Shown here: in pieces, positions 1 through 64,000 of the stretch | Layout of the letters: each line of letters opens with the position of its first letter | Numbering within the stretch: position 1 is the stretch's first letter | Source: Bryobacterales bacterium | GTDB lineage: Bacteria > Acidobacteriota > Terriglobia > Bryobacterales > UBA6623 | Length of the DNA: 64,000 nt | Direction of reading: 5' to 3' | Assembly (NCBI GenBank): GCA_026713545.1 | Contig: JAPOOG010000129.1 | Coordinates: forward strand, 62,001 to 126,000 | Notes under the pieces: model-generated | The model's input: the letters and a program-made list of their open reading frames with translations, nothing else | The model's database searches: none | What the model was told of the DNA's origin: nothing | Program-made: the position numbers and the translations under genes

Positions 1-366
1 AATCTCGCTTGGGCCACGCTGGCGGCCGTCATCGGCTGTATCTTCCTGTTGAAGACGGTGGAAACCTCGGGAACCATCGCCGGCGCGCTGCTGCTCGGTA
101 CGTCGATTGGGTTGATTTACCCTTTGACGCTGGACCTGGTCGGAAGCCGCTACCGGTACTACCACCCCGAACTTCTCAACGGCTTCCTTTCGCTATCACT
201 CATGGCAGGGATGTTGGCGCCATGGCTGATCGCGCAGTTGGCTGAGCCTCTGGGAATCGAAATCATCATCTGGCTGACACTGGGAAACTCCCTTCTGGTC
301 TACGTATTATTGGCCGCCGTCTTTGTGGAATCTCGTTTCACGGCGCACCCGCAACGACCAGCGTAA
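1..366 (+). CDS. C-terminal part of a multi-pass membrane transporter (MFS-like), truncated by the window edge
   Basis: The reading frame is open from base 1 to a TAA at 364-366, so only the last 121 residues are visible. About four hydrophobic segments alternate with short polar loops, and small residues are frequent in the helices (for example GALLLGTSIGLIYP). This fits the last third of a 12-helix major facilitator permease. No substrate-specific motif can be read, so the family call is an inference and the substrate is unknown. Only 11 bases separate it from the next gene on the same strand, which suggests cotranscription with the HtrA-like gene and the antiporter that follow. Confidence 0.6.
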   Translation, partial: NLAWATLAAVIGCIFLLKTVETSGTIAGALLLGTSIGLIYPLTLDLVGSRYRYYHPELLNGFLSLSLMAGMLAPWLIAQLAEPLGIEIIIWLTLGNSLLVYVLLAAVFVESRFTAHPQRPA

Positions 367-377
367 CCCGTCTCATC

Positions 378-1655
378 ATGGAAACCCGCAGCCCCGCCTA
401 CGTCGCTGTTCTGGCCGTCATCGCCGGTTCGATTCTCATGGTGGGATCGCTCATGAAACCTGCCGAATTGGAGCCTGAACCCGCCGTACTACCCACGCAG
501 GCCGACAGCGCCCGGCTGCAGCGTATAGCTCAGCGACGCTCGCTCGAGGACATGGCGGAGTACTTTGCGGAAACGGCTTCGAATGCCGCAGAGCATCTGG
601 TCCATCTGGAACACGTCGGACAAACAGGGATTGTGTGGGACGACGAGGGAACGGTCATTACGTCGAATACGGCGGACCCTTTGCCTTCTGCATTGCAAGT
701 TCGCGGGATGCGGGGAACGACTTACCAAGTGGCCGCTCCGCCGGTGCCACCTGAATCGCCCGCTGTGACATTACTCGCTTCCGAAGATCTCAACATGGAC
801 TCGGTGGTGCACATCCCGGCGATGTTGATGGACCGCGGTAAATGGCTCGTGCTCGCCTGGTTGAACAGCTCACTGGAGAGCGCCTTCGCTCCAGTGCTTT
901 ATCTCGGATTTCGGTCGATTCAATGTGGCGGTCGCCCTGCCCGGGAGGTGTCGTTGAGCATGATGCCGGAGAGCGAAATGGCCGGAGCCGGCCTGTTCGA
1001 TCTGGGTGGCCGTCTGATCGGTGTCGTCGCGTTATGCGACGACCGATACGTTGCTCTGCTGCCGGAGTCCGTCGATGAGACGTTGGTATGGAACCGCGGT
1101 TTTCCCGGCCGCCTGCTTGCGCGGTACGGACTGCGTGTCGCAAGCCTTACGGATAGAGAGAAACAGTATTTCGGCGGTGATGAAGAAGTGCTTATCCGGG
1201 AGCTATGGCGCGGTTTCCCGGCGGAGACGTCCGGTTTGCTGCCGGGAGACCTGATCGTCTCGTTCGATGGTCGTCCGGTTACCAGACCGGACGATTTACA
1301 ACCGCTTGTCCTGCCGGTGGCCCGGCAACTGCTGGAACTGGTGGTCCGGCGCGGCAGGCGTCGCGTTACCTTCGTGCTCCCGGCGCAGGCGAATCCGGAT
1401 ACCTCGATGGCAACGTCACCCCAATCGGGATTGATCTTTGCAGACGAGGCTAATGGCTTCGTTGTTCAGAGCGTGCTTGAAGGCAGTGCGGCAGCAACAG
1501 CCGGAATTCGAGCCGGGGACCGATTGCTCACTGTGGACGGCTCACCCGTGCGCACTGCGGCGGAGGCGCGCCGCATCCTTTCGTCTGCAAAGAGTAACGG
1601 ACGGTTCGTGGTTGTAGAACGGGACAGAAAGCGGTGGGGAGCGCTACTGGACTAG
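378..1655 (+). CDS. Membrane-anchored HtrA/DegP-like protein with two PDZ domains and a degenerate, probably inactive protease domain
   Basis: The 425-residue protein starts with a hydrophobic anchor (residues 8-26), continues as a trypsin-like fold (about 75-225) and ends in two PDZ domains (about 255-330 and 345-420, each with a GLLPGD or GIRAGD type loop). Aligned by eye to HtrA, the His of the TNNHV motif is Thr98 (ITSNTAD) and the Ser of GNSGG is Ala202 (EMAGAGLFD), so two of three catalytic residues are missing. HtrA members are periplasmic proteases or chaperones; this copy could only act as a binding or scaffold protein. Its TAG is followed directly by the ATG of the antiporter gene, so the two are probably translated together. 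Confidence 0.85.
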   Translation: METRSPAYVAVLAVIAGSILMVGSLMKPAELEPEPAVLPTQADSARLQRIAQRRSLEDMAEYFAETASNAAEHLVHLEHVGQTGIVWDDEGTVITSNTADPLPSALQVRGMRGTTYQVAAPPVPPESPAVTLLASEDLNMDSVVHIPAMLMDRGKWLVLAWLNSSLESAFAPVLYLGFRSIQCGGRPAREVSLSMMPESEMAGAGLFDLGGRLIGVVALCDDRYVALLPESVDETLVWNRGFPGRLLARYGLRVASLTDREKQYFGGDEEVLIRELWRGFPAETSGLLPGDLIVSFDGRPVTRPDDLQPLVLPVARQLLELVVRRGRRRVTFVLPAQANPDTSMATSPQSGLIFADEANGFVVQSVLEGSAAATAGIRAGDRLLTVDGSPVRTAAEARRILSSAKSNGRFVVVERDRKRWGALLD

Positions 1656-2867
1656 ATGAATGAGCTTTCCTCACTCGGACTGATTCTTCTGCTGGCTCTG
1701 CTGGCTGGGCATCTTGTCCAATTCCTGCGGATCCCTGAGGTCACCGGGTATCTGCTCGCCGGTGTCGCATTGGGACCATCGGTGCTGGGTTGGGTCAGCC
1801 ACGAAAATCTGCAAGCCCTGAATGTCCTCAGCGAAGTGGCTTTGGGACTCATTCTTTTTTCCGTCGGGTCGGTCTTCCACTATGCCCGGTTCGTTCGATA
1901 CGGTCACCGGATCTTTTACCTGACGGTTGTCGAGTCATTGGCAGCGGCCTTGCTGGTTGCGTTGGGCACCGTGATCGCCGGTCACTCGTGGCAGGTTGCG
2001 GGGCTGTTGGGAGCCATTGCGATCGCGACCGCTCCGGCCTCGACGCTCATGGTATTGCGGGAATGCAACAGCAAGGGCCCTCTCAGCGATACGCTCCTAG
2101 GCATCATCGCGGTCAACAACATCCTGTGTCTGGCAGCCTATAGTCTGGTGGCGGCCTGCATCGATCTGGCAGCGGGATGGGGCAATTCCGGGGCGTTAAT
2201 AGACACCTTTTATGGATCCATCTATCCGCTCATCTGGCAGTTGATCGGCTCCGTGGCTCTCGGGTTTCTTGTGGGACTGTTGTTGGCCGGCTGGGCCACG
2301 AAGGTCAACGAACAGGGCGAGATGTTGATGCTGCTGGCCGGAAGCGTCCTGCTGTGCGTGGGTGTCGCCCGTATCCTGGAGCTTTCTGCCTTGATTGCTT
2401 CTCTCGCGGTGGGAGGCACCATGGTGAATCTGTCGGCGCGCAGCCGGGGGCTGTTCCACACGCTCTCCCGGACGGATCCGCCTTTCTACGCAATCTTTTT
2501 TGTCATTGCCGGCGCCGACCTCGACGTTTCTCTCGTACCTTCGATGGGGATTTTGGGGGCCTATTACCTGGTGGCCCGGGCGGCCGGCAAGTTTTGGGGC
2601 GCTCGCTTTGCGGCTCGTCGGCTGGGACTCGAGGACGTCGTCCAAAGGCTGCTGGGCTTTGGCCTGATGGCGCAGGCCGGCTTGGCAGTGGGCTTGGTGT
2701 TGGTGATCGATCGACGCTTTCCTGACCACGCGGAGATCGTCTCTACGGTGGTGCTGTCTGCGGTCGTGATCTATGAGATGTTCGGGCCGATCAGCACCCG
2801 ATTCGCAGTGATGCGGAGCGGCGAGGCGCGCCCTGATCAACCCGAGCCGGCAAGCCTGATTGACTAG
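1656..2867 (+). CDS. Cation:proton antiporter of the CPA2/Kef-like family, short form without a regulatory domain
   Basis: The 403-residue protein is hydrophobic throughout with about 11-12 predicted membrane helices and matches the Na+/H+ exchanger fold (IPEVTGYLLAGVALGPSVLG near the N-terminus; TAPASTLMVLRE in the central helix). It stops after the membrane domain, without the TrkA-N/RCK domain of KefB/KefC. At the ion-binding helix it has Asn154-Asn155 (AVNNILCL), where many relatives have Asp-Asp or Asn-Asp. Loss of the acidic residue would change ion coupling, which is an inference. The start codon abuts the upstream stop. Exact substrate (Na+, K+ or other) cannot be read from the sequence. 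Confidence 0.85.
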   Translation: MNELSSLGLILLLALLAGHLVQFLRIPEVTGYLLAGVALGPSVLGWVSHENLQALNVLSEVALGLILFSVGSVFHYARFVRYGHRIFYLTVVESLAAALLVALGTVIAGHSWQVAGLLGAIAIATAPASTLMVLRECNSKGPLSDTLLGIIAVNNILCLAAYSLVAACIDLAAGWGNSGALIDTFYGSIYPLIWQLIGSVALGFLVGLLLAGWATKVNEQGEMLMLLAGSVLLCVGVARILELSALIASLAVGGTMVNLSARSRGLFHTLSRTDPPFYAIFFVIAGADLDVSLVPSMGILGAYYLVARAAGKFWGARFAARRLGLEDVVQRLLGFGLMAQAGLAVGLVLVIDRRFPDHAEIVSTVVLSAVVIYEMFGPISTRFAVMRSGEARPDQPEPASLID

Positions 2868-3285
2868 GGCCTGTAAACACTCATCAACCTGAAGAGTCTA
2901 TACTTTGCGGATCGAGCTCGCCTCGGCCCCTGCGAGAGCATGGAGCCCCCTCGACTCAACGCCATCCTGGAAATGGACTTCGATGGAATCAACACTGCGA
3001 TCAACTACCAAGACGATTTCACGAGCGGCTTATCGGTGCGGCGCCATACTGTCCGAAGCTGCGGCTGGGGAAACAATTCCATCACCGTGTCTTCCCGGTC
3101 AACGAAAGCCATCCTGTTCCTGAATTGTGAAGTGGTACAACTCTTGGAGCGGGTCAAACTGAAACCACAGGACAAACAGAATCGCATCACGAATCCCTGC
3201 GTTTCTTGTGACGCGGTCAAGCTCAGTTACCGACTAGGCGCCAAGTCAGGTAGGCTAAGCTCCACCGCGGGAAGAGGATTTCGAA
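2868..3285. other. Intergenic region, 418 bp, no convincing gene
   Basis: Two overlapping plus-strand frames of 72 and 119 codons and one minus-strand frame of 71 codons are open here, but none has a clear ribosome binding site or recognisable motif, and the longer one runs past the start of the next gene. The region probably carries the promoter of the gene at 3286. Just before that start, GGGAAGAGG lies a few bases upstream and serves as a plausible ribosome binding site. Confidence 0.4.
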
Positions 3286-4650
3286 ATGAGAAACGATAAG
3301 CTGCTTTCAGAAGAACGACTTGGGTGGAAGGCCTCCGAGGTTACACGGCGCGCTTTGATGGCGGGGGCGGCAGGTGTCACGGGGCTTACTTGCCTGAGCG
3401 ACATATCCCTGGCTTATTGCCAAGCGGCGGCGGGGACGAAACGCAGCGGGTCGCCGAAGGCCGACCGTCCGCGCAGCCGGATGAAGATCAGCTCGGTGAA
3501 AGTGACGCGCGTGGCGTCGCCAGACCGGCCGATCATGAACTCCACCACGGCTCACGCCACCCACTTTGTCCGGACCATTACCGAGATCGAAACGTCCGAC
3601 GGACACCGCGGTATCTCCGAGGTCGGTCGCCGCCATGCTGAGAACATCGAGGCCGCCCGCCCCCTTCTTCTGGGCCGCGATCCGTTCGAGCTTGAGTATT
3701 TCCGCCGGAATATCGAAGACTACGAGGCCTTTGCGGCTGTTGAGATCGCCTGCCTCGATCTGATCGGGCGCGCTCTGAATCACCGCGTCTGCGACTTGAT
3801 CGGCGGCGCCTACCGCGAGGCTGCGCCTTATTCAGCGTACGTCTTCTTCATTCTGCCAACCGAGGACGAAGCAGGTATGATCACGTCCGAAGCGGGCGCG
3901 CAGCAATTCGTTGACTTCAACAAGAACGAAGGGTTTCGGTCGTGCAAGTTCAAAGGCGGCGTCCTGACGCCGGATGAGGAGATCGAGGCGCTCCGCATCA
4001 TGCGCCGGCAAGTGCCCGACGCCAAACTCCGCATTGATCCCAACGCAGCCTGGAGCATTCTAACCTCCAAGCGCGTAGCCAAAGAGGTTGAGCCTCTCGG
4101 CATGGAATATCTCGAGGATCCCACGCGAGGGCAGGAAGGTATGGCCGAGGTGCGAAGGCACACCTCCATTCCGCTCGGAACCAACATGTGCGTCACGCGT
4201 CCCGAGCATATCGGGCCGGCCTACCGCAAAGGCGCGGTCGACCTCGTGCTGCTGGACGTGCACCACATGGGCGGCTTGAACAATGCTCGCTATTGGGCTT
4301 CCACCTGCGAAGCGCTCGGCTGGGGTTGCTCGGGCCATAGCAACAACCACCTCGGTATCTCGATGGCGACGCTCACGCACATGAACTGTGCAATCTCGCA
4401 TATCACCTACGACGCCGATACACACTATCCGTGGACCGCTCCCGACCAGGACATCATCCGGGGCGGCAAGCTCCCCTTCCACGACGGCAAGGTGGCGCTG
4501 CCCGAAGCTCCCGGACTGGGTGTTGAGATCGACCGCGATCAGATGGCCAAGCTGGAAGAGAACATGCCCCGCGTTCAGTCTCGGGACGCGCTGGTTGACC
4601 GCTGGAATCCCAACTACCGGCGCAAGCAAGGCCAATGGTTCCGGTTCTGA
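3286..4650 (+). CDS. Tat-exported enolase-superfamily enzyme, glucarate-dehydratase-like
   Basis: The N-terminus carries a twin-arginine signal (TRRALMAGAAG, residues 20-30), so the 454-residue enzyme is probably exported folded. The rest matches the glucarate dehydratase branch of the enolase superfamily: KxK motif Lys221/Lys223 (CKFKGG), metal ligands Asp251 (RIDPNAAW), Glu277 (EYLEDP) and Asn300 (TNMCV), and His351 in GHSNNHLGIS. An Asn as third metal ligand is characteristic of glucarate dehydratase rather than mandelate racemase. The known reaction is dehydration of D-glucarate to 5-keto-4-deoxyglucarate; the true substrate of this exported form is not proven. No uptake or catabolic partner genes lie next to it. 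Confidence 0.85.
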   Translation: MRNDKLLSEERLGWKASEVTRRALMAGAAGVTGLTCLSDISLAYCQAAAGTKRSGSPKADRPRSRMKISSVKVTRVASPDRPIMNSTTAHATHFVRTITEIETSDGHRGISEVGRRHAENIEAARPLLLGRDPFELEYFRRNIEDYEAFAAVEIACLDLIGRALNHRVCDLIGGAYREAAPYSAYVFFILPTEDEAGMITSEAGAQQFVDFNKNEGFRSCKFKGGVLTPDEEIEALRIMRRQVPDAKLRIDPNAAWSILTSKRVAKEVEPLGMEYLEDPTRGQEGMAEVRRHTSIPLGTNMCVTRPEHIGPAYRKGAVDLVLLDVHHMGGLNNARYWASTCEALGWGCSGHSNNHLGISMATLTHMNCAISHITYDADTHYPWTAPDQDIIRGGKLPFHDGKVALPEAPGLGVEIDRDQMAKLEENMPRVQSRDALVDRWNPNYRRKQGQWFRF

Positions 4651-4668
4651 GCGGGTCGTACAGAAGTA

Positions 4669-4878
4669 ATGGAGCGGAGACAACCTGTTCAGGTTCCTCA
4701 GATGGCAGCCCAGGGTCGCAAGCGCCCACGCGTTACCGAACCCGTTGCTGCCGTCGTCGAGGGCGAGTCAGTGGGGGACGTGCTGCTCTATCACGGGCGC
4801 TCGTATCGGATCGTCGAGGTGTACGATAGGGGGGTGTTCGGCAAGGCCCTGGGCGTCTACGAACCGGGCACGGCGTGA
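4669..4878 (+). CDS. Small hypothetical protein, 69 residues
   Basis: It starts 18 bases after the dehydratase gene on the same strand and could share its transcript. The N-terminal 20 residues are basic; the C-terminal half (VGDVLLYHGRSYRIVEVYDRG) is predicted to form beta strands, like small Tudor/SH3-type barrels, but I do not recognise a family. No strong ribosome binding site precedes the ATG. It may be a real small gene or a chance frame. Confidence 0.4.
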   Translation: MERRQPVQVPQMAAQGRKRPRVTEPVAAVVEGESVGDVLLYHGRSYRIVEVYDRGVFGKALGVYEPGTA

Positions 4879-4917
4879 GGGCGTGGCGGCCCCGGTGACG
4901 TCTGTATTGATGTTGGG

Positions 4918-4963
4918 GAAGTAGAGCCGCGCATTCCGGCTGCTTCGGAAACTGCTCTACTTC
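4918..4963. terminator. Inverted repeat between convergent small genes
   Basis: GAAGTAGAG (4918-4926) and CTCTACTTC (4955-4963) are perfect 9-base complements with a 28-base interior that also contains CCG/CGG pairs. The hairpin lies between two convergent small genes and overlaps the stop codon of the minus-strand one. There is no U-run, so terminator function is only suggested by position. Confidence 0.4.
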
Positions 4964-5174
4964 ACTGACGGTCTACCCTCTTGTATGGCCCCGGGAATCC
5001 TTTAGTCTCGAGATAATCCTCCATCTTCGTGTACGCTTTGTCGCGGGTAGGGCCCAGCGTGATTTCCGGATGGTGTTCCCCGTCGAAGTAAACTTCTGTG
5101 CTGTACCGATGCGGACGCGGGAACAAGTCAACATGCACAGTTTTTCTGATGATGTTCATTTCCCCTGTTCCCAC
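4962..5174 (-). CDS. Small hypothetical protein, 70 residues
   Basis: A GTG start at 5174 has AGGA four bases upstream; an ATG at 5159 is an alternative (65 residues). The product is polar and slightly basic (VHVDLFPRPHRYSTEVYFDG, ending in a Lys/Arg-rich tail) and has no membrane segment or signal peptide. I do not recognise the family. Codon use looks like that of real genes. It converges with the small gene at 4669-4878, and its stop lies in the 4918-4963 hairpin. Confidence 0.45.
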   Translation of the reverse strand: MGTGEMNIIRKTVHVDLFPRPHRYSTEVYFDGEHHPEITLGPTRDKAYTKMEDYLETKGFPGPYKRVDRQ

Positions 5175-5267
5175 TTTGTCCTAGACTCCGAAGTGATGCC
5201 GAAAGTGGTAACAACGTGCCGCTTAGTCTTCTAAGCGCTTGACATAAAAAGACTTACGAATAATAGG

Positions 5268-5343
<76 letters not shown>

Positions 5344-5448
5344 GTAGCGCGGCGGGACGATGGTTTTTTTATGCTCGCAGACGGATATAGGCTTGTCAAA
5401 CCAGGCGCCGGGGCGCCATCGGGCTGACGGATGTGTAGCGATGAGTGT

Positions 5449-5518
5449 GGCTTACCTGCCTGAGCTGGCTGTTGTGAGAAGGTCGGTTGCCGCTTACTGC
5501 CGTTACAAAGGCAGGCTA
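5449..5518. repeat. Short inverted element with the TRRCCTG edge motif at the end of the hydantoinase operon
   Basis: TACCTGCC and GGCAGGCTA face each other across about 50 bases that also hold GTTGTGAGAAGG, resembling the inner edge of module A. The right end supplies the stop codon (TAG) of the 65-residue zinc-type protein. It may be a decayed copy of the module A termini and could form a 3'-end hairpin for the operon. Confidence 0.4.
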
Positions 5519-5713
5519 GGCCGTCTCGTTCTCACCGCCCTCGACAAGCCGGTGCTCGAGGTAGAGCCTCTCGCAGTCGGGCTTGCAGAAGATGAGAACC
5601 TCTCCCCGAACCTCGGCTTCCCAATAGCCGCTGGGGATCACTAGGCCGCAGCAGGCACAGTAGGTCATCGACTGGTCGTACCACGCCGCGTTCTTATCGA
5701 TCCAGTGCCCCAT
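5516..5713 (-). CDS. 65-residue four-cysteine (zinc-ribbon-like) protein at the end of the hydantoinase operon
   Basis: The protein has CxxC (Cys19 and Cys22 in YCACCG) and CxxxC (Cys43 and Cys47 in CKPDC), spaced as in small zinc ribbons. It begins 22 bases after the hydantoinase B stop, in the same direction, so it is most likely the third gene of that operon. Related ATP-dependent carboxylases (acetone or acetophenone carboxylase) carry small zinc-containing extra subunits; a similar accessory role is an inference. Its stop codon coincides with a CAGGCTA repeat edge. Confidence 0.65.
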   Translation of the reverse strand: MGHWIDKNAAWYDQSMTYCACCGLVIPSGYWEAEVRGEVLIFCKPDCERLYLEHRLVEGGENETA

Positions 5714-5735
5714 GCTTCTCCGAAAAGCTATTCCT

Positions 5736-7436
5736 TCACCGTTCGTATCCGTAGGATGTACGGGCCGCAGCGGCTGAGATCAGCCCCTGGCGGACATCAT
5801 CTTCGATCTGTTCGGCCGTGCGCTCGCTTGGAGAGCCATAGCCGCCCCCGCCCGGCGACAGGATGGCGACCTCATCATCTTCTTTCAGGACGATCCGCGT
5901 GAACTTCGTCGCGGACACGGTCCCATACACCTCCGAGAAAGTACGGAACCTGCTGTCGCCTTTCTTCTTGACCAGCAACCCGCCTGCCGCTCCGTGTCCC
6001 GCCCCGAAGAGTCCCCACGGATAAGTGCGGGTCCGGTCGAGCAGCGCGCTGACGGTGATCTCAGGACCCACGACCCGCAGAACCCGCTTGCTGCCGAGCC
6101 CCCCGCGGAACTTGCCGTCTCCACCCGAGTCGGTCCGCAGGCTGTACTCCAGTGTCAAGAAGGGGTACTTCGTCTCCAAGACTTCCGCCGGCGTGTTGCG
6201 GCAATTTCCGTTCACTGGACACATCACCGAGTTGCCGTCGTGAAGGGCCGTGGCGCCCCAGCCGCCGCCGTCAAAGTGATAGTTCGTATAGTATTCGCCC
6301 GTTTCCGGGTGCGCTCCGCCAAACAGGAAGTTGCACGCCGTGCCGGCTTCGGCTGCCGCCGCCCTTTCGGGAACCGCTTGGCTGAGCGCCGCCATGACGA
6401 CGTTTTGCAGATGCGGGTGTGTTTCGGTATTCCCCCCAACCGAGGGGCCCGGGTGCCGAACGTTCACCACGGTGCCGGGATTCGTGATCAGGCGAATCGG
6501 CCGATAACACCCGGAGTTCACGGGGATGTCTTTGTTGGTCACATGAAGCACGGCGCTGTAGGTCGCCGCCGCCGTGACGACGAAAGTTGCGTTGACGGGG
6601 CCCGAGGCCTGCGCATCGGAATCCGTCCAGTCCGCAATGATCTCGTCATCCTTGACAATTAGTTTCAGCCGCATCCAGACGGGCTGGTCCGTGACGCCGT
6701 CGTCCTCCATGCAATCCTGGAAGCGATACACGCCGTTGGGGATTTCCTGGATTTCCGACCGCATCCATCGCTCCGAGTAGTCCAGCAACTGGTCTCCGGC
6801 CGCCGCGAACAGTTCCGCGCCGTAGCGCTCAAGCAATTCATGCATCCGCGTTTCCGCGATGTTGAGTGAGCCGATCATGGCGTGCAGGTCGCCCCAACTG
6901 GTCTTCGGCGTACGGTGATTCGTCAGGATGATTCTCCAGACATCCTTGACATACTCACCGCGCTGCATGATCTTGACAGGCGGCAGTCGCAGCCCTTCCT
7001 GGTAGACCTCGGTCGCGTCAGAGGCGAAAGACCCCGGCGCCATTCCGCCGATCTCGCCGATGTGGGCGATGTTGCCGACAAAACATTGCAGTTCGCCTCC
7101 GTGGAACACCGGCTTGAGAACCATGTGCTCGGGCATGTGGCACTGGCCGCGGTAGGGGTCATTGTGGATGACGACATCGCCGGGCTCGAAGGAATCGAGA
7201 CCCAACTCTTCGATCGTCCATTTGACGGCGTATTGTGCCGATCCGAGCATCGTGGGACAGAACTCGGCCTGTCCGATCATCTCCGCTCGCGTGTTGAAGA
7301 TGACGCACGAAAAATCAAGCCCTTCGTTGAAGATCGGTGAGTAGCTTGTGCGCATCATCGCCGTGCCCATTTCGCGGCAGGCGTTGATGAGTGCGTTGTT
7401 GATGACGCTCAGCGTAACGCTGTCGATATTCTCCAT
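5736..7436 (-). CDS. hyuB: Hydantoinase B / oxoprolinase-type beta subunit
   Basis: The start is the ATG at 7434-7436 (MENIDSVTLSVINNALINAC), which has GGGGAGGACAG upstream; a longer frame exists but lacks a binding site. The 566-residue product matches the HyuB family: an N-terminal block around SYSPIFNEGLDFSC, HNDPYRGQCHMPEH, and a glycine-rich C-terminus ending in LSPGGGGYGSP. The family forms an ATP-dependent amidohydrolase or carboxylase with HyuA, acting on hydantoins, 5-oxoproline, lactams or ketones. Substrate cannot be fixed from sequence. It lies 17 bases after hyuA and before the small four-cysteine gene. Cytoplasmic, no signal. Confidence 0.93.
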   Translation of the reverse strand: MENIDSVTLSVINNALINACREMGTAMMRTSYSPIFNEGLDFSCVIFNTRAEMIGQAEFCPTMLGSAQYAVKWTIEELGLDSFEPGDVVIHNDPYRGQCHMPEHMVLKPVFHGGELQCFVGNIAHIGEIGGMAPGSFASDATEVYQEGLRLPPVKIMQRGEYVKDVWRIILTNHRTPKTSWGDLHAMIGSLNIAETRMHELLERYGAELFAAAGDQLLDYSERWMRSEIQEIPNGVYRFQDCMEDDGVTDQPVWMRLKLIVKDDEIIADWTDSDAQASGPVNATFVVTAAATYSAVLHVTNKDIPVNSGCYRPIRLITNPGTVVNVRHPGPSVGGNTETHPHLQNVVMAALSQAVPERAAAAEAGTACNFLFGGAHPETGEYYTNYHFDGGGWGATALHDGNSVMCPVNGNCRNTPAEVLETKYPFLTLEYSLRTDSGGDGKFRGGLGSKRVLRVVGPEITVSALLDRTRTYPWGLFGAGHGAAGGLLVKKKGDSRFRTFSEVYGTVSATKFTRIVLKEDDEVAILSPGGGGYGSPSERTAEQIEDDVRQGLISAAAARTSYGYER

Positions 7437-7453
7437 AGACTGTCCTCCCCAAG

Positions 7454-9508
7454 CTAGACGTCCATCGTGATGACTCCATGGGCATCGACGCTGAGACGAT
7501 CGCCAGGGTGTGCGAGGATCATCGAATCCGCTTCTTCCACCAGAGCCGGGCCTTCCCAGGTAAACCCTGCCCGTAAGTCTTCGCGGCGATAGACGGGGCA
7601 AGCCACGAAACCCTGTTCCTTGAAGTAGACTTGACGTGTTTCTCTCGGCCGGGGTTCGCCGCTGGTCGCTACCGCCTTGAGCTGCGGATTGTCTGTGCGT
7701 CCCACTACTTTCACGTTGAACCGAATCAGCTCGATCACTTCGTAACCGATCGAATAACCATAGAAGCGCTCATGGAGCCGGTGGAATTCCTCGAACGCCT
7801 CGTCTAAGCTCCCCGCGGTGATCTCGCCGTCCTCGACCCTGACATCGTGCTCATAGTTCTGACCCGCGTAACGCATGCTGATCGTCCGTTCCATTTCGGG
7901 GTCTCCAAAGAATCCTTCGTCATGAATCTCTCGCACAGCTTCGCTAACCAGCTCGTCGAAGTGCTTCCTGACAACGTCTACGTCGACACGGTCAGAACGA
8001 AAATGCTTGCTCCACACCTTGTCGACTTGAAAATCGGCGATCAATGAGCCGAAGGCGGAACACAAGCCCGGGTAGAGCGGTACCACGATCCTTTTCATCC
8101 CGACACGTCCGACGATGCCGCTCGCGTGGAGCGGGCCGGCGCCCCCGAAAGCCACCAACGTGAAATCCCGTGCGTCCAGTCCGCGGTCGATAGAGGCGAC
8201 GCGGATCGCATTCGCCATGTTCTCGTTCGCCATCTCAATAACGGCTTGCGCCGTCTCCTCGACAGTCATGCCGAGCGTCGCGCCAAGTTCCGCCAGTTTC
8301 TGATGCGCCTTGTCAGTGTTCAGCCTCATTTTTCCCGCGAGGAAGTAGTTCGGGTTGAGCCGGCCCAACACCAGGTTCGCGTCGGTGACCGTTACGTCCT
8401 TGCCGCCCTGGTCGTAGCAAACGGGTCCGGGGTCTGCTCCGGCGCTTTGCGGGCCGACGCGCAGGAAGCCCCCTTTGTCGATCCAGGCGATGCTGCCTCC
8501 GCCTGCGCCGATCGTCGTGAGATCGACGAACGGCGCCGCGACCGGGAGTCCCCACTCGATCTGGTAGTCCGTGTTGTACGCAATCTGCCCCTTCCGCACG
8601 ACTCCGACGTCGCAACTCGTGCCGCCCATGTCGAGTGTGACGAGGTTCTCATGATCCGCCAACTCCCCGAAAAAGCGCCCCCCGATGATCCCGCCGCTCA
8701 ATCCCGACAAAACCACGCCAACGGGCTCGTTTTCAGCAACCTCCGCCGTGGCGCGGCCTCCGTTCGACTTCATCACCGACCAGGGACACGAGATGCCCAT
8801 GCTCTCGAAGCTCTTGCGAACACTGCCGACATAGCGCTGTAGCGTCGGCTTGACAAAGGCATCCGCGAGTACCGTGCTCCCGCGCTCGTACTCCCTCCAG
8901 ATCGGAGCTACTCGATAGGAGAGCGACACGGGCAGATCTTGGAAGCGGCCTGTTAGATACTCCTGAATGCGCTGTTCATGCTTTGGGTTCAAGTGAGAGA
9001 ACAGGAGGCACACTGCGACGGCAGTGTTGGGACGGTCTGTTCCGTTCAGACGCTCCTCAATACGTTCCGACAATCTGACCAGCTCCTGGTCGGTCAAGGC
9101 GACAAGTACTTCGCCCTTGTGGTTGATGCGCTCATCGACTTCGAGACAGTCGATGCGTTCGGCCAAAGGCTTCGGCTTGGTCCACTCGAGGGAGTAGTGA
9201 TAGCGCCGATTGATGCGCTGAATGAAGGGAACGTCGCGAAATCCCTTCGTGGTCACGAACAGAACACGCGCTCCCTCGCGTTGCAGCAGGGCGTTAGTAG
9301 CTACGGTGGTCCCGAGGATCAATGACGAGAAAGCCTCGGGGGGAAGTTGCGACTCGCGGATCACTCCGATCAGCGCTTCTTCCGGATGGTGCGGAGAAGA
9401 CGGCCATTTGGCAACCACTAGGTCACCGGTCGTTTCATCCAGCGCAACGAGATCGGTGAACGTTCCGCCCGTGTCAATTCCGCATCGGAACTGTGTAGGG
9501 AGGCTCAT
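7454..9508 (-). CDS. hyuA: Hydantoinase A / oxoprolinase-type alpha subunit
   Basis: The chosen ATG at 9506-9508 gives MSLPTQFRCGIDTGGTFTDL, the usual family N-terminus; a GTG 69 bases upstream would add 23 atypical residues. The 684-residue protein has the actin-like ATPase phosphate loop DTGGTFTD near residue 11, the TLDMGGTSCDVGVV second phosphate segment and the GGAGPLHASG segment. HyuA binds ATP and activates the substrate amide or ketone for the HyuB partner. It is 17 bases from hyuB in an operon. The orphan ABC ATPase 160 bases upstream on the same strand might supply the substrate, but that link is only positional. Confidence 0.93.
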   Translation of the reverse strand: MSLPTQFRCGIDTGGTFTDLVALDETTGDLVVAKWPSSPHHPEEALIGVIRESQLPPEAFSSLILGTTVATNALLQREGARVLFVTTKGFRDVPFIQRINRRYHYSLEWTKPKPLAERIDCLEVDERINHKGEVLVALTDQELVRLSERIEERLNGTDRPNTAVAVCLLFSHLNPKHEQRIQEYLTGRFQDLPVSLSYRVAPIWREYERGSTVLADAFVKPTLQRYVGSVRKSFESMGISCPWSVMKSNGGRATAEVAENEPVGVVLSGLSGGIIGGRFFGELADHENLVTLDMGGTSCDVGVVRKGQIAYNTDYQIEWGLPVAAPFVDLTTIGAGGGSIAWIDKGGFLRVGPQSAGADPGPVCYDQGGKDVTVTDANLVLGRLNPNYFLAGKMRLNTDKAHQKLAELGATLGMTVEETAQAVIEMANENMANAIRVASIDRGLDARDFTLVAFGGAGPLHASGIVGRVGMKRIVVPLYPGLCSAFGSLIADFQVDKVWSKHFRSDRVDVDVVRKHFDELVSEAVREIHDEGFFGDPEMERTISMRYAGQNYEHDVRVEDGEITAGSLDEAFEEFHRLHERFYGYSIGYEVIELIRFNVKVVGRTDNPQLKAVATSGEPRPRETRQVYFKEQGFVACPVYRREDLRAGFTWEGPALVEEADSMILAHPGDRLSVDAHGVITMDV

Positions 9509-9668
9509 CACTGGTCTGGAAAGATCTGACGTTGCGCCCGTTGGGCTCCTAAGGGCTGGAGGCGCTTCAGCGAACACTCCGCGGGAAGTACGAATATTAT
9601 ACGCGCGGCTTCACCTGGCTAACGGATGCAGATTCGAGCCCCGCTCGCAGCTTGCTCCAATACCGTCG

Positions 9669-11171
9669 TTACAGTGCGGCGTTCAACACGCTTTCCTCGG
9701 TGGCCTCGCCCGTGCTCAACCGTGCAACGATGCGGCCTTTCTTCATCACCAGCAGGCGCGTGGTCATCGCAAGGAGTTCGGGAATCTCGGACGACACAAG
9801 CAGGATGGCTGCATCGCCTCGTGCAAGATCGGCGATGATGCGGTAGATCTCGCTCTTGGCCCCGACGTCGATGCCGGCAGTCGGTTCGTCAAGCAGGAAG
9901 ATTCGCGCCGGTGTGCTGAGCCATTTCGCAAGAGCAACCTTCTGCTGGTTCCCGCCGCTCAGGCTACTGACCGTCTGTCGGCGCCCGGCCGCCCGCACAT
10001 CCGTCTTGCGCATCATCTCGACAACGAACTCGGCTTCGCTTCGCAGCTTGAGGATGCCCCGGTTGGCGAACCGCCTGATCACTGCCAACGTGATGTTCTC
10101 GCCCACGCTGCGGCAGGCCACCACACCTTCCCCCTGTCGGTCTTCTGACAAGTACGCGATCCCTTGTGTGAGCGCCTCCCTCGGAGACGTGATCCTCACC
10201 ACTTTCCCGTTGACCAGGATGCGCCCGGCTTCTATGGGGTCCGAGCCGATGATCGACTTGCAAACCTCGGTCCGCCCCGAGCCGACCAGTCCGGCCAACC
10301 CGACGATTTCACCCGCATGCAAAGTGAAACTGACATCTTCGAAAGCGCCGGAACGACTCAGATGCTCCACCCGCAAGAGTTCTCGGCCCTTCTCCGCCGG
10401 CTTGTCAGGGAACTGCTCCGTCCACTGCCGGCCCACCATCTTGCCGACCAGGAATGTTCGATCCACCTGATCGTCGAGTTCGTAAACTCCCACGAGCCGT
10501 CCATCGCGGAGCACGCTCACGCGATCCGCAATCGCAAAGATCTCGTCCAGGCGGTGGGAGATGTAAAGAACCGTCTTGCCGTCGGCCCTCAGAGCGCTGA
10601 TGATCTTGAATAGAGTTTCCATCTCCCCTGGCCCCAGCACGGCCGAAGGTTCATCCATGATGAGGACCTTGGCCGAGATCGACAGAGCACGCGCAATCTC
10701 GGTGACCCGCCTCTCGCCCGCCCCGATCTCCTTGACCGGACGGCGTGGATCGAGGTCGAAATCGAGATACTTCAATAGCGCCCGCGCCTCTTCGAAAAGC
10801 CGCTTCCAATCGACGAGACCCCACGGGTTGCGGGGCTCACGGCCGAGAAAGATGTTCTCGGCTATTGTCAGTTCGGGGACCAACGTGAACTGCTGATGAA
10901 CCACTGACACCCCCGAATCCATGGCCTGCAGTGGGTTGTCGAACTGCGCCGGTCGGCCGTCGAGGTACAGTTCACCTCGGTCAGGCCGAAGCGCCCCGCC
11001 AATGATCTTCATCAGCGTGGACTTGCCCGCGCCGTTTTCCCCCAGCACGGCATGCACCTCCCCGGCGTTGGCGGAGAAGTGTACGCGATCGAGAGCTCTT
11101 GTTCCGCCGAAATCCTTGACGATGTCTCGCGCCTCCAGCACGGGAGGTAACGATGGCGATGCTCGCGTCAA
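9669..11171 (-). CDS. Double ABC ATPase of the RbsA/MglA (sugar or nucleoside importer) type, without adjacent permease
   Basis: The 500-residue protein holds two nucleotide-binding domains. Domain 1 (about 10-235) has Walker A GENGAGKST and Walker B LIMDEPSAVLG but a degenerate signature (EIGAGERRVTEIARAL). Domain 2 (about 255-495) has a degenerate Walker A (GLVGSGRTEV), a good signature (LSGGNQQKV) and Walker B FLLDEPTAGIDVGAKSE. This asymmetry is normal for RbsA, MglA and YufO/NupB-type ATPases. Partner permeases and a binding protein would be expected but none is found in the window. The start codon appears to be TTG. The 44-base palindrome at 11184 lies 12 bases upstream. Confidence 0.92.
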   Translation of the reverse strand: MTRASPSLPPVLEARDIVKDFGGTRALDRVHFSANAGEVHAVLGENGAGKSTLMKIIGGALRPDRGELYLDGRPAQFDNPLQAMDSGVSVVHQQFTLVPELTIAENIFLGREPRNPWGLVDWKRLFEEARALLKYLDFDLDPRRPVKEIGAGERRVTEIARALSISAKVLIMDEPSAVLGPGEMETLFKIISALRADGKTVLYISHRLDEIFAIADRVSVLRDGRLVGVYELDDQVDRTFLVGKMVGRQWTEQFPDKPAEKGRELLRVEHLSRSGAFEDVSFTLHAGEIVGLAGLVGSGRTEVCKSIIGSDPIEAGRILVNGKVVRITSPREALTQGIAYLSEDRQGEGVVACRSVGENITLAVIRRFANRGILKLRSEAEFVVEMMRKTDVRAAGRRQTVSSLSGGNQQKVALAKWLSTPARIFLLDEPTAGIDVGAKSEIYRIIADLARGDAAILLVSSEIPELLAMTTRLLVMKKGRIVARLSTGEATEESVLNAAL

Positions 11172-11183
11172 ACGCGACCAGTC

Positions 11184-11227
11184 TAGCCTGATTTCTCACC
11201 TCGCCGTGTGGTGAGAAATGCAGGCTA
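11184..11227. repeat. Palindromic repeat: two module A termini joined without a core
   Basis: TAGCCTGATTTCTCACC (11184-11200) and GGTGAGAAATGCAGGCTA (11210-11227) are near-perfect complements with a 9-base loop. The arms match the left and right ends of the longer module A elements elsewhere, so this is the minimal form of that element. It can form a strong hairpin in the leader of the ABC ATPase gene. Confidence 0.8.
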
Positions 11228-11320
11228 GCAATCGCATCGCACACTCCTGCGTGATCTCCAACCACACTCGGAGCAGGCGCCTTCAAGTGCGGGGATGTGT
11301 TGGAAGATCAGGACCGGACT

Positions 11321-13276
11321 TCACTGAAGCGTCTGGTCCCTTGCCTCAAGAGCCCTGTTGAGATTCCGTGCTGCTTCGTCGTAGTCAGGGTCAAGCTGAA
11401 CAGCTCGGGAAAAGTACTCAATCGCGCCAGCCAAGTCTCCTTGTGATCCGATGACACTGCCGAGATTGTTGTGTGCCTCTGCGTACTTTGGTCTGATCTT
11501 GATCGCTTGTCGGTAGTGCCGAGCCGCTTCATGACTCTGCCCTAGAGCAGCCAGAACGTTCCCAAGGTTGTTGTGTGCCGCGGCCGACTCCGGATTTAGC
11601 TGCAACGCCGCCCGGTAATGGCGCATCGCTTCGGTGAAGCGGCCGAGCGAAGCCATCGCATTCCCAAGGTTGATGTGGGCGTCACCATAGTCCGGTTTTG
11701 CTTGCAAAGCCCGTTGAAAATGGGGGATTGCCTCGCGGGGCCTGCCTTGGGCGTCGAGCAGGGTTGCCAGGTTGTATTGGGCGTACGGGAAGCCCGGCTC
11801 GATTCGCACCGACGTGCGGAAGTGCTGCAGAGCCTTTGGGGGATGTCCGAGACGCAGATAAGCGTCTCCGAGGATGTTGTGAGTCTCGTATTCGTCCGGA
11901 TGGATCGTGAGTCGTTTCTCATATCCCGCGATGTCTCCGATGAGTGCTTTGTGCGCCGTGTCTCTCTGCAGCATCGTCAAGTCTGTTCTTCTCCGGGTAA
12001 CGGCCTGAAACCAGAGGTCTCCCATTTCTTCGAATGTTCGCCAGCCATAGAACACCCGTTGGGGCGGGGAAGAGGGGTTCTGGGGATTATCAGCAGAATT
12101 GTCATAGCTGAACCGCATCCGGATCATGCTTCCCTTCGGCAGGAAAACCGGATCTTTATAGCGATATTCATCCTGCCAATTAAAGTCCCACTGATTGATC
12201 TTGAGCAACCATTTCTTGGTGTCATCAGGCAGAATGGCGTACGAGATCATTTCTTTGCCGAGGTAGTGAGCATGGGGATAGACGTTGAGGACATCGACGT
12301 CTACCGGCAGGAGGTATTGATCCTCGATAACGTAGTCCCTCTCGCCCGGCGCAATATCCATCGTCGTCGATCCCATCCTGATGATGCTCGCCTTCCTGTC
12401 CGGCGGCTGATCGGTAAAAAAGAGACCGACCGAAGCCTGTATGGTTTCGGGTTTACCAGTGGGCAACATGTGCAACTCCAGGACAAAGTCGACTCCTTTA
12501 TCCAACGTCCACGACATGTCGGCAGGTCGTAGCACCGGCTGCTTGCCGGGCGTCCAGCCCAGCCAATGCCCCTCCGGATCAAAGATCTCGCTTTCCCCTA
12601 GCAGCATGCTGCCGGAAAAGCCCGGCTCGGGGTCCTGCTCGTCACGGCGTCGGGAATGGCCCGTTCGGTCGAGCGAAATCCGCGCGTGGTGAACGATGCG
12701 GGCATTGCCGGGCCGGAATTCCAGGCCGCGAACGTAACGAGTAGCCGGAATCGAGACAGGAATGGTGAAGTTGCGAAAGACATCCTGTCCCTCAGCCGGA
12801 AGGGTAAAGGGCTCCGGCATCGCTAGCTCAAGGTCGGGCTCGCCGAGTTGCCAGCCTTCGACCCATACGGGCAGAGCAGGCAGGTCTTGCGGGTCTCCTT
12901 CAGGCTTCCCCTGTTCGATCCAGTTCGATACCAGCGAGATCTGCTCCTGTGTGAGCCTTCGTTCTTCTGCGAACTCCCCATAGCCGTGTTCTGGAAGCCA
13001 CGGAGGCATGTAGCCACCTCCGGTGACAGCTAGGATCAACTCTGCGCGTCTCTTTACTTCGTCGTAGTTGAGGAGAGGAAAGGGGCCGGCTTCTCCCGGT
13101 CGATGGCAATGGGAACAGTTCTCGAAAATGATCGGGGCGACGTGTTCGTTGAATGTTATCGGTTTACCAGACGGAGACCGTGCTTCCGGAGAAGCCGGTG
13201 GGCTGCCGCAACTCACCGTGGATGCCGCCAAAAGCAGGACAAACATCACGACAGCCGGGAAGGAGCTGAGGTGCAT
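11321..13276 (-). CDS. Lipoprotein with c-type heme motif, copper type II (PHM-like) monooxygenase domain and C-terminal TPR repeats
   Basis: A lipobox-like signal (LAASTVSC, Cys23) anchors the 651-residue protein outside the cytoplasm. A single heme c motif CSHCH lies at 54-58. The central part has the ligand set of peptidylglycine hydroxylating monooxygenases: His196-His197 and His269 for one copper, His335-x-His337 (YPHAHYLG) and Met384 or Met387 for the other. From about residue 440 to the end there are five or six TPRs. PHM-type enzymes hydroxylate C-H bonds using ascorbate and O2; here the fused heme could replace ascorbate as electron donor, which is an inference. It is a single gene with no operon partner; the nearby ilv genes run the other way. 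Confidence 0.85.
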   Translation of the reverse strand: MHLSSFPAVVMFVLLLAASTVSCGSPPASPEARSPSGKPITFNEHVAPIIFENCSHCHRPGEAGPFPLLNYDEVKRRAELILAVTGGGYMPPWLPEHGYGEFAEERRLTQEQISLVSNWIEQGKPEGDPQDLPALPVWVEGWQLGEPDLELAMPEPFTLPAEGQDVFRNFTIPVSIPATRYVRGLEFRPGNARIVHHARISLDRTGHSRRRDEQDPEPGFSGSMLLGESEIFDPEGHWLGWTPGKQPVLRPADMSWTLDKGVDFVLELHMLPTGKPETIQASVGLFFTDQPPDRKASIIRMGSTTMDIAPGERDYVIEDQYLLPVDVDVLNVYPHAHYLGKEMISYAILPDDTKKWLLKINQWDFNWQDEYRYKDPVFLPKGSMIRMRFSYDNSADNPQNPSSPPQRVFYGWRTFEEMGDLWFQAVTRRRTDLTMLQRDTAHKALIGDIAGYEKRLTIHPDEYETHNILGDAYLRLGHPPKALQHFRTSVRIEPGFPYAQYNLATLLDAQGRPREAIPHFQRALQAKPDYGDAHINLGNAMASLGRFTEAMRHYRAALQLNPESAAAHNNLGNVLAALGQSHEAARHYRQAIKIRPKYAEAHNNLGSVIGSQGDLAGAIEYFSRAVQLDPDYDEAARNLNRALEARDQTLQ

Positions 13277-13305
13277 GGCTGGCAGGTTACGTCATTGGAG
13301 ACGGC

Positions 13306-13467
13306 GTGAATGCTACGGTCAAGAAGCTGGATGAAGTTGCTGGTCTCGCTGACGATGTTAGAAAGCGTAACATTTTTTTGATGGATCTTTATGACGCGCG
13401 TCTACTCCCCCTCCCCGTTCAGATGGCCGCCGAACATCTGATAGCTGAAAGGAAGATTTGCGGATAA
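13306..13467 (+). CDS. Possible small ORF, 53 residues
   Basis: A GTG at 13306 has GGAG five bases upstream and opens a 54-codon frame to TAA at 13465. The product is charged and helical in its first half (VKKLDEVAGLADDVRKRNIF). I recognise no family. It is divergent from the PHM gene by 29 bases and sits about 360 bases before the ilv leader peptide. The good ribosome binding site is the main support; it could be chance. Confidence 0.35.
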   Translation: MNATVKKLDEVAGLADDVRKRNIFLMDLYDARLLPLPVQMAAEHLIAERKICG

Positions 13468-13622
13468 AGATGGCAGCGGTGCGCCGGCTCCCCAGGCACT
13501 TCCAGCGAGCCGTTGTTGCCGGCAGCCGAACGACTGTCAGGGATGGGCTTTCCGTTGTCGGTTAGACGCCCAGTTCGAGGCGGCGGCCACCCTGAACCAA
13601 GGGCTGCTGAACGCACGGGGAC

Positions 13623-13652
13623 TTGACCTCCAAGCGCCCTCAAAGCTAGACT
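13623..13652 (+). promoter_or_regulatory. Candidate sigma-70 promoter for the ilv-cimA operon
   Basis: TTGACC (13623-13628) and TAGACT (13647-13652) are separated by 18 bases and match the -35 and -10 consensus at five and four of six positions. Transcription from here would give a leader of about 450 nt that carries the attenuator peptide and terminator. A closer promoter cannot be excluded. Confidence 0.4.
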
Positions 13653-13825
13653 AGACTCAATAAAGGCGTGACCTGCCCTGTACGAGGTTGGCTCGCATGA
13701 GCGGAATAGTGTCAATGAGGACGAAGGGCAAAGGACGGCGTTCTGGCGGGTCCCACTGCTGCCGACTGGATGCGGCTCGTGGGTCCCGAACTTTCGCATG
13801 CGTAGGCAGCCCTTCCGTCCTGCCG

Positions 13826-13909
13826 ATGCTCGAAGCTGAACCTCGTAGGATTGCCATTCTCCAAATTCAAAGCTCCATTATCGTCGTTGCTGTATCAAGC
13901 CCCGGCTGA
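13826..13909 (+). CDS. ilv operon leader peptide (attenuator)
   Basis: A 27-residue frame from ATG 13826 to TGA 13907-13909 ends in a run dominated by branched-chain residues: IAILQIQ followed by SSIIVVAVSSPG. Five Ile, four Val and two Leu among 27 residues is the hallmark of branched-chain amino acid attenuation. The stop codon lies in the loop of a small hairpin (AAGCCC 13897-13902 with GGGCTT 13910-13915) and a terminator follows 20 bases later. Ribosome stalling at Ile/Val codons would free the alternative hairpin. No strong ribosome binding site precedes this ATG; the same frame is open further upstream, so the peptide could be longer. Confidence 0.75.
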   Translation: MLEAEPRRIAILQIQSSIIVVAVSSPG

Positions 13910-13912
13910 GGG

Positions 13913-13932
13913 CTTCTGACAAGATTCAGAGG
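13913..13932 (+). promoter_or_regulatory. Candidate antiterminator hairpin of the ilv attenuator
   Basis: CTTCTGA (13913-13919) can pair with TCAGAGG (13926-13932), with one G-U pair and a six-base loop. The right arm uses the first three bases of the terminator stem and the left arm overlaps the pause hairpin at the leader stop codon, so the three structures are mutually exclusive, as required for attenuation. Confidence 0.5.
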
Positions 13933-13973
13933 CCACCAACCGGGGCGAGACACACCGGTCGGTGGCCTTTTTT
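13930..13973 (+). terminator. Intrinsic terminator (attenuator) upstream of ilvB
   Basis: AGGCCACCAACCGG (13930-13943) pairs with CCGGTCGGTGGCCT (13955-13968) with a single mismatch and an 11-base loop, followed by a run of T to 13973. It lies between the leader peptide and ilvB, 135 bases before the ilvB start, so it must be read through for expression of the operon. Confidence 0.9.
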
Positions 13974-14107
13974 GTATTCAGGACCACCTGCGAGGGCCCG
14001 CGGGTGTCGGGCGGAGACGGCGGCCCGGCGCCGGGAATCGGGAACAAAGAGCACGATCGAATGAACAAAACCGAGAAGTCAATCCGAAACAGGGGTTAAG
14101 AACAGCC

Positions 14108-15841
14108 ATGTCCTCGTTGATGTCAGGTTCCCAAATCTTGCTTGAAAGCCTCGCGCGCGAAGGCGTCGAGATGATATTCGGGTATCCCGGCGGTGTTACC
14201 CTGCCGATTTACGATGTCCTCTATGATCACCCGATACGGCATGTGCTCGTAAGGCACGAGGAGAACGCCTCTTTCGCTGCCGAAGGCTACGCGCGAGCTA
14301 CCGGCAGGGTCGGTGTTTGTATGGCGACCTCCGGCCCAGGTGCCACGAACCTCACCACCGGTCTCGTCGACGCTCTCATGGATTCCATCCCGATCGTTGC
14401 CATCACTGGCCAGGTGCCCGAGCACTTGATTGGACGAGATGCGTTCCAGGAGGCCGATACTTTCGGCATCACACGCGCCGCCACCAAGCACAACTACCTC
14501 GTCAAGCAAATCGACGAGATCCCCCAGGTCATCCACGAGGCGTTCCATATAGCCGGTGCCGGACGCCCGGGGCCGGTGCTGGTCGACATCACCAAGAATG
14601 TCCTGCAAGGCAAGACCGGTTATCATCCCGCCGCAGTATTGCGGCCCCTGCGAGGATTCCACGTTCGGCTTGATCCCGACGATGAGGAGATCGAAGCCGC
14701 CCTGCAATTCCTATGGGCGTCGGAGCGGCCCTATATCTATGCCGGCGGCGGCGTGATCTCGTCGGCAGCGTCCGATGAACTGCGTGAGTTCGCTGAGCTG
14801 CTCGAAGCTCCTTTGGCCCACACCGTCATGGGTCTGGGTGCCCTGCCCAGCAACCATCCAAACTTCATCAGCATGTTGGGTATGCACGGCAGCTATGCCG
14901 CCAACATGGGCATCACGGAAACTGATGCGCTGATCGGGCTCGGTGTGCGCTTTGACGACCGCGTGACGGGGCGTCTCGATGCCTTTGCTCCCAAGGCGCG
15001 TGTGCTGCACGTCGATATCGATCCGGCGGAAATCAACAAGAACCGCCGAGCCGATTTGGGTATCGTCGGCGACGTTAAACAAGTCCTGCAGAAGTTGAAC
15101 AACCGCTTGCGAGAGACGAAGGAGTCCCTCGGAACCCACAATCGCCAGAAGCGCGCGGTATGGAGAGCGCGGATCGAAGGCTGGAAGCGCGAACATCCTT
15201 TCGCTGAAGTCTACGACGATAACGAAATCAAGCCGCAGTACCTCATGAAGAAGCTTGATGAAGCTTCCGGCGGGGAGGCGATAGTCTCGGTTGACGTCGG
15301 CCAACATCAGATGTGGGCGGCGCAGTACATCCGCTTCAACCGCCCGCGGTTGTGGGTCAATTCCGGCGGTCTCGGTGCGATGGGCTTCGGTCTTCCCGCT
15401 GCGATGGGTGCCCAGTTCGGCAACCCCGGCAAGCTCGTGATGGCCGTTGTCGGCGACGGTGGTTTCATGATGAGCCTGCCGGAACTCGCCACCATCTCCA
15501 GCCACAAGCTGCCGGTCAAGATCATCGTCATGAACAACGGCTGGCTTGGCATGGTCCGCCAGTGGCAGGAACTGTTCTATAACGGCCGTTATTCCGAGGT
15601 AGCCATGGATGCTTTCCCGAACTGTGAGCTGCTCGCGGCCGCCTTCGGCATCAGAGGCCGCTCGGTTGACAACCCCGCCGAACTCGAAACCGGCCTCGCC
15701 GAAGCGCTCGCTGAACCCGGTCCCTTCCTGCTCAATGTGAATGTCACACGGGAAGAGAACGTCTACCCGATGGTGCCCGCCGGCGGCGCTGTTAACGAAA
15801 TGATTCTGGGACCGCCCAAGCCGGTCGCCGTGGGGGACTGA
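14108..15841 (+). CDS. ilvB: Acetolactate synthase large (catalytic) subunit
   Basis: The 577-residue thiamine-diphosphate enzyme condenses two pyruvates to acetolactate or pyruvate and 2-oxobutyrate to acetohydroxybutyrate, the first common step to Val, Leu and Ile. Visible landmarks are the catalytic Glu in VRHEENASFAAEGYAR, the FAD region and the ThDP motif GDGGFMMS through MNNGWLGMV. Length is normal for the family. It starts at ATG 14108 and is followed two bases after its stop by ilvN. Expression should be controlled by the attenuator at 13826-13973. Confidence 0.97.
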   Translation: MSSLMSGSQILLESLAREGVEMIFGYPGGVTLPIYDVLYDHPIRHVLVRHEENASFAAEGYARATGRVGVCMATSGPGATNLTTGLVDALMDSIPIVAITGQVPEHLIGRDAFQEADTFGITRAATKHNYLVKQIDEIPQVIHEAFHIAGAGRPGPVLVDITKNVLQGKTGYHPAAVLRPLRGFHVRLDPDDEEIEAALQFLWASERPYIYAGGGVISSAASDELREFAELLEAPLAHTVMGLGALPSNHPNFISMLGMHGSYAANMGITETDALIGLGVRFDDRVTGRLDAFAPKARVLHVDIDPAEINKNRRADLGIVGDVKQVLQKLNNRLRETKESLGTHNRQKRAVWRARIEGWKREHPFAEVYDDNEIKPQYLMKKLDEASGGEAIVSVDVGQHQMWAAQYIRFNRPRLWVNSGGLGAMGFGLPAAMGAQFGNPGKLVMAVVGDGGFMMSLPELATISSHKLPVKIIVMNNGWLGMVRQWQELFYNGRYSEVAMDAFPNCELLAAAFGIRGRSVDNPAELETGLAEALAEPGPFLLNVNVTREENVYPMVPAGGAVNEMILGPPKPVAVGD

Positions 15842-15843
15842 TC

Positions 15844-16398
15844 ATGCAACAGCTCATCTCACTGCTCGTGGAGAACAAACCCGGTGCCCTCATGCGTGTC
15901 GCCGGCGTGTTGACGTCCCGTGGCTACAACATCGACAGCTTGACGGTCGCGAAGACGCTTGATCCCACGCTCTCGAACATGACCATCGTCGTCAACGTCG
16001 AGTCATCGACGCACGACGAGGAGCTGCTCATCAAGCAGATCAAGCGGCTGGTGGACGTTGTCGAAGTGGTCGATCTCACTGATTCCCAGGCTGTCACACG
16101 CGAGCTGGCTCTCATCAAGGTCAAGGTCTCTCCCGACATGCGCCCTGCTCTTCTCAAGGAGGCTGATATCTTCCGGGCCCGCGTCGTCGACGCCGCCTCC
16201 ACGTCGTATACCCTCGAAGTCACCGGCGCCGGCGAAAAGCTCGACGCGCTGATCGGTCTCTTGCACAACTACGGCGAAGTCGAAATGATTCGCTCCGGCG
16301 CCATGGCCATGGGACGCTCTCCCAAGGTCGATCATCGCGAAGCCTTCGCCGAGGCTTCGCGCGTGTCGGATAAAGTTCGCGAAACGGTCAAGATATAG
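15844..16398 (+). CDS. ilvN: Acetolactate synthase small (regulatory) subunit
   Basis: The 184-residue protein has an N-terminal ACT domain ([31 protein letters not shown]) and the C-terminal ALS_ss_C domain (about 80-160). It binds valine and confers feedback regulation on IlvB. It starts two bases after the ilvB stop and ends 44 bases before ilvC. The gene is sometimes named ilvH. Confidence 0.96.
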
Positions 16399-16442
16399 CC
16401 TCTTTGCGCTCAATCTCAAACTTCCAGAGGAAACCAATCAAG

Positions 16443-17456
16443 ATGGCAACGATTTATTACGAAAAAGATGGCAGCCTCGATCCGCTGCTCGACAAAACAG
16501 TGGCGATCATCGGCTACGGCAGCCAGGGACATGCCCACGCACTGAACTTGAAGGATAGCGGCATCAATGTTGTCGTCGGCCTTTACGAAGGAAGCAAGTC
16601 CTGGCCGCAGGCCGAAGCCGCCGGCCTCGAGGTCATGACCACTGCCGACGCCTCCAAGGCTGCCGATGCCGTCATGATTCTCGTCTCCGATCACATTCAA
16701 GGCGATCTCTACCGCAACGAAGTTGCCCCCAATCTCAGCGACGGCGACACCGTCATGTTCGCCCATGGCTTCAATATCCACTTCAAGGAAATCGAGCCCG
16801 GCCCGAACCTCGATGTTTCCATGATCGCGCCCAAGGCCCCCGGCCATCGCGTCCGCGAGTTGTTTACCGAAGGTGTCGGTGTCCCTGGTCTTCTGGCGAT
16901 TCATCAGGACGCCAGCGGCAAGGCCAAGGAGAACGGCCTCGCCTACGCCTTGGCGCTCGGTTGCCTCAAAGCCGGCGTCATCGAGACGACCTTCAGGGAA
17001 GAGACGGAAAGCGACCTCTTTGGTGAGCAGTCTGTCCTCTGTGGCGGCTGCTCCGAGTTGATTCGCGCCGGCTTCGAGACGCTCGTCGAGGCTGGGTACG
17101 CGCCGGAGATCGCCTACTTCGAGTGCCTTCACGAGTTGAAGATGATTGTCGACCTGATCCAGGAAGGAGGCCTCAACTACATGCGGTATTCCGTCAGCGA
17201 CACCGCTGAGTACGGCGACTATACGTCAGGTCCCCGCGTCATCGATGCCCATGTGCGGGAGACCATGAAGAGCATTCTGGCCGATGTCCAGTCCGGCAAG
17301 TTCGCCAGGGAGTGGATGGATGAGAACCGCGCCGGCCGTCAGAAGTTTCTTGCCATGCGCAAGGCGCAACAGACCCAACCGATCGAGGAGGTGGGCGGAC
17401 GTCTGCGCGAGATGATGAGCTTTTTGAAGAGGAAAAAAGAGGCGCCGCAAAGCTAG
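16443..17456 (+). CDS. ilvC: Ketol-acid reductoisomerase
   Basis: The ATG at 16443 gives the standard N-terminus [12 protein letters not shown] and has AGAGGAA about 12 bases upstream; an upstream in-frame TTG is not supported. The 337-residue class I enzyme has the Rossmann loop [23 protein letters not shown], and the metal ligands in [10 protein letters not shown] and the helical C-terminal knotted domain ([21 protein letters not shown]). It converts acetolactate and acetohydroxybutyrate to dihydroxy acids with NADPH. Third gene of the ilv operon. Confidence 0.97.
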
Positions 17457-17624
17457 GGGCTGTAACAAATGGAAACCGCACCAGACGCAGTTCATCGCGT
17501 TGTTTGCTCGCAGGCTTTATCGGCGGCTCGCGGCGGACTGCTCCCGATGGTTGATCTTCCATTCTCGTTTCGGTGACTGTGACCGAGGCGTTTTCACCGC
17601 CCCAAATGCCCGAGCCGCAAGACA

Positions 17625-19235
17625 ATGAGAATCTTCACCTACGACACCACGCTGCGCGACGGCACTCAGGGAGAAAACATCTCCTTCTCGGTCGACGACA
17701 AGTTGATGATTGCCGAGAAGCTCGACGAGCTCGGAATCGACTACATCGAGGGCGGCTGGCCGGGTTCGAACCCCCGCGACAAGGACTTCTTCGCGCGTGC
17801 CCGAGACCTGGAGTTCAAGCACGCGCGTCTTGCCGCATTCGGCTCGACGCGCTACCCGCGCAACACGGTAAAGGCCGACCCCAACGTCAACGCGCTCCTG
17901 GAAGCTGAAACCCCCGTCGTCACGATCTTTGGCAAGAGTTGGCGTTTGCACACCGAACGCGCCCTTGGCGTGACCGAAGAACAGAATCTGGCTATGATCT
18001 CCGAGACCGTCGGACACATCAAACAACAGGGCAGGGAAGTCATCTTCGACGCTGAGCATTTCTTCGACGGCTACGAAGCGAGTGCCGACTTCGCACTGCG
18101 TACCCTCGAGGCCGCTCAGGAAGCTGGCGCCGACGTTCTCGTCCTCTGTGACACCAACGGAGGTACGGTCACGAATCGGCTCGGAGAGATATTCGCCGAA
18201 GTTCGCAATCGTTTCGACGGCGTCATCGGTATCCACACCCACAACGACTCCGAGTTGGCCGTCGCCAACGCCATCACGGCAGTCGAGTTGGGCGCGACGC
18301 ACGTTCAGGGGACGGCCAACGGCTACGGCGAGCGCTGTGGCAATGCCAACCTGTGTTCGATCATCCCGGTGCTCGAGTTGAAACTCGGTCACTCCACTGT
18401 GGGCCGCGAAAAATTGAAGCACCTTACTGCCACGGCGAATTTCGTCAGTGAGACCGCCAACCTTTCTCTGCCCAACGATTGCGCCTTCGTTGGCCGTAGC
18501 GCCTTCGCCCACAAGGGCGGCATCCACGTCAGTGCCGTCCTCAAAGAAGTCTCCACCTACGAGCATGTCGAACCCGAAACGATCGGCAACCAGCGTCGTG
18601 TCCTCGTGAGCGACCTTTCCGGACGCAGCAACATCACGTACAAGCTCACCGAGAAGGGGCTCGACAAGCGATTGGACGCCGCCGCGCGCCGCCAATTGCT
18701 CGACCGCATCAAGCATCTCGAGTTTGAGGGCTACGAGCTCGAGTCCGCCGAGGGCACCTTCGAATTGCTCGTTCGCGAAGTCCTGCAGCCCGATCATTTC
18801 TTCTTCGAGCTTGAGCGGATGCGTGTCACCGACGAGCGTGAGGGAAGTCGCCGCACGAATTGCCACGTTGAGATGAGTGTCAAGACCCGAGACGGTGTCT
18901 GCACGGCGGACGTCTCCGCCTCCGGCCCCTTCGACGCCATGGCGCAGTGCCTGCGCAAATGCCTTTCGCACAGCTATCCCGCCGTGGCAGACATCCGTCT
19001 CGTCGACTACAAAGTCCGTGTTCTCGAACCGAATCGCGGCACCGCCGCCAAGGTGCGCGTTCTCATCGAGTGGAGCGACCACAAGCGCAACTGGACCACC
19101 GTCGGCGTATCCGACGATGTCCTCGAAGCCAGTTGGAATGCCCTCGTCGATTCCATCCGCCTCGAGTTGCTCCGCCTCGCTGAAACCGACAAGTCCCTCA
19201 GCGAAGCAGTAGCCGATTACTCCTGGGGCGTCTGA
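17625..19235 (+). CDS. cimA: (R)-citramalate synthase
   Basis: The 536-residue protein begins with the HMGL-like catalytic domain (TLRDGTQGENISFS, HTHNDSELAVANA, GTANGYGERCGNANL) and ends in the LeuA allosteric dimer domain. GGWPGSNPRDKDFF and the overall length distinguish citramalate synthase from 2-isopropylmalate synthase. It condenses acetyl-CoA with pyruvate and starts the threonine-independent route to 2-oxobutyrate and isoleucine. Position behind ilvBNC under an Ile/Val-rich leader supports this role. The TGA stop is also the first codon of the TGACCTG edge of a module A repeat. Confidence 0.93.
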   Translation: MRIFTYDTTLRDGTQGENISFSVDDKLMIAEKLDELGIDYIEGGWPGSNPRDKDFFARARDLEFKHARLAAFGSTRYPRNTVKADPNVNALLEAETPVVTIFGKSWRLHTERALGVTEEQNLAMISETVGHIKQQGREVIFDAEHFFDGYEASADFALRTLEAAQEAGADVLVLCDTNGGTVTNRLGEIFAEVRNRFDGVIGIHTHNDSELAVANAITAVELGATHVQGTANGYGERCGNANLCSIIPVLELKLGHSTVGREKLKHLTATANFVSETANLSLPNDCAFVGRSAFAHKGGIHVSAVLKEVSTYEHVEPETIGNQRRVLVSDLSGRSNITYKLTEKGLDKRLDAAARRQLLDRIKHLEFEGYELESAEGTFELLVREVLQPDHFFFELERMRVTDEREGSRRTNCHVEMSVKTRDGVCTADVSASGPFDAMAQCLRKCLSHSYPAVADIRLVDYKVRVLEPNRGTAAKVRVLIEWSDHKRNWTTVGVSDDVLEASWNALVDSIRLELLRLAETDKSLSEAVADYSWGV

Positions 19236-19430
19236 CCTGCTTTGCTCACCACGTGGCGAGGTGAAGTGCGTGAGAAGGCCCCCACGACGAGGCGCGACCC
19301 GCTGGGCGCGTTAGCAAAACGGCTTGTGAGGTTCACCGGCCGTGAGACATTTCTTTCGAGAGCGAACCGGGCCGTCACCAATGGTTTTCACTCATAACTA
19401 ACCACTAACAACTAAAAACTAACCAGACCT
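19233..19430 (+). repeat. Module A repeat, copy lacking the right terminus, starting in the cimA stop codon
   Basis: It begins TGACCTGCTTTGCTCACC, continues with GGCGAGGTGAAGTGCGTGAG and GACGAGGCGCGA blocks, then CACCGGCCGT, ACATTTCTTTCGAGAGCGAA and ATGGTTTTCACT, and ends in heptads of the ACTAACC type. The right end found in full copies is missing. It fills the space between cimA and the convergent NHL gene. Confidence 0.85.
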
Positions 19431-20342
19431 TTAGCGTGGAGTGAAGCGCTGTACGCGGAGAGTAACGATCTCGGCGGCGTAGACACTGCCGTGCGGGTCG
19501 ACCGCCAAGTGATGGACGACGTCGAATCGGCCGGGGGCGCGGCCGTGACGGCCGATGGCGCCGAGGATTTTGCCGCTGTCCGGGTTGAGCTTCAGTACAC
19601 GGTCGTTGTATCCGTCAGCCATGAACAAAAAACCGTCGTCGCTCATCGCGAATCCGAACGGCGACCCCACATGCTTCCACTGTTCGAGGAACTTGCCGTC
19701 GGCATCGAAAATCTGGATCCGGAAGTTCTCGCGATCAGCGACATAGACGCGGCCGGCCTTGTCGGTGATGATGCCGTGCGGGGTGTTGAACTCGCCTTGA
19801 TCGACTCCTTTCTTGCCCCACTCGCCGAGGTAATCGCCGTCCTTGCTGTATTTGACAACACGCGAGTTTCCGTAGCCGTCGGCTATATACACGTCGCCGT
19901 TGGCGCCGAAAGCCACGTCGGTAGGCCGATCGAAGCGCTCTTTTGCAAGGTCGGGCTGGCCGCGGCGGCCCAGCACCATCAGCACGCGGCCCTGTGGACT
20001 GAGCTTGACGACGATGTGAGACCCTGAATCGGCCGCCCAGAGGTTGCCTTCGGGGTCGATGCGCAGACCGTGCGGCGAATCGAATAGGCCTTTGCCGAAG
20101 GAACGCAACAGCTTCCCCTCACGGCTGAAAACCATGATCGGCTCCTCGCCGCGATGGAAGACATGGATGTTGCCGTCATCATCGACGGCCGCCGCGGAGA
20201 CCTCCGCAAAGTGTGTCCCCGAGGGCAGGCTCGGCCAGTCGGCATCGACCCGGTATCCCAGGTCCGGTGCCTCCGTGGCCATCAGCGCCGCCAGCAGGCC
20301 CAGCGTCCCGGCAATCGCCGCAAGAAGCCGTCGCATTCGCAT
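19431..20342 (-). CDS. Exported NHL-repeat beta-propeller protein
   Basis: A signal peptide (about residues 1-23, RRLLAAIAGTLGLLAALMA) precedes a six-bladed NHL propeller of 303 residues in total, with repeated DSPHGLRIDPEGNLWAAD and FNTPHGIITDKAGRVYVAD units. Such propellers include the peptidyl-amidoglycolate lyase fold, but lyase residues cannot be assigned with certainty by eye. The PHM-like protein at 11321-13276 would be the natural partner of such a lyase, though the genes are 6 kb apart. It sits alone between two module A copies. Confidence 0.8.
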   Translation of the reverse strand: MRMRRLLAAIAGTLGLLAALMATEAPDLGYRVDADWPSLPSGTHFAEVSAAAVDDDGNIHVFHRGEEPIMVFSREGKLLRSFGKGLFDSPHGLRIDPEGNLWAADSGSHIVVKLSPQGRVLMVLGRRGQPDLAKERFDRPTDVAFGANGDVYIADGYGNSRVVKYSKDGDYLGEWGKKGVDQGEFNTPHGIITDKAGRVYVADRENFRIQIFDADGKFLEQWKHVGSPFGFAMSDDGFLFMADGYNDRVLKLNPDSGKILGAIGRHGRAPGRFDVVHHLAVDPHGSVYAAEIVTLRVQRFTPR

Positions 20343-20472
20343 ATCTCCCAGGGGATGATGTCCCCGAGGTCATGCTATCGTGCGCCGGTCTCAGCGGCAA
20401 CCATGCCTGTTGATATCGACGGCTGGCCGCAGTCGCTCTCCAGGCGGAATCCGGGCCGGATCTCCTGTCGCT

Positions 20473-20708
20473 TAGCCTGCATTTCTTAGTGCGCGGCGAG
20501 GTGAAGTGTGTGAGAGGGCCGTCAGGACGAGGCGCGAGCCGCCCGCGCCAGCAACACGGCCCTGTAAGGTTTCACGAAACACGGCCATTTCGACATTTCT
20601 TCTGGAGCGAACCAGTCCTCCGCCCATGGTTTTCACGAACCACGAACCACGCATAACGGCCTTTTTGTCGCGTGCTTCGGCCATCGGGTAGTGAGAAAGG
20701 CAGGTTAG
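20473..20708 (+). repeat. Complete module A repeat (about 236 bp)
   Basis: Left edge TTAGCCTGCATTTCTTAG and right edge GTAGTGAGAAAGGCAGGTTA are inverted copies. Between them lie GGCGAGGTGAAGTGTGTGAG, GGCCGTCAGGACGAGGCG, ACATTTCTTCTGGAGCGAA, CCGCCCATGGTTTTCACGAA, heptads, and GTCGCGTGCTTCGGCCATCG. The last three bases of the right edge are the stop codon of the convergent SelA-like gene. It is the best full-length reference copy in the window. Confidence 0.9.
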
Positions 20709-22330
20709 ATGTATTTCACTCCGCGGATGGTCTTGCCCGCTTCGTCGTAGGAGTGGCGGCGTGCTGACCACCGTGCGGCCCCATATTCTCCCAGGTCCAC
20801 TTCGCCCGCCATTGAGTTGCTGCTGACCTTGCCCATGAATGCGAAGTGGATGCCCGCTCCTTCCAACGGTTGCGCGCTGCGGAACTGGATTTCAGCACCC
20901 TCGATCCAACCCTTCAGGTCTCCTTGCGTGGTTTCGCCGACGTGTGTGCCGAGCAGGCTTCCGCCGTCTTGTTCGAATACGAAGCGATGCTTCGCCGTCA
21001 TGCTGACGAATAGCATCTCGACGTCCCACTGGCCGCTGACGTCGGTCTCCGGAGCGGCCGCTTTGGAATTGGGTGACCCATTGCGTGGGCTGGTAAGGGC
21101 GCGATGAATCTCGGCGGCCACGATACCCGCTTCGCCGGGTTGTAGCTGCCAGGGCATCACCGTGGCGGAACTGTCGGCAGGGTGGCGGCGGTCGCCCGTG
21201 CTCCCTGCCAGCACGATCCGTGGGTCGCCGGCGTAGAGTTTTTGGTAGAGTTCATCGCCGGAGATCCCCATTTTCCTGCCGTCCCAGCGGATCGCCAGTC
21301 GAGGAGAACGATTCGAGAGCCCTCGAGGCTGGAGGACTTCGGTCGTGACTCCGGGAACGTCCTCGACTTTCGAAGCAATCTCGTCGAGCCAACTCTCCCA
21401 AGTCTTCCACTCGGCGTCATGGTCACGGCGCACCCACATTTCGACGGCCGCGAGCAGCCCCATGATGTCTTCCTTGCCTACTTTCATCGGCCGTCCGAAG
21501 GCGTGGTGCGGAGCACTGTTGAGCCAGGCAGCCTGAATGAGGTCTTTGCGGCCGATCAACAAGCCTGAACTCTGCGGGCCTGACAGCGCTTTCCCGCCGC
21601 TGTAGGCGACGAGATCGGCGCCTCGTTCCAGGTGGACATTCGGGATCGTGAGAGCTTCCGCGGCCGCGTCCAGCAGCACCGGAACATCATGTTCATGAGC
21701 GATCGCGGCCACCTCCTTCAAACCGAGAGGCCCCCGGTCCCTGGGCGAACCAACCACCATCGCCATCGCTGTGCGGTCATTGATCGCCATGCGCATCTCC
21801 TCTTCGTTGGCGACGCTGATGATCTTCGGACCGACCATGCGAACCGACTGGTCATAGATGTTGCGTGAGTAGCTCGGCACAATGACTTCGCTCTTGAGGC
21901 CGCCGAGATTGGGCAGACGATGGATCTTTTCGGGGTCGCCGCCGGCCAGGCAAGCGGCGGTGGCGTGCGCCAGGGCCGCTGCGCATCCGCAGGTGACGAT
22001 CGCTGATTCGGCGCCCGTCAGTTCCGCGAGGCGCTTGCCGACCGCCTCCATCAACTCGTCGATCTGCACGAAGTTCCGTGACGCCTGCTGCATCGCCTGC
22101 CGGCACTCCGGCAGCATGAGCGATCCGCTGAGCATCGTGAACACGCCCTTTGCATTGATCACCGGCCTGACGCCGATGGACTGATACATGTCTCTGCCGA
22201 AGGACATGGCCGGGGCAGAGGTTGCGTTGGGGACGCCGCCGGCCGCGGCAAGAGCGGCGCCGCTTCGAAACAGCGCTCGACGGCTTATGTTCTTGGTTTT
22301 GAAAGATGACGACGCTTTTGTTTGAGACAT
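20705..22330 (-). CDS. Tat-exported SelA-fold PLP-dependent enzyme with an extra C-terminal domain
   Basis: The N-terminus has a twin-arginine signal (SRRALFRSGAALAAAGG). Residues about 50-420 match the selenocysteine synthase-like aminotransferase fold, with the PLP lysine at Lys247 in YSGGKALSGPQSSG. Relatives include D-glucosaminate-6-phosphate ammonia lyase and catabolic beta-lyases; true SelA is unlikely given export and no selenocysteine genes nearby. About 110 C-terminal residues (from about 430) form an extra beta-rich domain (SGQWDVEMLFVSM, LLGTHVGETTQGDLKG). The substrate is unknown. Its TAA stop coincides with the module A edge. Confidence 0.8.
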   Translation of the reverse strand: MSQTKASSSFKTKNISRRALFRSGAALAAAGGVPNATSAPAMSFGRDMYQSIGVRPVINAKGVFTMLSGSLMLPECRQAMQQASRNFVQIDELMEAVGKRLAELTGAESAIVTCGCAAALAHATAACLAGGDPEKIHRLPNLGGLKSEVIVPSYSRNIYDQSVRMVGPKIISVANEEEMRMAINDRTAMAMVVGSPRDRGPLGLKEVAAIAHEHDVPVLLDAAAEALTIPNVHLERGADLVAYSGGKALSGPQSSGLLIGRKDLIQAAWLNSAPHHAFGRPMKVGKEDIMGLLAAVEMWVRRDHDAEWKTWESWLDEIASKVEDVPGVTTEVLQPRGLSNRSPRLAIRWDGRKMGISGDELYQKLYAGDPRIVLAGSTGDRRHPADSSATVMPWQLQPGEAGIVAAEIHRALTSPRNGSPNSKAAAPETDVSGQWDVEMLFVSMTAKHRFVFEQDGGSLLGTHVGETTQGDLKGWIEGAEIQFRSAQPLEGAGIHFAFMGKVSSNSMAGEVDLGEYGAARWSARRHSYDEAGKTIRGVKYI

Positions 22331-22423
22331 GAGGCAACCTCTCTTCGATCCAGGTGGGCGGTTGTCAGGCTGGCTGTTGGGTTTGACCGTACATTGAGCA
22401 CGCCAAGCAAGCGCAACGAAGTC

Positions 22424-22472
22424 ATGGCGGTCTTTTCGCGTGCTTCGGCCGCTAGGTGGTGAGAAATATTAG
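22424..22472 (+). repeat. Module A right-end fragment
   Basis: GTCTTTTCGCGTGCTTCGGC followed by GGTGGTGAGAAATATTAGG matches the right terminus of full module A copies; the core and left terminus are absent. Confidence 0.75.
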
Positions 22473-22486
22473 GAGGAAGTCCTCAG

Positions 22487-22650
22487 ACCGACAAGCAGGA
22501 CAATGAATCGTCACGTCAACTTGACTCGAACGTGAACCTTGGCAGCGAAGAAAAAAACTGGCGAGGCTCCGCCTCCGACCAACAAGCAGGATAACTGATC
22601 GCCGCGAGAACTTGACTCGAACGTGAACCTTGGCAGCGAAGAAAAAAACT
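22487..22650. repeat. Tandem direct repeat, two copies of about 74 bp with a 90-bp period
   Basis: Copies at 22487-22559 and 22577-22650 share GACTCGAACGTGAACCTTGG and GCAGCGAAGAAAAAAACT exactly, and differ at a handful of positions in their first half. A 17-base GC-rich spacer separates them. They are unrelated to modules A-D. Function unknown. Confidence 0.85.
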
Positions 22651-22879
22651 AGCACAACGAGGCCAGGCGCAGGCGATCAGCAAGTCCATTCCAACAACGA
22701 GTGAAGGGACACGATGAACGAAGGACGTAAGGAAAATTTTTGCTGATCCTCCGTTACCGCAAGCTCTCGAAAGCCGGATTCCGAGACCCGAGGCTGACGA
22801 AAGGTGATCGTCCTTCAGCGCATGACCGGACAGCCTCTTGGCAAGGAGATGCTTGTCGATTGCCGCCTTGTACCCGCGC

Positions 22880-23788
22880 TTAGCTCGCGTTGTCGTTCTT
22901 GCGGCCGCCCTGAGTGACCGGGAGAAGGACTTTGAGTTGCTGGCGTGCAATCCGCGCCCACGGACTGGTCGAATCGAGTCGAAGATACTCCTGCCAGTGT
23001 TTGGCTGCTCGCATCGCATCGCCTCTTCTCTCGAAGACCAGGGCCAGATTGTAGTGGGCGTCCGCGTAATCGGGCTGCAGCCGCAAAGCATGCTGGTAGT
23101 GATGGATCGCCTCGTCGAAACGGTCGAGCTCCTCGCAGACGTTTCCGAGGTTGAAGTGCGCCAGCGGATAGTCGGGTGACGAGTTGAGCGCTTGTCGATA
23201 GCAGCGCTCGGCATGCTCCAGCTCGCCGCGGCGGTAGCTTAAGGTTGCGATGTTCACCCACGACCCGGCGGCGTCGGGATTCAGCGCTAGCGCCTGTCGA
23301 TAGGCTTCGATGGCCTCGTTGTCGTCGGCTCCCTGCTCCTCCAGATCGAGTCCGCGTCGGAACCAGTACTCCGCCTCCTGCAGCCGGACCGCGAGTGGCT
23401 TTCCGGCGCTGTAAGGGAGCGTCTCAGCCGACTGCTGCTCCTCGAAGTCGAGAAGCATCTGCCCGGTGAGCGCCTCCATCTTTCCGTCGGGCAGCTTGAC
23501 GGTCACGCGGCGCCCTTCCGAAGCAATCTTGAGTTGCAATAGTGGCCGCTCGACGCCGGGCAACATGCGCGACAGCGACAACAGAGAGTTCCTGATGCGG
23601 TTCGCCGGGACGCGGTCCTGTCTGAGGCGCTGCAAAACTCTCAGCGCGAGAAGATCCAGGAAGCCGAACTTGGGAGGGGATTCATAAAGACCGTTGCGCT
23701 CGAACGAGCGCAAGCGGTTTTCACGGATCTTCAGGATCCGTCTTACCTGAGACCGTGAGTAGGCCCCCGAGGGTGGTGCTGCCCCCAC
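22880..23788 (-). CDS. MerR-type HTH domain fused to TPR repeats
   Basis: Residues about 10-75 form a MerR-like winged helix (YSRSQVRRILKIRENRLRSF, FGFLDLLALRVLQRLRQDRV). A linker of about 60 residues with small beta elements follows, then four TPRs from about residue 130 (AEYWFRRGLDLEEQG, AGSWVNIATLSYRRG, ALAHFNLGNVCEELDRF-type units, YADAHYNLALVFERRGD). The start appears to be GTG at 23788. There is no signal peptide, so it is cytoplasmic. MerR domains bind promoters; TPRs would supply protein-based sensing instead of the usual ligand domain. The target is unknown. No operon partner. Confidence 0.85.
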   Translation of the reverse strand: MGAAPPSGAYSRSQVRRILKIRENRLRSFERNGLYESPPKFGFLDLLALRVLQRLRQDRVPANRIRNSLLSLSRMLPGVERPLLQLKIASEGRRVTVKLPDGKMEALTGQMLLDFEEQQSAETLPYSAGKPLAVRLQEAEYWFRRGLDLEEQGADDNEAIEAYRQALALNPDAAGSWVNIATLSYRRGELEHAERCYRQALNSSPDYPLAHFNLGNVCEELDRFDEAIHHYQHALRLQPDYADAHYNLALVFERRGDAMRAAKHWQEYLRLDSTSPWARIARQQLKVLLPVTQGGRKNDNAS

Positions 23789-24012
23789 GGGTCAATTCTA
23801 GCGCAGGTTGGATGATTTTGCACCCTTTGGGGTCGTCCCGATCGTCACGAAATCCACGTGGGTAATGCGGATCGGCTGCTGGCCAATCAGGTTTTTGAGA
23901 GAGGATCAGGCGATGCCCCGAAAACCCCTGCAACATGCCGGCATCTGTGTTGCCCTCCCTACGTCAGAAGTCCCATCTCATTGCAAAACAGGCCGGTGCT
24001 AGTCTGGTGAGG

Positions 24013-24477
24013 ATGTCCGCGTCGTTCACTGCTCAGGACGAGCGCTTCATGCGGCTCGCGCTCGCCGAAGCCCATGAAGCAGAGCGCTCGGGAGAAGTTC
24101 CGGTGGGCGCCGTCGTCGTCAAGCAACGTGAGATCGTCGGCACTGGAGCGAATCGGCCGATTGCAACCGGCGATCCGACCGCGCACGCCGAGGTCCAGGC
24201 GTTGCGGGCAGCGGCGCGAACGCTCGGCAACTACCGGCTGCCGGAAACGACGCTCTACGTCACGCTTGAACCCTGCTCGATGTGTGCCGGAGCGCTGGTC
24301 GCGGCGCGTGTCTCGCGGCTCGTCTTCGCAACCCGTGATCTGCGCTTCGGGGCCGTCCGGAGCAAGTTCCGCTTGGCCGACTCGGAACTGCTCAACCATC
24401 AGGTCGAAATTGCGGAAGGTCTGCTCGCCGACGAGTGCCTTCCCCTTCTGCAGCGGTTCTTTCGGAGCCGCCGCTGA
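24013..24477 (+). CDS. tadA: tRNA-specific adenosine deaminase
   Basis: The ATG at 24013 gives a 154-residue protein of normal TadA length; upstream in-frame codons lack a binding site. Zinc and catalytic motifs are intact: His58-Ala-Glu60 (THAEVQ) and Pro87-Cys88-Ser-Met-Cys91 (EPCSMC), plus VPVGAVVV. TadA converts A34 to inosine in tRNA-Arg(ACG) in the cytoplasm. It is a single gene followed by repeats. Confidence 0.95.
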   Translation: MSASFTAQDERFMRLALAEAHEAERSGEVPVGAVVVKQREIVGTGANRPIATGDPTAHAEVQALRAAARTLGNYRLPETTLYVTLEPCSMCAGALVAARVSRLVFATRDLRFGAVRSKFRLADSELLNHQVEIAEGLLADECLPLLQRFFRSRR

Positions 24478-24566
24478 AGCGAACCGGCGCAGGACGGCCG
24501 AAGTGAAACTTATCGTGGGAGGTTGGCCCAAATCAGACATGGTCGCCCTTAAGCGCGGCAATCCAC

Positions 24567-24657
24567 TGACCTGCAACATCCCCCGGATCAAGCGGCCTTG
24601 ACGCCGGTCCGGGTGTTTCCCGCTTGAACGATCCGCACGCGGGCGGCGAAAAACTAA
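24567..24657 (+). repeat. Module B repeat, copy 1
   Basis: It starts TGACCTGCAACATC and contains CGGATCAAGCGGCCTTGACG, GTCCGGGTGTTTCCCGCTTG and AACGATCCGC, ending in GCGGCGAAAAACTA. CGGATC and the following GGTCCG plus ACATC/GGTGT can pair as a hairpin. It is followed directly by a module A variant. Confidence 0.85.
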
Positions 24658-24659
24658 AA

Positions 24660-24839
24660 GAGAAAAAAGGCGCTCAGGCGTACTTGCCAAATCGCCTCCT
24701 TCACCCCTCGGGTCACAAAACACGGCCTTTCCGGTCCACTGGCCGTCAGACATTTCTTCTGGAGCGAACCAGGCCCCGCCAAGGGTTTTCACGAATCACG
24801 AGACACGAAACACGAATCACGGCTTTTTGATGCCTTTTG
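24660..24839 (+). repeat. Module A repeat variant (no left terminus)
   Basis: This copy starts with GGCGTACTTGCCAAATCGCC, a segment shared with the copy at 42767, then has CACGGCCTTTCCGGTCCACT, CAGACATTTCTTCTGGAGCG, and four heptads of the ACGAATC/ACGAGAC type before CACGGCTTTTTG. Confidence 0.8.
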
Positions 24840-24912
24840 GTACTGAAGCCCTTCAGTCTTTTTTTTCCGCCCCGGCCTGCTTAGCATGACGATAGAGAGG
24901 CGGAAATCCTGT
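24840..24912 (+). repeat. Module C repeat with built-in terminator, copy 1
   Basis: GTACTGAAGCCCTTCAGTC opens the element (perfect hairpin, stem ACTGAAG/CTTCAGT) followed by eight T. The tail GGCCTGCTTAGCATGACGAT and GAGGCGGAAATCCTG is conserved in all four copies. Confidence 0.9.
24842..24866 (+). terminator. Intrinsic terminator inside module C, copy 1
   Basis: ACTGAAG/CTTCAGT (24842-24857) forms a seven-pair hairpin followed by CTTTTTTTT. It is 365 bases after the tadA stop and could end that transcript. Confidence 0.75.
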
Positions 24913-25443
24913 CCCGCCCTTCTCACCAAGTGGCGAGGCGAAGCCAGTGTGGGTCACGAATCACGAGACACGGCCGGTACGGTTCACCGGCCGCCAGAGA
25001 TGTCTCCCTGGAGCGGACCAGGCCCACGTCCATGGTTCTTACAAATCACGGCTTTTCTGTTTTTCACGATCCACGAATCACGAAACACGACTGTACTGTC
25101 TTGGTTCCCTGCCCACGATTTCCCGCCATTTCCCACTATTTCCCAGGTCCCCCCCCCAAAAAAAAATCAAGTGCCCCCGCGCACGGCGGCAGCCGGGTCA
25201 GCGGTTTCATGGATGCATCGAGTCGCCGCGCAAGCGCCCCTGGCCTGCCTGTCCCGCCGGCTGGCGAGGCGAAGTACGTCCGGGTCACGAAACACGGCCT
25301 TTCCGGTCCACTGTCCGTCAGACATTTCTTCTGGAACGAACCAGGCCCACGCCCATGGTTTTCACGAATCACGAGACACGAAACACGAATCACGGCCTTT
25401 CTATCGTGTGCTTCGGCCGTCGGGTGGGGAGAAATGTAGGCTA
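24913..25443 (+). repeat. Two further module A copies separated by short tandem repeats
   Basis: A copy from about 24913 to 25110 has CTTCTCACCAAGTGGCGAGG and heptads. From 25111 to 25236 there are ATTTCCC units and a C9A9 tract. A second copy from about 25237 ends with the full right terminus (GTGTGCTTCGGCCGTCGGGT, GAGAAATGTAGGCTA at 25430-25437). The right edge lies 11 bases before the start of the TolB-like gene. Confidence 0.8.
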
Positions 25444-25447
25444 GGAT

Positions 25448-26404
25448 ATGTCCATGCTTAGAACGGCAAGTTGGTTTCTCATCATCACAACAGGGGTCTG
25501 CTTCGGCCAGCAGCCCACTGCCAAAGAGATGCCCCAGGAGATGGTCTGGGTCAGCCGCCAGGGTGACATTCTTGAAAGGGTCGGCGCGGTCCAGAATTCC
25601 ATCTTCTTCCCTGAGCTGTCGCCGGATGAGAAACACATCGCTGTTTCATCCCGCAACGGCGAGGTCAACGACCGCGATGTTTGGATCCACGAGATCGCCA
25701 CAGGGCAGAAAAAGCGGATCACGCAAGTCCGCGGCAACGACAACTTCCCGCTGTGGAGCCCGGACGGACGTTCGATTGTCTTCACGAGTAGCCGCGTCCC
25801 CCGTTATGACCTCTTCCGCATCAAGATCCATCCGCTCGAAGCGCCGGTGCGCATCCTCGAAGCTGCGGGTACATCGGAGTACCCCCGCGATATTGCAACC
25901 AACGGCGAGTTCGTGATCTACACCAAGCGCGAGGACGACGGACGGACGCTCTGGAAGCTTGATCTGGACAGCGGCGCCGTCTCGTCGTTTATTCCCAAGC
26001 AGCCTGGAGTTTGGGCCGATGGGGGCAAGTTCTCACCTGACGGGACGTACTTCGCTTACTCCTCGAACGAAGCCGGTCTGTGGGAGGTGTTCGTTTGTGA
26101 GACAGCGAACCCGGCAAAAAAGTGGAAGGTGTCACGCGAACTGGCCAGCGGCTGGGCCGGCGGAGGGGGACAGCCTCGCTGGCGCGGGGACGGCAAGGAG
26201 CTCTTCTACATCATGGGCCAGGATACGATCGTTTCTGTCCCCGTCGAGACGGAGGGTGGTTTCAGCCATGGCGACGCCAAGAAGCTTTTTACGTTTTCGA
26301 GTACGCGCGGCAACTTCCAGGACGAAGCCCCCTGGCTGCACAAGTACGATGTCACTTCGGACGGCCAACGTTTTATCTTCGTCCGGCGTGTGAATCGTCC
26401 CTAG
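25448..26404 (+). CDS. Exported TolB/WD40-like (PD40) beta-propeller protein
   Basis: A signal peptide (MLRTASWFLIITTGVCFGQ) precedes a propeller of PD40/TolB-type repeats (SPDEKHIAVSSRNGEVN, WSPDGRSIVFTSSR, FSPDGTYFAYSSNEAG). Total length is 318 residues. The C-terminus (YDVTSDGQRFIFVRRV) is the one usually found at the end of acidobacterial PknB-propeller kinases, here without the kinase. It may be a secreted binding protein or a remnant propeller of such a kinase. ATG 25448 or the in-frame ATG 25454 could be the start; the module A edge provides the AGG upstream. Confidence 0.8.
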   Translation: MSMLRTASWFLIITTGVCFGQQPTAKEMPQEMVWVSRQGDILERVGAVQNSIFFPELSPDEKHIAVSSRNGEVNDRDVWIHEIATGQKKRITQVRGNDNFPLWSPDGRSIVFTSSRVPRYDLFRIKIHPLEAPVRILEAAGTSEYPRDIATNGEFVIYTKREDDGRTLWKLDLDSGAVSSFIPKQPGVWADGGKFSPDGTYFAYSSNEAGLWEVFVCETANPAKKWKVSRELASGWAGGGGQPRWRGDGKELFYIMGQDTIVSVPVETEGGFSHGDAKKLFTFSSTRGNFQDEAPWLHKYDVTSDGQRFIFVRRVNRP

Positions 26405-27016
26405 TCTCGTCTTCCCGCGGACAATGCCTGGCAGCCCGGCAGTTCTCGATGTGGCTATGGGCGGAGGGGCCGCTGCGCCTGGGGCGAGGCATAGCGGAGC
26501 GCGTTCACCGGGCCGTCGATGCTGCCGGTGACTTCGGTATGGGAATCAAGCTGTCTCGCTTGGGCTGAATGGCTCGTTCTCCCATGCTGGCCGGGCAAGT
26601 GCGGACTCGGAGAGAGACCGGAAGACAAGCGCCGCAAGCGACCGCTGGCTACGGGGACTCATCCGGGTCGGAGAGTTCGATTTCGAGCTGCAAGGCCGGT
26701 CCCGTTTTCGGCGGACGAAATCCCAGCGGAGTCTATTCCTGATACTTCCTCACTTTATGAGGACCTGAAGCCTCATATCATGATTGCAGGCTTGGCCAAG
26801 CCGCACGCAGAGTACATGGTATCGTCAGTGTCCGGACGAGTACATCGAGGACAGGGAGGGCGCCTGCGGCGAGTTGTTCGATCTCTCTCTTTAACTGAAA
26901 TGTCAGACTTCCGGACAGAAACCCGTCAGCCTCGCGGACGTTGCGCGAACCGCCGGGCCGGCGGATGGTTCCCGGCGTATGATCCCGTTCAAATCAAAAG
27001 GAGTATTGCGTATTCG
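26405..27016. other. Intergenic region, 612 bp, no convincing gene
   Basis: The reading frame of the TPR gene is open back to 26519, but this extension has no signal, domain or biased composition, and a signal peptide begins after the ATG at 27017. I see no repeat module, tRNA or strong hairpin apart from GAGGACCTGAAGCCTC (26759-26774). AAAAGGAG at 26997-27003 is the binding site of the next gene. Confidence 0.4.
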
Positions 27017-28555
27017 ATGTCTTTTTCTGGGGGGCAATGCGGTGAGGCATTCACACGCCACCGTGCCTTCCTCGCCAATAAGCTCAGACTCTTTCTGGTG
27101 ATGCTATTGAGTTCTTGTTGGGCTGCATGGGCTGGTGACGTGCATCTGGCTTCGCGCTTGGTTGCCGAGGGATTGGACCTTGCTAGGCAGGGACGGATGA
27201 CTGAGGCGGCGACAAAATTCCGGGCGGCCGCGGAGGCTGATCCGAACAACGTAAACGCCTACAACAACCTCGGCGTCATCCTGCGAAGACAGAAGGATTT
27301 CGAGGGCGCTGTGGAGGCCTTTCAGGCGGCTCTGCGGATCCGCTCGAGAGAAGCTCGCATTCACAGCAATCTGGCGACAGCCCTACGGGGCTTGGGTCGG
27401 CTTGACGAGGCGGTGGCGTCGATGAAAAACGCCTCTTCGTTTGATCCGAACAACCCCACGATTCGCCGCAATCTCGGACTCTTGCTCTGGCAGACCGGAG
27501 ACGAACAAGAGGCTGAGAAGGAATTGCGGGCCGCGGCGCAACTGGGCCCCGGCAGCGCCGAAGTGCATCGGATCTTGGCCTCGCTGTTGGCAGGAAGTCA
27601 ACGCAGCCGGGAGGCCATGGAGGAATACCGTACGGCGCTGAGTCTGGATCCCCGGCAGCCTGCTGTGTATTACGAGCTGGGCCGGTTGTATGAGGCCCAG
27701 GGTGACCTGGAACACGCCGCACCGGAATACCGATCGGCTGTGGAGATTGATGCAGGCTATTTCGAAGCGTATCAGGCTCTCGGAAGCGCTTTGCTTCAGC
27801 TCGGCGACACGGCCGCCGCTGCGACCGCACTTGGCCGCGCCGTCGAACTGCAACCTTCCTCGGGCGAGTCTCGACGTGATTTGGGTATCGCTTTGTACAG
27901 ACAAGGGAACCTGGAGCAAGCTGTCGCAGAATTACGCCGGGCTACGGAACTGCTGCCCGACGACAGCTCCAGTCATCACAACCTGGCCCGAGCACTCCGA
28001 AAAGCGGGGCGGACACAGGAGGCGGCAGTAGCGCTGAACGCAACCCGCCGACTGAATCAAAGGGCGAATGATGCCATTCGCGCCAAGGGTTACAACAATG
28101 ATGGCGTGGAGCTTCTGCAGATCGGCCGGGTAGAAGAAGCGACGATGAAACTTCAGTACGCCTTGCAGCTCAACCCTCAATACGCCGACGCCCATTACAA
28201 TTTCGGCCGAGCACTTCTCGTGAGCAACAAGCTGGACGAAGCCATCTCGGAGTTCCGCCTCGCTCTGCGATTGAAGCCGGACGACGCCGATACCTGTTAT
28301 TACCTTGGGCGCGCACTGTTGGCTCAGGGTCAGACGGCAGAGGCGATTGACGCTCTCGAACAAGCAATAGGGTTGAGGTCAAGTGACGCCGCGGCTCACA
28401 ACGTGCTGGCCGTAGCGCTCGCGAAGACAAATCGATTGCAGCGAGCGATCAACGAATTGCGCATCGCGCTTGGATTGGAACCGAACAATCCGTTATTCCG
28501 CGAGAACCTGGTTTGCCTGGAGCAACGCCGCCCGGGCTGTGTCCTCACTCCTTAG
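27017..28555 (+). CDS. Exported TPR-repeat protein (about 13 TPRs)
   Basis: With the ATG at 27017 the protein is 512 residues, with a signal sequence (KLRLFLVMLLSSCWAAWAGD, about 23-42) followed by TPR units to the end (NVNAYNNLGVILRRQKDFEG, YADAHYNFGRALLVSNKLDE). AAGGAG lies 13 bases before the ATG. TPR proteins act as scaffolds; no enzyme domain is visible. It overlaps the convergent ASPIC gene by 11 bases at the 3' end. It belongs to a local cluster of extracytoplasmic TPR or FG-GAP genes (25.4-33.5 kb). Confidence 0.8.
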   Translation: MSFSGGQCGEAFTRHRAFLANKLRLFLVMLLSSCWAAWAGDVHLASRLVAEGLDLARQGRMTEAATKFRAAAEADPNNVNAYNNLGVILRRQKDFEGAVEAFQAALRIRSREARIHSNLATALRGLGRLDEAVASMKNASSFDPNNPTIRRNLGLLLWQTGDEQEAEKELRAAAQLGPGSAEVHRILASLLAGSQRSREAMEEYRTALSLDPRQPAVYYELGRLYEAQGDLEHAAPEYRSAVEIDAGYFEAYQALGSALLQLGDTAAAATALGRAVELQPSSGESRRDLGIALYRQGNLEQAVAELRRATELLPDDSSSHHNLARALRKAGRTQEAAVALNATRRLNQRANDAIRAKGYNNDGVELLQIGRVEEATMKLQYALQLNPQYADAHYNFGRALLVSNKLDEAISEFRLALRLKPDDADTCYYLGRALLAQGQTAEAIDALEQAIGLRSSDAAAHNVLAVALAKTNRLQRAINELRIALGLEPNNPLFRENLVCLEQRRPGCVLTP

Positions 28556-30248
28556 ACGGTTCTTCCACAATCAGAATTTGATTGGCTTCCACGTCTTCCA
28601 GACGCTGGACGATTCCGCTCGGCCAGGTGATCTCGATCACCTTGAGACCACGGTCTTTGCCTAAGCCGAAATGTACCCTCTTGTCACTCGCCGAGAGGTA
28701 ACTTGCAGCGGTTGAGACCGCCCGGTACTGTGTCAATCCCGACTCTCCGACGACCCGAACCCGGGCGCCGATTCCGTCCCGGTTACTGGCTGAGCCCACG
28801 GTCTTGATCAAGATCCAGTTCCCCTCGCCGCCGTGGTTGTGCAGTAGAAGGGGCTGCCCGTCGTTGATGTTCACGACCACATCGACAAAACCGTCGTTGT
28901 CGAAATCTCCGAATGCAGCTCCTCGCGCGGCACGCGAAACCTCGAACACGGCTCCACTATGGTTAGAGACATCCTCGAATCGCGCCTTTACATTTCTCAT
29001 CATCAAGAGTGGCTGCAAATAAGAGATCTGAGGCGAATCGATGGACACGGTATCCAGCACGTGTCCTTGAGCCACGAAAAGGTCCTTCCAACCGTCGTTG
29101 TCGTAGTCGATGAACTTCGTGCCCCACCCGCTGTAAGGCATGCTGATACCGGAAATGCCGGCTTGGTCGGAGGTGTCCTCCAGGTCGCCCTGTACGTTTT
29201 TGAAGAGTACATAGCCTTCCAGGGAGAGCGCATTCAGAAAGACATCGGGCCAGCCGTCATTCGTGTAGTCCTCGAAGTCGACCCCCATACCCGCGAACGC
29301 CCGGCCATCGCTGTTATATGCCAGACCAACCTCCAATGCGACTTCGTTGAACGTCCCGTCACCGTTATTGTGGTAGAGCTGTTGGGCGACCGAGTCGTTC
29401 GCGACGAGAATGTCCGGCCAGCCGTCTTGGTTGTAATCGTTGAATGCTACTCCTAAACCCTTGCCGGGATGGGCGGCGATTCCCGCTTGTTTGCTGACTT
29501 CTGCAAACGTTCCATCGCCCTGATTGTGGTAGAGCAGATGCGTCACAGCCTGAAAAGTATTCGGATGGCAATATCCCCTCTTCTTGACAACCTGCGGTCC
29601 GCACCAGGGGTTATTGTCGAAGTCCCAATCAAGGTAGCGGGCCACGAACAGATCGAGGTGACCGTCGCGGTCGTAATCCAGGAAGACGCCGCCGACGGAC
29701 CAACCGCCGCCCGCCACTCCGGCGAGAACGGTCGTATCCTTGAAAGCGCCATTGCCTTCGTTGTGATAAAGCAGGTTGCCTCCGAAATTTGTGACGAATA
29801 AGTCGGGTTTTCCGTCGTTGTCATAGTCGCCTGTCGCGACGCCCATGCCATAGCCTTTCCCTTGCAGGTTCGAACGATCCGTCACGTCGACGAACGTTCC
29901 ATCTCCTGCATTCCGATAAAGGCGATTCCACGAGCGTGGATCGGACTTGTCCGGCTCTTCCTCTTTAGGCATCGGGTCCTTGAGAGCCGCGCCATTCACG
30001 AAGAACAGATCCAGAAAACCGTCTTGGTCATAATCCAGCCACGCAACTCCGGCGCCCATCGTTCCAATGAGATACTTTTGAGGCGTATGGGATGACTCGT
30101 GGCGGAATCGGATGCCGGCCTCAGCGGCTACGTCGGAGAATGTCGGGCGTGAGAGAGTTTCCTCCGCCTTGGCCGACTTCCATTGAACAACATCCAGAGC
30201 TGCTGGACCGGCTGTGATCAACAAGGCGCTGACGATCAGCTTTCTCAT
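28545..30248 (-). CDS. Exported FG-GAP/VCBS propeller protein with C-terminal ASPIC/UnbV domain
   Basis: The ATG at 30248 is chosen because a signal peptide follows (RKLIVSALLITAGPAAL); an upstream frame extension is atypical. The 567-residue product has about six FG-GAP repeats with Ca2+-binding loops of the DYDQDGFLDLFF, DYDNDGKPDLF and DFDNDGFVDVVV kind, and ends in the ASPIC/UnbV domain (GIGARVRVV, VHFGLGKDRGLKVIEITWPS). This architecture (CRTAC1-like) is common in Acidobacteriota and Planctomycetota; its biochemical role is unknown. It overlaps the TPR gene tail-to-tail by 11 bases. Confidence 0.9.
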   Translation of the reverse strand: MRKLIVSALLITAGPAALDVVQWKSAKAEETLSRPTFSDVAAEAGIRFRHESSHTPQKYLIGTMGAGVAWLDYDQDGFLDLFFVNGAALKDPMPKEEEPDKSDPRSWNRLYRNAGDGTFVDVTDRSNLQGKGYGMGVATGDYDNDGKPDLFVTNFGGNLLYHNEGNGAFKDTTVLAGVAGGGWSVGGVFLDYDRDGHLDLFVARYLDWDFDNNPWCGPQVVKKRGYCHPNTFQAVTHLLYHNQGDGTFAEVSKQAGIAAHPGKGLGVAFNDYNQDGWPDILVANDSVAQQLYHNNGDGTFNEVALEVGLAYNSDGRAFAGMGVDFEDYTNDGWPDVFLNALSLEGYVLFKNVQGDLEDTSDQAGISGISMPYSGWGTKFIDYDNDGWKDLFVAQGHVLDTVSIDSPQISYLQPLLMMRNVKARFEDVSNHSGAVFEVSRAARGAAFGDFDNDGFVDVVVNINDGQPLLLHNHGGEGNWILIKTVGSASNRDGIGARVRVVGESGLTQYRAVSTAASYLSASDKRVHFGLGKDRGLKVIEITWPSGIVQRLEDVEANQILIVEEPSKE

Positions 30249-30701
30249 TTGCAGACAGCCTGACGCTGCAACGCCTGCCTCGTCACGAGTTGCACGAAGA
30301 CCTCGTTTTGCCCCGTTCGGCGCCGGTTCAATGGGCACGTCCCCACGAGTGTATGCCTGTGCCCTGTAGAGGTGCAATGGGAAATGGCCGCCGCTTGATA
30401 GACAGCGGTCGATGGCCGCTTCCCTCCTGAAGGCCGGGATCTCCAGGTCATCCTCAGATCCTTGACGTGTCTTCGGAGCCGTGCTGAAACTGCAAGTCGG
30501 GATCGTTGATCTACACCATCAGGATCAGGGCGCTTTTGCCACTCTCTCCCGACTCTCCTTCGTCTGCCGCAACTGTCTTTACCCCCCCAAGTGTTCTCGC
30601 AGACTATGTTTTCAAGGTAAAATCGGGACCGGCATGGTGGGCTGCTCCATGGTCAGCAGTCCTTATGCTTGCTCACCAATGCAGCACTGCGAGCACAGGC
30701 G
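30249..30701. other. Divergent intergenic region, 453 bp, with module E copy
   Basis: It separates the ASPIC gene and the SGNH-TPR gene and must hold promoters for both. Bases about 30425-30512 match a stretch at 38432-38522 (module E). TAAAAT at 30619-30624 is a possible -10 for the plus-strand gene. No small gene is convincing. Confidence 0.45.
30425..30512. repeat. Module E repeat, copy 1
   Basis: GAAGGCCGGGATCTCC, GATCCTTGACG, and TTCGGAGCCGTGCTGAAACT recur in the same order at 38432-38522, with roughly three quarters of positions identical by eye. Both copies lie upstream of a minus-strand gene. Confidence 0.65.
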
Positions 30702-33482
30702 GTGAAGAAAAAGAAAGGACGCAGGCCCCGTTTATCCCGCCCCGCCGCTTCTCCCGCGGGAATCGCTCCGGGTCCGACACTGGGCCCTTGGAAGAAAGGT
30801 CTGTTCGCCGTCATCACGACCCTGAGCTTTTTTCTTCTCCTTGAGCTGCTGCTGGCGATCGTTGGCGTCAAATCTGTCTTGTATGAGCAAGATCCGTTTG
30901 TCGGCTTTGCCGCCAACATCCCTTTGTTTAAAGAAGAGGGCGAGACGGCGAATGATTCCTATCTGGTCACTAACCCCAACAAACGAAGGTGGTTCAACCT
31001 CCAAAGGTTTCCCAAGAGGAAGGCGCCGGGAGTCTATCGCATTTTCAGCCTGGGCGGCTCGACCACCTACGGCCGTCCTTATGACGACAGCGCCTCGTTC
31101 AGCGGTTGGCTGCGAGAGCTGCTGGCGCCGGCAGACCCGAGCCGGACATGGGAAGTTATCAATGCCGGAGGCATCAGCTATGCCAGCTACCGCGTCGCGG
31201 TGGTCATGGAAGAGTTGATCCAATACGAACCGGATCTGTTCATCATTTATGCGGGTCACAACGAGTTCCTGGAGCGGCGCACCTACCGCACCTTATTCGA
31301 GGCGCCGAGACCGCTCACTGCCGTCAGCGGACTGCTATCCCGCACACGAATTTATGCGGCCGGAAATAAAATCTTGACCTCCGTGTCGCGCAACCGGCAC
31401 AGCACGGCGCCGGGAGCGGAGCTGAAGAGCGAAGTGGATACGATGCTGGCGAACTCGGTCGGGCCGCAGGACTACACCCGTGACGACGCTTATCGGGAGA
31501 TTGTTCTCGCACACTACCGATTCAACCTTAACCGCATGATCGACATGGCGCGGTCTGCCGGTGCAAAGGTCGTGCTGGTCATTCCGGCGGCTAACTTGAA
31601 AGACTGCTCACCTTTCAAAAGCGAGCATTCCCCGGGATTGAGCGACCAAGACATCGTACGCTTTGAAAGCTTGATGGCCCGTGCGAAGACCATGCGGGAG
31701 CAAGTTCGGTTGGAACTCTCGCTGAGCGCCCTCGAACAGGCGCAAGCGATGGATGATCGATACGCCGACTTGCAGTATCAAAAGGGGCTCGTCCTTTACG
31801 ACCTTGGAAGATATGCGGAAGCGAAGGAAGCTTTTTATCGAGCCGTGGATGAAGACATTTGCCCGCTGCGCGCCCTGACAGCGGTCCAGGAGATGATCCG
31901 TGAGACGGCGTTGCAGAGGGAAGTCCCCTTGCTCGATTTTGCCGCTGAGATCGAAGAGCAGTCCGACCATGGCATTCCAGGGTCCGATCACTTTCTCGAT
32001 CATGTGCATCTCGCAATCGAGGGCTACCGATTGCTGGCGCTCCGGCTGATCGACACCCTGGCGGAACGGGATGTGGTGCGGCTTGCGGAGTCCTGGAGTC
32101 CGGAAGCGATCGAAGAAGTGACGCGCACGGTGGAGGGAAAGCTTGATCAGCGAGCCCACGGCGCTGCTTTGCGAAACCTAGCGAAAGTGTTTGACTGGGC
32201 CGGAAAGCTGGGAGAGGCCGAAAGACTGGCCCGGAAGGCGGCGGAACTCGTCGGCGAAGATGCCGCGACCCATCACCTGCTGGGCCGCAACGCGGAAGGC
32301 CGCGGGCAATGGGAGGAAGCCATCCGGCATTATCGTCGGGCGCTGGACCTCGATCCTGCTCATGCGGAGGCCAGCAGCAGCCTGGGCATGGCCCTGGCGG
32401 TAGAGGGACAGAACAGCGAGGCCATTCGGCACTTCCGGGAAGCGCTTCGCATCCGTCCGGATCATCCCGGAACACTCAGTAACCTCGGCGCCGCACTGAT
32501 GGCTCAAGGCAAGGCGGAAGAAGCGATCCGTCATTATCGGCAGGCGTTACGGCTCGATCCCAGGCATGCCGAAGCCCACAACAACCTCGGCTTGGCCCTT
32601 GCGGCTATCGGCAGGCGTAATGAGGCGATGGGGCACTATCAAACGGCCGTAGAGATCAACCCGGGTTACACCGAAGGACGCAGTAACTTAGGCGCAGCCC
32701 TCATCAAGGAAGGTTCGCTCGACGAAGCGATCCGTCATCTGGGAGAGGCTGTGCGTGTCGATCCCGACTATGCGAAAGCGCACGGTAATCTCGGGATCGC
32801 TCTCTCGTCCCAGGGTAGAGTGGACGAGGCGATTCACCACTATCGGCAGGCCTTGCGCATCAGCCCTGACTCTGCGGAAGCGCACTACAACCTGGGAATC
32901 GCCCTGATGTCCAAGGGCGAACAGGACAAGGCGATTCGTCATTATCGTGAAGCCGTGCGGCTCCACCCTGACTACGCCGAGGCCCACGGCAACCTGGGTA
33001 CCGCGCTTCTGTCCACGGGCCGAGCGGCGCAAGCGCTGCGGCACCTGCGCCGCGCCGTGGACATCGAACCCCACTCAGCCCCGGCGCACTACAACCTCGG
33101 CCTGGGCCTGGCAATGATGGGACGAAGCGAAGAGGCCCTGGCGCATCTCCGGGAGGCAACCCGACTGCAACCCGACTGGCCGGCCCCTCTCCACCGGACG
33201 GCTTGGATACTTGCTACGGACCGGTCGGCCGCCGTGCGAGACGGCGGAGCGGCCCTGCGGCTTGCCAGGCATGCGGTCGAGCTGAGCGGGTACCGAGATC
33301 CCGCGGCGTTGGACACCCTGGCGGCCGCCTGCGCCGAAGTGCGCGATTTCGAGAGCGCCGTGAAATTCGCCGAACGAGCTCTACGGCTGTACGCTGCCGG
33401 CGGCGCAGCCGAAAAGGCGGCCTCCCTTCGAGCGCGGCTCGAAGGCTATCGGCAAGAAAAACCCTACCGGCAGGGACTTTGA
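30702..33482 (+). CDS. Membrane-anchored SGNH-hydrolase-like domain fused to a long TPR array
   Basis: The GTG at 30702 is preferred (basic KKKKGRRPRLSRP start, CAGG upstream); a TTG at 30669 would add 11 residues. Of 926 residues, about 34-58 form a membrane anchor. About 110-470 is an SGNH/GDSL-type domain with block I GGSTTYG, block III YAGHNEF and block V FLDHVHLAIEGY (Asp-x-x-His), so the Ser-His-Asp set appears intact. A run of about 10 TPRs follows (HYRRALDLDPAHAEASSSLG and similar). SGNH enzymes are esterases or O-acetyl-modifying enzymes of polysaccharides; an envelope glycan role is an inference. Confidence 0.85.
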   Translation: MKKKKGRRPRLSRPAASPAGIAPGPTLGPWKKGLFAVITTLSFFLLLELLLAIVGVKSVLYEQDPFVGFAANIPLFKEEGETANDSYLVTNPNKRRWFNLQRFPKRKAPGVYRIFSLGGSTTYGRPYDDSASFSGWLRELLAPADPSRTWEVINAGGISYASYRVAVVMEELIQYEPDLFIIYAGHNEFLERRTYRTLFEAPRPLTAVSGLLSRTRIYAAGNKILTSVSRNRHSTAPGAELKSEVDTMLANSVGPQDYTRDDAYREIVLAHYRFNLNRMIDMARSAGAKVVLVIPAANLKDCSPFKSEHSPGLSDQDIVRFESLMARAKTMREQVRLELSLSALEQAQAMDDRYADLQYQKGLVLYDLGRYAEAKEAFYRAVDEDICPLRALTAVQEMIRETALQREVPLLDFAAEIEEQSDHGIPGSDHFLDHVHLAIEGYRLLALRLIDTLAERDVVRLAESWSPEAIEEVTRTVEGKLDQRAHGAALRNLAKVFDWAGKLGEAERLARKAAELVGEDAATHHLLGRNAEGRGQWEEAIRHYRRALDLDPAHAEASSSLGMALAVEGQNSEAIRHFREALRIRPDHPGTLSNLGAALMAQGKAEEAIRHYRQALRLDPRHAEAHNNLGLALAAIGRRNEAMGHYQTAVEINPGYTEGRSNLGAALIKEGSLDEAIRHLGEAVRVDPDYAKAHGNLGIALSSQGRVDEAIHHYRQALRISPDSAEAHYNLGIALMSKGEQDKAIRHYREAVRLHPDYAEAHGNLGTALLSTGRAAQALRHLRRAVDIEPHSAPAHYNLGLGLAMMGRSEEALAHLREATRLQPDWPAPLHRTAWILATDRSAAVRDGGAALRLARHAVELSGYRDPAALDTLAAACAEVRDFESAVKFAERALRLYAAGGAAEKAASLRARLEGYRQEKPYRQGL

Positions 33483-33552
33483 CAGTTGAGCCGCTTCGAC
33501 AATAGCAGGCTCGACCAGGCCGCCGAGAGCTTCGATCGCGTATAAGTAATGA

Positions 33553-33584
33553 CCCCGGCGGGACATCTCAGTCCGCCGCCGGGG
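33553..33584. terminator. GC-rich hairpin between convergent genes
   Basis: CCCCGGCGG (33553-33561) pairs perfectly with CCGCCGGGG (33576-33584) across 14 bases. It lies between the convergent SGNH-TPR and TonB-receptor genes. No T-run follows on either strand, so it may be a weak or factor-dependent terminator. Confidence 0.5.
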
Positions 33585-33604
33585 CCGTCAAGACTATACG
33601 ACGC

Positions 33605-36600
33605 TCAGAAGAGCACTTTGAGCGCGATCTGGATGATGCGGGGGTCACCTGCTCCTTCGATCCTGCCGAATCGACTGGTCTGGCGCTGGTTGTTCCTCGG
33701 ATTGCCAAAGTTCGGCCGGTTGAAGGTATTGAAGAACTCGCCGCGCAACTGCAGCCGCACGCTCTCCCGGACCGGAATCATCTTCATGACCGCCATGTCG
33801 AGGCTGAAAAGCCCCGGCCCCCGTAACAGATTCCGCGCGGCGTTGCCGAACGTGCCCAACGCGTTCGGCATAAATGCGGCGGTGTTGAAGTATCTGGCCA
33901 ACAATTCGTTCCGCGGCCGTCCGGTGTCGAGCTCCGCGGCCTGACCAGTCAGGTCGGCGTAGTCGCGGTTGATCCCGCTGAGGGAGTTGTCCCTCCCGGA
34001 GACGATCGAAAACGGCCGACCGCTCTGGAACGTCCAGATCCCCGAGTGCTGCCAGCCGCCCAATATATGCCGCACGAAACCGCTGCTGTTGTTCAGCCGC
34101 GGCAAATCCCACACGTACGACGTCACGAAGCGGTGCGCCACGTCGTGGTCAGACAGCCCCCGGTTCAGACGGCGATTAAAAGGAACCGCCAGTGAGCCGG
34201 ATTGCCCCGGTGTCGGGTCACCTGACTGCTCGTCGATCGACTTCGACCAGGTATAGTTCGCCTGCACCGACAGACTCGTCAACCGGCGCTCCACCTCGAG
34301 CTGCAGACCGTGGTAGCTCGTGGTGCCCTGCGAGCGCGCCGTCAGATTCTGCCCAAACTGCGATAAGGGCCTGCGCTGCTGGGTGTTGCCCACCGTCGAC
34401 TCCCCGGGAGTATATACGGCAAGGTTGGTGTCGACACTGTAGGGCACCCGCCGTCCCATGTTCCCGATATAACTGATGCGCCCCAACAGGTTCTGCACCA
34501 TCTCGCGTTCTATCGTGAGGTTCCAGATCTCCTGGTAGGCATTGCGAAAGTTGGGATCGAAGGTGCCCACCCGCCCCAAGGGAGGGAAGAACTCCGCATC
34601 TTGCGGCGGAGTGAATGGCGCGAATGACGCGGGAAACGGATTGGGCCGGTCGGCGTAAGGATCCTCGAACCGGGCCCCGTTCACCGTCACCTGGGGACTG
34701 AACGGCGGACCGTTGACAAAACCGTTGTACAGCACCGTTTGCAGCGGATTGAAGAACACGCCCAGGCCACCACGAATCACCGTCTGCGAACCGCCGGGGC
34801 GCCAGGCGAAGCCAAAGCGAGGCGCAAGCGTCTTGTAGTGCGCTTTGAAACCGCCCTCGGGGCAACCCGGATCCCCGGCGCTCAGATAGCCCTCCGGGGC
34901 GTTCGGAAAGCGTGTCGACTGCTGCCCCGCCCGGATGCACTGGACGCGCCCGATCTCGTCGGTGAACGGCAAGATGGGATCCCATCGTAACCCGAAGTTC
35001 AGGGTCAGGTTGGATGTGGCGCGCCAGCGGTCCTGAAAGAAGAACCCCATACGATAGCCTGTCAGGTCCTTGTACTCGCCTCCGCCTTGCTGGAAACGAA
35101 AGGCGTCGCCCAGCATGAAGTCCGCCATGGCATAGTCCGAAGCGCTTCCGTTGAATGTGAAGATCCCCATCGTCCGAAAGTCGTTCCGGATCGTGTTCTT
35201 GTGGCGCATCATCTCGCCCCCGAACTTCATCTCGTGCTTGCCGCGAATGTACGTTGCCTTGTCGGAGAAATGCTGATTGTTGTCATCAATGATGAAGGGC
35301 CAGGTCGGCCGCACCCGGAAGAAGCCCGGAACGTCGATGTACATCCCCGCGGGTTTCTGGATCGCAATGTCCTTCACGCCGGCAATCTGGTAGTTGATGG
35401 GGTATTCGAAGCCGTCCCAGTCGTCGGCGCGCGCCCGTGAAGTGTACGTGAACGTGGCCTCGTTCAAAAGTGTCGGCGAGAAAGTGTAGGTGTCACTGAC
35501 CGTGAAACTGTTGTTGGGCTGCAGGTCCCTCCGCGTCAGGGGCTGCGCAATGTCATTCGGGTCGGCATTGAGCGGAACTTTCTTGAGCCAGCGAAAGTAT
35601 CTGGCGAAGAAGTGGTGCTTGCCGGCATTGTAATCGCCCCGTAAGGTGTACTCATTGATGTCGGAATTGTTGGGCTCGCCCGCGAAACGCTCCCCGTTCG
35701 GCGTTGACGGCGTGGGGATGAACTCGAGGAAATTCAACGTCACCGGGCTGAATCGGCTGAGGGGGATCTGGTTGTTCGTGAAGGGCTCTCCGGTCAAGGG
35801 ATCGTTCACGGAGCGGGGCGCGGCTGAGAAATCTCCCTGCCGCTGCGGCCCGGTGGGGAGAAACTGCCGGCCGACGCGCGGGTCGCTGCGCAGGCTGGTG
35901 TCCTGGTAGGAGGCGAAAAAGAACAGCTTGTCCTTGACGATCGGTCCGCCCAGTGTGGCGCCGAACTGATTCCGTCTCAACGAATCTCTCGATCTGGCGA
36001 AGAAGTTCCGGGCGTTGAGCACCTCGTTGCGAACGAACCAGAAGCCGGCGCCGTGAAACTCGTTCGTGCCCCCCTTGGTGACGACGTTCACGACCGCCCC
36101 CGTGGCATTGGCGAATTCCGCGCTGAAGTTGCTCCGCTGCACGCTGAACTCCTGCACCGCGTCGGGGTTGGGGAACTTGCCGCTCAGGTTTCGGTAGGCG
36201 TTCGTGTTGAAGCCGCCGTCCATCAGAAAAAAGACACCGTTCGAGCGGCTCCCATTGACAGCGAAGGCAATACCTTCGCTGTTGCCGGACCGATCCGCTG
36301 TCTGAATCACACCTGGCTGCAGGCGCATGAATTCCGTCATCGTGCGGCCATTGAGTGGAAGCTGCACCATGCGCTCTTCATCGACCAGCCCCTGTAGGGT
36401 CCCTGTTTGGGTGTTGACGAGTGGGGCCGCTCCCGTCACCGTGATCGATTCGGTGACCTGTCCGACCTCCAGTTGAACGTCTACGGTCAGTGTCTCGCTC
36501 ACGGTGAGAGTGAGGCCCTCCCGCACGGAGCGTTGGAACCCCTCTTGCTCGACTTCCAAGCGGTATTCTCCGACCGGAAGCAAAGGAATGGAGTAAGCGC

Positions 36601-36817
36601 CGTCGGGGCCGCTCTGTTGTGTCCTTTGCTGTGCTGTTTGGACGTTAGTGGTAGTGATGGTCGCGCCGGGCACTGCTGCGCCGCTCGCGTCCGTGATCGT
36701 CCCGACGATACTTGCCGTGGACTGTGCTGCCACCGGAACTTGCAACATTCCGAGGGCGGCGGATATCAGGATGGCGGCGCCTGTGGCGCCGCGCGTGAAC
36801 CTGTCGTATCTGCTCAT
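33605..36817 (-). CDS. TonB-dependent receptor of the Oar-like acidobacterial type
   Basis: The 1070-residue protein starts at ATG 36817 with GAGGGA upstream. It has a signal peptide (about 1-31, ending VAAQ), a carboxypeptidase-regulatory-like beta-sandwich (about 35-115, SIVGTITDASGAAVPGATI), a plug (about 120-240, VNGSRSNGVFFLMDGGFN) and a long outer-membrane barrel ending in ALKVLF with the terminal aromatic residue. Such receptors take up large ligands such as oligosaccharides or peptides using TonB energy. No substrate gene is adjacent. Expanded families of these are typical of Acidobacteriota. Confidence 0.94.
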   Translation of the reverse strand: MSRYDRFTRGATGAAILISAALGMLQVPVAAQSTASIVGTITDASGAAVPGATITTTNVQTAQQRTQQSGPDGAYSIPLLPVGEYRLEVEQEGFQRSVREGLTLTVSETLTVDVQLEVGQVTESITVTGAAPLVNTQTGTLQGLVDEERMVQLPLNGRTMTEFMRLQPGVIQTADRSGNSEGIAFAVNGSRSNGVFFLMDGGFNTNAYRNLSGKFPNPDAVQEFSVQRSNFSAEFANATGAVVNVVTKGGTNEFHGAGFWFVRNEVLNARNFFARSRDSLRRNQFGATLGGPIVKDKLFFFASYQDTSLRSDPRVGRQFLPTGPQRQGDFSAAPRSVNDPLTGEPFTNNQIPLSRFSPVTLNFLEFIPTPSTPNGERFAGEPNNSDINEYTLRGDYNAGKHHFFARYFRWLKKVPLNADPNDIAQPLTRRDLQPNNSFTVSDTYTFSPTLLNEATFTYTSRARADDWDGFEYPINYQIAGVKDIAIQKPAGMYIDVPGFFRVRPTWPFIIDDNNQHFSDKATYIRGKHEMKFGGEMMRHKNTIRNDFRTMGIFTFNGSASDYAMADFMLGDAFRFQQGGGEYKDLTGYRMGFFFQDRWRATSNLTLNFGLRWDPILPFTDEIGRVQCIRAGQQSTRFPNAPEGYLSAGDPGCPEGGFKAHYKTLAPRFGFAWRPGGSQTVIRGGLGVFFNPLQTVLYNGFVNGPPFSPQVTVNGARFEDPYADRPNPFPASFAPFTPPQDAEFFPPLGRVGTFDPNFRNAYQEIWNLTIEREMVQNLLGRISYIGNMGRRVPYSVDTNLAVYTPGESTVGNTQQRRPLSQFGQNLTARSQGTTSYHGLQLEVERRLTSLSVQANYTWSKSIDEQSGDPTPGQSGSLAVPFNRRLNRGLSDHDVAHRFVTSYVWDLPRLNNSSGFVRHILGGWQHSGIWTFQSGRPFSIVSGRDNSLSGINRDYADLTGQAAELDTGRPRNELLARYFNTAAFMPNALGTFGNAARNLLRGPGLFSLDMAVMKMIPVRESVRLQLRGEFFNTFNRPNFGNPRNNQRQTSRFGRIEGAGDPRIIQIALKVLF

Positions 36818-36927
36818 GGTTCCCTCGTTTCTCAGGCATGTTCGCTTGGCTTGACATATGCTTGTGGCACAGCCTGTGTCATGAGCGATACCACAACGAC
36901 CCCTGACTTGTCAAGGGCCCTGTGCCG

Positions 36928-36992
36928 GCTTGTCGGAGCAATGGGAGAAGTTCCCCTGGTGAGCCAAGGAGAACGTTCCTTTTCGGCTCGAA
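36928..36992 (+). repeat. Module D repeat, copy 1
   Basis: TTGTCGGAGCAATGGGAGAA and GTTCCCCTGGTGAGCCAAGG then AGAACGTTCC match 43841-43912. GTTCCCCTGG and the following CCAAGGAGAAC can pair with few mismatches. It precedes a module C copy in both places. Confidence 0.8.
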
Positions 36993-37064
36993 GTACTGAA
37001 GCCCTTCAGTCTTGTTTTTTACGCGCCGGCCTGCTTAGCATGAGGACAGCGAGGCGGGAATCCT
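36993..37064 (+). repeat. Module C repeat with built-in terminator, copy 2
   Basis: GTACTGAAGCCCTTCAGTC is followed by TTGTTTTTT and the conserved tail GGCCTGCTTAGCATGAGGAC and GAGGCGGGAATCCTG. Confidence 0.9.
36995..37020 (+). terminator. Intrinsic terminator inside module C, copy 2
   Basis: The seven-pair stem ACTGAAG/CTTCAGT (36995-37010) is followed by CTTGTTTTTT. No plus-strand gene lies upstream, so here it seems to have arrived with the element rather than to serve a gene. Confidence 0.7.
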
Positions 37065-37191
37065 GGAGTTTCACTTACCGTCGGGCTGCGCACGCTGTGG
37101 CGGCTGCCGCCCTCCGTGAGCCGCGGGCATCCTGGTCCCCGCGGAGAAAAAAGCGGAGCAAAGGATCGATGAGGTGAGATCACGCCCATGC

Positions 37192-37433
37192 GTCTCCGAA
37201 GAAGGCTGCGTTTTTCCCCACGTGGGGAGGCGAAGTGCGTGAGAGGGCCGTCAGGACGAGGCGCGAGCCGCTGGGCGCGCACAACACGGCCTTTACGGTT
37301 CGCCGGCCCTCAGAGATTTCTTTCTGGAGCGAACCAAGCCCCCGCCAAAGGTTTTCACTAATAAATAACTAACCACTAACCACGGCCTTTTTATCGCGTG
37401 CTTCGGCCGTCGGGTGGTGAGAAATGTGGGTTA
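37192..37433 (+). repeat. Complete module A repeat with ACTAACC-type heptads
   Basis: CCACGTGGGGAGGCGAAGTG and GGCCGTCAGGACGAGGCGCG open the copy, GATTTCTTTCTGGAGCGAAC follows, then AACTAACCACTAACC heptads and the right terminus TCGCGTGCTTCGGCCGTCGG with GGTGGTGAGAAATGTGGGTTA. The final TTA is the stop codon of the convergent STAS gene. Confidence 0.88.
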
Positions 37434-38078
37434 ATTCGTTCTCGCCACGACTTCGTCCAGCGCTTCCTCGGCGGATCTGAACATTTGCTCCAGAATTTTC
37501 TTGTGTTGTGCCTTCAAGCGCTCGACGAATTGCCACAGGGAAGTCGTAATTTCAGCGACTACTGCCTCCCGTTCCGCAAGGGAGAGAGTGCGGTCGTTTT
37601 GATATTCATATTTGTCGATCGTGAAATTGGCAATATCCCATATGTTTTCTCCGATGACATCGAAGTTGACTGCGCTCTTCATCGGTATGGTGCTGGGTGT
37701 CTCCGTTTCCTCCTGATCGCCTCTGGCGCTGGTCTTTCCGGTGATGGCTTCGATGGCCGCGTTCCGTGATTTGTAAATCGAGAGAATCTTGTCAAAGCCG
37801 CTTACTGTGACAATATCGTGGATCGAATCAGAGAGGTTACAGATGCCGAAGGCCTTGCCGGGCTGGCTGAACTGCTTGGCAATGATCAGACAAATGCGAA
37901 GGCCCGCACTGCTGATGAAGCCCAATTGCGCACAGTCCAGAATCAAGGCCTTCTCTTCGGGCTCTATGCCGAACTCCAAGTTGTTCTGGAATGCGATGTG
38001 GTTGCTCCCGTCGATACGACCGACAGGCATGGCAATGAGAATTCCTTTTCTCCGGCTCCATTTAATTTGTGGAAGCAT
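37431..38078 (-). CDS. STAS-domain (anti-sigma factor antagonist-like) protein
   Basis: The ATG at 38078 has GGAG seven bases upstream and is preferred over one 39 bases earlier. Of 215 residues, about 5-105 form a STAS domain with the motif LDCAQLGFISSAGLRICLII, where the conserved phosphorylatable Ser of SpoIIAA-type proteins lies in the ISSAG segment. The C-terminal half is helical and charged with no known domain. Such proteins bind anti-sigma kinases in partner-switching control of sigma factors or enzymes. No kinase or phosphatase gene is adjacent. The stop codon lies in the module A edge. Confidence 0.82.
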   Translation of the reverse strand: MLPQIKWSRRKGILIAMPVGRIDGSNHIAFQNNLEFGIEPEEKALILDCAQLGFISSAGLRICLIIAKQFSQPGKAFGICNLSDSIHDIVTVSGFDKILSIYKSRNAAIEAITGKTSARGDQEETETPSTIPMKSAVNFDVIGENIWDIANFTIDKYEYQNDRTLSLAEREAVVAEITTSLWQFVERLKAQHKKILEQMFRSAEEALDEVVARTN

Positions 38079-38538
38079 GGCTTTACTCCATTTGAATTCG
38101 AATTGATTGAGGGTCATTCACCCGTCCGTCAACCGGACGGTGTTCGAGCGTCGGCGGAGGGCGAACACCATCAACGATGAGGGTTTGGAAAACGACTGAA
38201 GGAATGAGAGGTGCTGCTCGCGTAGGGTTTAGCGACCTGTGGGATGGCACGATGGCTCGACAACTTCGAACCGATCGGTTTCCCGGTTGCTGATTCTAAC
38301 CTTCCGGTCGCCATTGCCCGGATCCTGGCTTCAGGCTTTCCTGCCGACGCACGTACTGCGTCCTCGGGGGGAACGGCCACATATTATCATGATTCCCCGA
38401 TTTCCTCGTAGACGTTTCGAACGGCAGGCTGGTTGAAGGTCGGGATTTCCTGTCATACCCCAGGTCCTTGAACGCCCCTCGGAGCCGCGCTGAAACAATA
38501 AGCCGAGATTATCCATCCTGACTCTCGCGCTTGCGGAG
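38079..38538. other. Intergenic region, 460 bp, 5' of the STAS gene, with module E copy
   Basis: It contains several inverted repeats: TTCACCCGTCCG/CGGACGG around 38113-38140, GACGCA/TGCGTC around 38345-38362 and CAGG/CCTG beside it. It also holds the module E copy at 38432-38522. The minus-strand RNA between 38400 and 38200 would be well structured, but I could not match it to a known riboswitch. No gene is convincing. Confidence 0.45.
38432..38522. repeat. Module E repeat, copy 2
   Basis: GAAGGTCGGGATTTCC, AGGTCCTTGAACG and CTCGGAGCCGCGCTGAAAC follow in the same order as at 30425-30512, with small gaps between them. Confidence 0.65.
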
Positions 38539-39903
38539 TTACTGGCGATTTGCAGCCGGAATGTCGCGAGCTAAACGCAAACCGTTCCAGCGGTATCGAC
38601 GGCCGGGGCGCTCGCCGTGACGCAGGGCAGGATGTAGCAGGTCGGCCATGTCGGCGTAACCACCGCCGCGCATGACGCGCTGGCCCGCCTCGGTCGGTGA
38701 TTCTCGGCCGTCCGCCGGATCGTAGAAATAGCCTCTGAGCAGGCTCGACGTCCATTCCCATACGTTGCCGTACATGTCGTGAAAGCCCCAGCGGTTCGGC
38801 TCTTTCTCGCCGACGGGATGGGTCGAGTAGGTGTCGATCTTGAGGAAGTCCGCGTCAGGAGAGGACTCTCCCGAGTTCTCTCGGTACCATGCATGGCGCG
38901 CCATCTCGAAGCGCTGGAACAGATCGTCGCCGGAGCGCGCGGCGTACTCCCACTCCGCCTCGGTCGGCAACCGGAACCCGCCGGCCGCCACCCTCTCGTT
39001 CAGCCTGCGCACGAACTCCTGCGCATCATGCCAGGAGACTCGTTCGACCGGCAGCTTGCCGGAGGTGTTGTGCTCACTGGGGTTGGTTCCCATCACCGCT
39101 TCCCAGTCGTTCTGAGTGACCTCGAACTTGCCCAGGTAGAACGGCTTGATCGACACCGTATGGACCGGCTGCGAGCTCTCGAATTCCTCGCTTCCGATGT
39201 CGAACTCCCCGCCGGGAGATAGACGCATGACCATGCCCGTGCCCGCAACCGTCACCTCCAGAGGCAAGCCCGTCACCGCATCGAATTCCTTGCCGACGAT
39301 CTCGAAGCCGGGCAGCTCCGGCGCCAGCCGCCGCTCGCAGAAAGCGATCCGCGCCAGCGCCTCCGCGTCTCCGGGCCGTTGCCGTAGCGCTTCTTCGAAC
39401 AGGTCCTTGGCGGCAGCCCAATCCTGCTTGGCGACAAGGCTCTCGGCCCGCTCCATCGTTCGGCGAAACTCGCCGAGACGCGCTACGGCCTGGTGGATCG
39501 GGTCATTGGAACGATCGCCCTGAAAAGCCTGAATCTGTTGCGGCTTGGTCAGTGAATGGGAATTGTGGCAGTCAAGGCAATCCGCCGTGCGCTTCGTGGA
39601 GGGACACCCCTGGTTGTGGCACGTCGAGCAAAGCCCGTCAGCCGCCTTGCCGCGGGGGATGCGGTCTGGGCTGACCTCGTTGCGCTCGTTCGCGATGTGC
39701 GCCGCACTGGGGCCGTGGCAGGTTTGGCAGTTGATTCCGGCTTCGAGGTGCCCCGAGATCTGCCACTCGAGGACCGACACTACATGGCAGCGCGAGCACA
39801 CGCCCGCTTGGCCAAGGTTCGATTGTGCCGAAGCGGAAATGACGCATAGCGCCAGCAGGATGCTGACCGGCGCGAGCCGATCGAAACCGTGCGGCCGATT
39901 CAC
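38539..39903 (-). CDS. Exported tetraheme cytochrome c fused to a SUMF1 (formylglycine-generating-enzyme-like) domain
   Basis: The GTG at 39903 overlaps the stop of the aldo/keto reductase (GTGA), which indicates translational coupling and fixes a start directly before a signal peptide (VSILLALCVISASAQ). The 454-residue protein has four CxxCH heme motifs (36-40, 59-63, 92-96, 109-113), a short helical repeat region (about 135-200) and a SUMF1/FGE-sulfatase domain from about 225 (FYLGKFEVTQNDWEAVMG, FRLPTEAEWEYAAR, GFHDMYGNVWEWTSS). The C-terminal segment RVMRGGGYADMADLLHPALR has no Cys where formylglycine-generating enzymes carry their catalytic pair. It is therefore probably not an oxidase but a binding or structural SUMF1 homologue tied to an electron carrier. 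Confidence 0.87.
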   Translation of the reverse strand: MNRPHGFDRLAPVSILLALCVISASAQSNLGQAGVCSRCHVVSVLEWQISGHLEAGINCQTCHGPSAAHIANERNEVSPDRIPRGKAADGLCSTCHNQGCPSTKRTADCLDCHNSHSLTKPQQIQAFQGDRSNDPIHQAVARLGEFRRTMERAESLVAKQDWAAAKDLFEEALRQRPGDAEALARIAFCERRLAPELPGFEIVGKEFDAVTGLPLEVTVAGTGMVMRLSPGGEFDIGSEEFESSQPVHTVSIKPFYLGKFEVTQNDWEAVMGTNPSEHNTSGKLPVERVSWHDAQEFVRRLNERVAAGGFRLPTEAEWEYAARSGDDLFQRFEMARHAWYRENSGESSPDADFLKIDTYSTHPVGEKEPNRWGFHDMYGNVWEWTSSLLRGYFYDPADGRESPTEAGQRVMRGGGYADMADLLHPALRHGERPGRRYRWNGLRLARDIPAANRQ

Positions 39904-41003
39904 GCCCGGAACTCGCGGTCGAGCCAGCGGTAGTGCGGCGGCAGCCATTCCGGCCCCATCGCGTCGGCGACCTTGCGGGCAGCTTTGAGAGTGCTCTGTT
40001 CCTCTCTGTCCAACGTCAACGACCGCTGGAGCGCCTGATAGTTGTCCTCGACCATGTAGTCTTCGAACATTCCCGGCATTGCGGACGTCATGAACGGACG
40101 CGTGTACACGAATCGAAGCGCGGCTTGGCACAGCGTTTCGTCCGGCATGCGTTTGAGGCTCTTCGTCAACTCGGCGACCAGGGCGGGTGGCAGCGGACGA
40201 TGCGTGTTGCGGTACAACCGCATGTTGTGGTTCTCCGGCTTCGTTCCCGGGTTCGCCAGCGGATCGAGGTTCACGATCGAACCTGCCGACAGCGGCTTGA
40301 TCGCAATCAGGCCCACGCCCTTCTTTCGCGCCGCGGGAATGAAGTCCGTATAGCCCGTGCGCGCGTGAATGAAGTTATACGGAAACATCACGTAGTCGAG
40401 GTCTTCGAACTCCTCGAGTGCGCTCATCATGATCGCTTCGCTGTGCGTCGAGATACCGATGGTGCGCAGCTTGCCCGCCTTCTTGGCCTTGCGGAGAACG
40501 TCCCAATCTTCGAGGTCCTTCATCCGCACCTTCTCGCCGGCGGCCAAGTAGATGCGATAGAGATCGACATGGCCGTAAAGCTTGGCGGCGTGGTCGATGT
40601 TTTCGCCGACGAACATCGGGAACTGCCGGCAGATCGAAACGAGCACCTTGTCCCGGCGCGGCCTGACCAAGCGTGCGAGCGGCTCCCATTGGCCGTTGTT
40701 TTCGTAGGTGTCGACCATGTTGACGCCGAGATCGAAGGACCGCGCAAGTTGGCGGTCACGGCGCTCCTGACCCTCGGGATTCAATACCCGGCTGTGCTTC
40801 GCTTTCACCTTGTAGGCCGGGTCGCAATGCGAACCGAATGACAGCAGCGATACATGGAGGTCGCTGTTTCCAAGTTGCCGGTACAACATGCCGCCGCGGC
40901 GGAATTCCCGAACGGGCTTGATGGCGGCTCCCGGCAGTGTGGGAGCAACGGCCATGGCGGCGGAAGCGGCGAGAAAACCGCGGCGGGACAGACAGGTCTT
41001 CAT
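39900..41003 (-). CDS. Tat-exported aldo/keto reductase family protein
   Basis: The twin-arginine signal SRRGFLAASAAMAVA (residues 6-20) directs the 367-residue protein out of the cytoplasm. The barrel carries the Asp-Tyr pair of the reductase tetrad (VNMVDTYENNG) and the lysine strand (DKVLVSICRQF). The segment that usually contains the catalytic His reads DLYRIYLAAGE, so that residue seems replaced. It is the first gene of a two-gene unit with the tetraheme-SUMF1 gene, so an electron-transfer link between the two is plausible but unproven. Substrate unknown. Confidence 0.85.
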   Translation of the reverse strand: MKTCLSRRGFLAASAAMAVAPTLPGAAIKPVREFRRGGMLYRQLGNSDLHVSLLSFGSHCDPAYKVKAKHSRVLNPEGQERRDRQLARSFDLGVNMVDTYENNGQWEPLARLVRPRRDKVLVSICRQFPMFVGENIDHAAKLYGHVDLYRIYLAAGEKVRMKDLEDWDVLRKAKKAGKLRTIGISTHSEAIMMSALEEFEDLDYVMFPYNFIHARTGYTDFIPAARKKGVGLIAIKPLSAGSIVNLDPLANPGTKPENHNMRLYRNTHRPLPPALVAELTKSLKRMPDETLCQAALRFVYTRPFMTSAMPGMFEDYMVEDNYQALQRSLTLDREEQSTLKAARKVADAMGPEWLPPHYRWLDREFRA

Positions 41004-41178
41004 GTCGAGAATTGTACCATCGCCAAACCGGTTTTCGAACGACTCTCGTCATATCGTTCTCGCTGTGCATGCTTCGAGAATCAGCCCATCAAAATAGTGA
41101 TCGGGTCGACCTATGGAGTCGGAGCAGCTAGCGGCCGACGATAAGTTCGTGGTTACAATCGGGGATCGGAGATTTTCC

Positions 41179-42747
41179 ATGCGCATATTTCTTTCGTCTT
41201 TGTTCCTGCTTGGCTCGCTTGCCGCAGCGGACTTCGAGCTGCTCATCCGCAGCGCCCGTGTCGTCGATGGCACCGGCAATCCTTGGTTTCTCGCCGATGT
41301 CGGCGTCAACAACGGCAAGATCGCCGCTGTCGGCAGCCTCACCGGCAAGACCGCTGATACGGTGATCGACGCCGACCGTCGTGTTTTGACGCCGGGCTTC
41401 ATCGATGTCCACGCGCATATCGAGGGCCGTGCCTATCGCCCGGGCATCGTCGACTATCCGGACGCGTTCAACTACACGATGGACGGCAAGACGACCATGA
41501 TTACCGGCAACTGCGGTTCGTCGAAGATCGACCTCGAGATGTGGTTCGCCGATCTGGAAAGTAGCGGGTTGGGACTGAACCTCATGACCCTCATCGGGCA
41601 CAACTCCGTCCGCCAGGAAGTGATGGGGGCTGCCAGGCGCGCCGCCGCGCCGGATGAGTTGCAGAAGATGAAAGACATCGTTGCGCGGTCGATGAAGACA
41701 GGTGCCGTGGGGTTGTCGACCGGTCTGATCTACATCCCTGGTACGTACGCCGACACGGATGAGGTTGTCGCACTAGCCAAGGTCGCGGGCGAGCATGGCG
41801 GTGTCTATGCCACGCACATGCGCAACGAGGGCGCCGAGGTGTTGGCGGCGATCCGCGAAGCGGCCTATATCGGCGAGCAGGCGGGCATGCCCGTTCAGAT
41901 CTCTCATTTCAAAATCAGCAACAAGCATCACTGGGGCGGCAGCGACAAGTCGATCGCGCTCGTCGAGGAGTACCGTCGTAAAGGCGTGGACATCGTGGTC
42001 GACCAGTATCCCTACAACCGATCGAGCACCGGTGTGCGCACTACGCTGCCGGCATGGGCGCTGGCGGACAGCCAGGAAGCCATCCGAGGCCGCTTGCGCA
42101 ACCCCGAAACGCGCGCCAGGATCATCGAGGGTATGAAAGAGATACTCGACAAGAAGGGTTTCGGCGATTACTCCTACGCCACGGTCGCTTCTTGTGATTG
42201 GGAGCCCGAACTGGCCGGGAAAACGATCAGCGAAGTAAACCGGCTGCGCGGCCGTGCAGCCACGATCGACAATGAGATCACGACGATCCTTGAACTTGTG
42301 GAAAAAGGTCGCGTGCCGATGGTCTTCCACTCGATGAGCGACGAGGATGTCGAGCGCATCATGCGGTATCCGAACACCGCCATCTCTAGCGACGGGTATA
42401 TCTTGAAGTTCGGTGAGGGCGTCCCGCACCCGCGCTCCTACGGGACCTACGCCCGAGCCTTTGCGGAGTACGTCCGGAAGCGCAAGGTGCTGACTCTGGA
42501 GGACGCTGTCCGCAAGGCGACCTCGCTTCCCGCGCGTACGTTCAAGCTGAACGACCGCGGACTCGTCCGGGAAGGCTACGCCGCCGACTTGGTGCTTTTT
42601 GATCCGAACAAGGTCCAGGACAACGCCACGTTCAGGGAGCCTCACCAATATTCGAGCGGCTTCGACTACGTGATTGTGAATGGAGTCCCTGTCGTCGCTG
42701 AAGGCAAGCGGACAAACGAACGCCCCGGCAGAGTCCTCCGCCACTGA
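41179..42747 (+). CDS. Exported N-acyl-D-amino-acid deacylase (D-aminoacylase) family amidohydrolase
   Basis: The ATG at 41179 with GGAG ten bases upstream begins a signal peptide (MRIFLSSLFLLGSLAAA); an upstream frame extension has none. The 522-residue protein has the metal sites of this family: HxH (IDVHAHIEG), the cysteine in TGNCGSS, THMRNEG, ISHFK and the late Asp in ISSDGYI. These enzymes hydrolyse N-acyl-D-amino acids using zinc. Export suggests a role on peptides or N-acyl compounds outside the cell (inference). It is divergent from the aldo/keto reductase gene by 175 bases. Confidence 0.9.
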   Translation: MRIFLSSLFLLGSLAAADFELLIRSARVVDGTGNPWFLADVGVNNGKIAAVGSLTGKTADTVIDADRRVLTPGFIDVHAHIEGRAYRPGIVDYPDAFNYTMDGKTTMITGNCGSSKIDLEMWFADLESSGLGLNLMTLIGHNSVRQEVMGAARRAAAPDELQKMKDIVARSMKTGAVGLSTGLIYIPGTYADTDEVVALAKVAGEHGGVYATHMRNEGAEVLAAIREAAYIGEQAGMPVQISHFKISNKHHWGGSDKSIALVEEYRRKGVDIVVDQYPYNRSSTGVRTTLPAWALADSQEAIRGRLRNPETRARIIEGMKEILDKKGFGDYSYATVASCDWEPELAGKTISEVNRLRGRAATIDNEITTILELVEKGRVPMVFHSMSDEDVERIMRYPNTAISSDGYILKFGEGVPHPRSYGTYARAFAEYVRKRKVLTLEDAVRKATSLPARTFKLNDRGLVREGYAADLVLFDPNKVQDNATFREPHQYSSGFDYVIVNGVPVVAEGKRTNERPGRVLRH

Positions 42748-42951
42748 ACCTGGCCCGTCGAGGCAGCCTGCATGTCTCACCACGCGGCGAGGTGAAGTGC
42801 GTGAGAGGGCCGTCAGGACGAGGCGCGAGCCGGGCGGAGGAAAAAGGCGCGCGCAGGCGTACTTGCCAAATCGCTTCCTTCATCCCTCGAGTCACGAAAC
42901 ACGGCCTCTCCGGTTCTCCGGCCATCAGACATTTCTTCTGGAGCGAACTGG

Positions 42952-43040
42952 CCTGAAACATCCCCCTGTCCAGGCGAGGTAGCCATCTGTTCGGATGTTT
43001 CCCGCTTGAACGATCCGCGCACGGGCGGCGAAAAACTAAA
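42952..43040 (+). repeat. Module B repeat, copy 2 (nested in module A)
   Basis: CCTGAAACATCCCCCTG is followed by a partly divergent interior, then CGGATGTTTCCCGCTTGAAC, GATCCGCGCACGGGCGGCG and AAAAACTA. Confidence 0.82.
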
Positions 43041-43070
43041 AACTGAAAGAGGAAAAACGAACCTGAAACA

Positions 43071-43140
43071 TCGTCCGGATCAAGCGGCCTTGACGCCGAT
43101 CCGGATGTTTCTTGCTCGAATGATCCGCATCGCGTAGCTA
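43071..43140 (+). repeat. Module B repeat, copy 3 (nested in module A)
   Basis: ACCTGAAACATCGTCCGGAT, CAAGCGGCCTTGACGCCGAT and CCGGATGTTTCTTGCTCGAA form the clearest hairpin: GAAACATC with GATGTTTC and CCGGATC with GATCCGG. The copy is in tandem with copy 2. Confidence 0.85.
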
Positions 43141-43466
43141 GGCCCCCGCCCATGGTTTTCACGAATCACGAGACACGAAACACGAATCACGGCCTTTTTT
43201 CGCGTGCTGCTGCCGCCGGGTGGTGAGAAATGCAGGTTAGGTCATTCAGGAAAGAAAACCATTCAGTTTCCGTTTCGTATCTTGCGGAGCCTGATGGTGC
43301 AACTCCCCCAGCCTCCTTTGGATCGCTCTTGCGGGTTCCATCGGTTCCGTCTTCGTGGCATCGACCGAGTTCGGCGGTCTCTCTGAGGGCGGTTCGCTAC
43401 GGCAAAGACGCACGCCGCAATCGGATCTCGGAGTGACGTTTCGAGGAGAAACGGTGAAATTTCAGG

Positions 43467-43751
43467 TCAGGTTCTGCGCCGAGGCCGCTGTTTTCCACTC
43501 TCTGGTGGACGCGCCTCGTTGACCCGCAGCACTTTGTCGTCAATCGGTGCGCGGTTGAATCGTTTGATCGCCGCTTTGACGTCTTCGTCGGTCGCGGCTT
43601 CGACGAAAGCGAAACCTTTCGACTCCTGCGTCTCGAAGTCGCGGATTACCTTGACCTCGTCGAACACGATTCCTTCCGTGTTCAGCCAACTCTTGATCTC
43701 GTCGGCGGTGACCCACGCCGGAAGGTTCCCGAAGAAAACGGTTCTACCCAT
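43467..43751 (-). CDS. Single-RRM RNA-binding protein
   Basis: The 94-residue protein is a complete RRM with RNP-2 TVFFGNLP (4-11) and RNP-1 KGFAFVEA (about 45-52), followed by a basic tail (SGKQRPRRRT). Proteins of this kind occur in cyanobacteria and several environmental phyla and bind single-stranded RNA. The start ATG is at 43751. The TGA stop lies in a CAGGTCA edge motif preceded by GGTGAAATT, which resembles a decayed module A right end. Confidence 0.92.
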   Translation of the reverse strand: MGRTVFFGNLPAWVTADEIKSWLNTEGIVFDEVKVIRDFETQESKGFAFVEAATDEDVKAAIKRFNRAPIDDKVLRVNEARPPESGKQRPRRRT

Positions 43752-43977
43752 GACCGACTCGTTCCTGGGTATTCGTTATTGAGCCCGTGGCTATTATTTC
43801 AGCACTGGAGATCCGAGGCAATGCATTTTTGCTCTGTTGCCGGCGCAATGTGAGAAGTTCCCCTAGTGAGCCAGGGAGAACATTCCCCTCCGGCTGGGCG
43901 GAGAGAAAAAGTACTGAAGCCCTCCAGTCTTTTCCCCCCCACCCCGGCCGGCATCGCATGACGACAGAAAGACGGCA
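43752..43977 (+). repeat. Module D and module C upstream of the RRM gene
   Basis: Module D spans about 43841-43912 (TTGCCGGCGCAATGTGAGAA, GTTCCCCTAGTGAGCCAGGG) and module C starts at 43912. The terminator hairpin of this module C copy (43913-43928, ACTGAAG/CTCCAGT) has one mismatch and its T-run is only four long, so it is probably a decayed terminator. Bases 43752-43840 are the leader of the RRM gene. Confidence 0.75.
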
Positions 43978-44420
43978 ATCATGCCTTGCGTTTCTCACCA
44001 ACTGGCGAGGCTAATTCCGTGTGGTTCACGAAACACGAGACGCGAATCACGGCTTTTTACGAATCACAGTCTTTACGGTTCACCGGCCGTCCGACATTTC
44101 TTTTGGAGCAAACCAGGCCGCCGCCAACGGTTTTCGAGAGACACGAGACACGAAACGATGCATTTGGGTACTGAAGCCCTTCAGTCTTTTTTTTTCGTCC
44201 CGGCCTGCTTAGCATGAGGACAGCGAGGCGGGAATCCCAGCCTGCATTCCTCACCGCGTGACGAGGCGAAGCGTGTGAGAGGGTCGTCAGGATGAGGCGC
44301 GAGCCGCCCGCGCCAGCAACACGGCCTTTAAGGTTTTTCGCAAATCAGGGGTTGCGAATCATGGCTTCTATGTTTTTCACGAGACACGGGTCACGAAACA
44401 CGAATCACGGCCTTTGTGGC
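43978..44420 (+). repeat. Two module A copies head-to-tail with a module C between them
   Basis: Copy one (about 43984-44167) begins CCTTGCGTTTCTCACCAACT and has heptads and GACATTTCTTTTGGAGCAAA. Module C occupies 44168-44242. Copy two (about 44238-44420) begins CAGCCTGCATTCCTCACC and contains GGTCGTCAGGATGAGGCGCG and ACGAGACACGGGTCACGAAA. The full right terminus is absent from both copies. Confidence 0.85.
44170..44195 (+). terminator. Intrinsic terminator inside module C, copy 4
   Basis: ACTGAAG/CTTCAGT (44170-44185) is followed by CTTTTTTTTT, the strongest of the four copies. No plus-strand gene precedes it closely. Confidence 0.75.
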
Positions 44421-44817
44421 CGTTCGGTTCGCCGTGGGTGCGCGAGGGTGGACCCACCAGAAACCGCCGTCCGGACCGCTACGACCGCCGGCAAGCCACT
44501 GTTTTCCAGTTCACCATTGTTCACTATTGTTCGCCATTGTTCAGCAAAAAAATATTGCCCTGCGCCAGTGTCCTTGCCCCGTCGGCCGTTCTCGGTCGGC
44601 CTCGCGGCAAGCGCCGTTCGGCGCAGCTCCCGTCGCCCTCCCGGCTCGTTCCGCTGCGTCGGACGCCGAATGAACCCATGTCGAGAAAGGTGAAGTTTCT
44701 ATATTGCGTTGACATGTTTTTCTGCTCCGTTTCTTCTCATCACAAAAGGGTTGTTGCCGTTCCAGCCGAGCTGGGTACGATGATGCTGACTGATCTCATC
44801 TGTTATGGTCGCTGCCG
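44421..44817. other. Intergenic region, 397 bp, no gene
   Basis: It holds three units of ATTGTTC (44514-44541, spaced by CACT or GCC), an AAAAAAA tract (44545) and a GC-rich stretch with inverted GGCCG motifs around 44585-44605. TTGACA at 44709-44714 is a possible -35 of the next gene, but no matching -10 is clear. I see no small gene. Confidence 0.4.
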
Positions 44818-46146
44818 ATGAAACGGAGTCTCTTTTTCCTTCTTGGTGTGTCGCTGTCGGCCTGCAGCGCCGAAAGCTGGCAATCCGTTGATTTCGAGTC
44901 CCTGCCCATTACGATTCTCGGCGCCAAACTCATCGACGGTACTGGCGCAGATCCGATCGAGGATTCCGTCGTCGTCGTAGAGGGGACCCGCATCCGAGCC
45001 GTGGGCTCACGCGCCGATACCCCTGTCCCCAAGGGCGGCGAGATCATCGACGGCAGGGGCAAGACTGTCATGCCTGGTCTGATCGAGCTGCATGCCCACT
45101 ACTTCGGCGGCCGCAACGAGATGGAGCGTCTGCTGCGTGCTCAATTGCGTTTCGGCGTTACGACTTCACGCAGCATCGGAACGGATCAGGAAGCGCATCT
45201 CGCTGTTGTCGCCGACGTGCGAGCGGGCAAGGTCCCCGCGCCGCGTCTGTACACCGCGGGCCTCGGTTTCACCCATCCCGACGGTCACCCGGTACAAGTG
45301 TCATTCGTCCGGCGCCCGCAAACAGAGCACGAAGCCCGAGCAGGTGTTGCGGAACTCGCGGCTCGGAAAGTCGACTTCATCAAGATGTGGGTCGATTCGA
45401 AGAACGGCACGCTGCCGAAGATCACTCCTGAAATGCGGCGGGTCATTGTCGGGGCAGCAGCCAGGCATCATGTCCCGGTCGTCGCTCATGTCTTCGACCT
45501 CGCCGACTTGGAACAGCTTGTCGATATCGGCGTCCGTCAATTCCTGCACACCGTTCGCGCCACCGAGGAGATCAGCGACGAGCTGCTCGCCCGCCTTAAG
45601 GCCGAAGGGGTCGGATTTACACCCACCTTAACCGTCGCGGAGCGCTTGTGGTATTTCCCTGAAAACCCGGGCGTTCTGAAAGACCCCGAGCTGCGAACAT
45701 TGCTGGATCCGTCGTTCCTGGCGGACATCGAGAAGGTGGAAACACGGCAGAAGCTGCTCGCCGACCCCGGCATCCCGCGGCTCAAGGACGAATACTCCCG
45801 GGCCGAACGCTTCGTTAAGAAGCTCGCCGACCACGGTATACGCCTCGGGGTCGGCTCCGACAGCGGAGCGGGCGGTATCCCGACCGGTTGGGGAACGCAC
45901 CATGAAATGCAGCTTTTCGTCAAGGCCGGTCTGACGCCGATGCAGACCCTGCTGGCGGCCACCGGTGAAGCCGCCGCATTGCTATCCGATGGCGAGCCAT
46001 CCTTTGGCTCGGTCGAGTCAGGCAAGGCTGCGGACCTGTTGATCCTGAATGCCGATCCGCTCGACGATATCGCCAATACACGCAAGATTCACCGAGTCAT
46101 GCAGGCTGGCAGGTGGCTCGACCGTCAGGGAGCCCTGTCGCAATGA
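44818..46146 (+). CDS. Exported lipoprotein amidohydrolase (imidazolonepropionase/prolidase-like family)
   Basis: The N-terminus MKRSLFFLLGVSLSACSAE is a lipoprotein signal with Cys16. The 442-residue metal-dependent hydrolase has HxH (ELHAHYFGG), the lysine strand (VDFIKMW), VVAHVFD, a further histidine (FLHTVRA) and the late Asp (GVGSDSGAGG). Family members hydrolyse cyclic amides or Xaa-Pro and other dipeptides; the substrate here is unknown. ATG of a tiny frame overlaps its stop (ATGA), and the methyltransferase gene follows. Confidence 0.9.
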   Translation: MKRSLFFLLGVSLSACSAESWQSVDFESLPITILGAKLIDGTGADPIEDSVVVVEGTRIRAVGSRADTPVPKGGEIIDGRGKTVMPGLIELHAHYFGGRNEMERLLRAQLRFGVTTSRSIGTDQEAHLAVVADVRAGKVPAPRLYTAGLGFTHPDGHPVQVSFVRRPQTEHEARAGVAELAARKVDFIKMWVDSKNGTLPKITPEMRRVIVGAAARHHVPVVAHVFDLADLEQLVDIGVRQFLHTVRATEEISDELLARLKAEGVGFTPTLTVAERLWYFPENPGVLKDPELRTLLDPSFLADIEKVETRQKLLADPGIPRLKDEYSRAERFVKKLADHGIRLGVGSDSGAGGIPTGWGTHHEMQLFVKAGLTPMQTLLAATGEAAALLSDGEPSFGSVESGKAADLLILNADPLDDIANTRKIHRVMQAGRWLDRQGALSQ

Positions 46147-46289
46147 CCAAACGACGGCCCGGCAGTCTCATGCTTTCGATGCTACTGTTGTCGGCTGCAT
46201 CGCGCCCCGCTTTCCGGCGCGCCCGCTGTGACTGCTGCTTGTGGACCTCCGAGCCCTCTGGAAGGATACGGTTATCTCCGGTGCGATGA
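46143..46289 (+). CDS. Possible 48-residue ORF linking the amidohydrolase and methyltransferase genes
   Basis: The ATG overlaps the amidohydrolase stop (ATGA at 46143-46146), and its TGA (46287-46289) overlaps the ATG of the next gene at 46286. The first 20 residues are signal-like (SLMLSMLLLSAASRPAF), then the sequence is rich in Cys and Arg. The chained overlaps suggest coupled translation; the peptide may only carry ribosomes to the next gene. Confidence 0.35.
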   Translation: MTKRRPGSLMLSMLLLSAASRPAFRRARCDCCLWTSEPSGRIRLSPVR

Positions 46290-47035
46290 TGGGAGAGGAG
46301 ATGACGGTTCTACGTTGGCGCTGGGTCCTCGTGGGTGCCGCATTGGCGGCGTGTTGTGCCGCTGAGACGACGGCGCAGCCTGCGGACCACTTCACATCTC
46401 GGCGGGAGGCCATGGTCAGCAGACAGATCGAGAGTCGCGATATTCGCTCTCATTCCGTGTTGAGGGTGATGCGCAAGGTGCCTCGGCACCTGTTCGTGCC
46501 CGAGAATCTCGAAGAAGCCGCTTACTTTGACCAGCCCCTGCCGATCGGCCGTGGGCAGACGATCTCTCAGCCTTATATCGTTGCGTTCATGACAGAGCAG
46601 CTCGACCTGAAGCCGGAACACAAGATCCTGGAAATCGGTACCGGCTCGGGCTATCAAGCGGCGGTTCTGGCGGAACTCGTCGAGCAGGTGTTCACGATCG
46701 AGATCGTTGCGGAACTCGGCAGGCGGGCTGAGCGAACGTTGACGGAACTGGGCTATGAGAATATTCAGGTCCGCATCGGCAACGGTTATTCGGGATGGCC
46801 CGAGGTAGCTCCCTTCGATCGCATCCTTCTGACCGCGGCGCCCGAGGAGATTCCGGATGCTCTTGTCGAGCAACTTGTCCCGGGAGGCCGGCTCGTGGCG
46901 CCCGTCGGGCCCGTTTATGGAGTGCAGGAGATCATCGTGCTTGACAAGGGCCGGGATGGGAGGACGCGACGCCGGTCGGTGCTGCCGGTGCGCTTCGTGC
47001 CGATGGTCGGCGCACCGGAGGCCGCGCTGAGGTGA
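46286..47035 (+). CDS. pcm: Exported protein-L-isoaspartate O-methyltransferase
   Basis: The 249-residue product has a signal-like start (VLRWRWVLVGAALAACCAAETTAQ) and then the full PCMT domain: SRREAMVSRQIESRDI, VPRHLFVPE, LPIGRGQTISQPYIVAFM and the S-adenosylmethionine loop EIGTGSGYQAAVLAEL. It methylates isoaspartyl residues for protein repair. Cytoplasmic forms are usual; an exported one would need S-adenosylmethionine outside, so the location is puzzling. ATG 46286 overlaps the preceding small frame; ATG 46301 with GGGAG five bases upstream is an alternative start. Confidence 0.88.
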   Translation: MMGEEMTVLRWRWVLVGAALAACCAAETTAQPADHFTSRREAMVSRQIESRDIRSHSVLRVMRKVPRHLFVPENLEEAAYFDQPLPIGRGQTISQPYIVAFMTEQLDLKPEHKILEIGTGSGYQAAVLAELVEQVFTIEIVAELGRRAERTLTELGYENIQVRIGNGYSGWPEVAPFDRILLTAAPEEIPDALVEQLVPGGRLVAPVGPVYGVQEIIVLDKGRDGRTRRRSVLPVRFVPMVGAPEAALR

Positions 47036-47244
47036 GTCCTCTGAAATGCAATGGGTGCCCCCAATACGGCGCATCCGTTCGAAGATCACCTTGGACGAGA
47101 GGCGCGCTCCGGCTTCGTGCCGGAAGAGGCGTGTCATGGTGCAGGTTTCAACTGCGCTGTGTAATCCTGGAAGACTCCGTCGGCCGTGTCGAATCACGGC
47201 GTCTTTCCGCAAGGGTTTGATCGCAGGCGGGTTCGAGTTTCGAA

Positions 47245-48222
47245 ATGAAGGTTTGGCAGGTTAACGAGTATTGCGATCCCTCCGGGATGACGTTCGCCGA
47301 GGTTCCGGTGCCGGAGCCCGCAAAGGGGCAGATTCTCATCCGCAACTACGCCGTGGGGGTTAACTTCTTCGATTCGCTCCTTATCCAGGGGAAGTATCAG
47401 GTGAAACCGACGTTTCCATTTACGCCGGGAGGAGAGACTGCAGGCGTCGTGGAAGCCGTTGGAGAGGGTGTCACTGATTTCGCGGTGGGCGATCGAGTGT
47501 TGGCCAGCTCGTATAGCGGCGGATATTCGGAGTACTCGATCGCCAAGTCGTGGCGCGCTTCTCGCATGCCGGAAGGTATGAGCTATGCCGAAGCCGCCGG
47601 CTTCATGGTGGTGTATCAGACGTCATATTTCGGACTGTGGGATCGAGGGGTGCTTTGTCCAAAGGAGTCATTGCTCGTGCACGCCGGGGCGAGCGGTGTT
47701 GGCATGGCTGCGATTCAACTCGGAAAAGACCTGGGCGCGCGTGTGATTGCCACGGCCGGCAGCACCGAGAAGCGAGAGTTCTGCCGTCAACAAGGGGCGG
47801 ATTACGTCCTCGACTATGGCCGGGAAAGCTGGGTCGATGAGGTCAAAGAGGTGACCTGCGGCAAGGGTGCGGACGTCATCTACGACCCGGTGGGCGGCGA
47901 GGTTTTCGAGCGTTCGACCAAGTGTATTGCCCCGCGAGGCCGGTTGCTCGTAGTGGGATTCGCCAGTGGAACGATCCCGAGAGTCGCCTGCAACCGGATT
48001 TTGCTCAAGAATATCTCGATCGTAGGCGTTTTTTGGGGCCGCCAAGTCGAAGAGAATCACGACTACGTGCAGCGAACGCAACTGCGGCTGAACGAACTCT
48101 ACGAGCAGGGCAAGGTCCGTCCGGTCGTGTCGAAAACGTATCCCCTGGCGGAAGCGCCCCGGGCCCTGGCGGATATCGTCGAGCGGCGCGTTATCGGCAA
48201 GGTCGCATTGACGGTCGACTGA
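47245..48222 (+). CDS. NAD(P)H:quinone oxidoreductase-like medium-chain dehydrogenase
   Basis: The 325-residue protein is a zinc-free MDR: an N-terminal GroES-like domain (VGVNFFDSLLIQGKYQ, PFTPGGETAGVVEAVGEGV) and a Rossmann domain with the loop HAGASGVGMAAIQLGKDLGA and AGSTEKREFC. Cysteine ligands for structural zinc are absent. Such enzymes reduce quinones or enones with NADPH. ATG 47245 is preceded by no strong binding site. It is 209 bases from the methyltransferase gene and probably a separate transcript. Confidence 0.9.
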   Translation: MKVWQVNEYCDPSGMTFAEVPVPEPAKGQILIRNYAVGVNFFDSLLIQGKYQVKPTFPFTPGGETAGVVEAVGEGVTDFAVGDRVLASSYSGGYSEYSIAKSWRASRMPEGMSYAEAAGFMVVYQTSYFGLWDRGVLCPKESLLVHAGASGVGMAAIQLGKDLGARVIATAGSTEKREFCRQQGADYVLDYGRESWVDEVKEVTCGKGADVIYDPVGGEVFERSTKCIAPRGRLLVVGFASGTIPRVACNRILLKNISIVGVFWGRQVEENHDYVQRTQLRLNELYEQGKVRPVVSKTYPLAEAPRALADIVERRVIGKVALTVD

Positions 48223-48447
48223 CTTGGCGGTCGGGATCGATGACGATGCCGACGGCGGTGTTTGCTTGACGCCTGATGACTCGTAGAAGTGCGTCGAAGC
48301 AGCCCTGCACGGGGACATTTGTGGCCGTGACACCCGGACATCCTGCTTGCCACGGCTGTTGGTTGGAATGCTCGGCTCAGCGTTGTGTAGACTTGTGCCC
48401 GAAATGGGTGACACCGGGCGGCTTTCTCGCACGTCTTATTGATTGAG

Positions 48448-48954
48448 ATGAAACCTTGGCAATTTGTACTCGTCGGCATTCTGGGCGCGGGCATTCTCGG
48501 CTGGGCCACGCTGGGAATCAGTATCTGGAAGAGCGCTCGCCTTGAGGGCTCTGTCAAGCAAGTGCGTACCCTCGCAATGGATGAACGAAGTTCTGTCGCA
48601 ATCGTTGACTTCGAAGCAGAAAATCCTTCAAGCATCGAGATGATGATCGGCGACAGAACCTTGCACATCGTCAATCAGCAGGGCATTCCGTATGAAGGCC
48701 GTACTTTGGGAGTGGTGGACATCAAAGGGCTCTTTGAGTACTTTCCTGCTCTGGGCTCGATGGAAAACGAACCCCTTGTCAAACGTGTCCGAGTTTCGTC
48801 GGGTGAGAAAGTTGCGGGCATGGTTGCAGCGAGATTCGAGATACCTAAGCACGAACTGGACCTGCGGCGCGAAATTACGCTTCAGATCAACGATATCGAT
48901 GGTGGCGTATCAGCACTGCGGTTGGAATCGTCATCCCTGCCGTCAAGTCAGTAG
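48448..48954 (+). CDS. Membrane-anchored hypothetical protein, 168 residues
   Basis: The ATG at 48448 begins a single N-terminal membrane helix (FVLVGILGAGILGWATLGIS), followed by a soluble beta-rich domain (SSVAIVDFEAENPSSIEMMI, VSSGEKVAGMVAARFEIPKH). The phrase DFEAENPSSIEM resembles the start of LEA14/WHy-type domains, but this is only a suggestion. No ribosome binding site stands out. It is followed directly by a 28-codon hydrophobic frame. Confidence 0.65.
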   Translation: MKPWQFVLVGILGAGILGWATLGISIWKSARLEGSVKQVRTLAMDERSSVAIVDFEAENPSSIEMMIGDRTLHIVNQQGIPYEGRTLGVVDIKGLFEYFPALGSMENEPLVKRVRVSSGEKVAGMVAARFEIPKHELDLRREITLQINDIDGGVSALRLESSSLPSSQ

Positions 48955-49041
48955 ATGCATTATGGAGCACTTTCTGTTTTCTGCGTAGTTCTCACTCTGA
49001 TGACTCTCATCGTTACCGCTCGGACGTCAAGCCTGGGATAG
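48955..49041 (+). CDS. Possible 28-residue single-helix membrane peptide
   Basis: ATG 48955 follows the TAG of the preceding gene without a gap and opens 28 codons that encode a nearly continuous hydrophobic helix (ALSVFCVVLTLMTLIVTA). Position and composition suggest a co-translated small membrane protein; it is too short for certainty. Confidence 0.3.
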   Translation: MHYGALSVFCVVLTLMTLIVTARTSSLG

Positions 49042-49266
49042 GCTCCGATCTCAGAAACAGCTTGTCTGTCACGCTCTTTTGGAGATGCACAGGTGAATGA
49101 GTATGCATTTCACTGACCGCGGCTCAGGCGGCTTGGCCGGGCAGATAACGGAGCCCATCCGTGAAGCGCTTAGCCAATTGCTGAACAGGTTTCGCTCGCC
49201 TAACGAGGTCGAGATTCGAGTGCTAGACTGTACTCCGCCCGGCTGCGATGCCGGTTTCACACTCTG
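49042..49266. other. Intergenic region before the rhamnonate-dehydratase-like gene
   Basis: 225 bases without a convincing gene or repeat module. The promoter of the following gene should lie here, but no clear -35/-10 pair is visible. Confidence 0.35.
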
Positions 49267-50490
49267 ATGCGCCGTCGTCGTTTTTTGACCAATGCTGCCT
49301 TGCTCTGCGCCGGCAGGGCAACAGCGAATCTCTCGTCCCAACTCGGCAACGCCGCACCCGCACGTTTGCAGATCATGTCGGTCGACGCCTTTCCCGTGCA
49401 GCTCTGGGCTGACCGCGACCCGCGATCCGTTCCCTCGTTCAAGTCCGACTTTGACCCGGCCCGCTGGCGCTATCGGGGGCCGTTCGCGCAACTCGGCAGC
49501 GCTATTGTCGTAATCATCCGCACGGACCAGGGCATCACCGGATTCGGTCTCGGTGCCGGCGGCAGCGTCGCGGTGGAGATCATCCATGGTCATCTACGTC
49601 ACCTGCTGGTTGGCGCGAACGCACGTAATGTCGAGTTGCTCTGGGACCAGATGTACACGTCCGCGAATGCCTACGGGCGCCGTGGCGTTTTTGTGATGGC
49701 TTTGAGCGGCGTCGACAATGCGCTGTGGGACATCCTCGGCAAACAGGCGGGTCAACCGGTCTACCGTCTGCTCGGCGGGACGAACAAGGAACGAATCGCC
49801 TCCTATGCGACGGGCTTCAACTTGGAGAAGGCGCTCGACAATGGTTTCCGTCATTTCAAGATTCCGATTCGCGATGGCCTGTCCGAAGGCGAGGCCGGCA
49901 AGCTCCGCGTCGTTGAATTGCTGACGAAGGCCCGAGAGACCATTGGGCTCGAAAAATCGCTCATGATCGATTGCGGCTCGCGTTGGGACGAGGTCGACTA
50001 CACGATCGAGATGGCGAGGCGGCTTGAAGAAGTGAACCTCTTCTGGATCGAGGAGCCGCTCTCCCCGGATAACGTCCCCGGCTATGCTGAGCTGGTGCGG
50101 GAAGTGAAAAGCGCGAAGATCGCCAGCGGCGAGCATGAATATACGCGCTTCGGTTTTGCCGATCTCATCCGGCACAAGGCGGTCGAGATCGTTCAGCCCG
50201 ATGTAAGCTGGTGCGGCGGCGTCACGTCGCTGCGGCGGATCGCTGCTATGGCGGCGGAGCACCACTTGGAATTCATCCCGCATCGTGGCGGCAGTCTCTA
50301 TGGACTGCCTCTGGCGCTGTCTTCGCCGCATTGCCGCTGGGCGGAAAGCTTCGGCACCGGTGACAACGGCACGGAATTGATGGAGGCCATGACAGCCACA
50401 TTCGAAAACGGTTTCTACAGGCCGTCGGAGAAGCCGGGTTTCGGAACCGAAGTAACGGAACAACTTGTCAAGAAGCATGCCTTGACCTGA
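49267..50490 (+). CDS. Tat-exported enolase-superfamily enzyme, L-rhamnonate-dehydratase-like
   Basis: The N-terminus RRRRFLTNAALLCAG is a Tat-type signal. In the 407-residue enzyme the metal ligands are Asp235 (MIDCGSRWD), Glu262 (WIEEPL) and Glu289 (ASGEHEY), with the His339-Asp312 dyad (PHRGGS, QPDVSWCGG). ASGEHEYTRFGF and QPDVSWCGG are characteristic of rhamnonate dehydratases, which dehydrate L-rhamnonate and related acid sugars. As with the glucarate-type enzyme at 3286, export is unusual and the physiological substrate is unknown. The RidA lipoprotein gene follows after 26 bases. Confidence 0.88.
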   Translation: MRRRRFLTNAALLCAGRATANLSSQLGNAAPARLQIMSVDAFPVQLWADRDPRSVPSFKSDFDPARWRYRGPFAQLGSAIVVIIRTDQGITGFGLGAGGSVAVEIIHGHLRHLLVGANARNVELLWDQMYTSANAYGRRGVFVMALSGVDNALWDILGKQAGQPVYRLLGGTNKERIASYATGFNLEKALDNGFRHFKIPIRDGLSEGEAGKLRVVELLTKARETIGLEKSLMIDCGSRWDEVDYTIEMARRLEEVNLFWIEEPLSPDNVPGYAELVREVKSAKIASGEHEYTRFGFADLIRHKAVEIVQPDVSWCGGVTSLRRIAAMAAEHHLEFIPHRGGSLYGLPLALSSPHCRWAESFGTGDNGTELMEAMTATFENGFYRPSEKPGFGTEVTEQLVKKHALT

Positions 50491-50516
50491 GACTTGTTCA
50501 GCTCAGAGATGAACCC

Positions 50517-51734
50517 ATGACGACATCAAGAACTGTGCGACAAAGCGCTTTCTTTCTGATTGCGACGCTTTATTGCTGGGGCTGCGGAGAGCCTGAATCC
50601 TCTGCCCCTGAAACGTCTGTTCCCGAGGTCCGTTACGTCGGCGTCAACGAGTTGACCGGCGGGGCGAACGCCGTGATCGCCTCAGGGGCAGCGCTCGCAC
50701 ATACGGCTCAGTTTTTTCCGATCGACAGTGATGATGCCGGCGAGCAGACGGACGAGGTGCTCGATAGCATCGACAAGGCGCTAGAAGCAGTGGGAAGCTC
50801 GCTTCAACAAGTTGTGAAACTGAACGTCTACGTTTCTGGTTCGGATGTAGTTGAGCCCGTCAAGGCTGTCATCGTCGAGAGATTCGGCGAAGGCGCCCGG
50901 CCGGCCGTCTGCTTAGCCGAAAGCGCATTGATGAACACCTCGGCGCTCGTCGCAATGGACGCCGTAGCAACCGCGTCAGAAGATCCTGGAGCCGGGGTCG
51001 TCGCCCTCCGCAACAGCTCTGCTCTGGCCGAAAAGGGGGGCGCACATCATGTTGGGGTGCTCCCCACCGGTACGCGCGTTTACGTTGCCGGGCGCGCCGC
51101 CCGCAAGGATACGGTCGCCGAAGCCACTCACGCAACGATGCTGGAGATCAAAGACACGCTGGCATTTCTGGGGCTCGGGATCGAACACATCGTTCACGTC
51201 AAGAGTTTCATGAAGCCGATCTCTGAGATGGGCGGCGCTGAAGACCAGCTCATCAAGTTCTTTGACGGCAAAGCGCCGCCGATGGCCTTTATCGAATGGA
51301 CGAACAACAACCCCATTGAGATCGAAGTGATCGCAACCTCTCCCAACGGGTTGCAGTCCATGCCAATCGAATATCTGTCGCCCCCTGGTGAGCGTGTCTC
51401 CCCGGTGTTCAGTCGCATCGCCAGGGTCTACCACCCCACTACGATCTATATCTCTGGTCTTTGGGGTAGCGAAGGAGCTGACGGCGTCGAGCAGATCCAT
51501 GAGATCTTCGCATCGATGAAAGAAATCCTCAGCGAGACGGGTACTGACCTCGACCACCTTGCCAAGGCGACCTACTATCCGGTGAACGACGACCTGAGCA
51601 GGCAACTCAACGAGATCCGTCCGAAATACTATGCCCCCCAGCGGCCGCCCGCCGCATCAAAGGCGCTCGTTGTGGGGAGCGGCTTTGCGGGGCGTACGAT
51701 CACGTTGGACATGATTGCCGTCCCCTCGCGCTGA
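50517..51734 (+). CDS. Lipoprotein with three RidA (YjgF/YER057c/UK114) domains
   Basis: The signal FLIATLYCWGC ends in a lipobox-like Cys. The remaining sequence is three RidA-fold repeats (about 38-155, 160-275 and 285-405) in one 405-residue chain. RidA enzymes hydrolyse reactive enamines/imines and use a conserved Arg; it is present in repeats 1 (GARPAVCL) and 3 (PQRPPAAS) but not in repeat 2 (APPMAFIE). A single chain could mimic the RidA trimer. Extracytoplasmic location is unusual. It lies 26 bases after the dehydratase gene, whose enol product might be the link (inference). Confidence 0.85.
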   Translation: MTTSRTVRQSAFFLIATLYCWGCGEPESSAPETSVPEVRYVGVNELTGGANAVIASGAALAHTAQFFPIDSDDAGEQTDEVLDSIDKALEAVGSSLQQVVKLNVYVSGSDVVEPVKAVIVERFGEGARPAVCLAESALMNTSALVAMDAVATASEDPGAGVVALRNSSALAEKGGAHHVGVLPTGTRVYVAGRAARKDTVAEATHATMLEIKDTLAFLGLGIEHIVHVKSFMKPISEMGGAEDQLIKFFDGKAPPMAFIEWTNNNPIEIEVIATSPNGLQSMPIEYLSPPGERVSPVFSRIARVYHPTTIYISGLWGSEGADGVEQIHEIFASMKEILSETGTDLDHLAKATYYPVNDDLSRQLNEIRPKYYAPQRPPAASKALVVGSGFAGRTITLDMIAVPSR

Positions 51735-51777
51735 TAGCGGGTCTGTCAGGGAATGACCCTCGGGTCACGAGAAAATG

Positions 51778-51784
51778 CAGGTCA
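51778..51784 (-). repeat. Module edge motif at the tesA stop codon
   Basis: CAGGTCA with GAGAAAATG just before it (51769-51784) looks like a bare module A right end; the TCA is the tesA stop codon on the minus strand. Confidence 0.5.
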
Positions 51785-52498
51785 GGATGACGGCGCCGCA
51801 GCCGTCTCTGTGGGTGTAACCAGGAGCGGTTCGAGCACTTCGAGCACGTTCAACGCCATACGCTCGTTGCCCTCCGCTGTCGGGTGTAAGCCATCGTCCT
51901 GCATCAGGTGCGGGACGCCGCCTACTCCCTCCATCAAGAACGGCAGAAAAGGGAGCTTCAACTCCTCGGCAAGGTCGGCAAAAGCCTGCTCGAAAGACTC
52001 GCGGTACTCCGCGCCGTAGTTCGGCGGCAGTTTCATCCCCGAGAGGATGACCTGTGCTCCGCCCTTCTGCAGCTCGGTGATCATCCGGCGGAGATTGGAC
52101 TTCATGCGATCGATCGCCAACACGCGGAGCCCATCGTTCCCTCCGAACGCGACGATCACAAAATCGGGTTTCCACGACGTGACGATCTCGATCCGCGCGA
52201 GACCCATGTCAGTGGTGTCGCCGCTGACCCCTTCGTTGATGACGTGATAGGCATAGCCGCGTTTGTCGAGTTCCCGTCGCAAGAAATCGGGGTAGCTGCT
52301 TCCCGTGCCCACCCCGAAACCGGCGGTCAAGCTGTCACCGAAAGCGACGATGACCCCTTGTCGGACTGGAGTGGTATCGCGGCCTTGTGGAGGTCCTCCC
52401 GGTGGCTGTCCGGCTGACTCGCTGCCCGTTTGAGGGGAATCGCATCCGAGCAGGAGCAACGAAACGATGATCAGGAAGGTACGGCGCACTTGCTGCAA
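51782..52498 (-). CDS. tesA: TesA-like SGNH esterase/lysophospholipase, lipoprotein
   Basis: The 238-residue protein has a lipoprotein signal (FLIIVSLLLLGCDS), block I GDSLTAG, the oxyanion Asn region FGGNDGLR and block V DDGLHP, all as in TesA/arylesterases. It hydrolyses acyl esters or thioesters in the envelope. The frame opens with TTG 52498; a GTG at 52489 directly before RRTFLII is an alternative start. It is divergent from ybbA with only 23 bases between starts, the same arrangement as tesA/ybbA-ybbP in Escherichia coli. Confidence 0.9.
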   Translation of the reverse strand: MQQVRRTFLIIVSLLLLGCDSPQTGSESAGQPPGGPPQGRDTTPVRQGVIVAFGDSLTAGFGVGTGSSYPDFLRRELDKRGYAYHVINEGVSGDTTDMGLARIEIVTSWKPDFVIVAFGGNDGLRVLAIDRMKSNLRRMITELQKGGAQVILSGMKLPPNYGAEYRESFEQAFADLAEELKLPFLPFLMEGVGGVPHLMQDDGLHPTAEGNERMALNVLEVLEPLLVTPTETAAAPSS

Positions 52499-52521
52499 TA
52501 ATAATCTTTCGCGACGCCGCT

Positions 52522-53217
52522 ATGTCGATTGACAAGCCGATACTGGAGGTTCGAGGGTTGCTGAAGAGCATCCATAGCGGCACCCACCGAGTGGACATCC
52601 TTCGGGGCATCAGCTTTGCTGTCGAACGAGGTCAATTCGTTGCGGTCATGGGGCCTTCGGGGAGCGGCAAGAGCACCCTGCTGGGCCTTCTCGCGGGGCT
52701 CGATACCCCTTCAGCCGGGAAGGTCGTTCTTGACGGACAGGAGATCCAGGATCTCGCCGAAGACGATATGGCCGTATTGCGTGGGCGCAAGATTGGCTTT
52801 GTTTTCCAGTCCTACCAACTGGTTCCCACGCTGACCGCGGAAGAGAATGTGTTGTTGCCGTTGGACTTGGCCGGGGACGGTTTCGCGGGCGCTGAGCGAG
52901 CTCGTGGACTGTTGGAACGAGTCGGCCTCGCCGACCGTTTCGACCACTATCCTGTGCAGCTTTCCGGGGGTGAGCAACAACGTGTGGCGCTCGCCCGAGC
53001 CTTCGTCGGCCGGCCCCCACTCATATTGGCTGACGAGCCCACGGGCAATCTCGACAGTGCGAACGGTAAACACGTGCTCGACATACTGGACGAGTTGAAC
53101 CGCTCCGAGGGCACAACCCTCGTGCTCGTCACGCACAACCGAGAGTTGGCCGCACGCGCTGATCGTCTGGTCACTCTTCACGACGGGCGCATTGCCTCCG
53201 ATGAATCGCTCGTCTGA
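52522..53217 (+). CDS. ybbA: ABC transporter ATP-binding protein, YbbA/LolD type
   Basis: The 231-residue ATPase has Walker A GPSGSGKST, Q-loop FVFQSYQLVPTLT, signature LSGGEQQRVALA and Walker B ILADEPTGNLD. This is the MacB/LolD subfamily, which drives mechanotransmission or lipid/lipoprotein handling with an FtsX-like permease. The permease gene follows after 21 bases. YbbA-YbbP of E. coli has the same order beside tesA. Confidence 0.93.
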   Translation: MSIDKPILEVRGLLKSIHSGTHRVDILRGISFAVERGQFVAVMGPSGSGKSTLLGLLAGLDTPSAGKVVLDGQEIQDLAEDDMAVLRGRKIGFVFQSYQLVPTLTAEENVLLPLDLAGDGFAGAERARGLLERVGLADRFDHYPVQLSGGEQQRVALARAFVGRPPLILADEPTGNLDSANGKHVLDILDELNRSEGTTLVLVTHNRELAARADRLVTLHDGRIASDESLV

Positions 53218-53238
53218 CGCCTGCCCAGGCAATCTGAA

Positions 53239-55779
53239 ATGACCGTCCCTTTCCCCTGGAAGACTGCTTTTCGTCTTGCTTGGCGCGACGCAAGGACATC
53301 CCCTGGCAAGTTCTTCTTTATCGCGCTCGCAGTGGCGATGGGTGTCGGAGCCCTCGCCGGAGTTCGCGGTTTCAGCGGGGCGTTCCGCACGATGCTGCTG
53401 CGCGATGCTCGAACGCTCATGGCGGCTGATCTGGCTGTTCGTGAATTTCACATGGCGACCGAGGAGGAGGAAGCGATTCTCTCGAGCCTCAACGAGCGCG
53501 GCGTCGAGAGCACTTGGGTGACCGAAACCGTGTCGGCCATGTCGTCTGAGGCGTCCGGGCGGCCTTTTCTGGTGGTGGTCAAGGTGGTTGACCCCGGAAA
53601 GTATCCGTTCTACGGCAAGATTGAACTGGACCCACCGGGTCCTCTGAACGGAGCCTTGACCGAGGATACGGTAACCGCGTCGCCAGACTTGCTCTTTCGT
53701 CTCGGTATAGAAATCGGCGATGAAGTTCGGCTGGGAGACGGGACGTTTCGTGTTGCTGCAGTCGTTCGGGTTGAGCCCGACCGCATGACCGGATCATTCA
53801 ATGTCGGTCCGCGCATGATGCTCAGCCGGGAAGCGCTTGACCGCAGTGGTCTCATTCGTCCAGGCAGCCGTGCGTCGCAGCGCTATCTGTTCAAGCTGCC
53901 GCCCGAGGGAATCTCGATTGAAAAGGCGCGCAAGGAATTGCGGGCTGTTTTCGAGGGCGCCTACATTACGGATTATCGCGAAACTCACCCGACGATTCGC
54001 CGCGGGTTGGACCGCGCGACGAACTTCCTCAGTCTGGTCAGCCTCGTTGCTCTCATCGTGGGTGCGCTCGGCGTTGCGATGGCGATGTATTCGCATCTGC
54101 AACAGAAGCTCGATACGATTGCGATCTTCAAGTGCATCGGAGCACGTTCTTCGCAGGTCATACGCATCTTCATGGTGCAGACGATCGCCCTGGGGTTGGC
54201 GGGGAGTTTGGCCGGGGTTCTGTTCGGGTGGCTGATCCAGGTCGGGTTTCCATCGTTCCTGCCCGATTACATACCGGTTCCGGCAGGGCTGGAATGGCAG
54301 CCGGTTGTGGCTGTCCAAGCCTTGGCGATCGGAGTGTTGACGACGCTGCTGTTTACGCTCCCGACGCTGCTTGGGGTGCGCGAGATCCGCCCTGCGATTC
54401 TCTTTCGGCGGGATATGGAACCGCCCGACGCCCGAGCAAAACGTGGGACCGTGCTCCGGGTTGGGTTACTGATTGTCGCTTTGATGATAGCGGTTGCCGC
54501 TTGGTTGAGCGAGTCGCTCGAAGTCGGCGCGTGGTTCGCGGGTGGGCTGCTTGTCGGTCTACTGGCGCTCAACCTCGTCGCGCGGCTGCTGATGCGTTTT
54601 CTCAAGGCCGTCCCCCGCTTGTTGCCGCACAAGTTGTCGCCTTCGTGGCGGCATGGCGTAGCGAATCTACATCGCCCCGGGGTCCATGCCAACGTTGTGC
54701 TAGTCGCTCTCGGCATTGGAGTGATGTTTACGTTGACGGTGTATATCTTGCAGGCCTCGGTCGTCGGTCAACTTGCCCTCAGTGCACCACCGGACATGCC
54801 CAACCTCTTCATGACGAATATTACCCACACCGATCGGGATGAACTGGAGGAATGGATCACGCATCATCCGGGCGTCGAAGGCGAGGTCGACCTCGTGCCC
54901 TCGATGGCGGCGCGGCTCGTGTCGATCGATGGATTGCCGCTGGAGCAAGTCTACGACCGCAGACGAGGCCGCACCTACCGCGCAACGCGCAACCTGACGT
55001 GGCGACTGGAGAAACCCGATTATCTGGAAGTCATCGAGGGTAGCTGGTGGGAGGGAACTCCCGAGGAGTTTCTCGTCTCCGCACGCGAGTCGACGGCCAA
55101 GATGCTCGGCATCCAAGTCGGCTCGGAGCTCGAGTGGATAGTTGGGAGCGGGCCGGTGCGCGCCAAGGTTGTGGCGTTGCATCGCGCCGAAGCGATCCGC
55201 CCCGGTTCACGCTTCGGATTTATTCTTTCCCCCAATGCATTGAGTGACGTACCGTCCGTCATCTACGGTTCGGCTCGTGTCGCGCCCGAGCAAGCACCTG
55301 AGCTGCAGCGGGTCGCCTTTGAGAAATTCCCCAGCGTGACCATCATCAGCATCGCAGACGTATTGCGAATCGTTCAGGAAATCGTGGATCAAATCGCACT
55401 GGTCATCCGATTCGTTTCGGCGTTCACCATCTTGGCGGGGATCGTGATCCTGGCATCCAGCGTGATTGCGACAAGGCTGCGGCGAGTGCGCGAGACGGCC
55501 ATTCTCAAGACTCTCGGAGCGACTCGGGCGCGCGTGACAAGCATCTTCTCGGTGGAGTTCCTGATTCTGGGGCTGAGTGCGGGCCTGATGGGCAGTTTGT
55601 TGGCAACGGTTTTTACCGGCTTGCTCCTGGAACAATTGCTCGATGTGCGCTTCGAGTTTGATCCTTGGCCTCACTTGGCTGCGATTACCGGTACGGCCGT
55701 TCTCGCCAACCTCGCCGGCTGGCTGGCCAGTTTTCAAATCCTGGGAAAGAAGCCGCTCGCCGTTCTGCGAGGGGAGTGA
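53239..55779 (+). CDS. ybbP: ABC transporter permease, YbbP type (two FtsX-like domains)
   Basis: The 846-residue protein has an N-terminal membrane segment (FFIALAVAMGVGALAGVRGF), a large periplasmic domain, and two FtsX-type helical bundles (about 255-430 and 720-845) with FKCIGARSSQVIRIFMVQT and LKTLGATRARVTSIFSVEF, the two homologous coupling segments. It pairs with YbbA in front of it. In this family substrates are probably membrane lipids or hydrophobic compounds, though this has not been established for YbbP. Confidence 0.93.
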   Translation: MTVPFPWKTAFRLAWRDARTSPGKFFFIALAVAMGVGALAGVRGFSGAFRTMLLRDARTLMAADLAVREFHMATEEEEAILSSLNERGVESTWVTETVSAMSSEASGRPFLVVVKVVDPGKYPFYGKIELDPPGPLNGALTEDTVTASPDLLFRLGIEIGDEVRLGDGTFRVAAVVRVEPDRMTGSFNVGPRMMLSREALDRSGLIRPGSRASQRYLFKLPPEGISIEKARKELRAVFEGAYITDYRETHPTIRRGLDRATNFLSLVSLVALIVGALGVAMAMYSHLQQKLDTIAIFKCIGARSSQVIRIFMVQTIALGLAGSLAGVLFGWLIQVGFPSFLPDYIPVPAGLEWQPVVAVQALAIGVLTTLLFTLPTLLGVREIRPAILFRRDMEPPDARAKRGTVLRVGLLIVALMIAVAAWLSESLEVGAWFAGGLLVGLLALNLVARLLMRFLKAVPRLLPHKLSPSWRHGVANLHRPGVHANVVLVALGIGVMFTLTVYILQASVVGQLALSAPPDMPNLFMTNITHTDRDELEEWITHHPGVEGEVDLVPSMAARLVSIDGLPLEQVYDRRRGRTYRATRNLTWRLEKPDYLEVIEGSWWEGTPEEFLVSARESTAKMLGIQVGSELEWIVGSGPVRAKVVALHRAEAIRPGSRFGFILSPNALSDVPSVIYGSARVAPEQAPELQRVAFEKFPSVTIISIADVLRIVQEIVDQIALVIRFVSAFTILAGIVILASSVIATRLRRVRETAILKTLGATRARVTSIFSVEFLILGLSAGLMGSLLATVFTGLLLEQLLDVRFEFDPWPHLAAITGTAVLANLAGWLASFQILGKKPLAVLRGE

Positions 55780-55786
55780 AACCCGG

Positions 55787-55878
55787 CTAGTTTTTCCTCC
55801 GCCCGTGCGCGGATCTTTCAAGCTGAAAACATCTGGGCCGGTATCAACGCCGCTTGATCAGGAGGATGTTTCAGGTCA
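55787..55878 (-). repeat. Module B repeat, copy 4, inverted and ending in the gltA stop codon
   Basis: Read on the minus strand it begins TGACCTGAAACATCC and continues with TGATCAAGCGGCG, CAGATGTTTTCAGCTTGAAA and GATCCGCGCACGGGCGGAGG. The TGA is the citrate synthase stop codon. It is the only module in the window that points the other way, and so does the gene. Confidence 0.85.
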
Positions 55879-57189
55879 GTTGTGGGCTTTTTGTGCCTCT
55901 CCCAAGCGCTTGTCGATCGGCACGAATTCGCGCTCTTCGGGACCGAGGTAGACTTGACGGGGCCGGGCAATACGGCGTTCCGGGTCGAGCATCAACTCTT
56001 CCCAATGCGCCAGCCAACCGGACGTTCGAGGAATCGCGAATAGCACGGTGAACATCTCGGGTCGAAAGCCCATCGCCTCATAAATAATGCCTGAATAGAA
56101 ATCGACGTTCGGGTACAGTTTCCGCTTGACGAAGTAGTCGTCTTCGAGAGCGATGCGCTCGAGTTCCTTCGCGAGATCGATCTTCGGACTCCGGCCCGTC
56201 ACCTCGAAGACTTCGTCGGCCACTTGACGGATGATCCGGGCGCGCGGGTCGTAGCTCTTGTAGACGCGGTGCCCAAACCCCATCAGGCGCACTTCGCCCG
56301 CCTTGACGCGGTTAATGAACTCAGGAATGTTCTTAGCCGAGCCGATCTCATCCAGCATCTGTAAGACGGCCTCGTTCGCACCGCCATGCAAAGGCCCGTA
56401 GAGTGCGCCCGATGCCGCCGCCGTCGCTACATAGGGATCGGAGTTCGCGCTGGAAACGGTACGCATCGTGCTCGTGCTGCAGTTCTGCTCATGATCGGCA
56501 TGCAGGATGAACAGCACGTCGAGGGCCTTGGCGAGCACCGGACTCGACTTGTAGCGTAGCTCAGTACGCTTCCAGAGCATGTTCATGAAGTTCTCTGTAT
56601 AGGTCAAGTCATTGTCGGGGTAGGCGTACGGTAGTCCCAGGCTGTGCCGAAAAGCGTATGCCGCCAGAGTAGGTATCTTGCTGATCAGCCGCAGTTGTTG
56701 CAACCTTCGGTTCGAACGGCTCTCGATACGCTTCGCGTCGGGGTAGAACGTCGACAGCGCGGCCACGGAACTGACCAGTATCCCCATCGGGTGCGCATCG
56801 TAGAGAAAACCGTCGACGAATTTCTTGATGTTTTCGTGAACCATCGTGTGATGGTTGATTTCTTCGTTCCAGTTGCGCAATTCCGAGGTGGTCGGCAACT
56901 CACCGTGCAGCAGCAGATAGGCTACCTCGGTGTACATGCAATTTTCAGCCAGGCTTTCGATAGGAAAACCGTGATATCGCAGAATGCCTTTCTCACCATC
57001 GATGTATGTGATCCGGCTGGTGCAAGACGCAGTGTTCGTATAGCCCGGATCGTAGGACAACATCCCGAACTCGTTCGAGTCTTCCTTGATCTGGCGAAGA
57101 TCCATCGCCCGGATCGTGGCATTCTGGATCGGCGCTTCGTAGTCTTTTGATGTCCGCGAGTCGGTGATTTTCAGTGTCGGCTCGTCCAA
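55876..57189 (-). CDS. gltA: Citrate synthase
   Basis: The 437-residue protein is a hexameric-type citrate synthase: LHADHEQNCSTSTMRTVSS (first catalytic His region), GPLHGGANEAVLQML, MGFGHRVYKSYDPRA (second His) and the late Asp in NVDFYSG. It condenses oxaloacetate and acetyl-CoA. I place the start at TTG 57189 because GGAGG lies five bases upstream; a GTG at 57213 has no binding site. The stop is embedded in a module B repeat. Confidence 0.95.
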   Translation of the reverse strand: MDEPTLKITDSRTSKDYEAPIQNATIRAMDLRQIKEDSNEFGMLSYDPGYTNTASCTSRITYIDGEKGILRYHGFPIESLAENCMYTEVAYLLLHGELPTTSELRNWNEEINHHTMVHENIKKFVDGFLYDAHPMGILVSSVAALSTFYPDAKRIESRSNRRLQQLRLISKIPTLAAYAFRHSLGLPYAYPDNDLTYTENFMNMLWKRTELRYKSSPVLAKALDVLFILHADHEQNCSTSTMRTVSSANSDPYVATAAASGALYGPLHGGANEAVLQMLDEIGSAKNIPEFINRVKAGEVRLMGFGHRVYKSYDPRARIIRQVADEVFEVTGRSPKIDLAKELERIALEDDYFVKRKLYPNVDFYSGIIYEAMGFRPEMFTVLFAIPRTSGWLAHWEELMLDPERRIARPRQVYLGPEEREFVPIDKRLGEAQKAHN

Positions 57190-57294
57190 GAGGTCCTCCA
57201 GCTGACGGGGCACTGTGGGAGCAGGTCCGTAGGTGGAATGAGCAGCATAGCAGATTCAAACAATACGGGAGGCCGTGGCGCTGATCGGCAACCC

Positions 57295-58044
57295 TCAGCC
57301 CAATTGTGTTTTGCCGCCGTCGATCAAGATCGTTTCTGCGGTAATCGCGGTGGCATCCGCGGCAAGAAACAAACAGACTTTTGCTACTTCTTCGACCGTG
57401 GAGATGCGTCGCAGCGGCGTGACCTTCGGACCTTCCTCGAAAGTTGAATCCGGCCAGCCGGCGAAGCGCGTACGTACGAGACCGGGTGCAATTGCGTTGA
57501 CGCGAACTTCCGGGGCAAAAACCCGCGCCAAAGACTTCGTCATGTTCACCATCGCCGCTTTCGATGCCGCATAGACGATCGAACTGCCTGTCGCATGCCA
57601 CGCCGATGCGGAGGTGTTGTTGATAATCGATGCCCCCGGTTGCCTTCGTAGAAGGGGAGCTGCCGCCCTTGAGCAATAGAATGCGCCACGGAGGTTGGTG
57701 TTCAGCGTGCGTTCCCAGATCTCGTCGGTGAGCTCTTCCAATTGATGGTGAGGAGTGACTTTACTCCACCCGGCATTGTTCACGAGAGTGTCCAAGCGGC
57801 CCCAGCGTTCGTCGACGGCTTGCATCATCGAACGCGCCTCGGCGTCCTGTGAGACGTCGGCTTGATGGGTGACCGCGTCACCTCCGAAGTCCCGGATCTT
57901 CGCCACGACCTCTTCTGCCTCGGCCTTGGAAACCCTGTAGTTGACGAGGACCTTCGCCCCTTCCGCCGCGAAAAGTTCCGCAATCGCCTGGCCCATGCCC
58001 GTGCCGGCCCCCGTGACGATCGCTACGCGCCCCTCAAGCTTCAT
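57295..58044 (-). CDS. Short-chain dehydrogenase/reductase
   Basis: The ATG at 58042-58044 overlaps the stop of the upstream epimerase gene (ATGA). The 249-residue protein has the NAD(P) loop TGAGTGMGQAIAELF, LVNNAGW, the catalytic YAASKAA with Ser before it (NNTSASAWHATGSSIVYAASK) and a C-terminal IDGG. It is a classical SDR, probably acting on a sugar or sugar acid related to the substrate of the epimerase with which it is coupled. Confidence 0.9.
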   Translation of the reverse strand: MKLEGRVAIVTGAGTGMGQAIAELFAAEGAKVLVNYRVSKAEAEEVVAKIRDFGGDAVTHQADVSQDAEARSMMQAVDERWGRLDTLVNNAGWSKVTPHHQLEELTDEIWERTLNTNLRGAFYCSRAAAPLLRRQPGASIINNTSASAWHATGSSIVYAASKAAMVNMTKSLARVFAPEVRVNAIAPGLVRTRFAGWPDSTFEEGPKVTPLRRISTVEEVAKVCLFLAADATAITAETILIDGGKTQLG

Positions 58045-58901
58045 GCCTGACTCTCTTTTTCCCATGCGCGCTTGAGGAAGGCCGCTCCCTCGAAAGCGAT
58101 GTCATCCATTGATTCCGCCAAGTCCCGCCAAATCGCCGTCGCCGCGGCTAGTTGAGGAATCGTCCCATTGAACGACTCGATCGTGAGCCAACCATCGTAG
58201 CCGATCTGTCGCAAGGTCCCGAGAACCGAAGTCCAGTCCACGTGCCCCGTGCCGGGCACGCCTCGATCATTCTCACAGGCATGGACGTGCTTGAGCCTTG
58301 AGCCGCACATCTGGTATCCCTGCGGGATGCTTTTCTCTTCGATGTTCGAATGAAACGTGTCGAAGAGGATGCCGATCCGCGGACTGCCGATTTCGTCGAC
58401 AAAGCGTACCGTGTCTTCGGCCGTGTTCAGAAAATACGTTTCGAAGCGGTTCAAGGGCTCGATCGCAAGTTCAGCGCCGGCGTCCTGCAAAGCAGTATCG
58501 AGCTGCCGATGGAAGTCAACGCCCCACTTCCATTCGTCGTCGTTTCGGCGGCGTCCCGGCAAATGGCCCACCGGAGAATAGGTCGGCCCTGCGATCAACT
58601 GCACACCGGCCTCGCCTGCGGTGGCGACCACCTGCTTCCAATGCTCGAGGCTCTCCGCGCGAACGGCCGCGTCCTCGCTGATGGGATTCTTACCCGGCGG
58701 ATTGACGGAACAGAACGTGCATTCAAGGTCAGAGTCGCTCAGCACCCGCTTGAGCACGGCTACATCTACGTCCTTTGCATCGAAGACAGGGATCTCGATC
58801 CCGTCGAGGCCCGCTTGCTTGATCTTGTCCAGGGGGATCGAGGAGTCGAATGCCCCAGACCAGATCATCGTGTTTACACCGAACTTCATCGCAGCGCCCA
58901 T
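58041..58901 (-). CDS. Sugar epimerase/isomerase of the D-tagatose 3-epimerase (AP2EC TIM-barrel) family
   Basis: The 286-residue TIM barrel has the metal set of ketose 3-epimerases: Glu in LAIEPLNRFETY, Asp in ILFDTFHSN, His and Arg in HACENDRGVPGTGHVDW, and Glu in TIESF. It likely epimerises a free keto sugar in the cytoplasm. The start ATG at 58901 has GGTGGGA seven bases upstream; an ATG at 58889 is possible. It forms an overlapping two-gene unit with the SDR. Confidence 0.9.
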   Translation of the reverse strand: MGAAMKFGVNTMIWSGAFDSSIPLDKIKQAGLDGIEIPVFDAKDVDVAVLKRVLSDSDLECTFCSVNPPGKNPISEDAAVRAESLEHWKQVVATAGEAGVQLIAGPTYSPVGHLPGRRRNDDEWKWGVDFHRQLDTALQDAGAELAIEPLNRFETYFLNTAEDTVRFVDEIGSPRIGILFDTFHSNIEEKSIPQGYQMCGSRLKHVHACENDRGVPGTGHVDWTSVLGTLRQIGYDGWLTIESFNGTIPQLAAATAIWRDLAESMDDIAFEGAAFLKRAWEKESQA

Positions 58902-59284
58902 TATAGAATCCCACCGTCATGGTGCGGCGATGAGCAGATCTGCGATTCGGTGCTATGGACGACGGCCGATGATCTGCACCGTCAACTCCCGTTCCTAGCC
59001 ATGAGGGCAAAAGAGGACACTGAACCGCTGTCTTGATAAGAGAACCAGGCTCGACGAGGCCTCCGCTTGAAATATTTCATGCGCCGGGTTGCTCATCCGG
59101 TCTGCAGGGCACTGTGATAGCATTGCCTTACATCCGGCTAAGTCGGTCATTCGTTCTCTTTGACGTTCAACAATGCCGGTTTGCCCGTGGTGACACGGAG
59201 TTGGATGCGTCGGCGTTTGCGGATCTTGCTTGGGTGCCGAGTTGGTTTCGGGGGAAGGGAAGCACGGCCGCAATGGTTCTTTCG
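58902..59284. other. Divergent intergenic region upstream of glnB
   Basis: 383 bases separate the epimerase and glnB starts. Apart from the sigma-54-like site at 59107-59123 there is no repeat module. The glnB frame is open back to 59033, but this extension has no family similarity. Confidence 0.45.
59107..59123 (+). promoter_or_regulatory. Candidate sigma-54 promoter of glnB-glnD
   Basis: GGGCACTGTGATAGCAT matches the -24/-12 pattern: GG at 59108-59109 and GC at 59120-59121 with exactly 10 bases between. PII genes are often nitrogen-controlled through RpoN. The leader to the glnB ATG would be about 150 nt. No enhancer (NtrC) site was identified. Confidence 0.45.
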
Positions 59285-59623
59285 ATGAAGAGGGTTGAGG
59301 CAATCATTCAACCTTTCAAGCTCGATGGCGTGCGTGCTGCTCTGAGCGAGATCGGCATCTATGGCATGACGATCTACGACATTCGTGGTCATGGCCGTCA
59401 GAAAGGGCACAAGGGAATCTACCGCGGGCAGGAATACGAGATTGATTTGCTGCCCAAGGTGAAGCTCGAGACGGTCGTAATGGACGAGCGTGTAGAAGAG
59501 GTGGTCGATGCGATTGTCACGGCGGCTCGGACAGGTAGGATCGGAGATGGCAAAGTCTTTGTCTGCCCGACGCAGGAAGCGGTTCGGATCCGCAACCATG
59601 AAACGGGCGGAGACGCTCTCTAG
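59285..59623 (+). CDS. glnB: Nitrogen regulatory protein PII
   Basis: The start at 59285 gives the standard 112-residue PII protein (MKRVEAIIQPFKLDGVRAAL); an ATG four codons earlier is possible. The T-loop GRQKGHKGIYRGQEYEIDLL retains both Tyr residues including the uridylylation site (Tyr51 of E. coli), and VDAIVTAARTGRIGDGKVFV is the PII signature. It senses 2-oxoglutarate and ATP/ADP. glnD follows after 14 bases, so sensor and modifying enzyme are co-expressed. Confidence 0.95.
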   Translation: MKRVEAIIQPFKLDGVRAALSEIGIYGMTIYDIRGHGRQKGHKGIYRGQEYEIDLLPKVKLETVVMDERVEEVVDAIVTAARTGRIGDGKVFVCPTQEAVRIRNHETGGDAL

Positions 59624-59637
59624 AGGAGCGGATCACA

Positions 59638-62220
59638 TTGCCGGATTCGATATCCCTGGCAATGCGCGGATGGGATCTGAAGAAGAAGCGGTTCTTTTCC
59701 GATAATAACGGCCTCGCCTACGTGTCAGCTCGCAGTGGTGAAGTTGACCGTATCGTCGCGCGCAGCTTCTCAGAGTGTTTCCCCGAAGCCGAGAAAGACG
59801 ACATCGCTGCTGTTGCTGTGGGTGGTTACGGCCGGTCACAGCTTTTCCCCCATTCAGATGTCGACCTCCTGATACTCTTCAGCGACGATCGTCTCGTTGC
59901 GCAGTCGGAGGGAGCGCTTGCTAGGCTGCTGGCGGGTCTGTGGGATGCCAAGCTCCGGGTATCGCATTCGGTGCGGACGCCCAAGGATTGCACGACCATC
60001 ACTCCGGAAAACGCCGAACTCAACATCAGCCTGCTCGATAGCCGTTTCCTCGCCGGCGACCGGGATCTTTTTGGGCTGTTCCATGACCAACAGTTGCCGC
60101 AGTTCTATCTACGCGAGCAGAGTGCCTTGCTGAGAAACCTCGTCGAATTGAGTCAGGCTCGCCACCAGCGGCATGGCAAGACGATCTACCATCTGGAGCC
60201 TGATATCAAGGAGTGCCCCGGTGGGCTTCGCGACTTTCATTTGGCATGTTGGATTTCGCAACTCGTCAACGTTACTCAGGATCACGTGCCGCTGAGCGAG
60301 GAGCATCTGCCGAACAAGGATGGCACGGAGTGGACGCAAGCAAAGCGCTTTTTGTTCTCTGTACGCTGCTACCTGCACTACTTCGTAGGACGCGACAACA
60401 ACAATCTCACGTTTGAGATGCAGGACCGTGTCTCTCAGTCAGCCTTGGCCAAGCCGTTTCTGAAGGTGCACCGCACAGAAGACTGGATGCGTGACTACTT
60501 CCGTCACGTCCGTGCTGTTTCTCGACTGGCAGCTCAAATGATGGAGGTGGCGGCTGTTTCGCGTCGAACCCTGCTGACGCGCGTGAGGGACCGTTCATCA
60601 CGGCTCTCGCATGTCTACTTTCCGGTATCGCGTGGCCGAATTTATCTTCGGCACAGTCAAGCCCTCAAAGACCGTCCCGAGCTTGTTTTCGAACTGTTCC
60701 GCTGGGTTTCACGACACGGGTTGCCGCTCGCGGCTGAAACGGAGCGCAGGATCAAGGAGGCTCTTCCGGGTATTGAGGCCTATGCCCGTTCGCGAGCCGA
60801 CGTATGGCCCATGCTTGCAGCGATCCTTAAGCTGCGCCACGCCTACCGCGCGCTCACCGCCATGCACGAGACAGGCGTTTTGTTTGCACTCTTTCCGGAG
60901 TTCAAACTCATCGACTGTCTCGTCATCCGTGACTTCTATCATCGCTATACCGTGGATGAGCATGTGTTCCGTGCGGTGCGCCACATCCATGAATTACGAG
61001 AGGGCAAGGACGAGAACCTTCGCGATTACGGCAGTCTATTGGTCGAATTGGCGCATCCTGAGCGCCTCTTTTTCGCCGTTCTGTTCCACGATGTAGGTAA
61101 GGGCGTGCCGGGCCCGGACCATTCGCAACGGAGCATCGAGCTGACCGATCGCGCTATGGAGCGTATAGGCATGGAGGACGCCGGACGGGAAACCGTGCGA
61201 TTCCTGATCCGGCACCACTTGACCATGTCGGCGTTCATGCGAGGACGTGACGTGAGTGATCCCGAAACGATCCATGAGTTGGCTGACATTGTGGGCACGA
61301 CTGATCGCTTGAAGGCATTAACCCTCGTCACTTTCGCCGACATCCGCTCGCTGAACCCCTCGGCCATGACTCCCTGGCGAAGAGAATTGCTCTGGCAACT
61401 TTATGTCGCCACGTACAACCGTCTTACCGGTGATGTGGAGGATCTTCGCATCCGTCCGGGGGCCTCACAGACTTATCTGGCTCCCCCCGCATCAGCCGGC
61501 GAGCGCAAGGACGTAGATGAGTTTTTGGAGGGCTTCCCTGAACGCTATCTCCGAACCCGTACTCCGGAAAAGATTCGTTCGCATTTTAAGCTCAGCCGGA
61601 GTCTCGCCGAACAGGATTCCGCCGTCAGCGTGACGGCAAACGGGTCGTTCTACGAAGTCGCTGTCATAACTAAGGACCGGCCGAATCTGTTTGCCTCGTT
61701 GTGCGGTGGATTGGCGGCTTTTGGAGTTAGCATTGAGAAGGCGGAAGCATTCTCGAATGCATACGGCCTCGTTCTGGACACGTTCATCGTTGTGGATTCC
61801 AACCACCGCTTGGACGTGAGCCCGGACGCGTCCTTGCAATTGGCCCGCACGCTAAGGAAAGTCGCAGAGGACCGGGTTGAGGTGAAGGATCTGCTGCAGG
61901 CCCGCGAGCCCGTGTTTCGTACCGCGGCGAGGACCTGGATCAAGCCCCGCGTGAGCATCGACAATCAAACGTCGCAACGAGCCACGGTGATTCATGTCAC
62001 TGCACAGGACCGAATCGGCTTGCTGTACGACTTGGCTCGAACGATCTCTTCCGGCGGTTTCGATATCGAGGTCGTTCTGATCGACACGCAGGGCCGCAAG
62101 GCGATGGACGTGTTCTACGCAACTGGTCCCGATGGGAAGCTTGCGCCGATGGAAGGCGAACGTTTGCGTGACGAGATGCTGGCGGCGTGCGGAGTGCGTG
62201 TATCCGAAAAAGCCGGTTAG
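59638..62220 (+). CDS. glnD: Bifunctional uridylyltransferase/uridylyl-removing enzyme
   Basis: The start is TTG 59638 with GAGGAG nine bases upstream. The 860-residue protein has the nucleotidyltransferase motif GGYGRSQLFPHSDVDLL (62-78), the HD domain His484-Asp485 (FHDVGKG) for deuridylylation and two C-terminal ACT domains (VITKDRPNLFASLCGGLAAF, VTAQDRIGLLYDLARTISSG). It modifies the T-loop Tyr of PII depending on glutamine. All parts are intact and the length is normal. Its stop overlaps the end of a small minus-strand frame. Confidence 0.96.
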   Translation: MPDSISLAMRGWDLKKKRFFSDNNGLAYVSARSGEVDRIVARSFSECFPEAEKDDIAAVAVGGYGRSQLFPHSDVDLLILFSDDRLVAQSEGALARLLAGLWDAKLRVSHSVRTPKDCTTITPENAELNISLLDSRFLAGDRDLFGLFHDQQLPQFYLREQSALLRNLVELSQARHQRHGKTIYHLEPDIKECPGGLRDFHLACWISQLVNVTQDHVPLSEEHLPNKDGTEWTQAKRFLFSVRCYLHYFVGRDNNNLTFEMQDRVSQSALAKPFLKVHRTEDWMRDYFRHVRAVSRLAAQMMEVAAVSRRTLLTRVRDRSSRLSHVYFPVSRGRIYLRHSQALKDRPELVFELFRWVSRHGLPLAAETERRIKEALPGIEAYARSRADVWPMLAAILKLRHAYRALTAMHETGVLFALFPEFKLIDCLVIRDFYHRYTVDEHVFRAVRHIHELREGKDENLRDYGSLLVELAHPERLFFAVLFHDVGKGVPGPDHSQRSIELTDRAMERIGMEDAGRETVRFLIRHHLTMSAFMRGRDVSDPETIHELADIVGTTDRLKALTLVTFADIRSLNPSAMTPWRRELLWQLYVATYNRLTGDVEDLRIRPGASQTYLAPPASAGERKDVDEFLEGFPERYLRTRTPEKIRSHFKLSRSLAEQDSAVSVTANGSFYEVAVITKDRPNLFASLCGGLAAFGVSIEKAEAFSNAYGLVLDTFIVVDSNHRLDVSPDASLQLARTLRKVAEDRVEVKDLLQAREPVFRTAARTWIKPRVSIDNQTSQRATVIHVTAQDRIGLLYDLARTISSGGFDIEVVLIDTQGRKAMDVFYATGPDGKLAPMEGERLRDEMLAACGVRVSEKAG

Positions 62221-62390
62221 GCGCCAGTCAGGCCGCTGGCCGGTTGATTTGAGAATCCACTCATTGCCGCGCAGAGCCGCTCCATGTTCGGCACACTCTG
62301 CTTGACGTTGCCGAGTTCCTGTTCCAGTACGAAGACATGATCCGTCCGGAGTTCGGAGAGTGCAGCCGGCAGATCGATGGAGTTCGACAA
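62217..62390 (-). CDS. Possible 57-residue protein between glnD and clpB
   Basis: A TTG at 62388-62390 opens a frame ending in TAA at 62217-62219, overlapping the last bases of glnD. The product is acidic to neutral and helical (AALSELRTDHVFVLEQELGN, VPNMERLCAAMSGF), reads like a real protein and uses codons typical of the window. No ribosome binding site is clear and I do not recognise a family. Confidence 0.4.
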   Translation of the reverse strand: MSNSIDLPAALSELRTDHVFVLEQELGNVKQSVPNMERLCAAMSGFSNQPASGLTGA

Positions 62391-62521
62391 AAAACGAGTA
62401 TGGCAAAGGGCTTACCGTGTATCGTGACCAGGATAGAGCCGCCTTTGTCGCAGTGGACCTGAGTTCAAGACACCCGACTTTGAACCTGCTTGCCGTAACA
62501 CCATCTCTCCGCCAACAGGTC
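62221..62521. other. Gap between glnD and clpB, 301 bp
   Basis: Apart from the 57-residue minus-strand frame at 62217-62390 I see nothing: no repeat module and no hairpin with T-run. AACAGGTCCTAG next to the clpB stop (TAGGACCTGTT on the minus strand) is a loose match to the module edge motif. Confidence 0.4.
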
Positions 62522-64000
62522 CTAGGCCGCGACTGCTATCTTCTTTTTGAAGCTTAGGGCCGCTGTATCGCTGTCACGATCGACGATGACGACATCGTCC
62601 TCGCCGAAATCACCGTTGAGGATGGCCAACGCCAACGGATCTTGGATGAGCCTCTGGATCGAGCGCTTCAGCGGACGAGCACCGAATCTCTCGTCATAGC
62701 CGTCGGTGAGCAGCAGATCCTTGGCGGATTCGGTGACCTCGACGCGGATCTTCTTGTCTTCGAGAAGCTTCAGCAGATAACCGAGCTGCAGCTCGACGAT
62801 TTTGCCCAGATGCTCTCTCGCCAGGCTGTTGAAGACGATGATGTCGTCAATGCGGTTGAGGAACTCCGGCCGGAAAGTCCGGCTCAGCTCAGCCATCAAC
62901 CGGGTGCGGATCGCCTGATTCTGATCACGGCCGTCGTGTGTCAGCGAAAACCCGATCTTCGCCGTTTGCAAGTCGCTGGATCCGACGTTCGAAGTCATGA
63001 TGATGACGGTGTTGTTGAAGTTGACCGTGCGTCCTTTGCCGTCCGTAAGGCGGCCGTCGTCGAGCACCTGCAACAGGACGTTGAACACATCCGGGTGCGC
63101 CTTCTCGATCTCGTCGAGCAACACGACGGAGTACGGCTTTCGCCGAACGTGCTCGGTCAACTGCCCGCCCTCTTCGTAGCCGACATACCCCGGAGGCGCG
63201 CCGATCATACGCGAGACGGCGTGCTTTTCCATGTACTCGGACATGTCGACGCGGACCATTGCCTTCTCATCGTCGAACAGGAACTCGGCCAGCGCCCGCG
63301 CCAACTCGGTCTTGCCGACCCCCGTCGGCCCCAGGAAAACAAAAGTGCCGATGGGTTGGTTCGGATCGCTGAGGCCGGCCCGATTCCGCCGGATGGCGTT
63401 AGAAACAAGAGAGACCGCTTCGTCCTGGCCGATGACGCGATCGCGCAGGCGATCTTCCATGTGGACGAGCTTCTGAACCTCGCCCTCCAGCATGCGGGCG
63501 ACAGGGATGCCGGTCCACTTCGCGACGATCTTCGCAATGTCTTCCTCGTTGACTTCGCCGCGTAGCAGACTGCTGTCGGTCTGCTGCTGTTCGAGTTGTG
63601 CGGCGGCCTGCTCCATTTCTTTCTCGACGGCCGTCCTTTCGCCGTAGCGAATCTCGGCCGCGCGCTGGAGGTCGCCCTTGCGGCTGCTTTCCTCTTCTTC
63701 ATTGCGGAGAGTCTCGTGTTTTTCTTTCAGCACTTTGACGCGATCGATGAGCTGCTTCTCCGACTGCCATCGCTCACGAAGATTCATCCCTTGCGAGCGC
63801 AGATCCTCCAGTTCGCTTTCGATCGTGTGGAGACGTTCCTTCGAGGAACGGTCCGTCTCCTTCTGGAGCGCCTGCTTTTCGATCTCGAGTTGCATCACGC
63901 GGCGCTCGATTTGGTCGACCTCCACCGGAACGGAATCGATTTGCATGCGCAAGGCCGCTCCCGCTTCGTCAATGAGGTCGATGGCCTTGTCCGGTAGAAA
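62522..64000 (-). CDS. clpB: ClpB disaggregase, C-terminal 492 residues (truncated by the window edge)
   Basis: The frame is open to base 64000 without a start. Visible parts are the end of AAA-1 (FLPDKAIDLIDEAGAALRM), the coiled-coil middle domain, and the whole AAA-2 with Walker A GPTGVGKT, sensor region MTSNVGSSDL, GAPPGYVGYEEGGQLTE, FRPEFLNRIDDIIVF and the C-terminal D2 small domain (RFGARPLKRSIQRLIQDPLA). The long middle domain identifies ClpB rather than ClpA or ClpC. It resolves protein aggregates with DnaK. Confidence 0.95.
   Translation of the reverse strand, partial: FLPDKAIDLIDEAGAALRMQIDSVPVEVDQIERRVMQLEIEKQALQKETDRSSKERLHTIESELEDLRSQGMNLRERWQSEKQLIDRVKVLKEKHETLRNEEEESSRKGDLQRAAEIRYGERTAVEKEMEQAAAQLEQQQTDSSLLRGEVNEEDIAKIVAKWTGIPVARMLEGEVQKLVHMEDRLRDRVIGQDEAVSLVSNAIRRNRAGLSDPNQPIGTFVFLGPTGVGKTELARALAEFLFDDEKAMVRVDMSEYMEKHAVSRMIGAPPGYVGYEEGGQLTEHVRRKPYSVVLLDEIEKAHPDVFNVLLQVLDDGRLTDGKGRTVNFNNTVIIMTSNVGSSDLQTAKIGFSLTHDGRDQNQAIRTRLMAELSRTFRPEFLNRIDDIIVFNSLAREHLGKIVELQLGYLLKLLEDKKIRVEVTESAKDLLLTDGYDERFGARPLKRSIQRLIQDPLALAILNGDFGEDDVVIVDRDSDTAALSFKKKIAVAA

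Follow-up and report, generated by a model that had tools for sequence, protein, structure and literature searches.

What governs transcription of ilvB in this acidobacterium, and does the DNA in front of the gene hold an attenuator that reads the supply of the operon's own products? Acidobacteriota are a dominant, hard-to-culture soil phylum. In Escherichia coli, ribosome stalling on the Ile, Val and Leu codons of the ilvL and ivbL leaders controls alternative hairpins before ilv genes. In a 2010 description, nearly all attenuators predicted in Acidobacteriota lacked a function. For the window (the whole stretch of 64,000 nucleotides analyzed here, from a soil bacterium of the order Bryobacterales), the original prediction proposed a full attenuation system in front of ilvBNC-cimA and added that classical attenuation is poorly documented in the phylum. 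The latter agrees with the open literature searched, in which no description of an ilvB leader peptide or attenuator from Acidobacteria was found, including from Solibacter.

Sequence comparison and folding models make it very probable that the region 5′ of ilvB acts as a ribosome-mediated transcription attenuator sensing charged tRNA-Ile and tRNA-Val and controlling ilvBNC-cimA. The elements and their mutual exclusion, conservation, covariation, codon bias and operon context are established from the sequence and from its relatives. Attenuators of this kind are well known; what is new is an order-wide example in the little-studied Acidobacteriota.

The Ile/Val leader and its operon

The DNA 5′ of ilvB reads as an Ile/Val-rich frame, an antiterminator that draws on the last codons of the frame and a competing terminator with a U-tract, and all named elements were found where they had been placed. 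The genes that follow, assigned with NCBIfam equivalog models at scores above the curated cut-offs, are those of the proposed operon:

14108–15841, plus strand: ilvB, acetolactate synthase large subunit (TIGR00118, 747 bits)
15844–16398, plus strand: ilvN, acetolactate synthase small subunit (both NF008864 and TIGR00119 exceed their cut-offs)
16443–17456, plus strand: ilvC, ketol-acid reductoisomerase (NF004017 and TIGR00465, above cut-off)
17625–19235, plus strand: cimA, citramalate synthase (TIGR00977, 685 bits versus a cut-off of 450)

In every one of 12 genomes examined from the taxonomic order, the genes run ilvB-ilvN-ilvC-cimA. A separate leuA of the same genome (L155, contig C18) has a CTTGCAT-type promoter, and no attenuator was seen at that gene.

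The part of the leader frame that carries the sensing codons comprises two features:

13826–13909, plus strand: 27-codon leader as first called, the 3′ part of the frame, which holds the sensing codons; frame and Ile/Val codons are conserved
13877–13894, plus strand: control codons ATT ATC GTC GTT GCT GTA (Ile Ile Val Val Ala Val) at leader positions −10 to −5, identified by conservation, codon enrichment and folding under a ribosome mask

The first of these translates as MLEAEPRRIAILQIQSSIIVVAVSSPG and ends at a TGA stop codon. Independent IlvB searches supplied the upstream regions of some 60 relatives, and 53 loci could be aligned around the leader stop codon and terminator. The C terminus of the aligned leaders follows the pattern Val(GTA)-x-x-Pro-Ala/Gly-stop. 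Conservation of the Ile/Val codons, the check proposed with the original prediction, held across the order: positions −5, −7, −9 and −10 are dominated by Ile and Val, with Val at −5 written GTA in 46 of the 53 leaders, Val at −7 in 46, and Ile at −9 and −10 in 38 and 34, respectively. Across the last 15 codons, Val accounts for 25%, Ile for 20% and Leu for 6% of residues. Synonymous choice is equally skewed, GTA making up 57% of Val codons in the leaders versus 8% in ilvB, and ATT 70% of Ile codons versus 22% (53 loci). The RNA upstream of these codons is variable, so that conservation follows codon positions and rare synonyms, and rare GTA and ATT codons at sensing positions are what a sensor of charged tRNA would need. 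Positional conservation of Ile and Val, the enrichment of their rare synonyms and the low share of Leu together indicate that Ile and Val are the amino acids sensed and do not point to Leu. The leader is thus rich in Ile and Val, as first described, but the Leu enrichment and, as set out below, the length of 27 residues did not hold up.

A joint criterion was applied to the leader region and to the window. It demanded at least 8 I/L/V in 20 codons, a terminator of −18 kcal/mol or lower with a run of five or more T, and an antiterminator duplex of −15 kcal/mol or lower, all in the right order and spacing. None of 3,000 dinucleotide shuffles gave such a combination, and when both strands of the window were divided into 848 tiles, the two over the ilvB leader were the only ones to show it. 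The minimum free energy (MFE) of the leader stretch alone is unremarkable (z = −1.75), and the global folding z-score, unconvincing by itself, was not used as proof of structure.

Probable promoter and start of the leader gene

Where the leader gene begins was judged from the promoter and from start codon spacing, two features being assigned upstream of the first-called frame:

13623–13652, plus strand: probable promoter, −35 TTGACC (13623–13628), 18-nt spacer, −10 TAGACT (13647–13652), from a consensus scan and conservation
13697–13909, plus strand: probable full leader gene, 70 codons plus TGA, MSGIVSMRTKGKGRRSGGSHCCRLDAARGSRTFACVGSPSVLPMLEAEPRRIAILQIQSSIIVVAVSSPG (start codon inferred)

Both promoter hexamers are conserved between the window and the same-genus locus L004 while flanks and spacer diverge, and TTGACC-N15..19-TAnnnT occurs at a similar distance 5′ of the leader in 16 of the 17 other f1/f2 loci (f1 is the family of the window). 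The in-frame ATG at 13697 lies 44 nt after the −10 and is preceded by GAGG (−7.1 kcal/mol to the anti-Shine-Dalgarno sequence); in the f1 and f2 relatives, too, an in-frame ATG keeps a nearly constant spacing to the promoter, the first one falling 37 to 45 nt after the −10 in 14 of the 16 loci scored. Because of this start spacing, the Shine-Dalgarno sequence and the promoter, 13697 is preferred as the start, and in all likelihood the leader gene spans 13697–13909 with 70 codons. The openness of the frame was dropped as an argument for the long leader: stop counts do not discriminate, as any frame read from its first in-frame ATG is bound to be open and a second frame has hardly any stops either.

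The same attenuation mechanism could instead operate from a short, 27-codon leader starting at ATG 13826, which would have the merit of a classical size. This version is unlikely, since that ATG is GTG in L003 and ACG in L004, two relatives of the same genus, and has no Shine-Dalgarno sequence (0.7 kcal/mol), and since the conserved promoter would lie about 170 nt upstream of it.

In the larger sister family f3 the arrangement differs from that of the 70-codon leader. The f3 promoter, CTTGCATTT-N-TAnnCT, is nearly invariant (L006–L019, L039–L070) and conserved well beyond a plain −35 box, and of some 36 loci about half have their leader start 6 to 9 nt after the −10, the others having it no more than about 27 nt away. 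With start codons so close behind the −10, many f3 leaders are probably leaderless; start sites in all families were placed from promoters. The evidence seems to us evenly balanced on whether a single order-wide attenuator has retained its RNA switch and its rare-codon Ile/Val sensor through a rebuilding of the translation start, to a (nearly) leaderless form in f3 and to a leader of 50 to 77 codons with a conventional 5′ untranslated region in the family of the window. If this is true, initiation mode and leader length would be free to change around a fixed switch. The ilvB leaders offer a ready test of leaderless versus Shine-Dalgarno-led translation around the same switch.

Alternative RNA structures and the modeled switch

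Four features make up the RNA switch:

13899–13905, plus strand: antiterminator 5′ element GCCCCGG, within the last leader codons (Ser-Pro-Gly), paired with 13940–13946 in the MFE fold
13911–13934, plus strand: inner hairpin of the antiterminator, GGCTTCTGA/TCAGAGGCC, immediately behind the stop codon in the MFE fold
13931–13946, plus strand: switch element GGCCACCAACCGGGGC, both terminator 5′ arm and antiterminator 3′ arm, with mutually exclusive pairings that both covary
13929–13973, plus strand: intrinsic terminator, stem 13929–13969 of about −27 kcal/mol, T-run 13968–13973

The strong terminator of the original prediction is borne out by its stem energy, T-run and covariation, its arms reading GAGGCCACC..CCGG and CCGG..GGTGGCCTT; a simple terminator scan missed it, the loop being too long for the rule of that scan. 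In the alternative structure, which is the MFE fold of the leader stretch, GCCCCGG pairs with the complementary CCGGGGC at 13940–13946. The hairpin earlier taken for a pause hairpin at the stop codon does exist, with 9 bp (13911–13919 with 13926–13934), and forms the inner half of the antiterminator, with the GGCC of the terminator 5′ arm contained in its own 3′ arm. That arm, GGCCACC..CCGG, is shared by both structures.

Covariation in relatives supports both pairings, as expected of the mutually exclusive antiterminator that had been claimed. Stem positions 4 to 9 of the terminator covary (C-G to T-A, A-T to G-C and others), with A-T in 45 and G-C in 6 at position 4, C-G in 37, T-A in 9 and T-G in 6 at position 5, and C-G in 36 and T-A in 14 at position 6. 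For the antiterminator, duplexes with the locus' own partner average −18.8 kcal/mol, versus −16.3 for swapped and −10.3 for shuffled partners. Position −2 is C-G in 42 and G-C in 10, in line with the two peptide endings, Pro-Ala and Pro-Gly, and in L066 a change of CCC to CTC is accompanied by GGGG to GAGG, a compensatory antiterminator change. A C-terminal Pro acting as a peptide signal was rejected as the main reason for its conservation; Leu (CTC) stands at this place in L066 and L061, and Ala in L055, with the pairing largely kept, and on these sequences the conserved Pro is therefore best explained as a side effect of RNA pairing.

A terminator with an antiterminator would, taken alone, also fit a riboswitch, a T-box or a protein-bound leader that controls the terminator while the peptide frame is incidental. 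Such control is most improbable here: searches for Rfam leaders, T-boxes and riboswitches turned up nothing relevant for the window leader and for 20 relatives, even the best of the weak matches being unrelated or far below threshold, conservation tracks Ile/Val codons and rare synonyms rather than the variable upstream RNA, and the antiterminator element always overlaps the last leader codons and the stop. (The sole Rfam match in the window at gathering threshold is a tRNA gene at 5271–5343, minus strand.) Scarcely tenable, too, despite a strong hairpin and T-run, is a plain terminator or constitutive 5′ untranslated element that senses no amino acid and, for example, insulates ilvB from upstream transcription, as the gene 5′ of the leader is on the opposite strand (11321–13276, minus), leaving no upstream transcript to end, and an Ile/Val leader and antiterminator are conserved along with the terminator through the order.

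For the ribosome-mediated attenuator, we infer transcription start, leader translation, stalling, termination and read-through as follows. Transcription would start about 7 nt after the −10 that ends at 13652, and a ribosome would translate the leader behind RNA polymerase. When Ile-tRNA or Val-tRNA is scarce, the ribosome would stall on ATT, ATC, GTC or GTT (13877–13888), leaving GCCCCGG and the stretch after the stop codon free to capture 13931–13946 as it emerges; the terminator would then not form, and polymerase would continue into ilvB. When both tRNAs are charged, the ribosome would reach the stop codon and cover GCCCCGG and the following 13 nt or so, and 13931–13946 would pair with its downstream arm, ending transcription at the T-run near 13973.

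When the window leader was folded under a ribosome-sized mask, the terminator probability was 0.00 to 0.01 for an A site at either Ile codon (−10 or −9), rose to 0.70 for the Val codon at −7 and reached 1.00 at −5, as it did at the stop codon. While the downstream arm was still missing, upstream RNA held 0.81 of the switch element in silico for stalls at −12 to −7, versus 0.02 for a ribosome at the stop. In the model, the window leader thus behaves as a classical attenuator with respect to ribosome position. Without any ribosome the equilibrium model predicts antitermination, and the basal state would therefore require leader translation to keep up. A protector hairpin was not established in the window leader. 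Pairing between leader codons and the 3′ arm of the terminator, which could serve RNA without a ribosome as a built-in terminator, is not claimed for the window, the own pairing in f1 falling between the controls; in f3 the own pairing is the stronger one, at −16.5 versus −14.6 for swapped arms and −13.1 and −15.1 for synonymous leaders. For several f3 members the equilibrium model favors the terminator in every state, and switching there would therefore have to rely on co-transcriptional timing. The invariance of GTA at −5 is not fully explained by the model, in which a stall at this codon would cover the antiterminator element.

Known counterparts and distribution

The locus has codons for its own product in the leader, a terminator before the first gene and biosynthesis genes downstream, and in silico an antiterminator that depends on ribosome position, the last being less clear for some f3 members. 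Of the systems described so far, the one closest in target and logic is the ilvBNC leader of Corynebacterium (ilvL, the “ilvB-II motif”), which likewise precedes ilvB-ilvN-ilvC with a leader rich in branched-chain amino acids and an overlapping antiterminator and terminator. In Corynebacterium, GUA is named as a conserved control codon, the transcript starts one nucleotide from the leader start, and all representatives of the motif are in that genus (PMC11857589, PMC10272879). Many f3 relatives probably resemble it in having the transcript start next to the leader start. The Bryobacterales leaders differ in phylum, in length (probably 70 residues here versus 15), in an antiterminator that includes the last leader codons and the stop, and in the presence of cimA in the operon; no shared sequence was seen.

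The ilvB-OMG and Leptospira ilvB motifs also have a predicted upstream open reading frame rich in branched-chain amino acids before ilvB (PMC10272879). Their peptides are rich in threonine as well, and no Rfam model matched the Bryobacterales leader, which is probably distinct from ilvB-OMG. With the proteobacterial ilv leaders, such as E. coli ilvL and ivbL, the locus shares the logic of stalling before ilv genes, but no sequence relation was found, Leu codons are not enriched here, and the operon content is different.

When 166 bases of leader DNA were compared with 200 genomes of the order, all 19 matches lay just upstream of ilvB. An automatic rule (at least 8 I/L/V in 20 codons, followed by a terminator) matched 46 of the 62 ilvB loci of the order, an upper-side estimate, as 19 of the 62 had been picked by leader similarity; most of its misses there came from one genus whose terminator has decayed or from loci that narrowly failed the thresholds. 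The rule matched 3 of 48 ilvB loci from other families within the class, 3 of 8 from other families within the phylum, and 1 of the 73 best ilvB matches in a collection of named genomes, this control set coming from a contig search that returned mostly other phyla. A phylum-wide IlvB search at a strict E-value gave few loci outside the order and was repeated for the class. On these sequence comparisons, the attenuator was probably inherited across the whole of Bryobacterales. Acidobacteriota thereby gain a well-supported, order-wide attenuator for which signal (Ile and Val), control codons and operon are all specified, and the ilvB leader becomes an RNA element usable for annotation.

Individual loci depart from this pattern in several ways. 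In g2, a genus of the window's own family (L025–L032, L018, L037), an Ile/Val leader (SLIIPVAVACPG and similar) and the antiterminator stem are kept, but most loci have a weak or missing terminator stem or U-tract; the L025 leader has also lost its stop codon. The attenuator of g2 may be decaying or rewired. Two loci of Bryobacterales type, L048 and L158, keep a CTTGCAT promoter before ilvB and have no Ile/Val leader or attenuator, an apparent loss; the IlvB of L158, from a named Bryobacterales metagenome-assembled genome, is as close as that of the f3 relatives. Different Ile/Val-rich leaders with terminators stand before ilvB in other families of Acidobacteriota (L073, L074, L077, L080, L110, L113, L115, L117), for example SLFSKAIINNIAVIIIIAIISIIVRT in L074, and ilvB attenuation seems to be scattered through the phylum. 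The ilvB match of L047 (G028:C93:36016-37734) carries one in-frame TAG, due to an assembly error or a disrupted gene.
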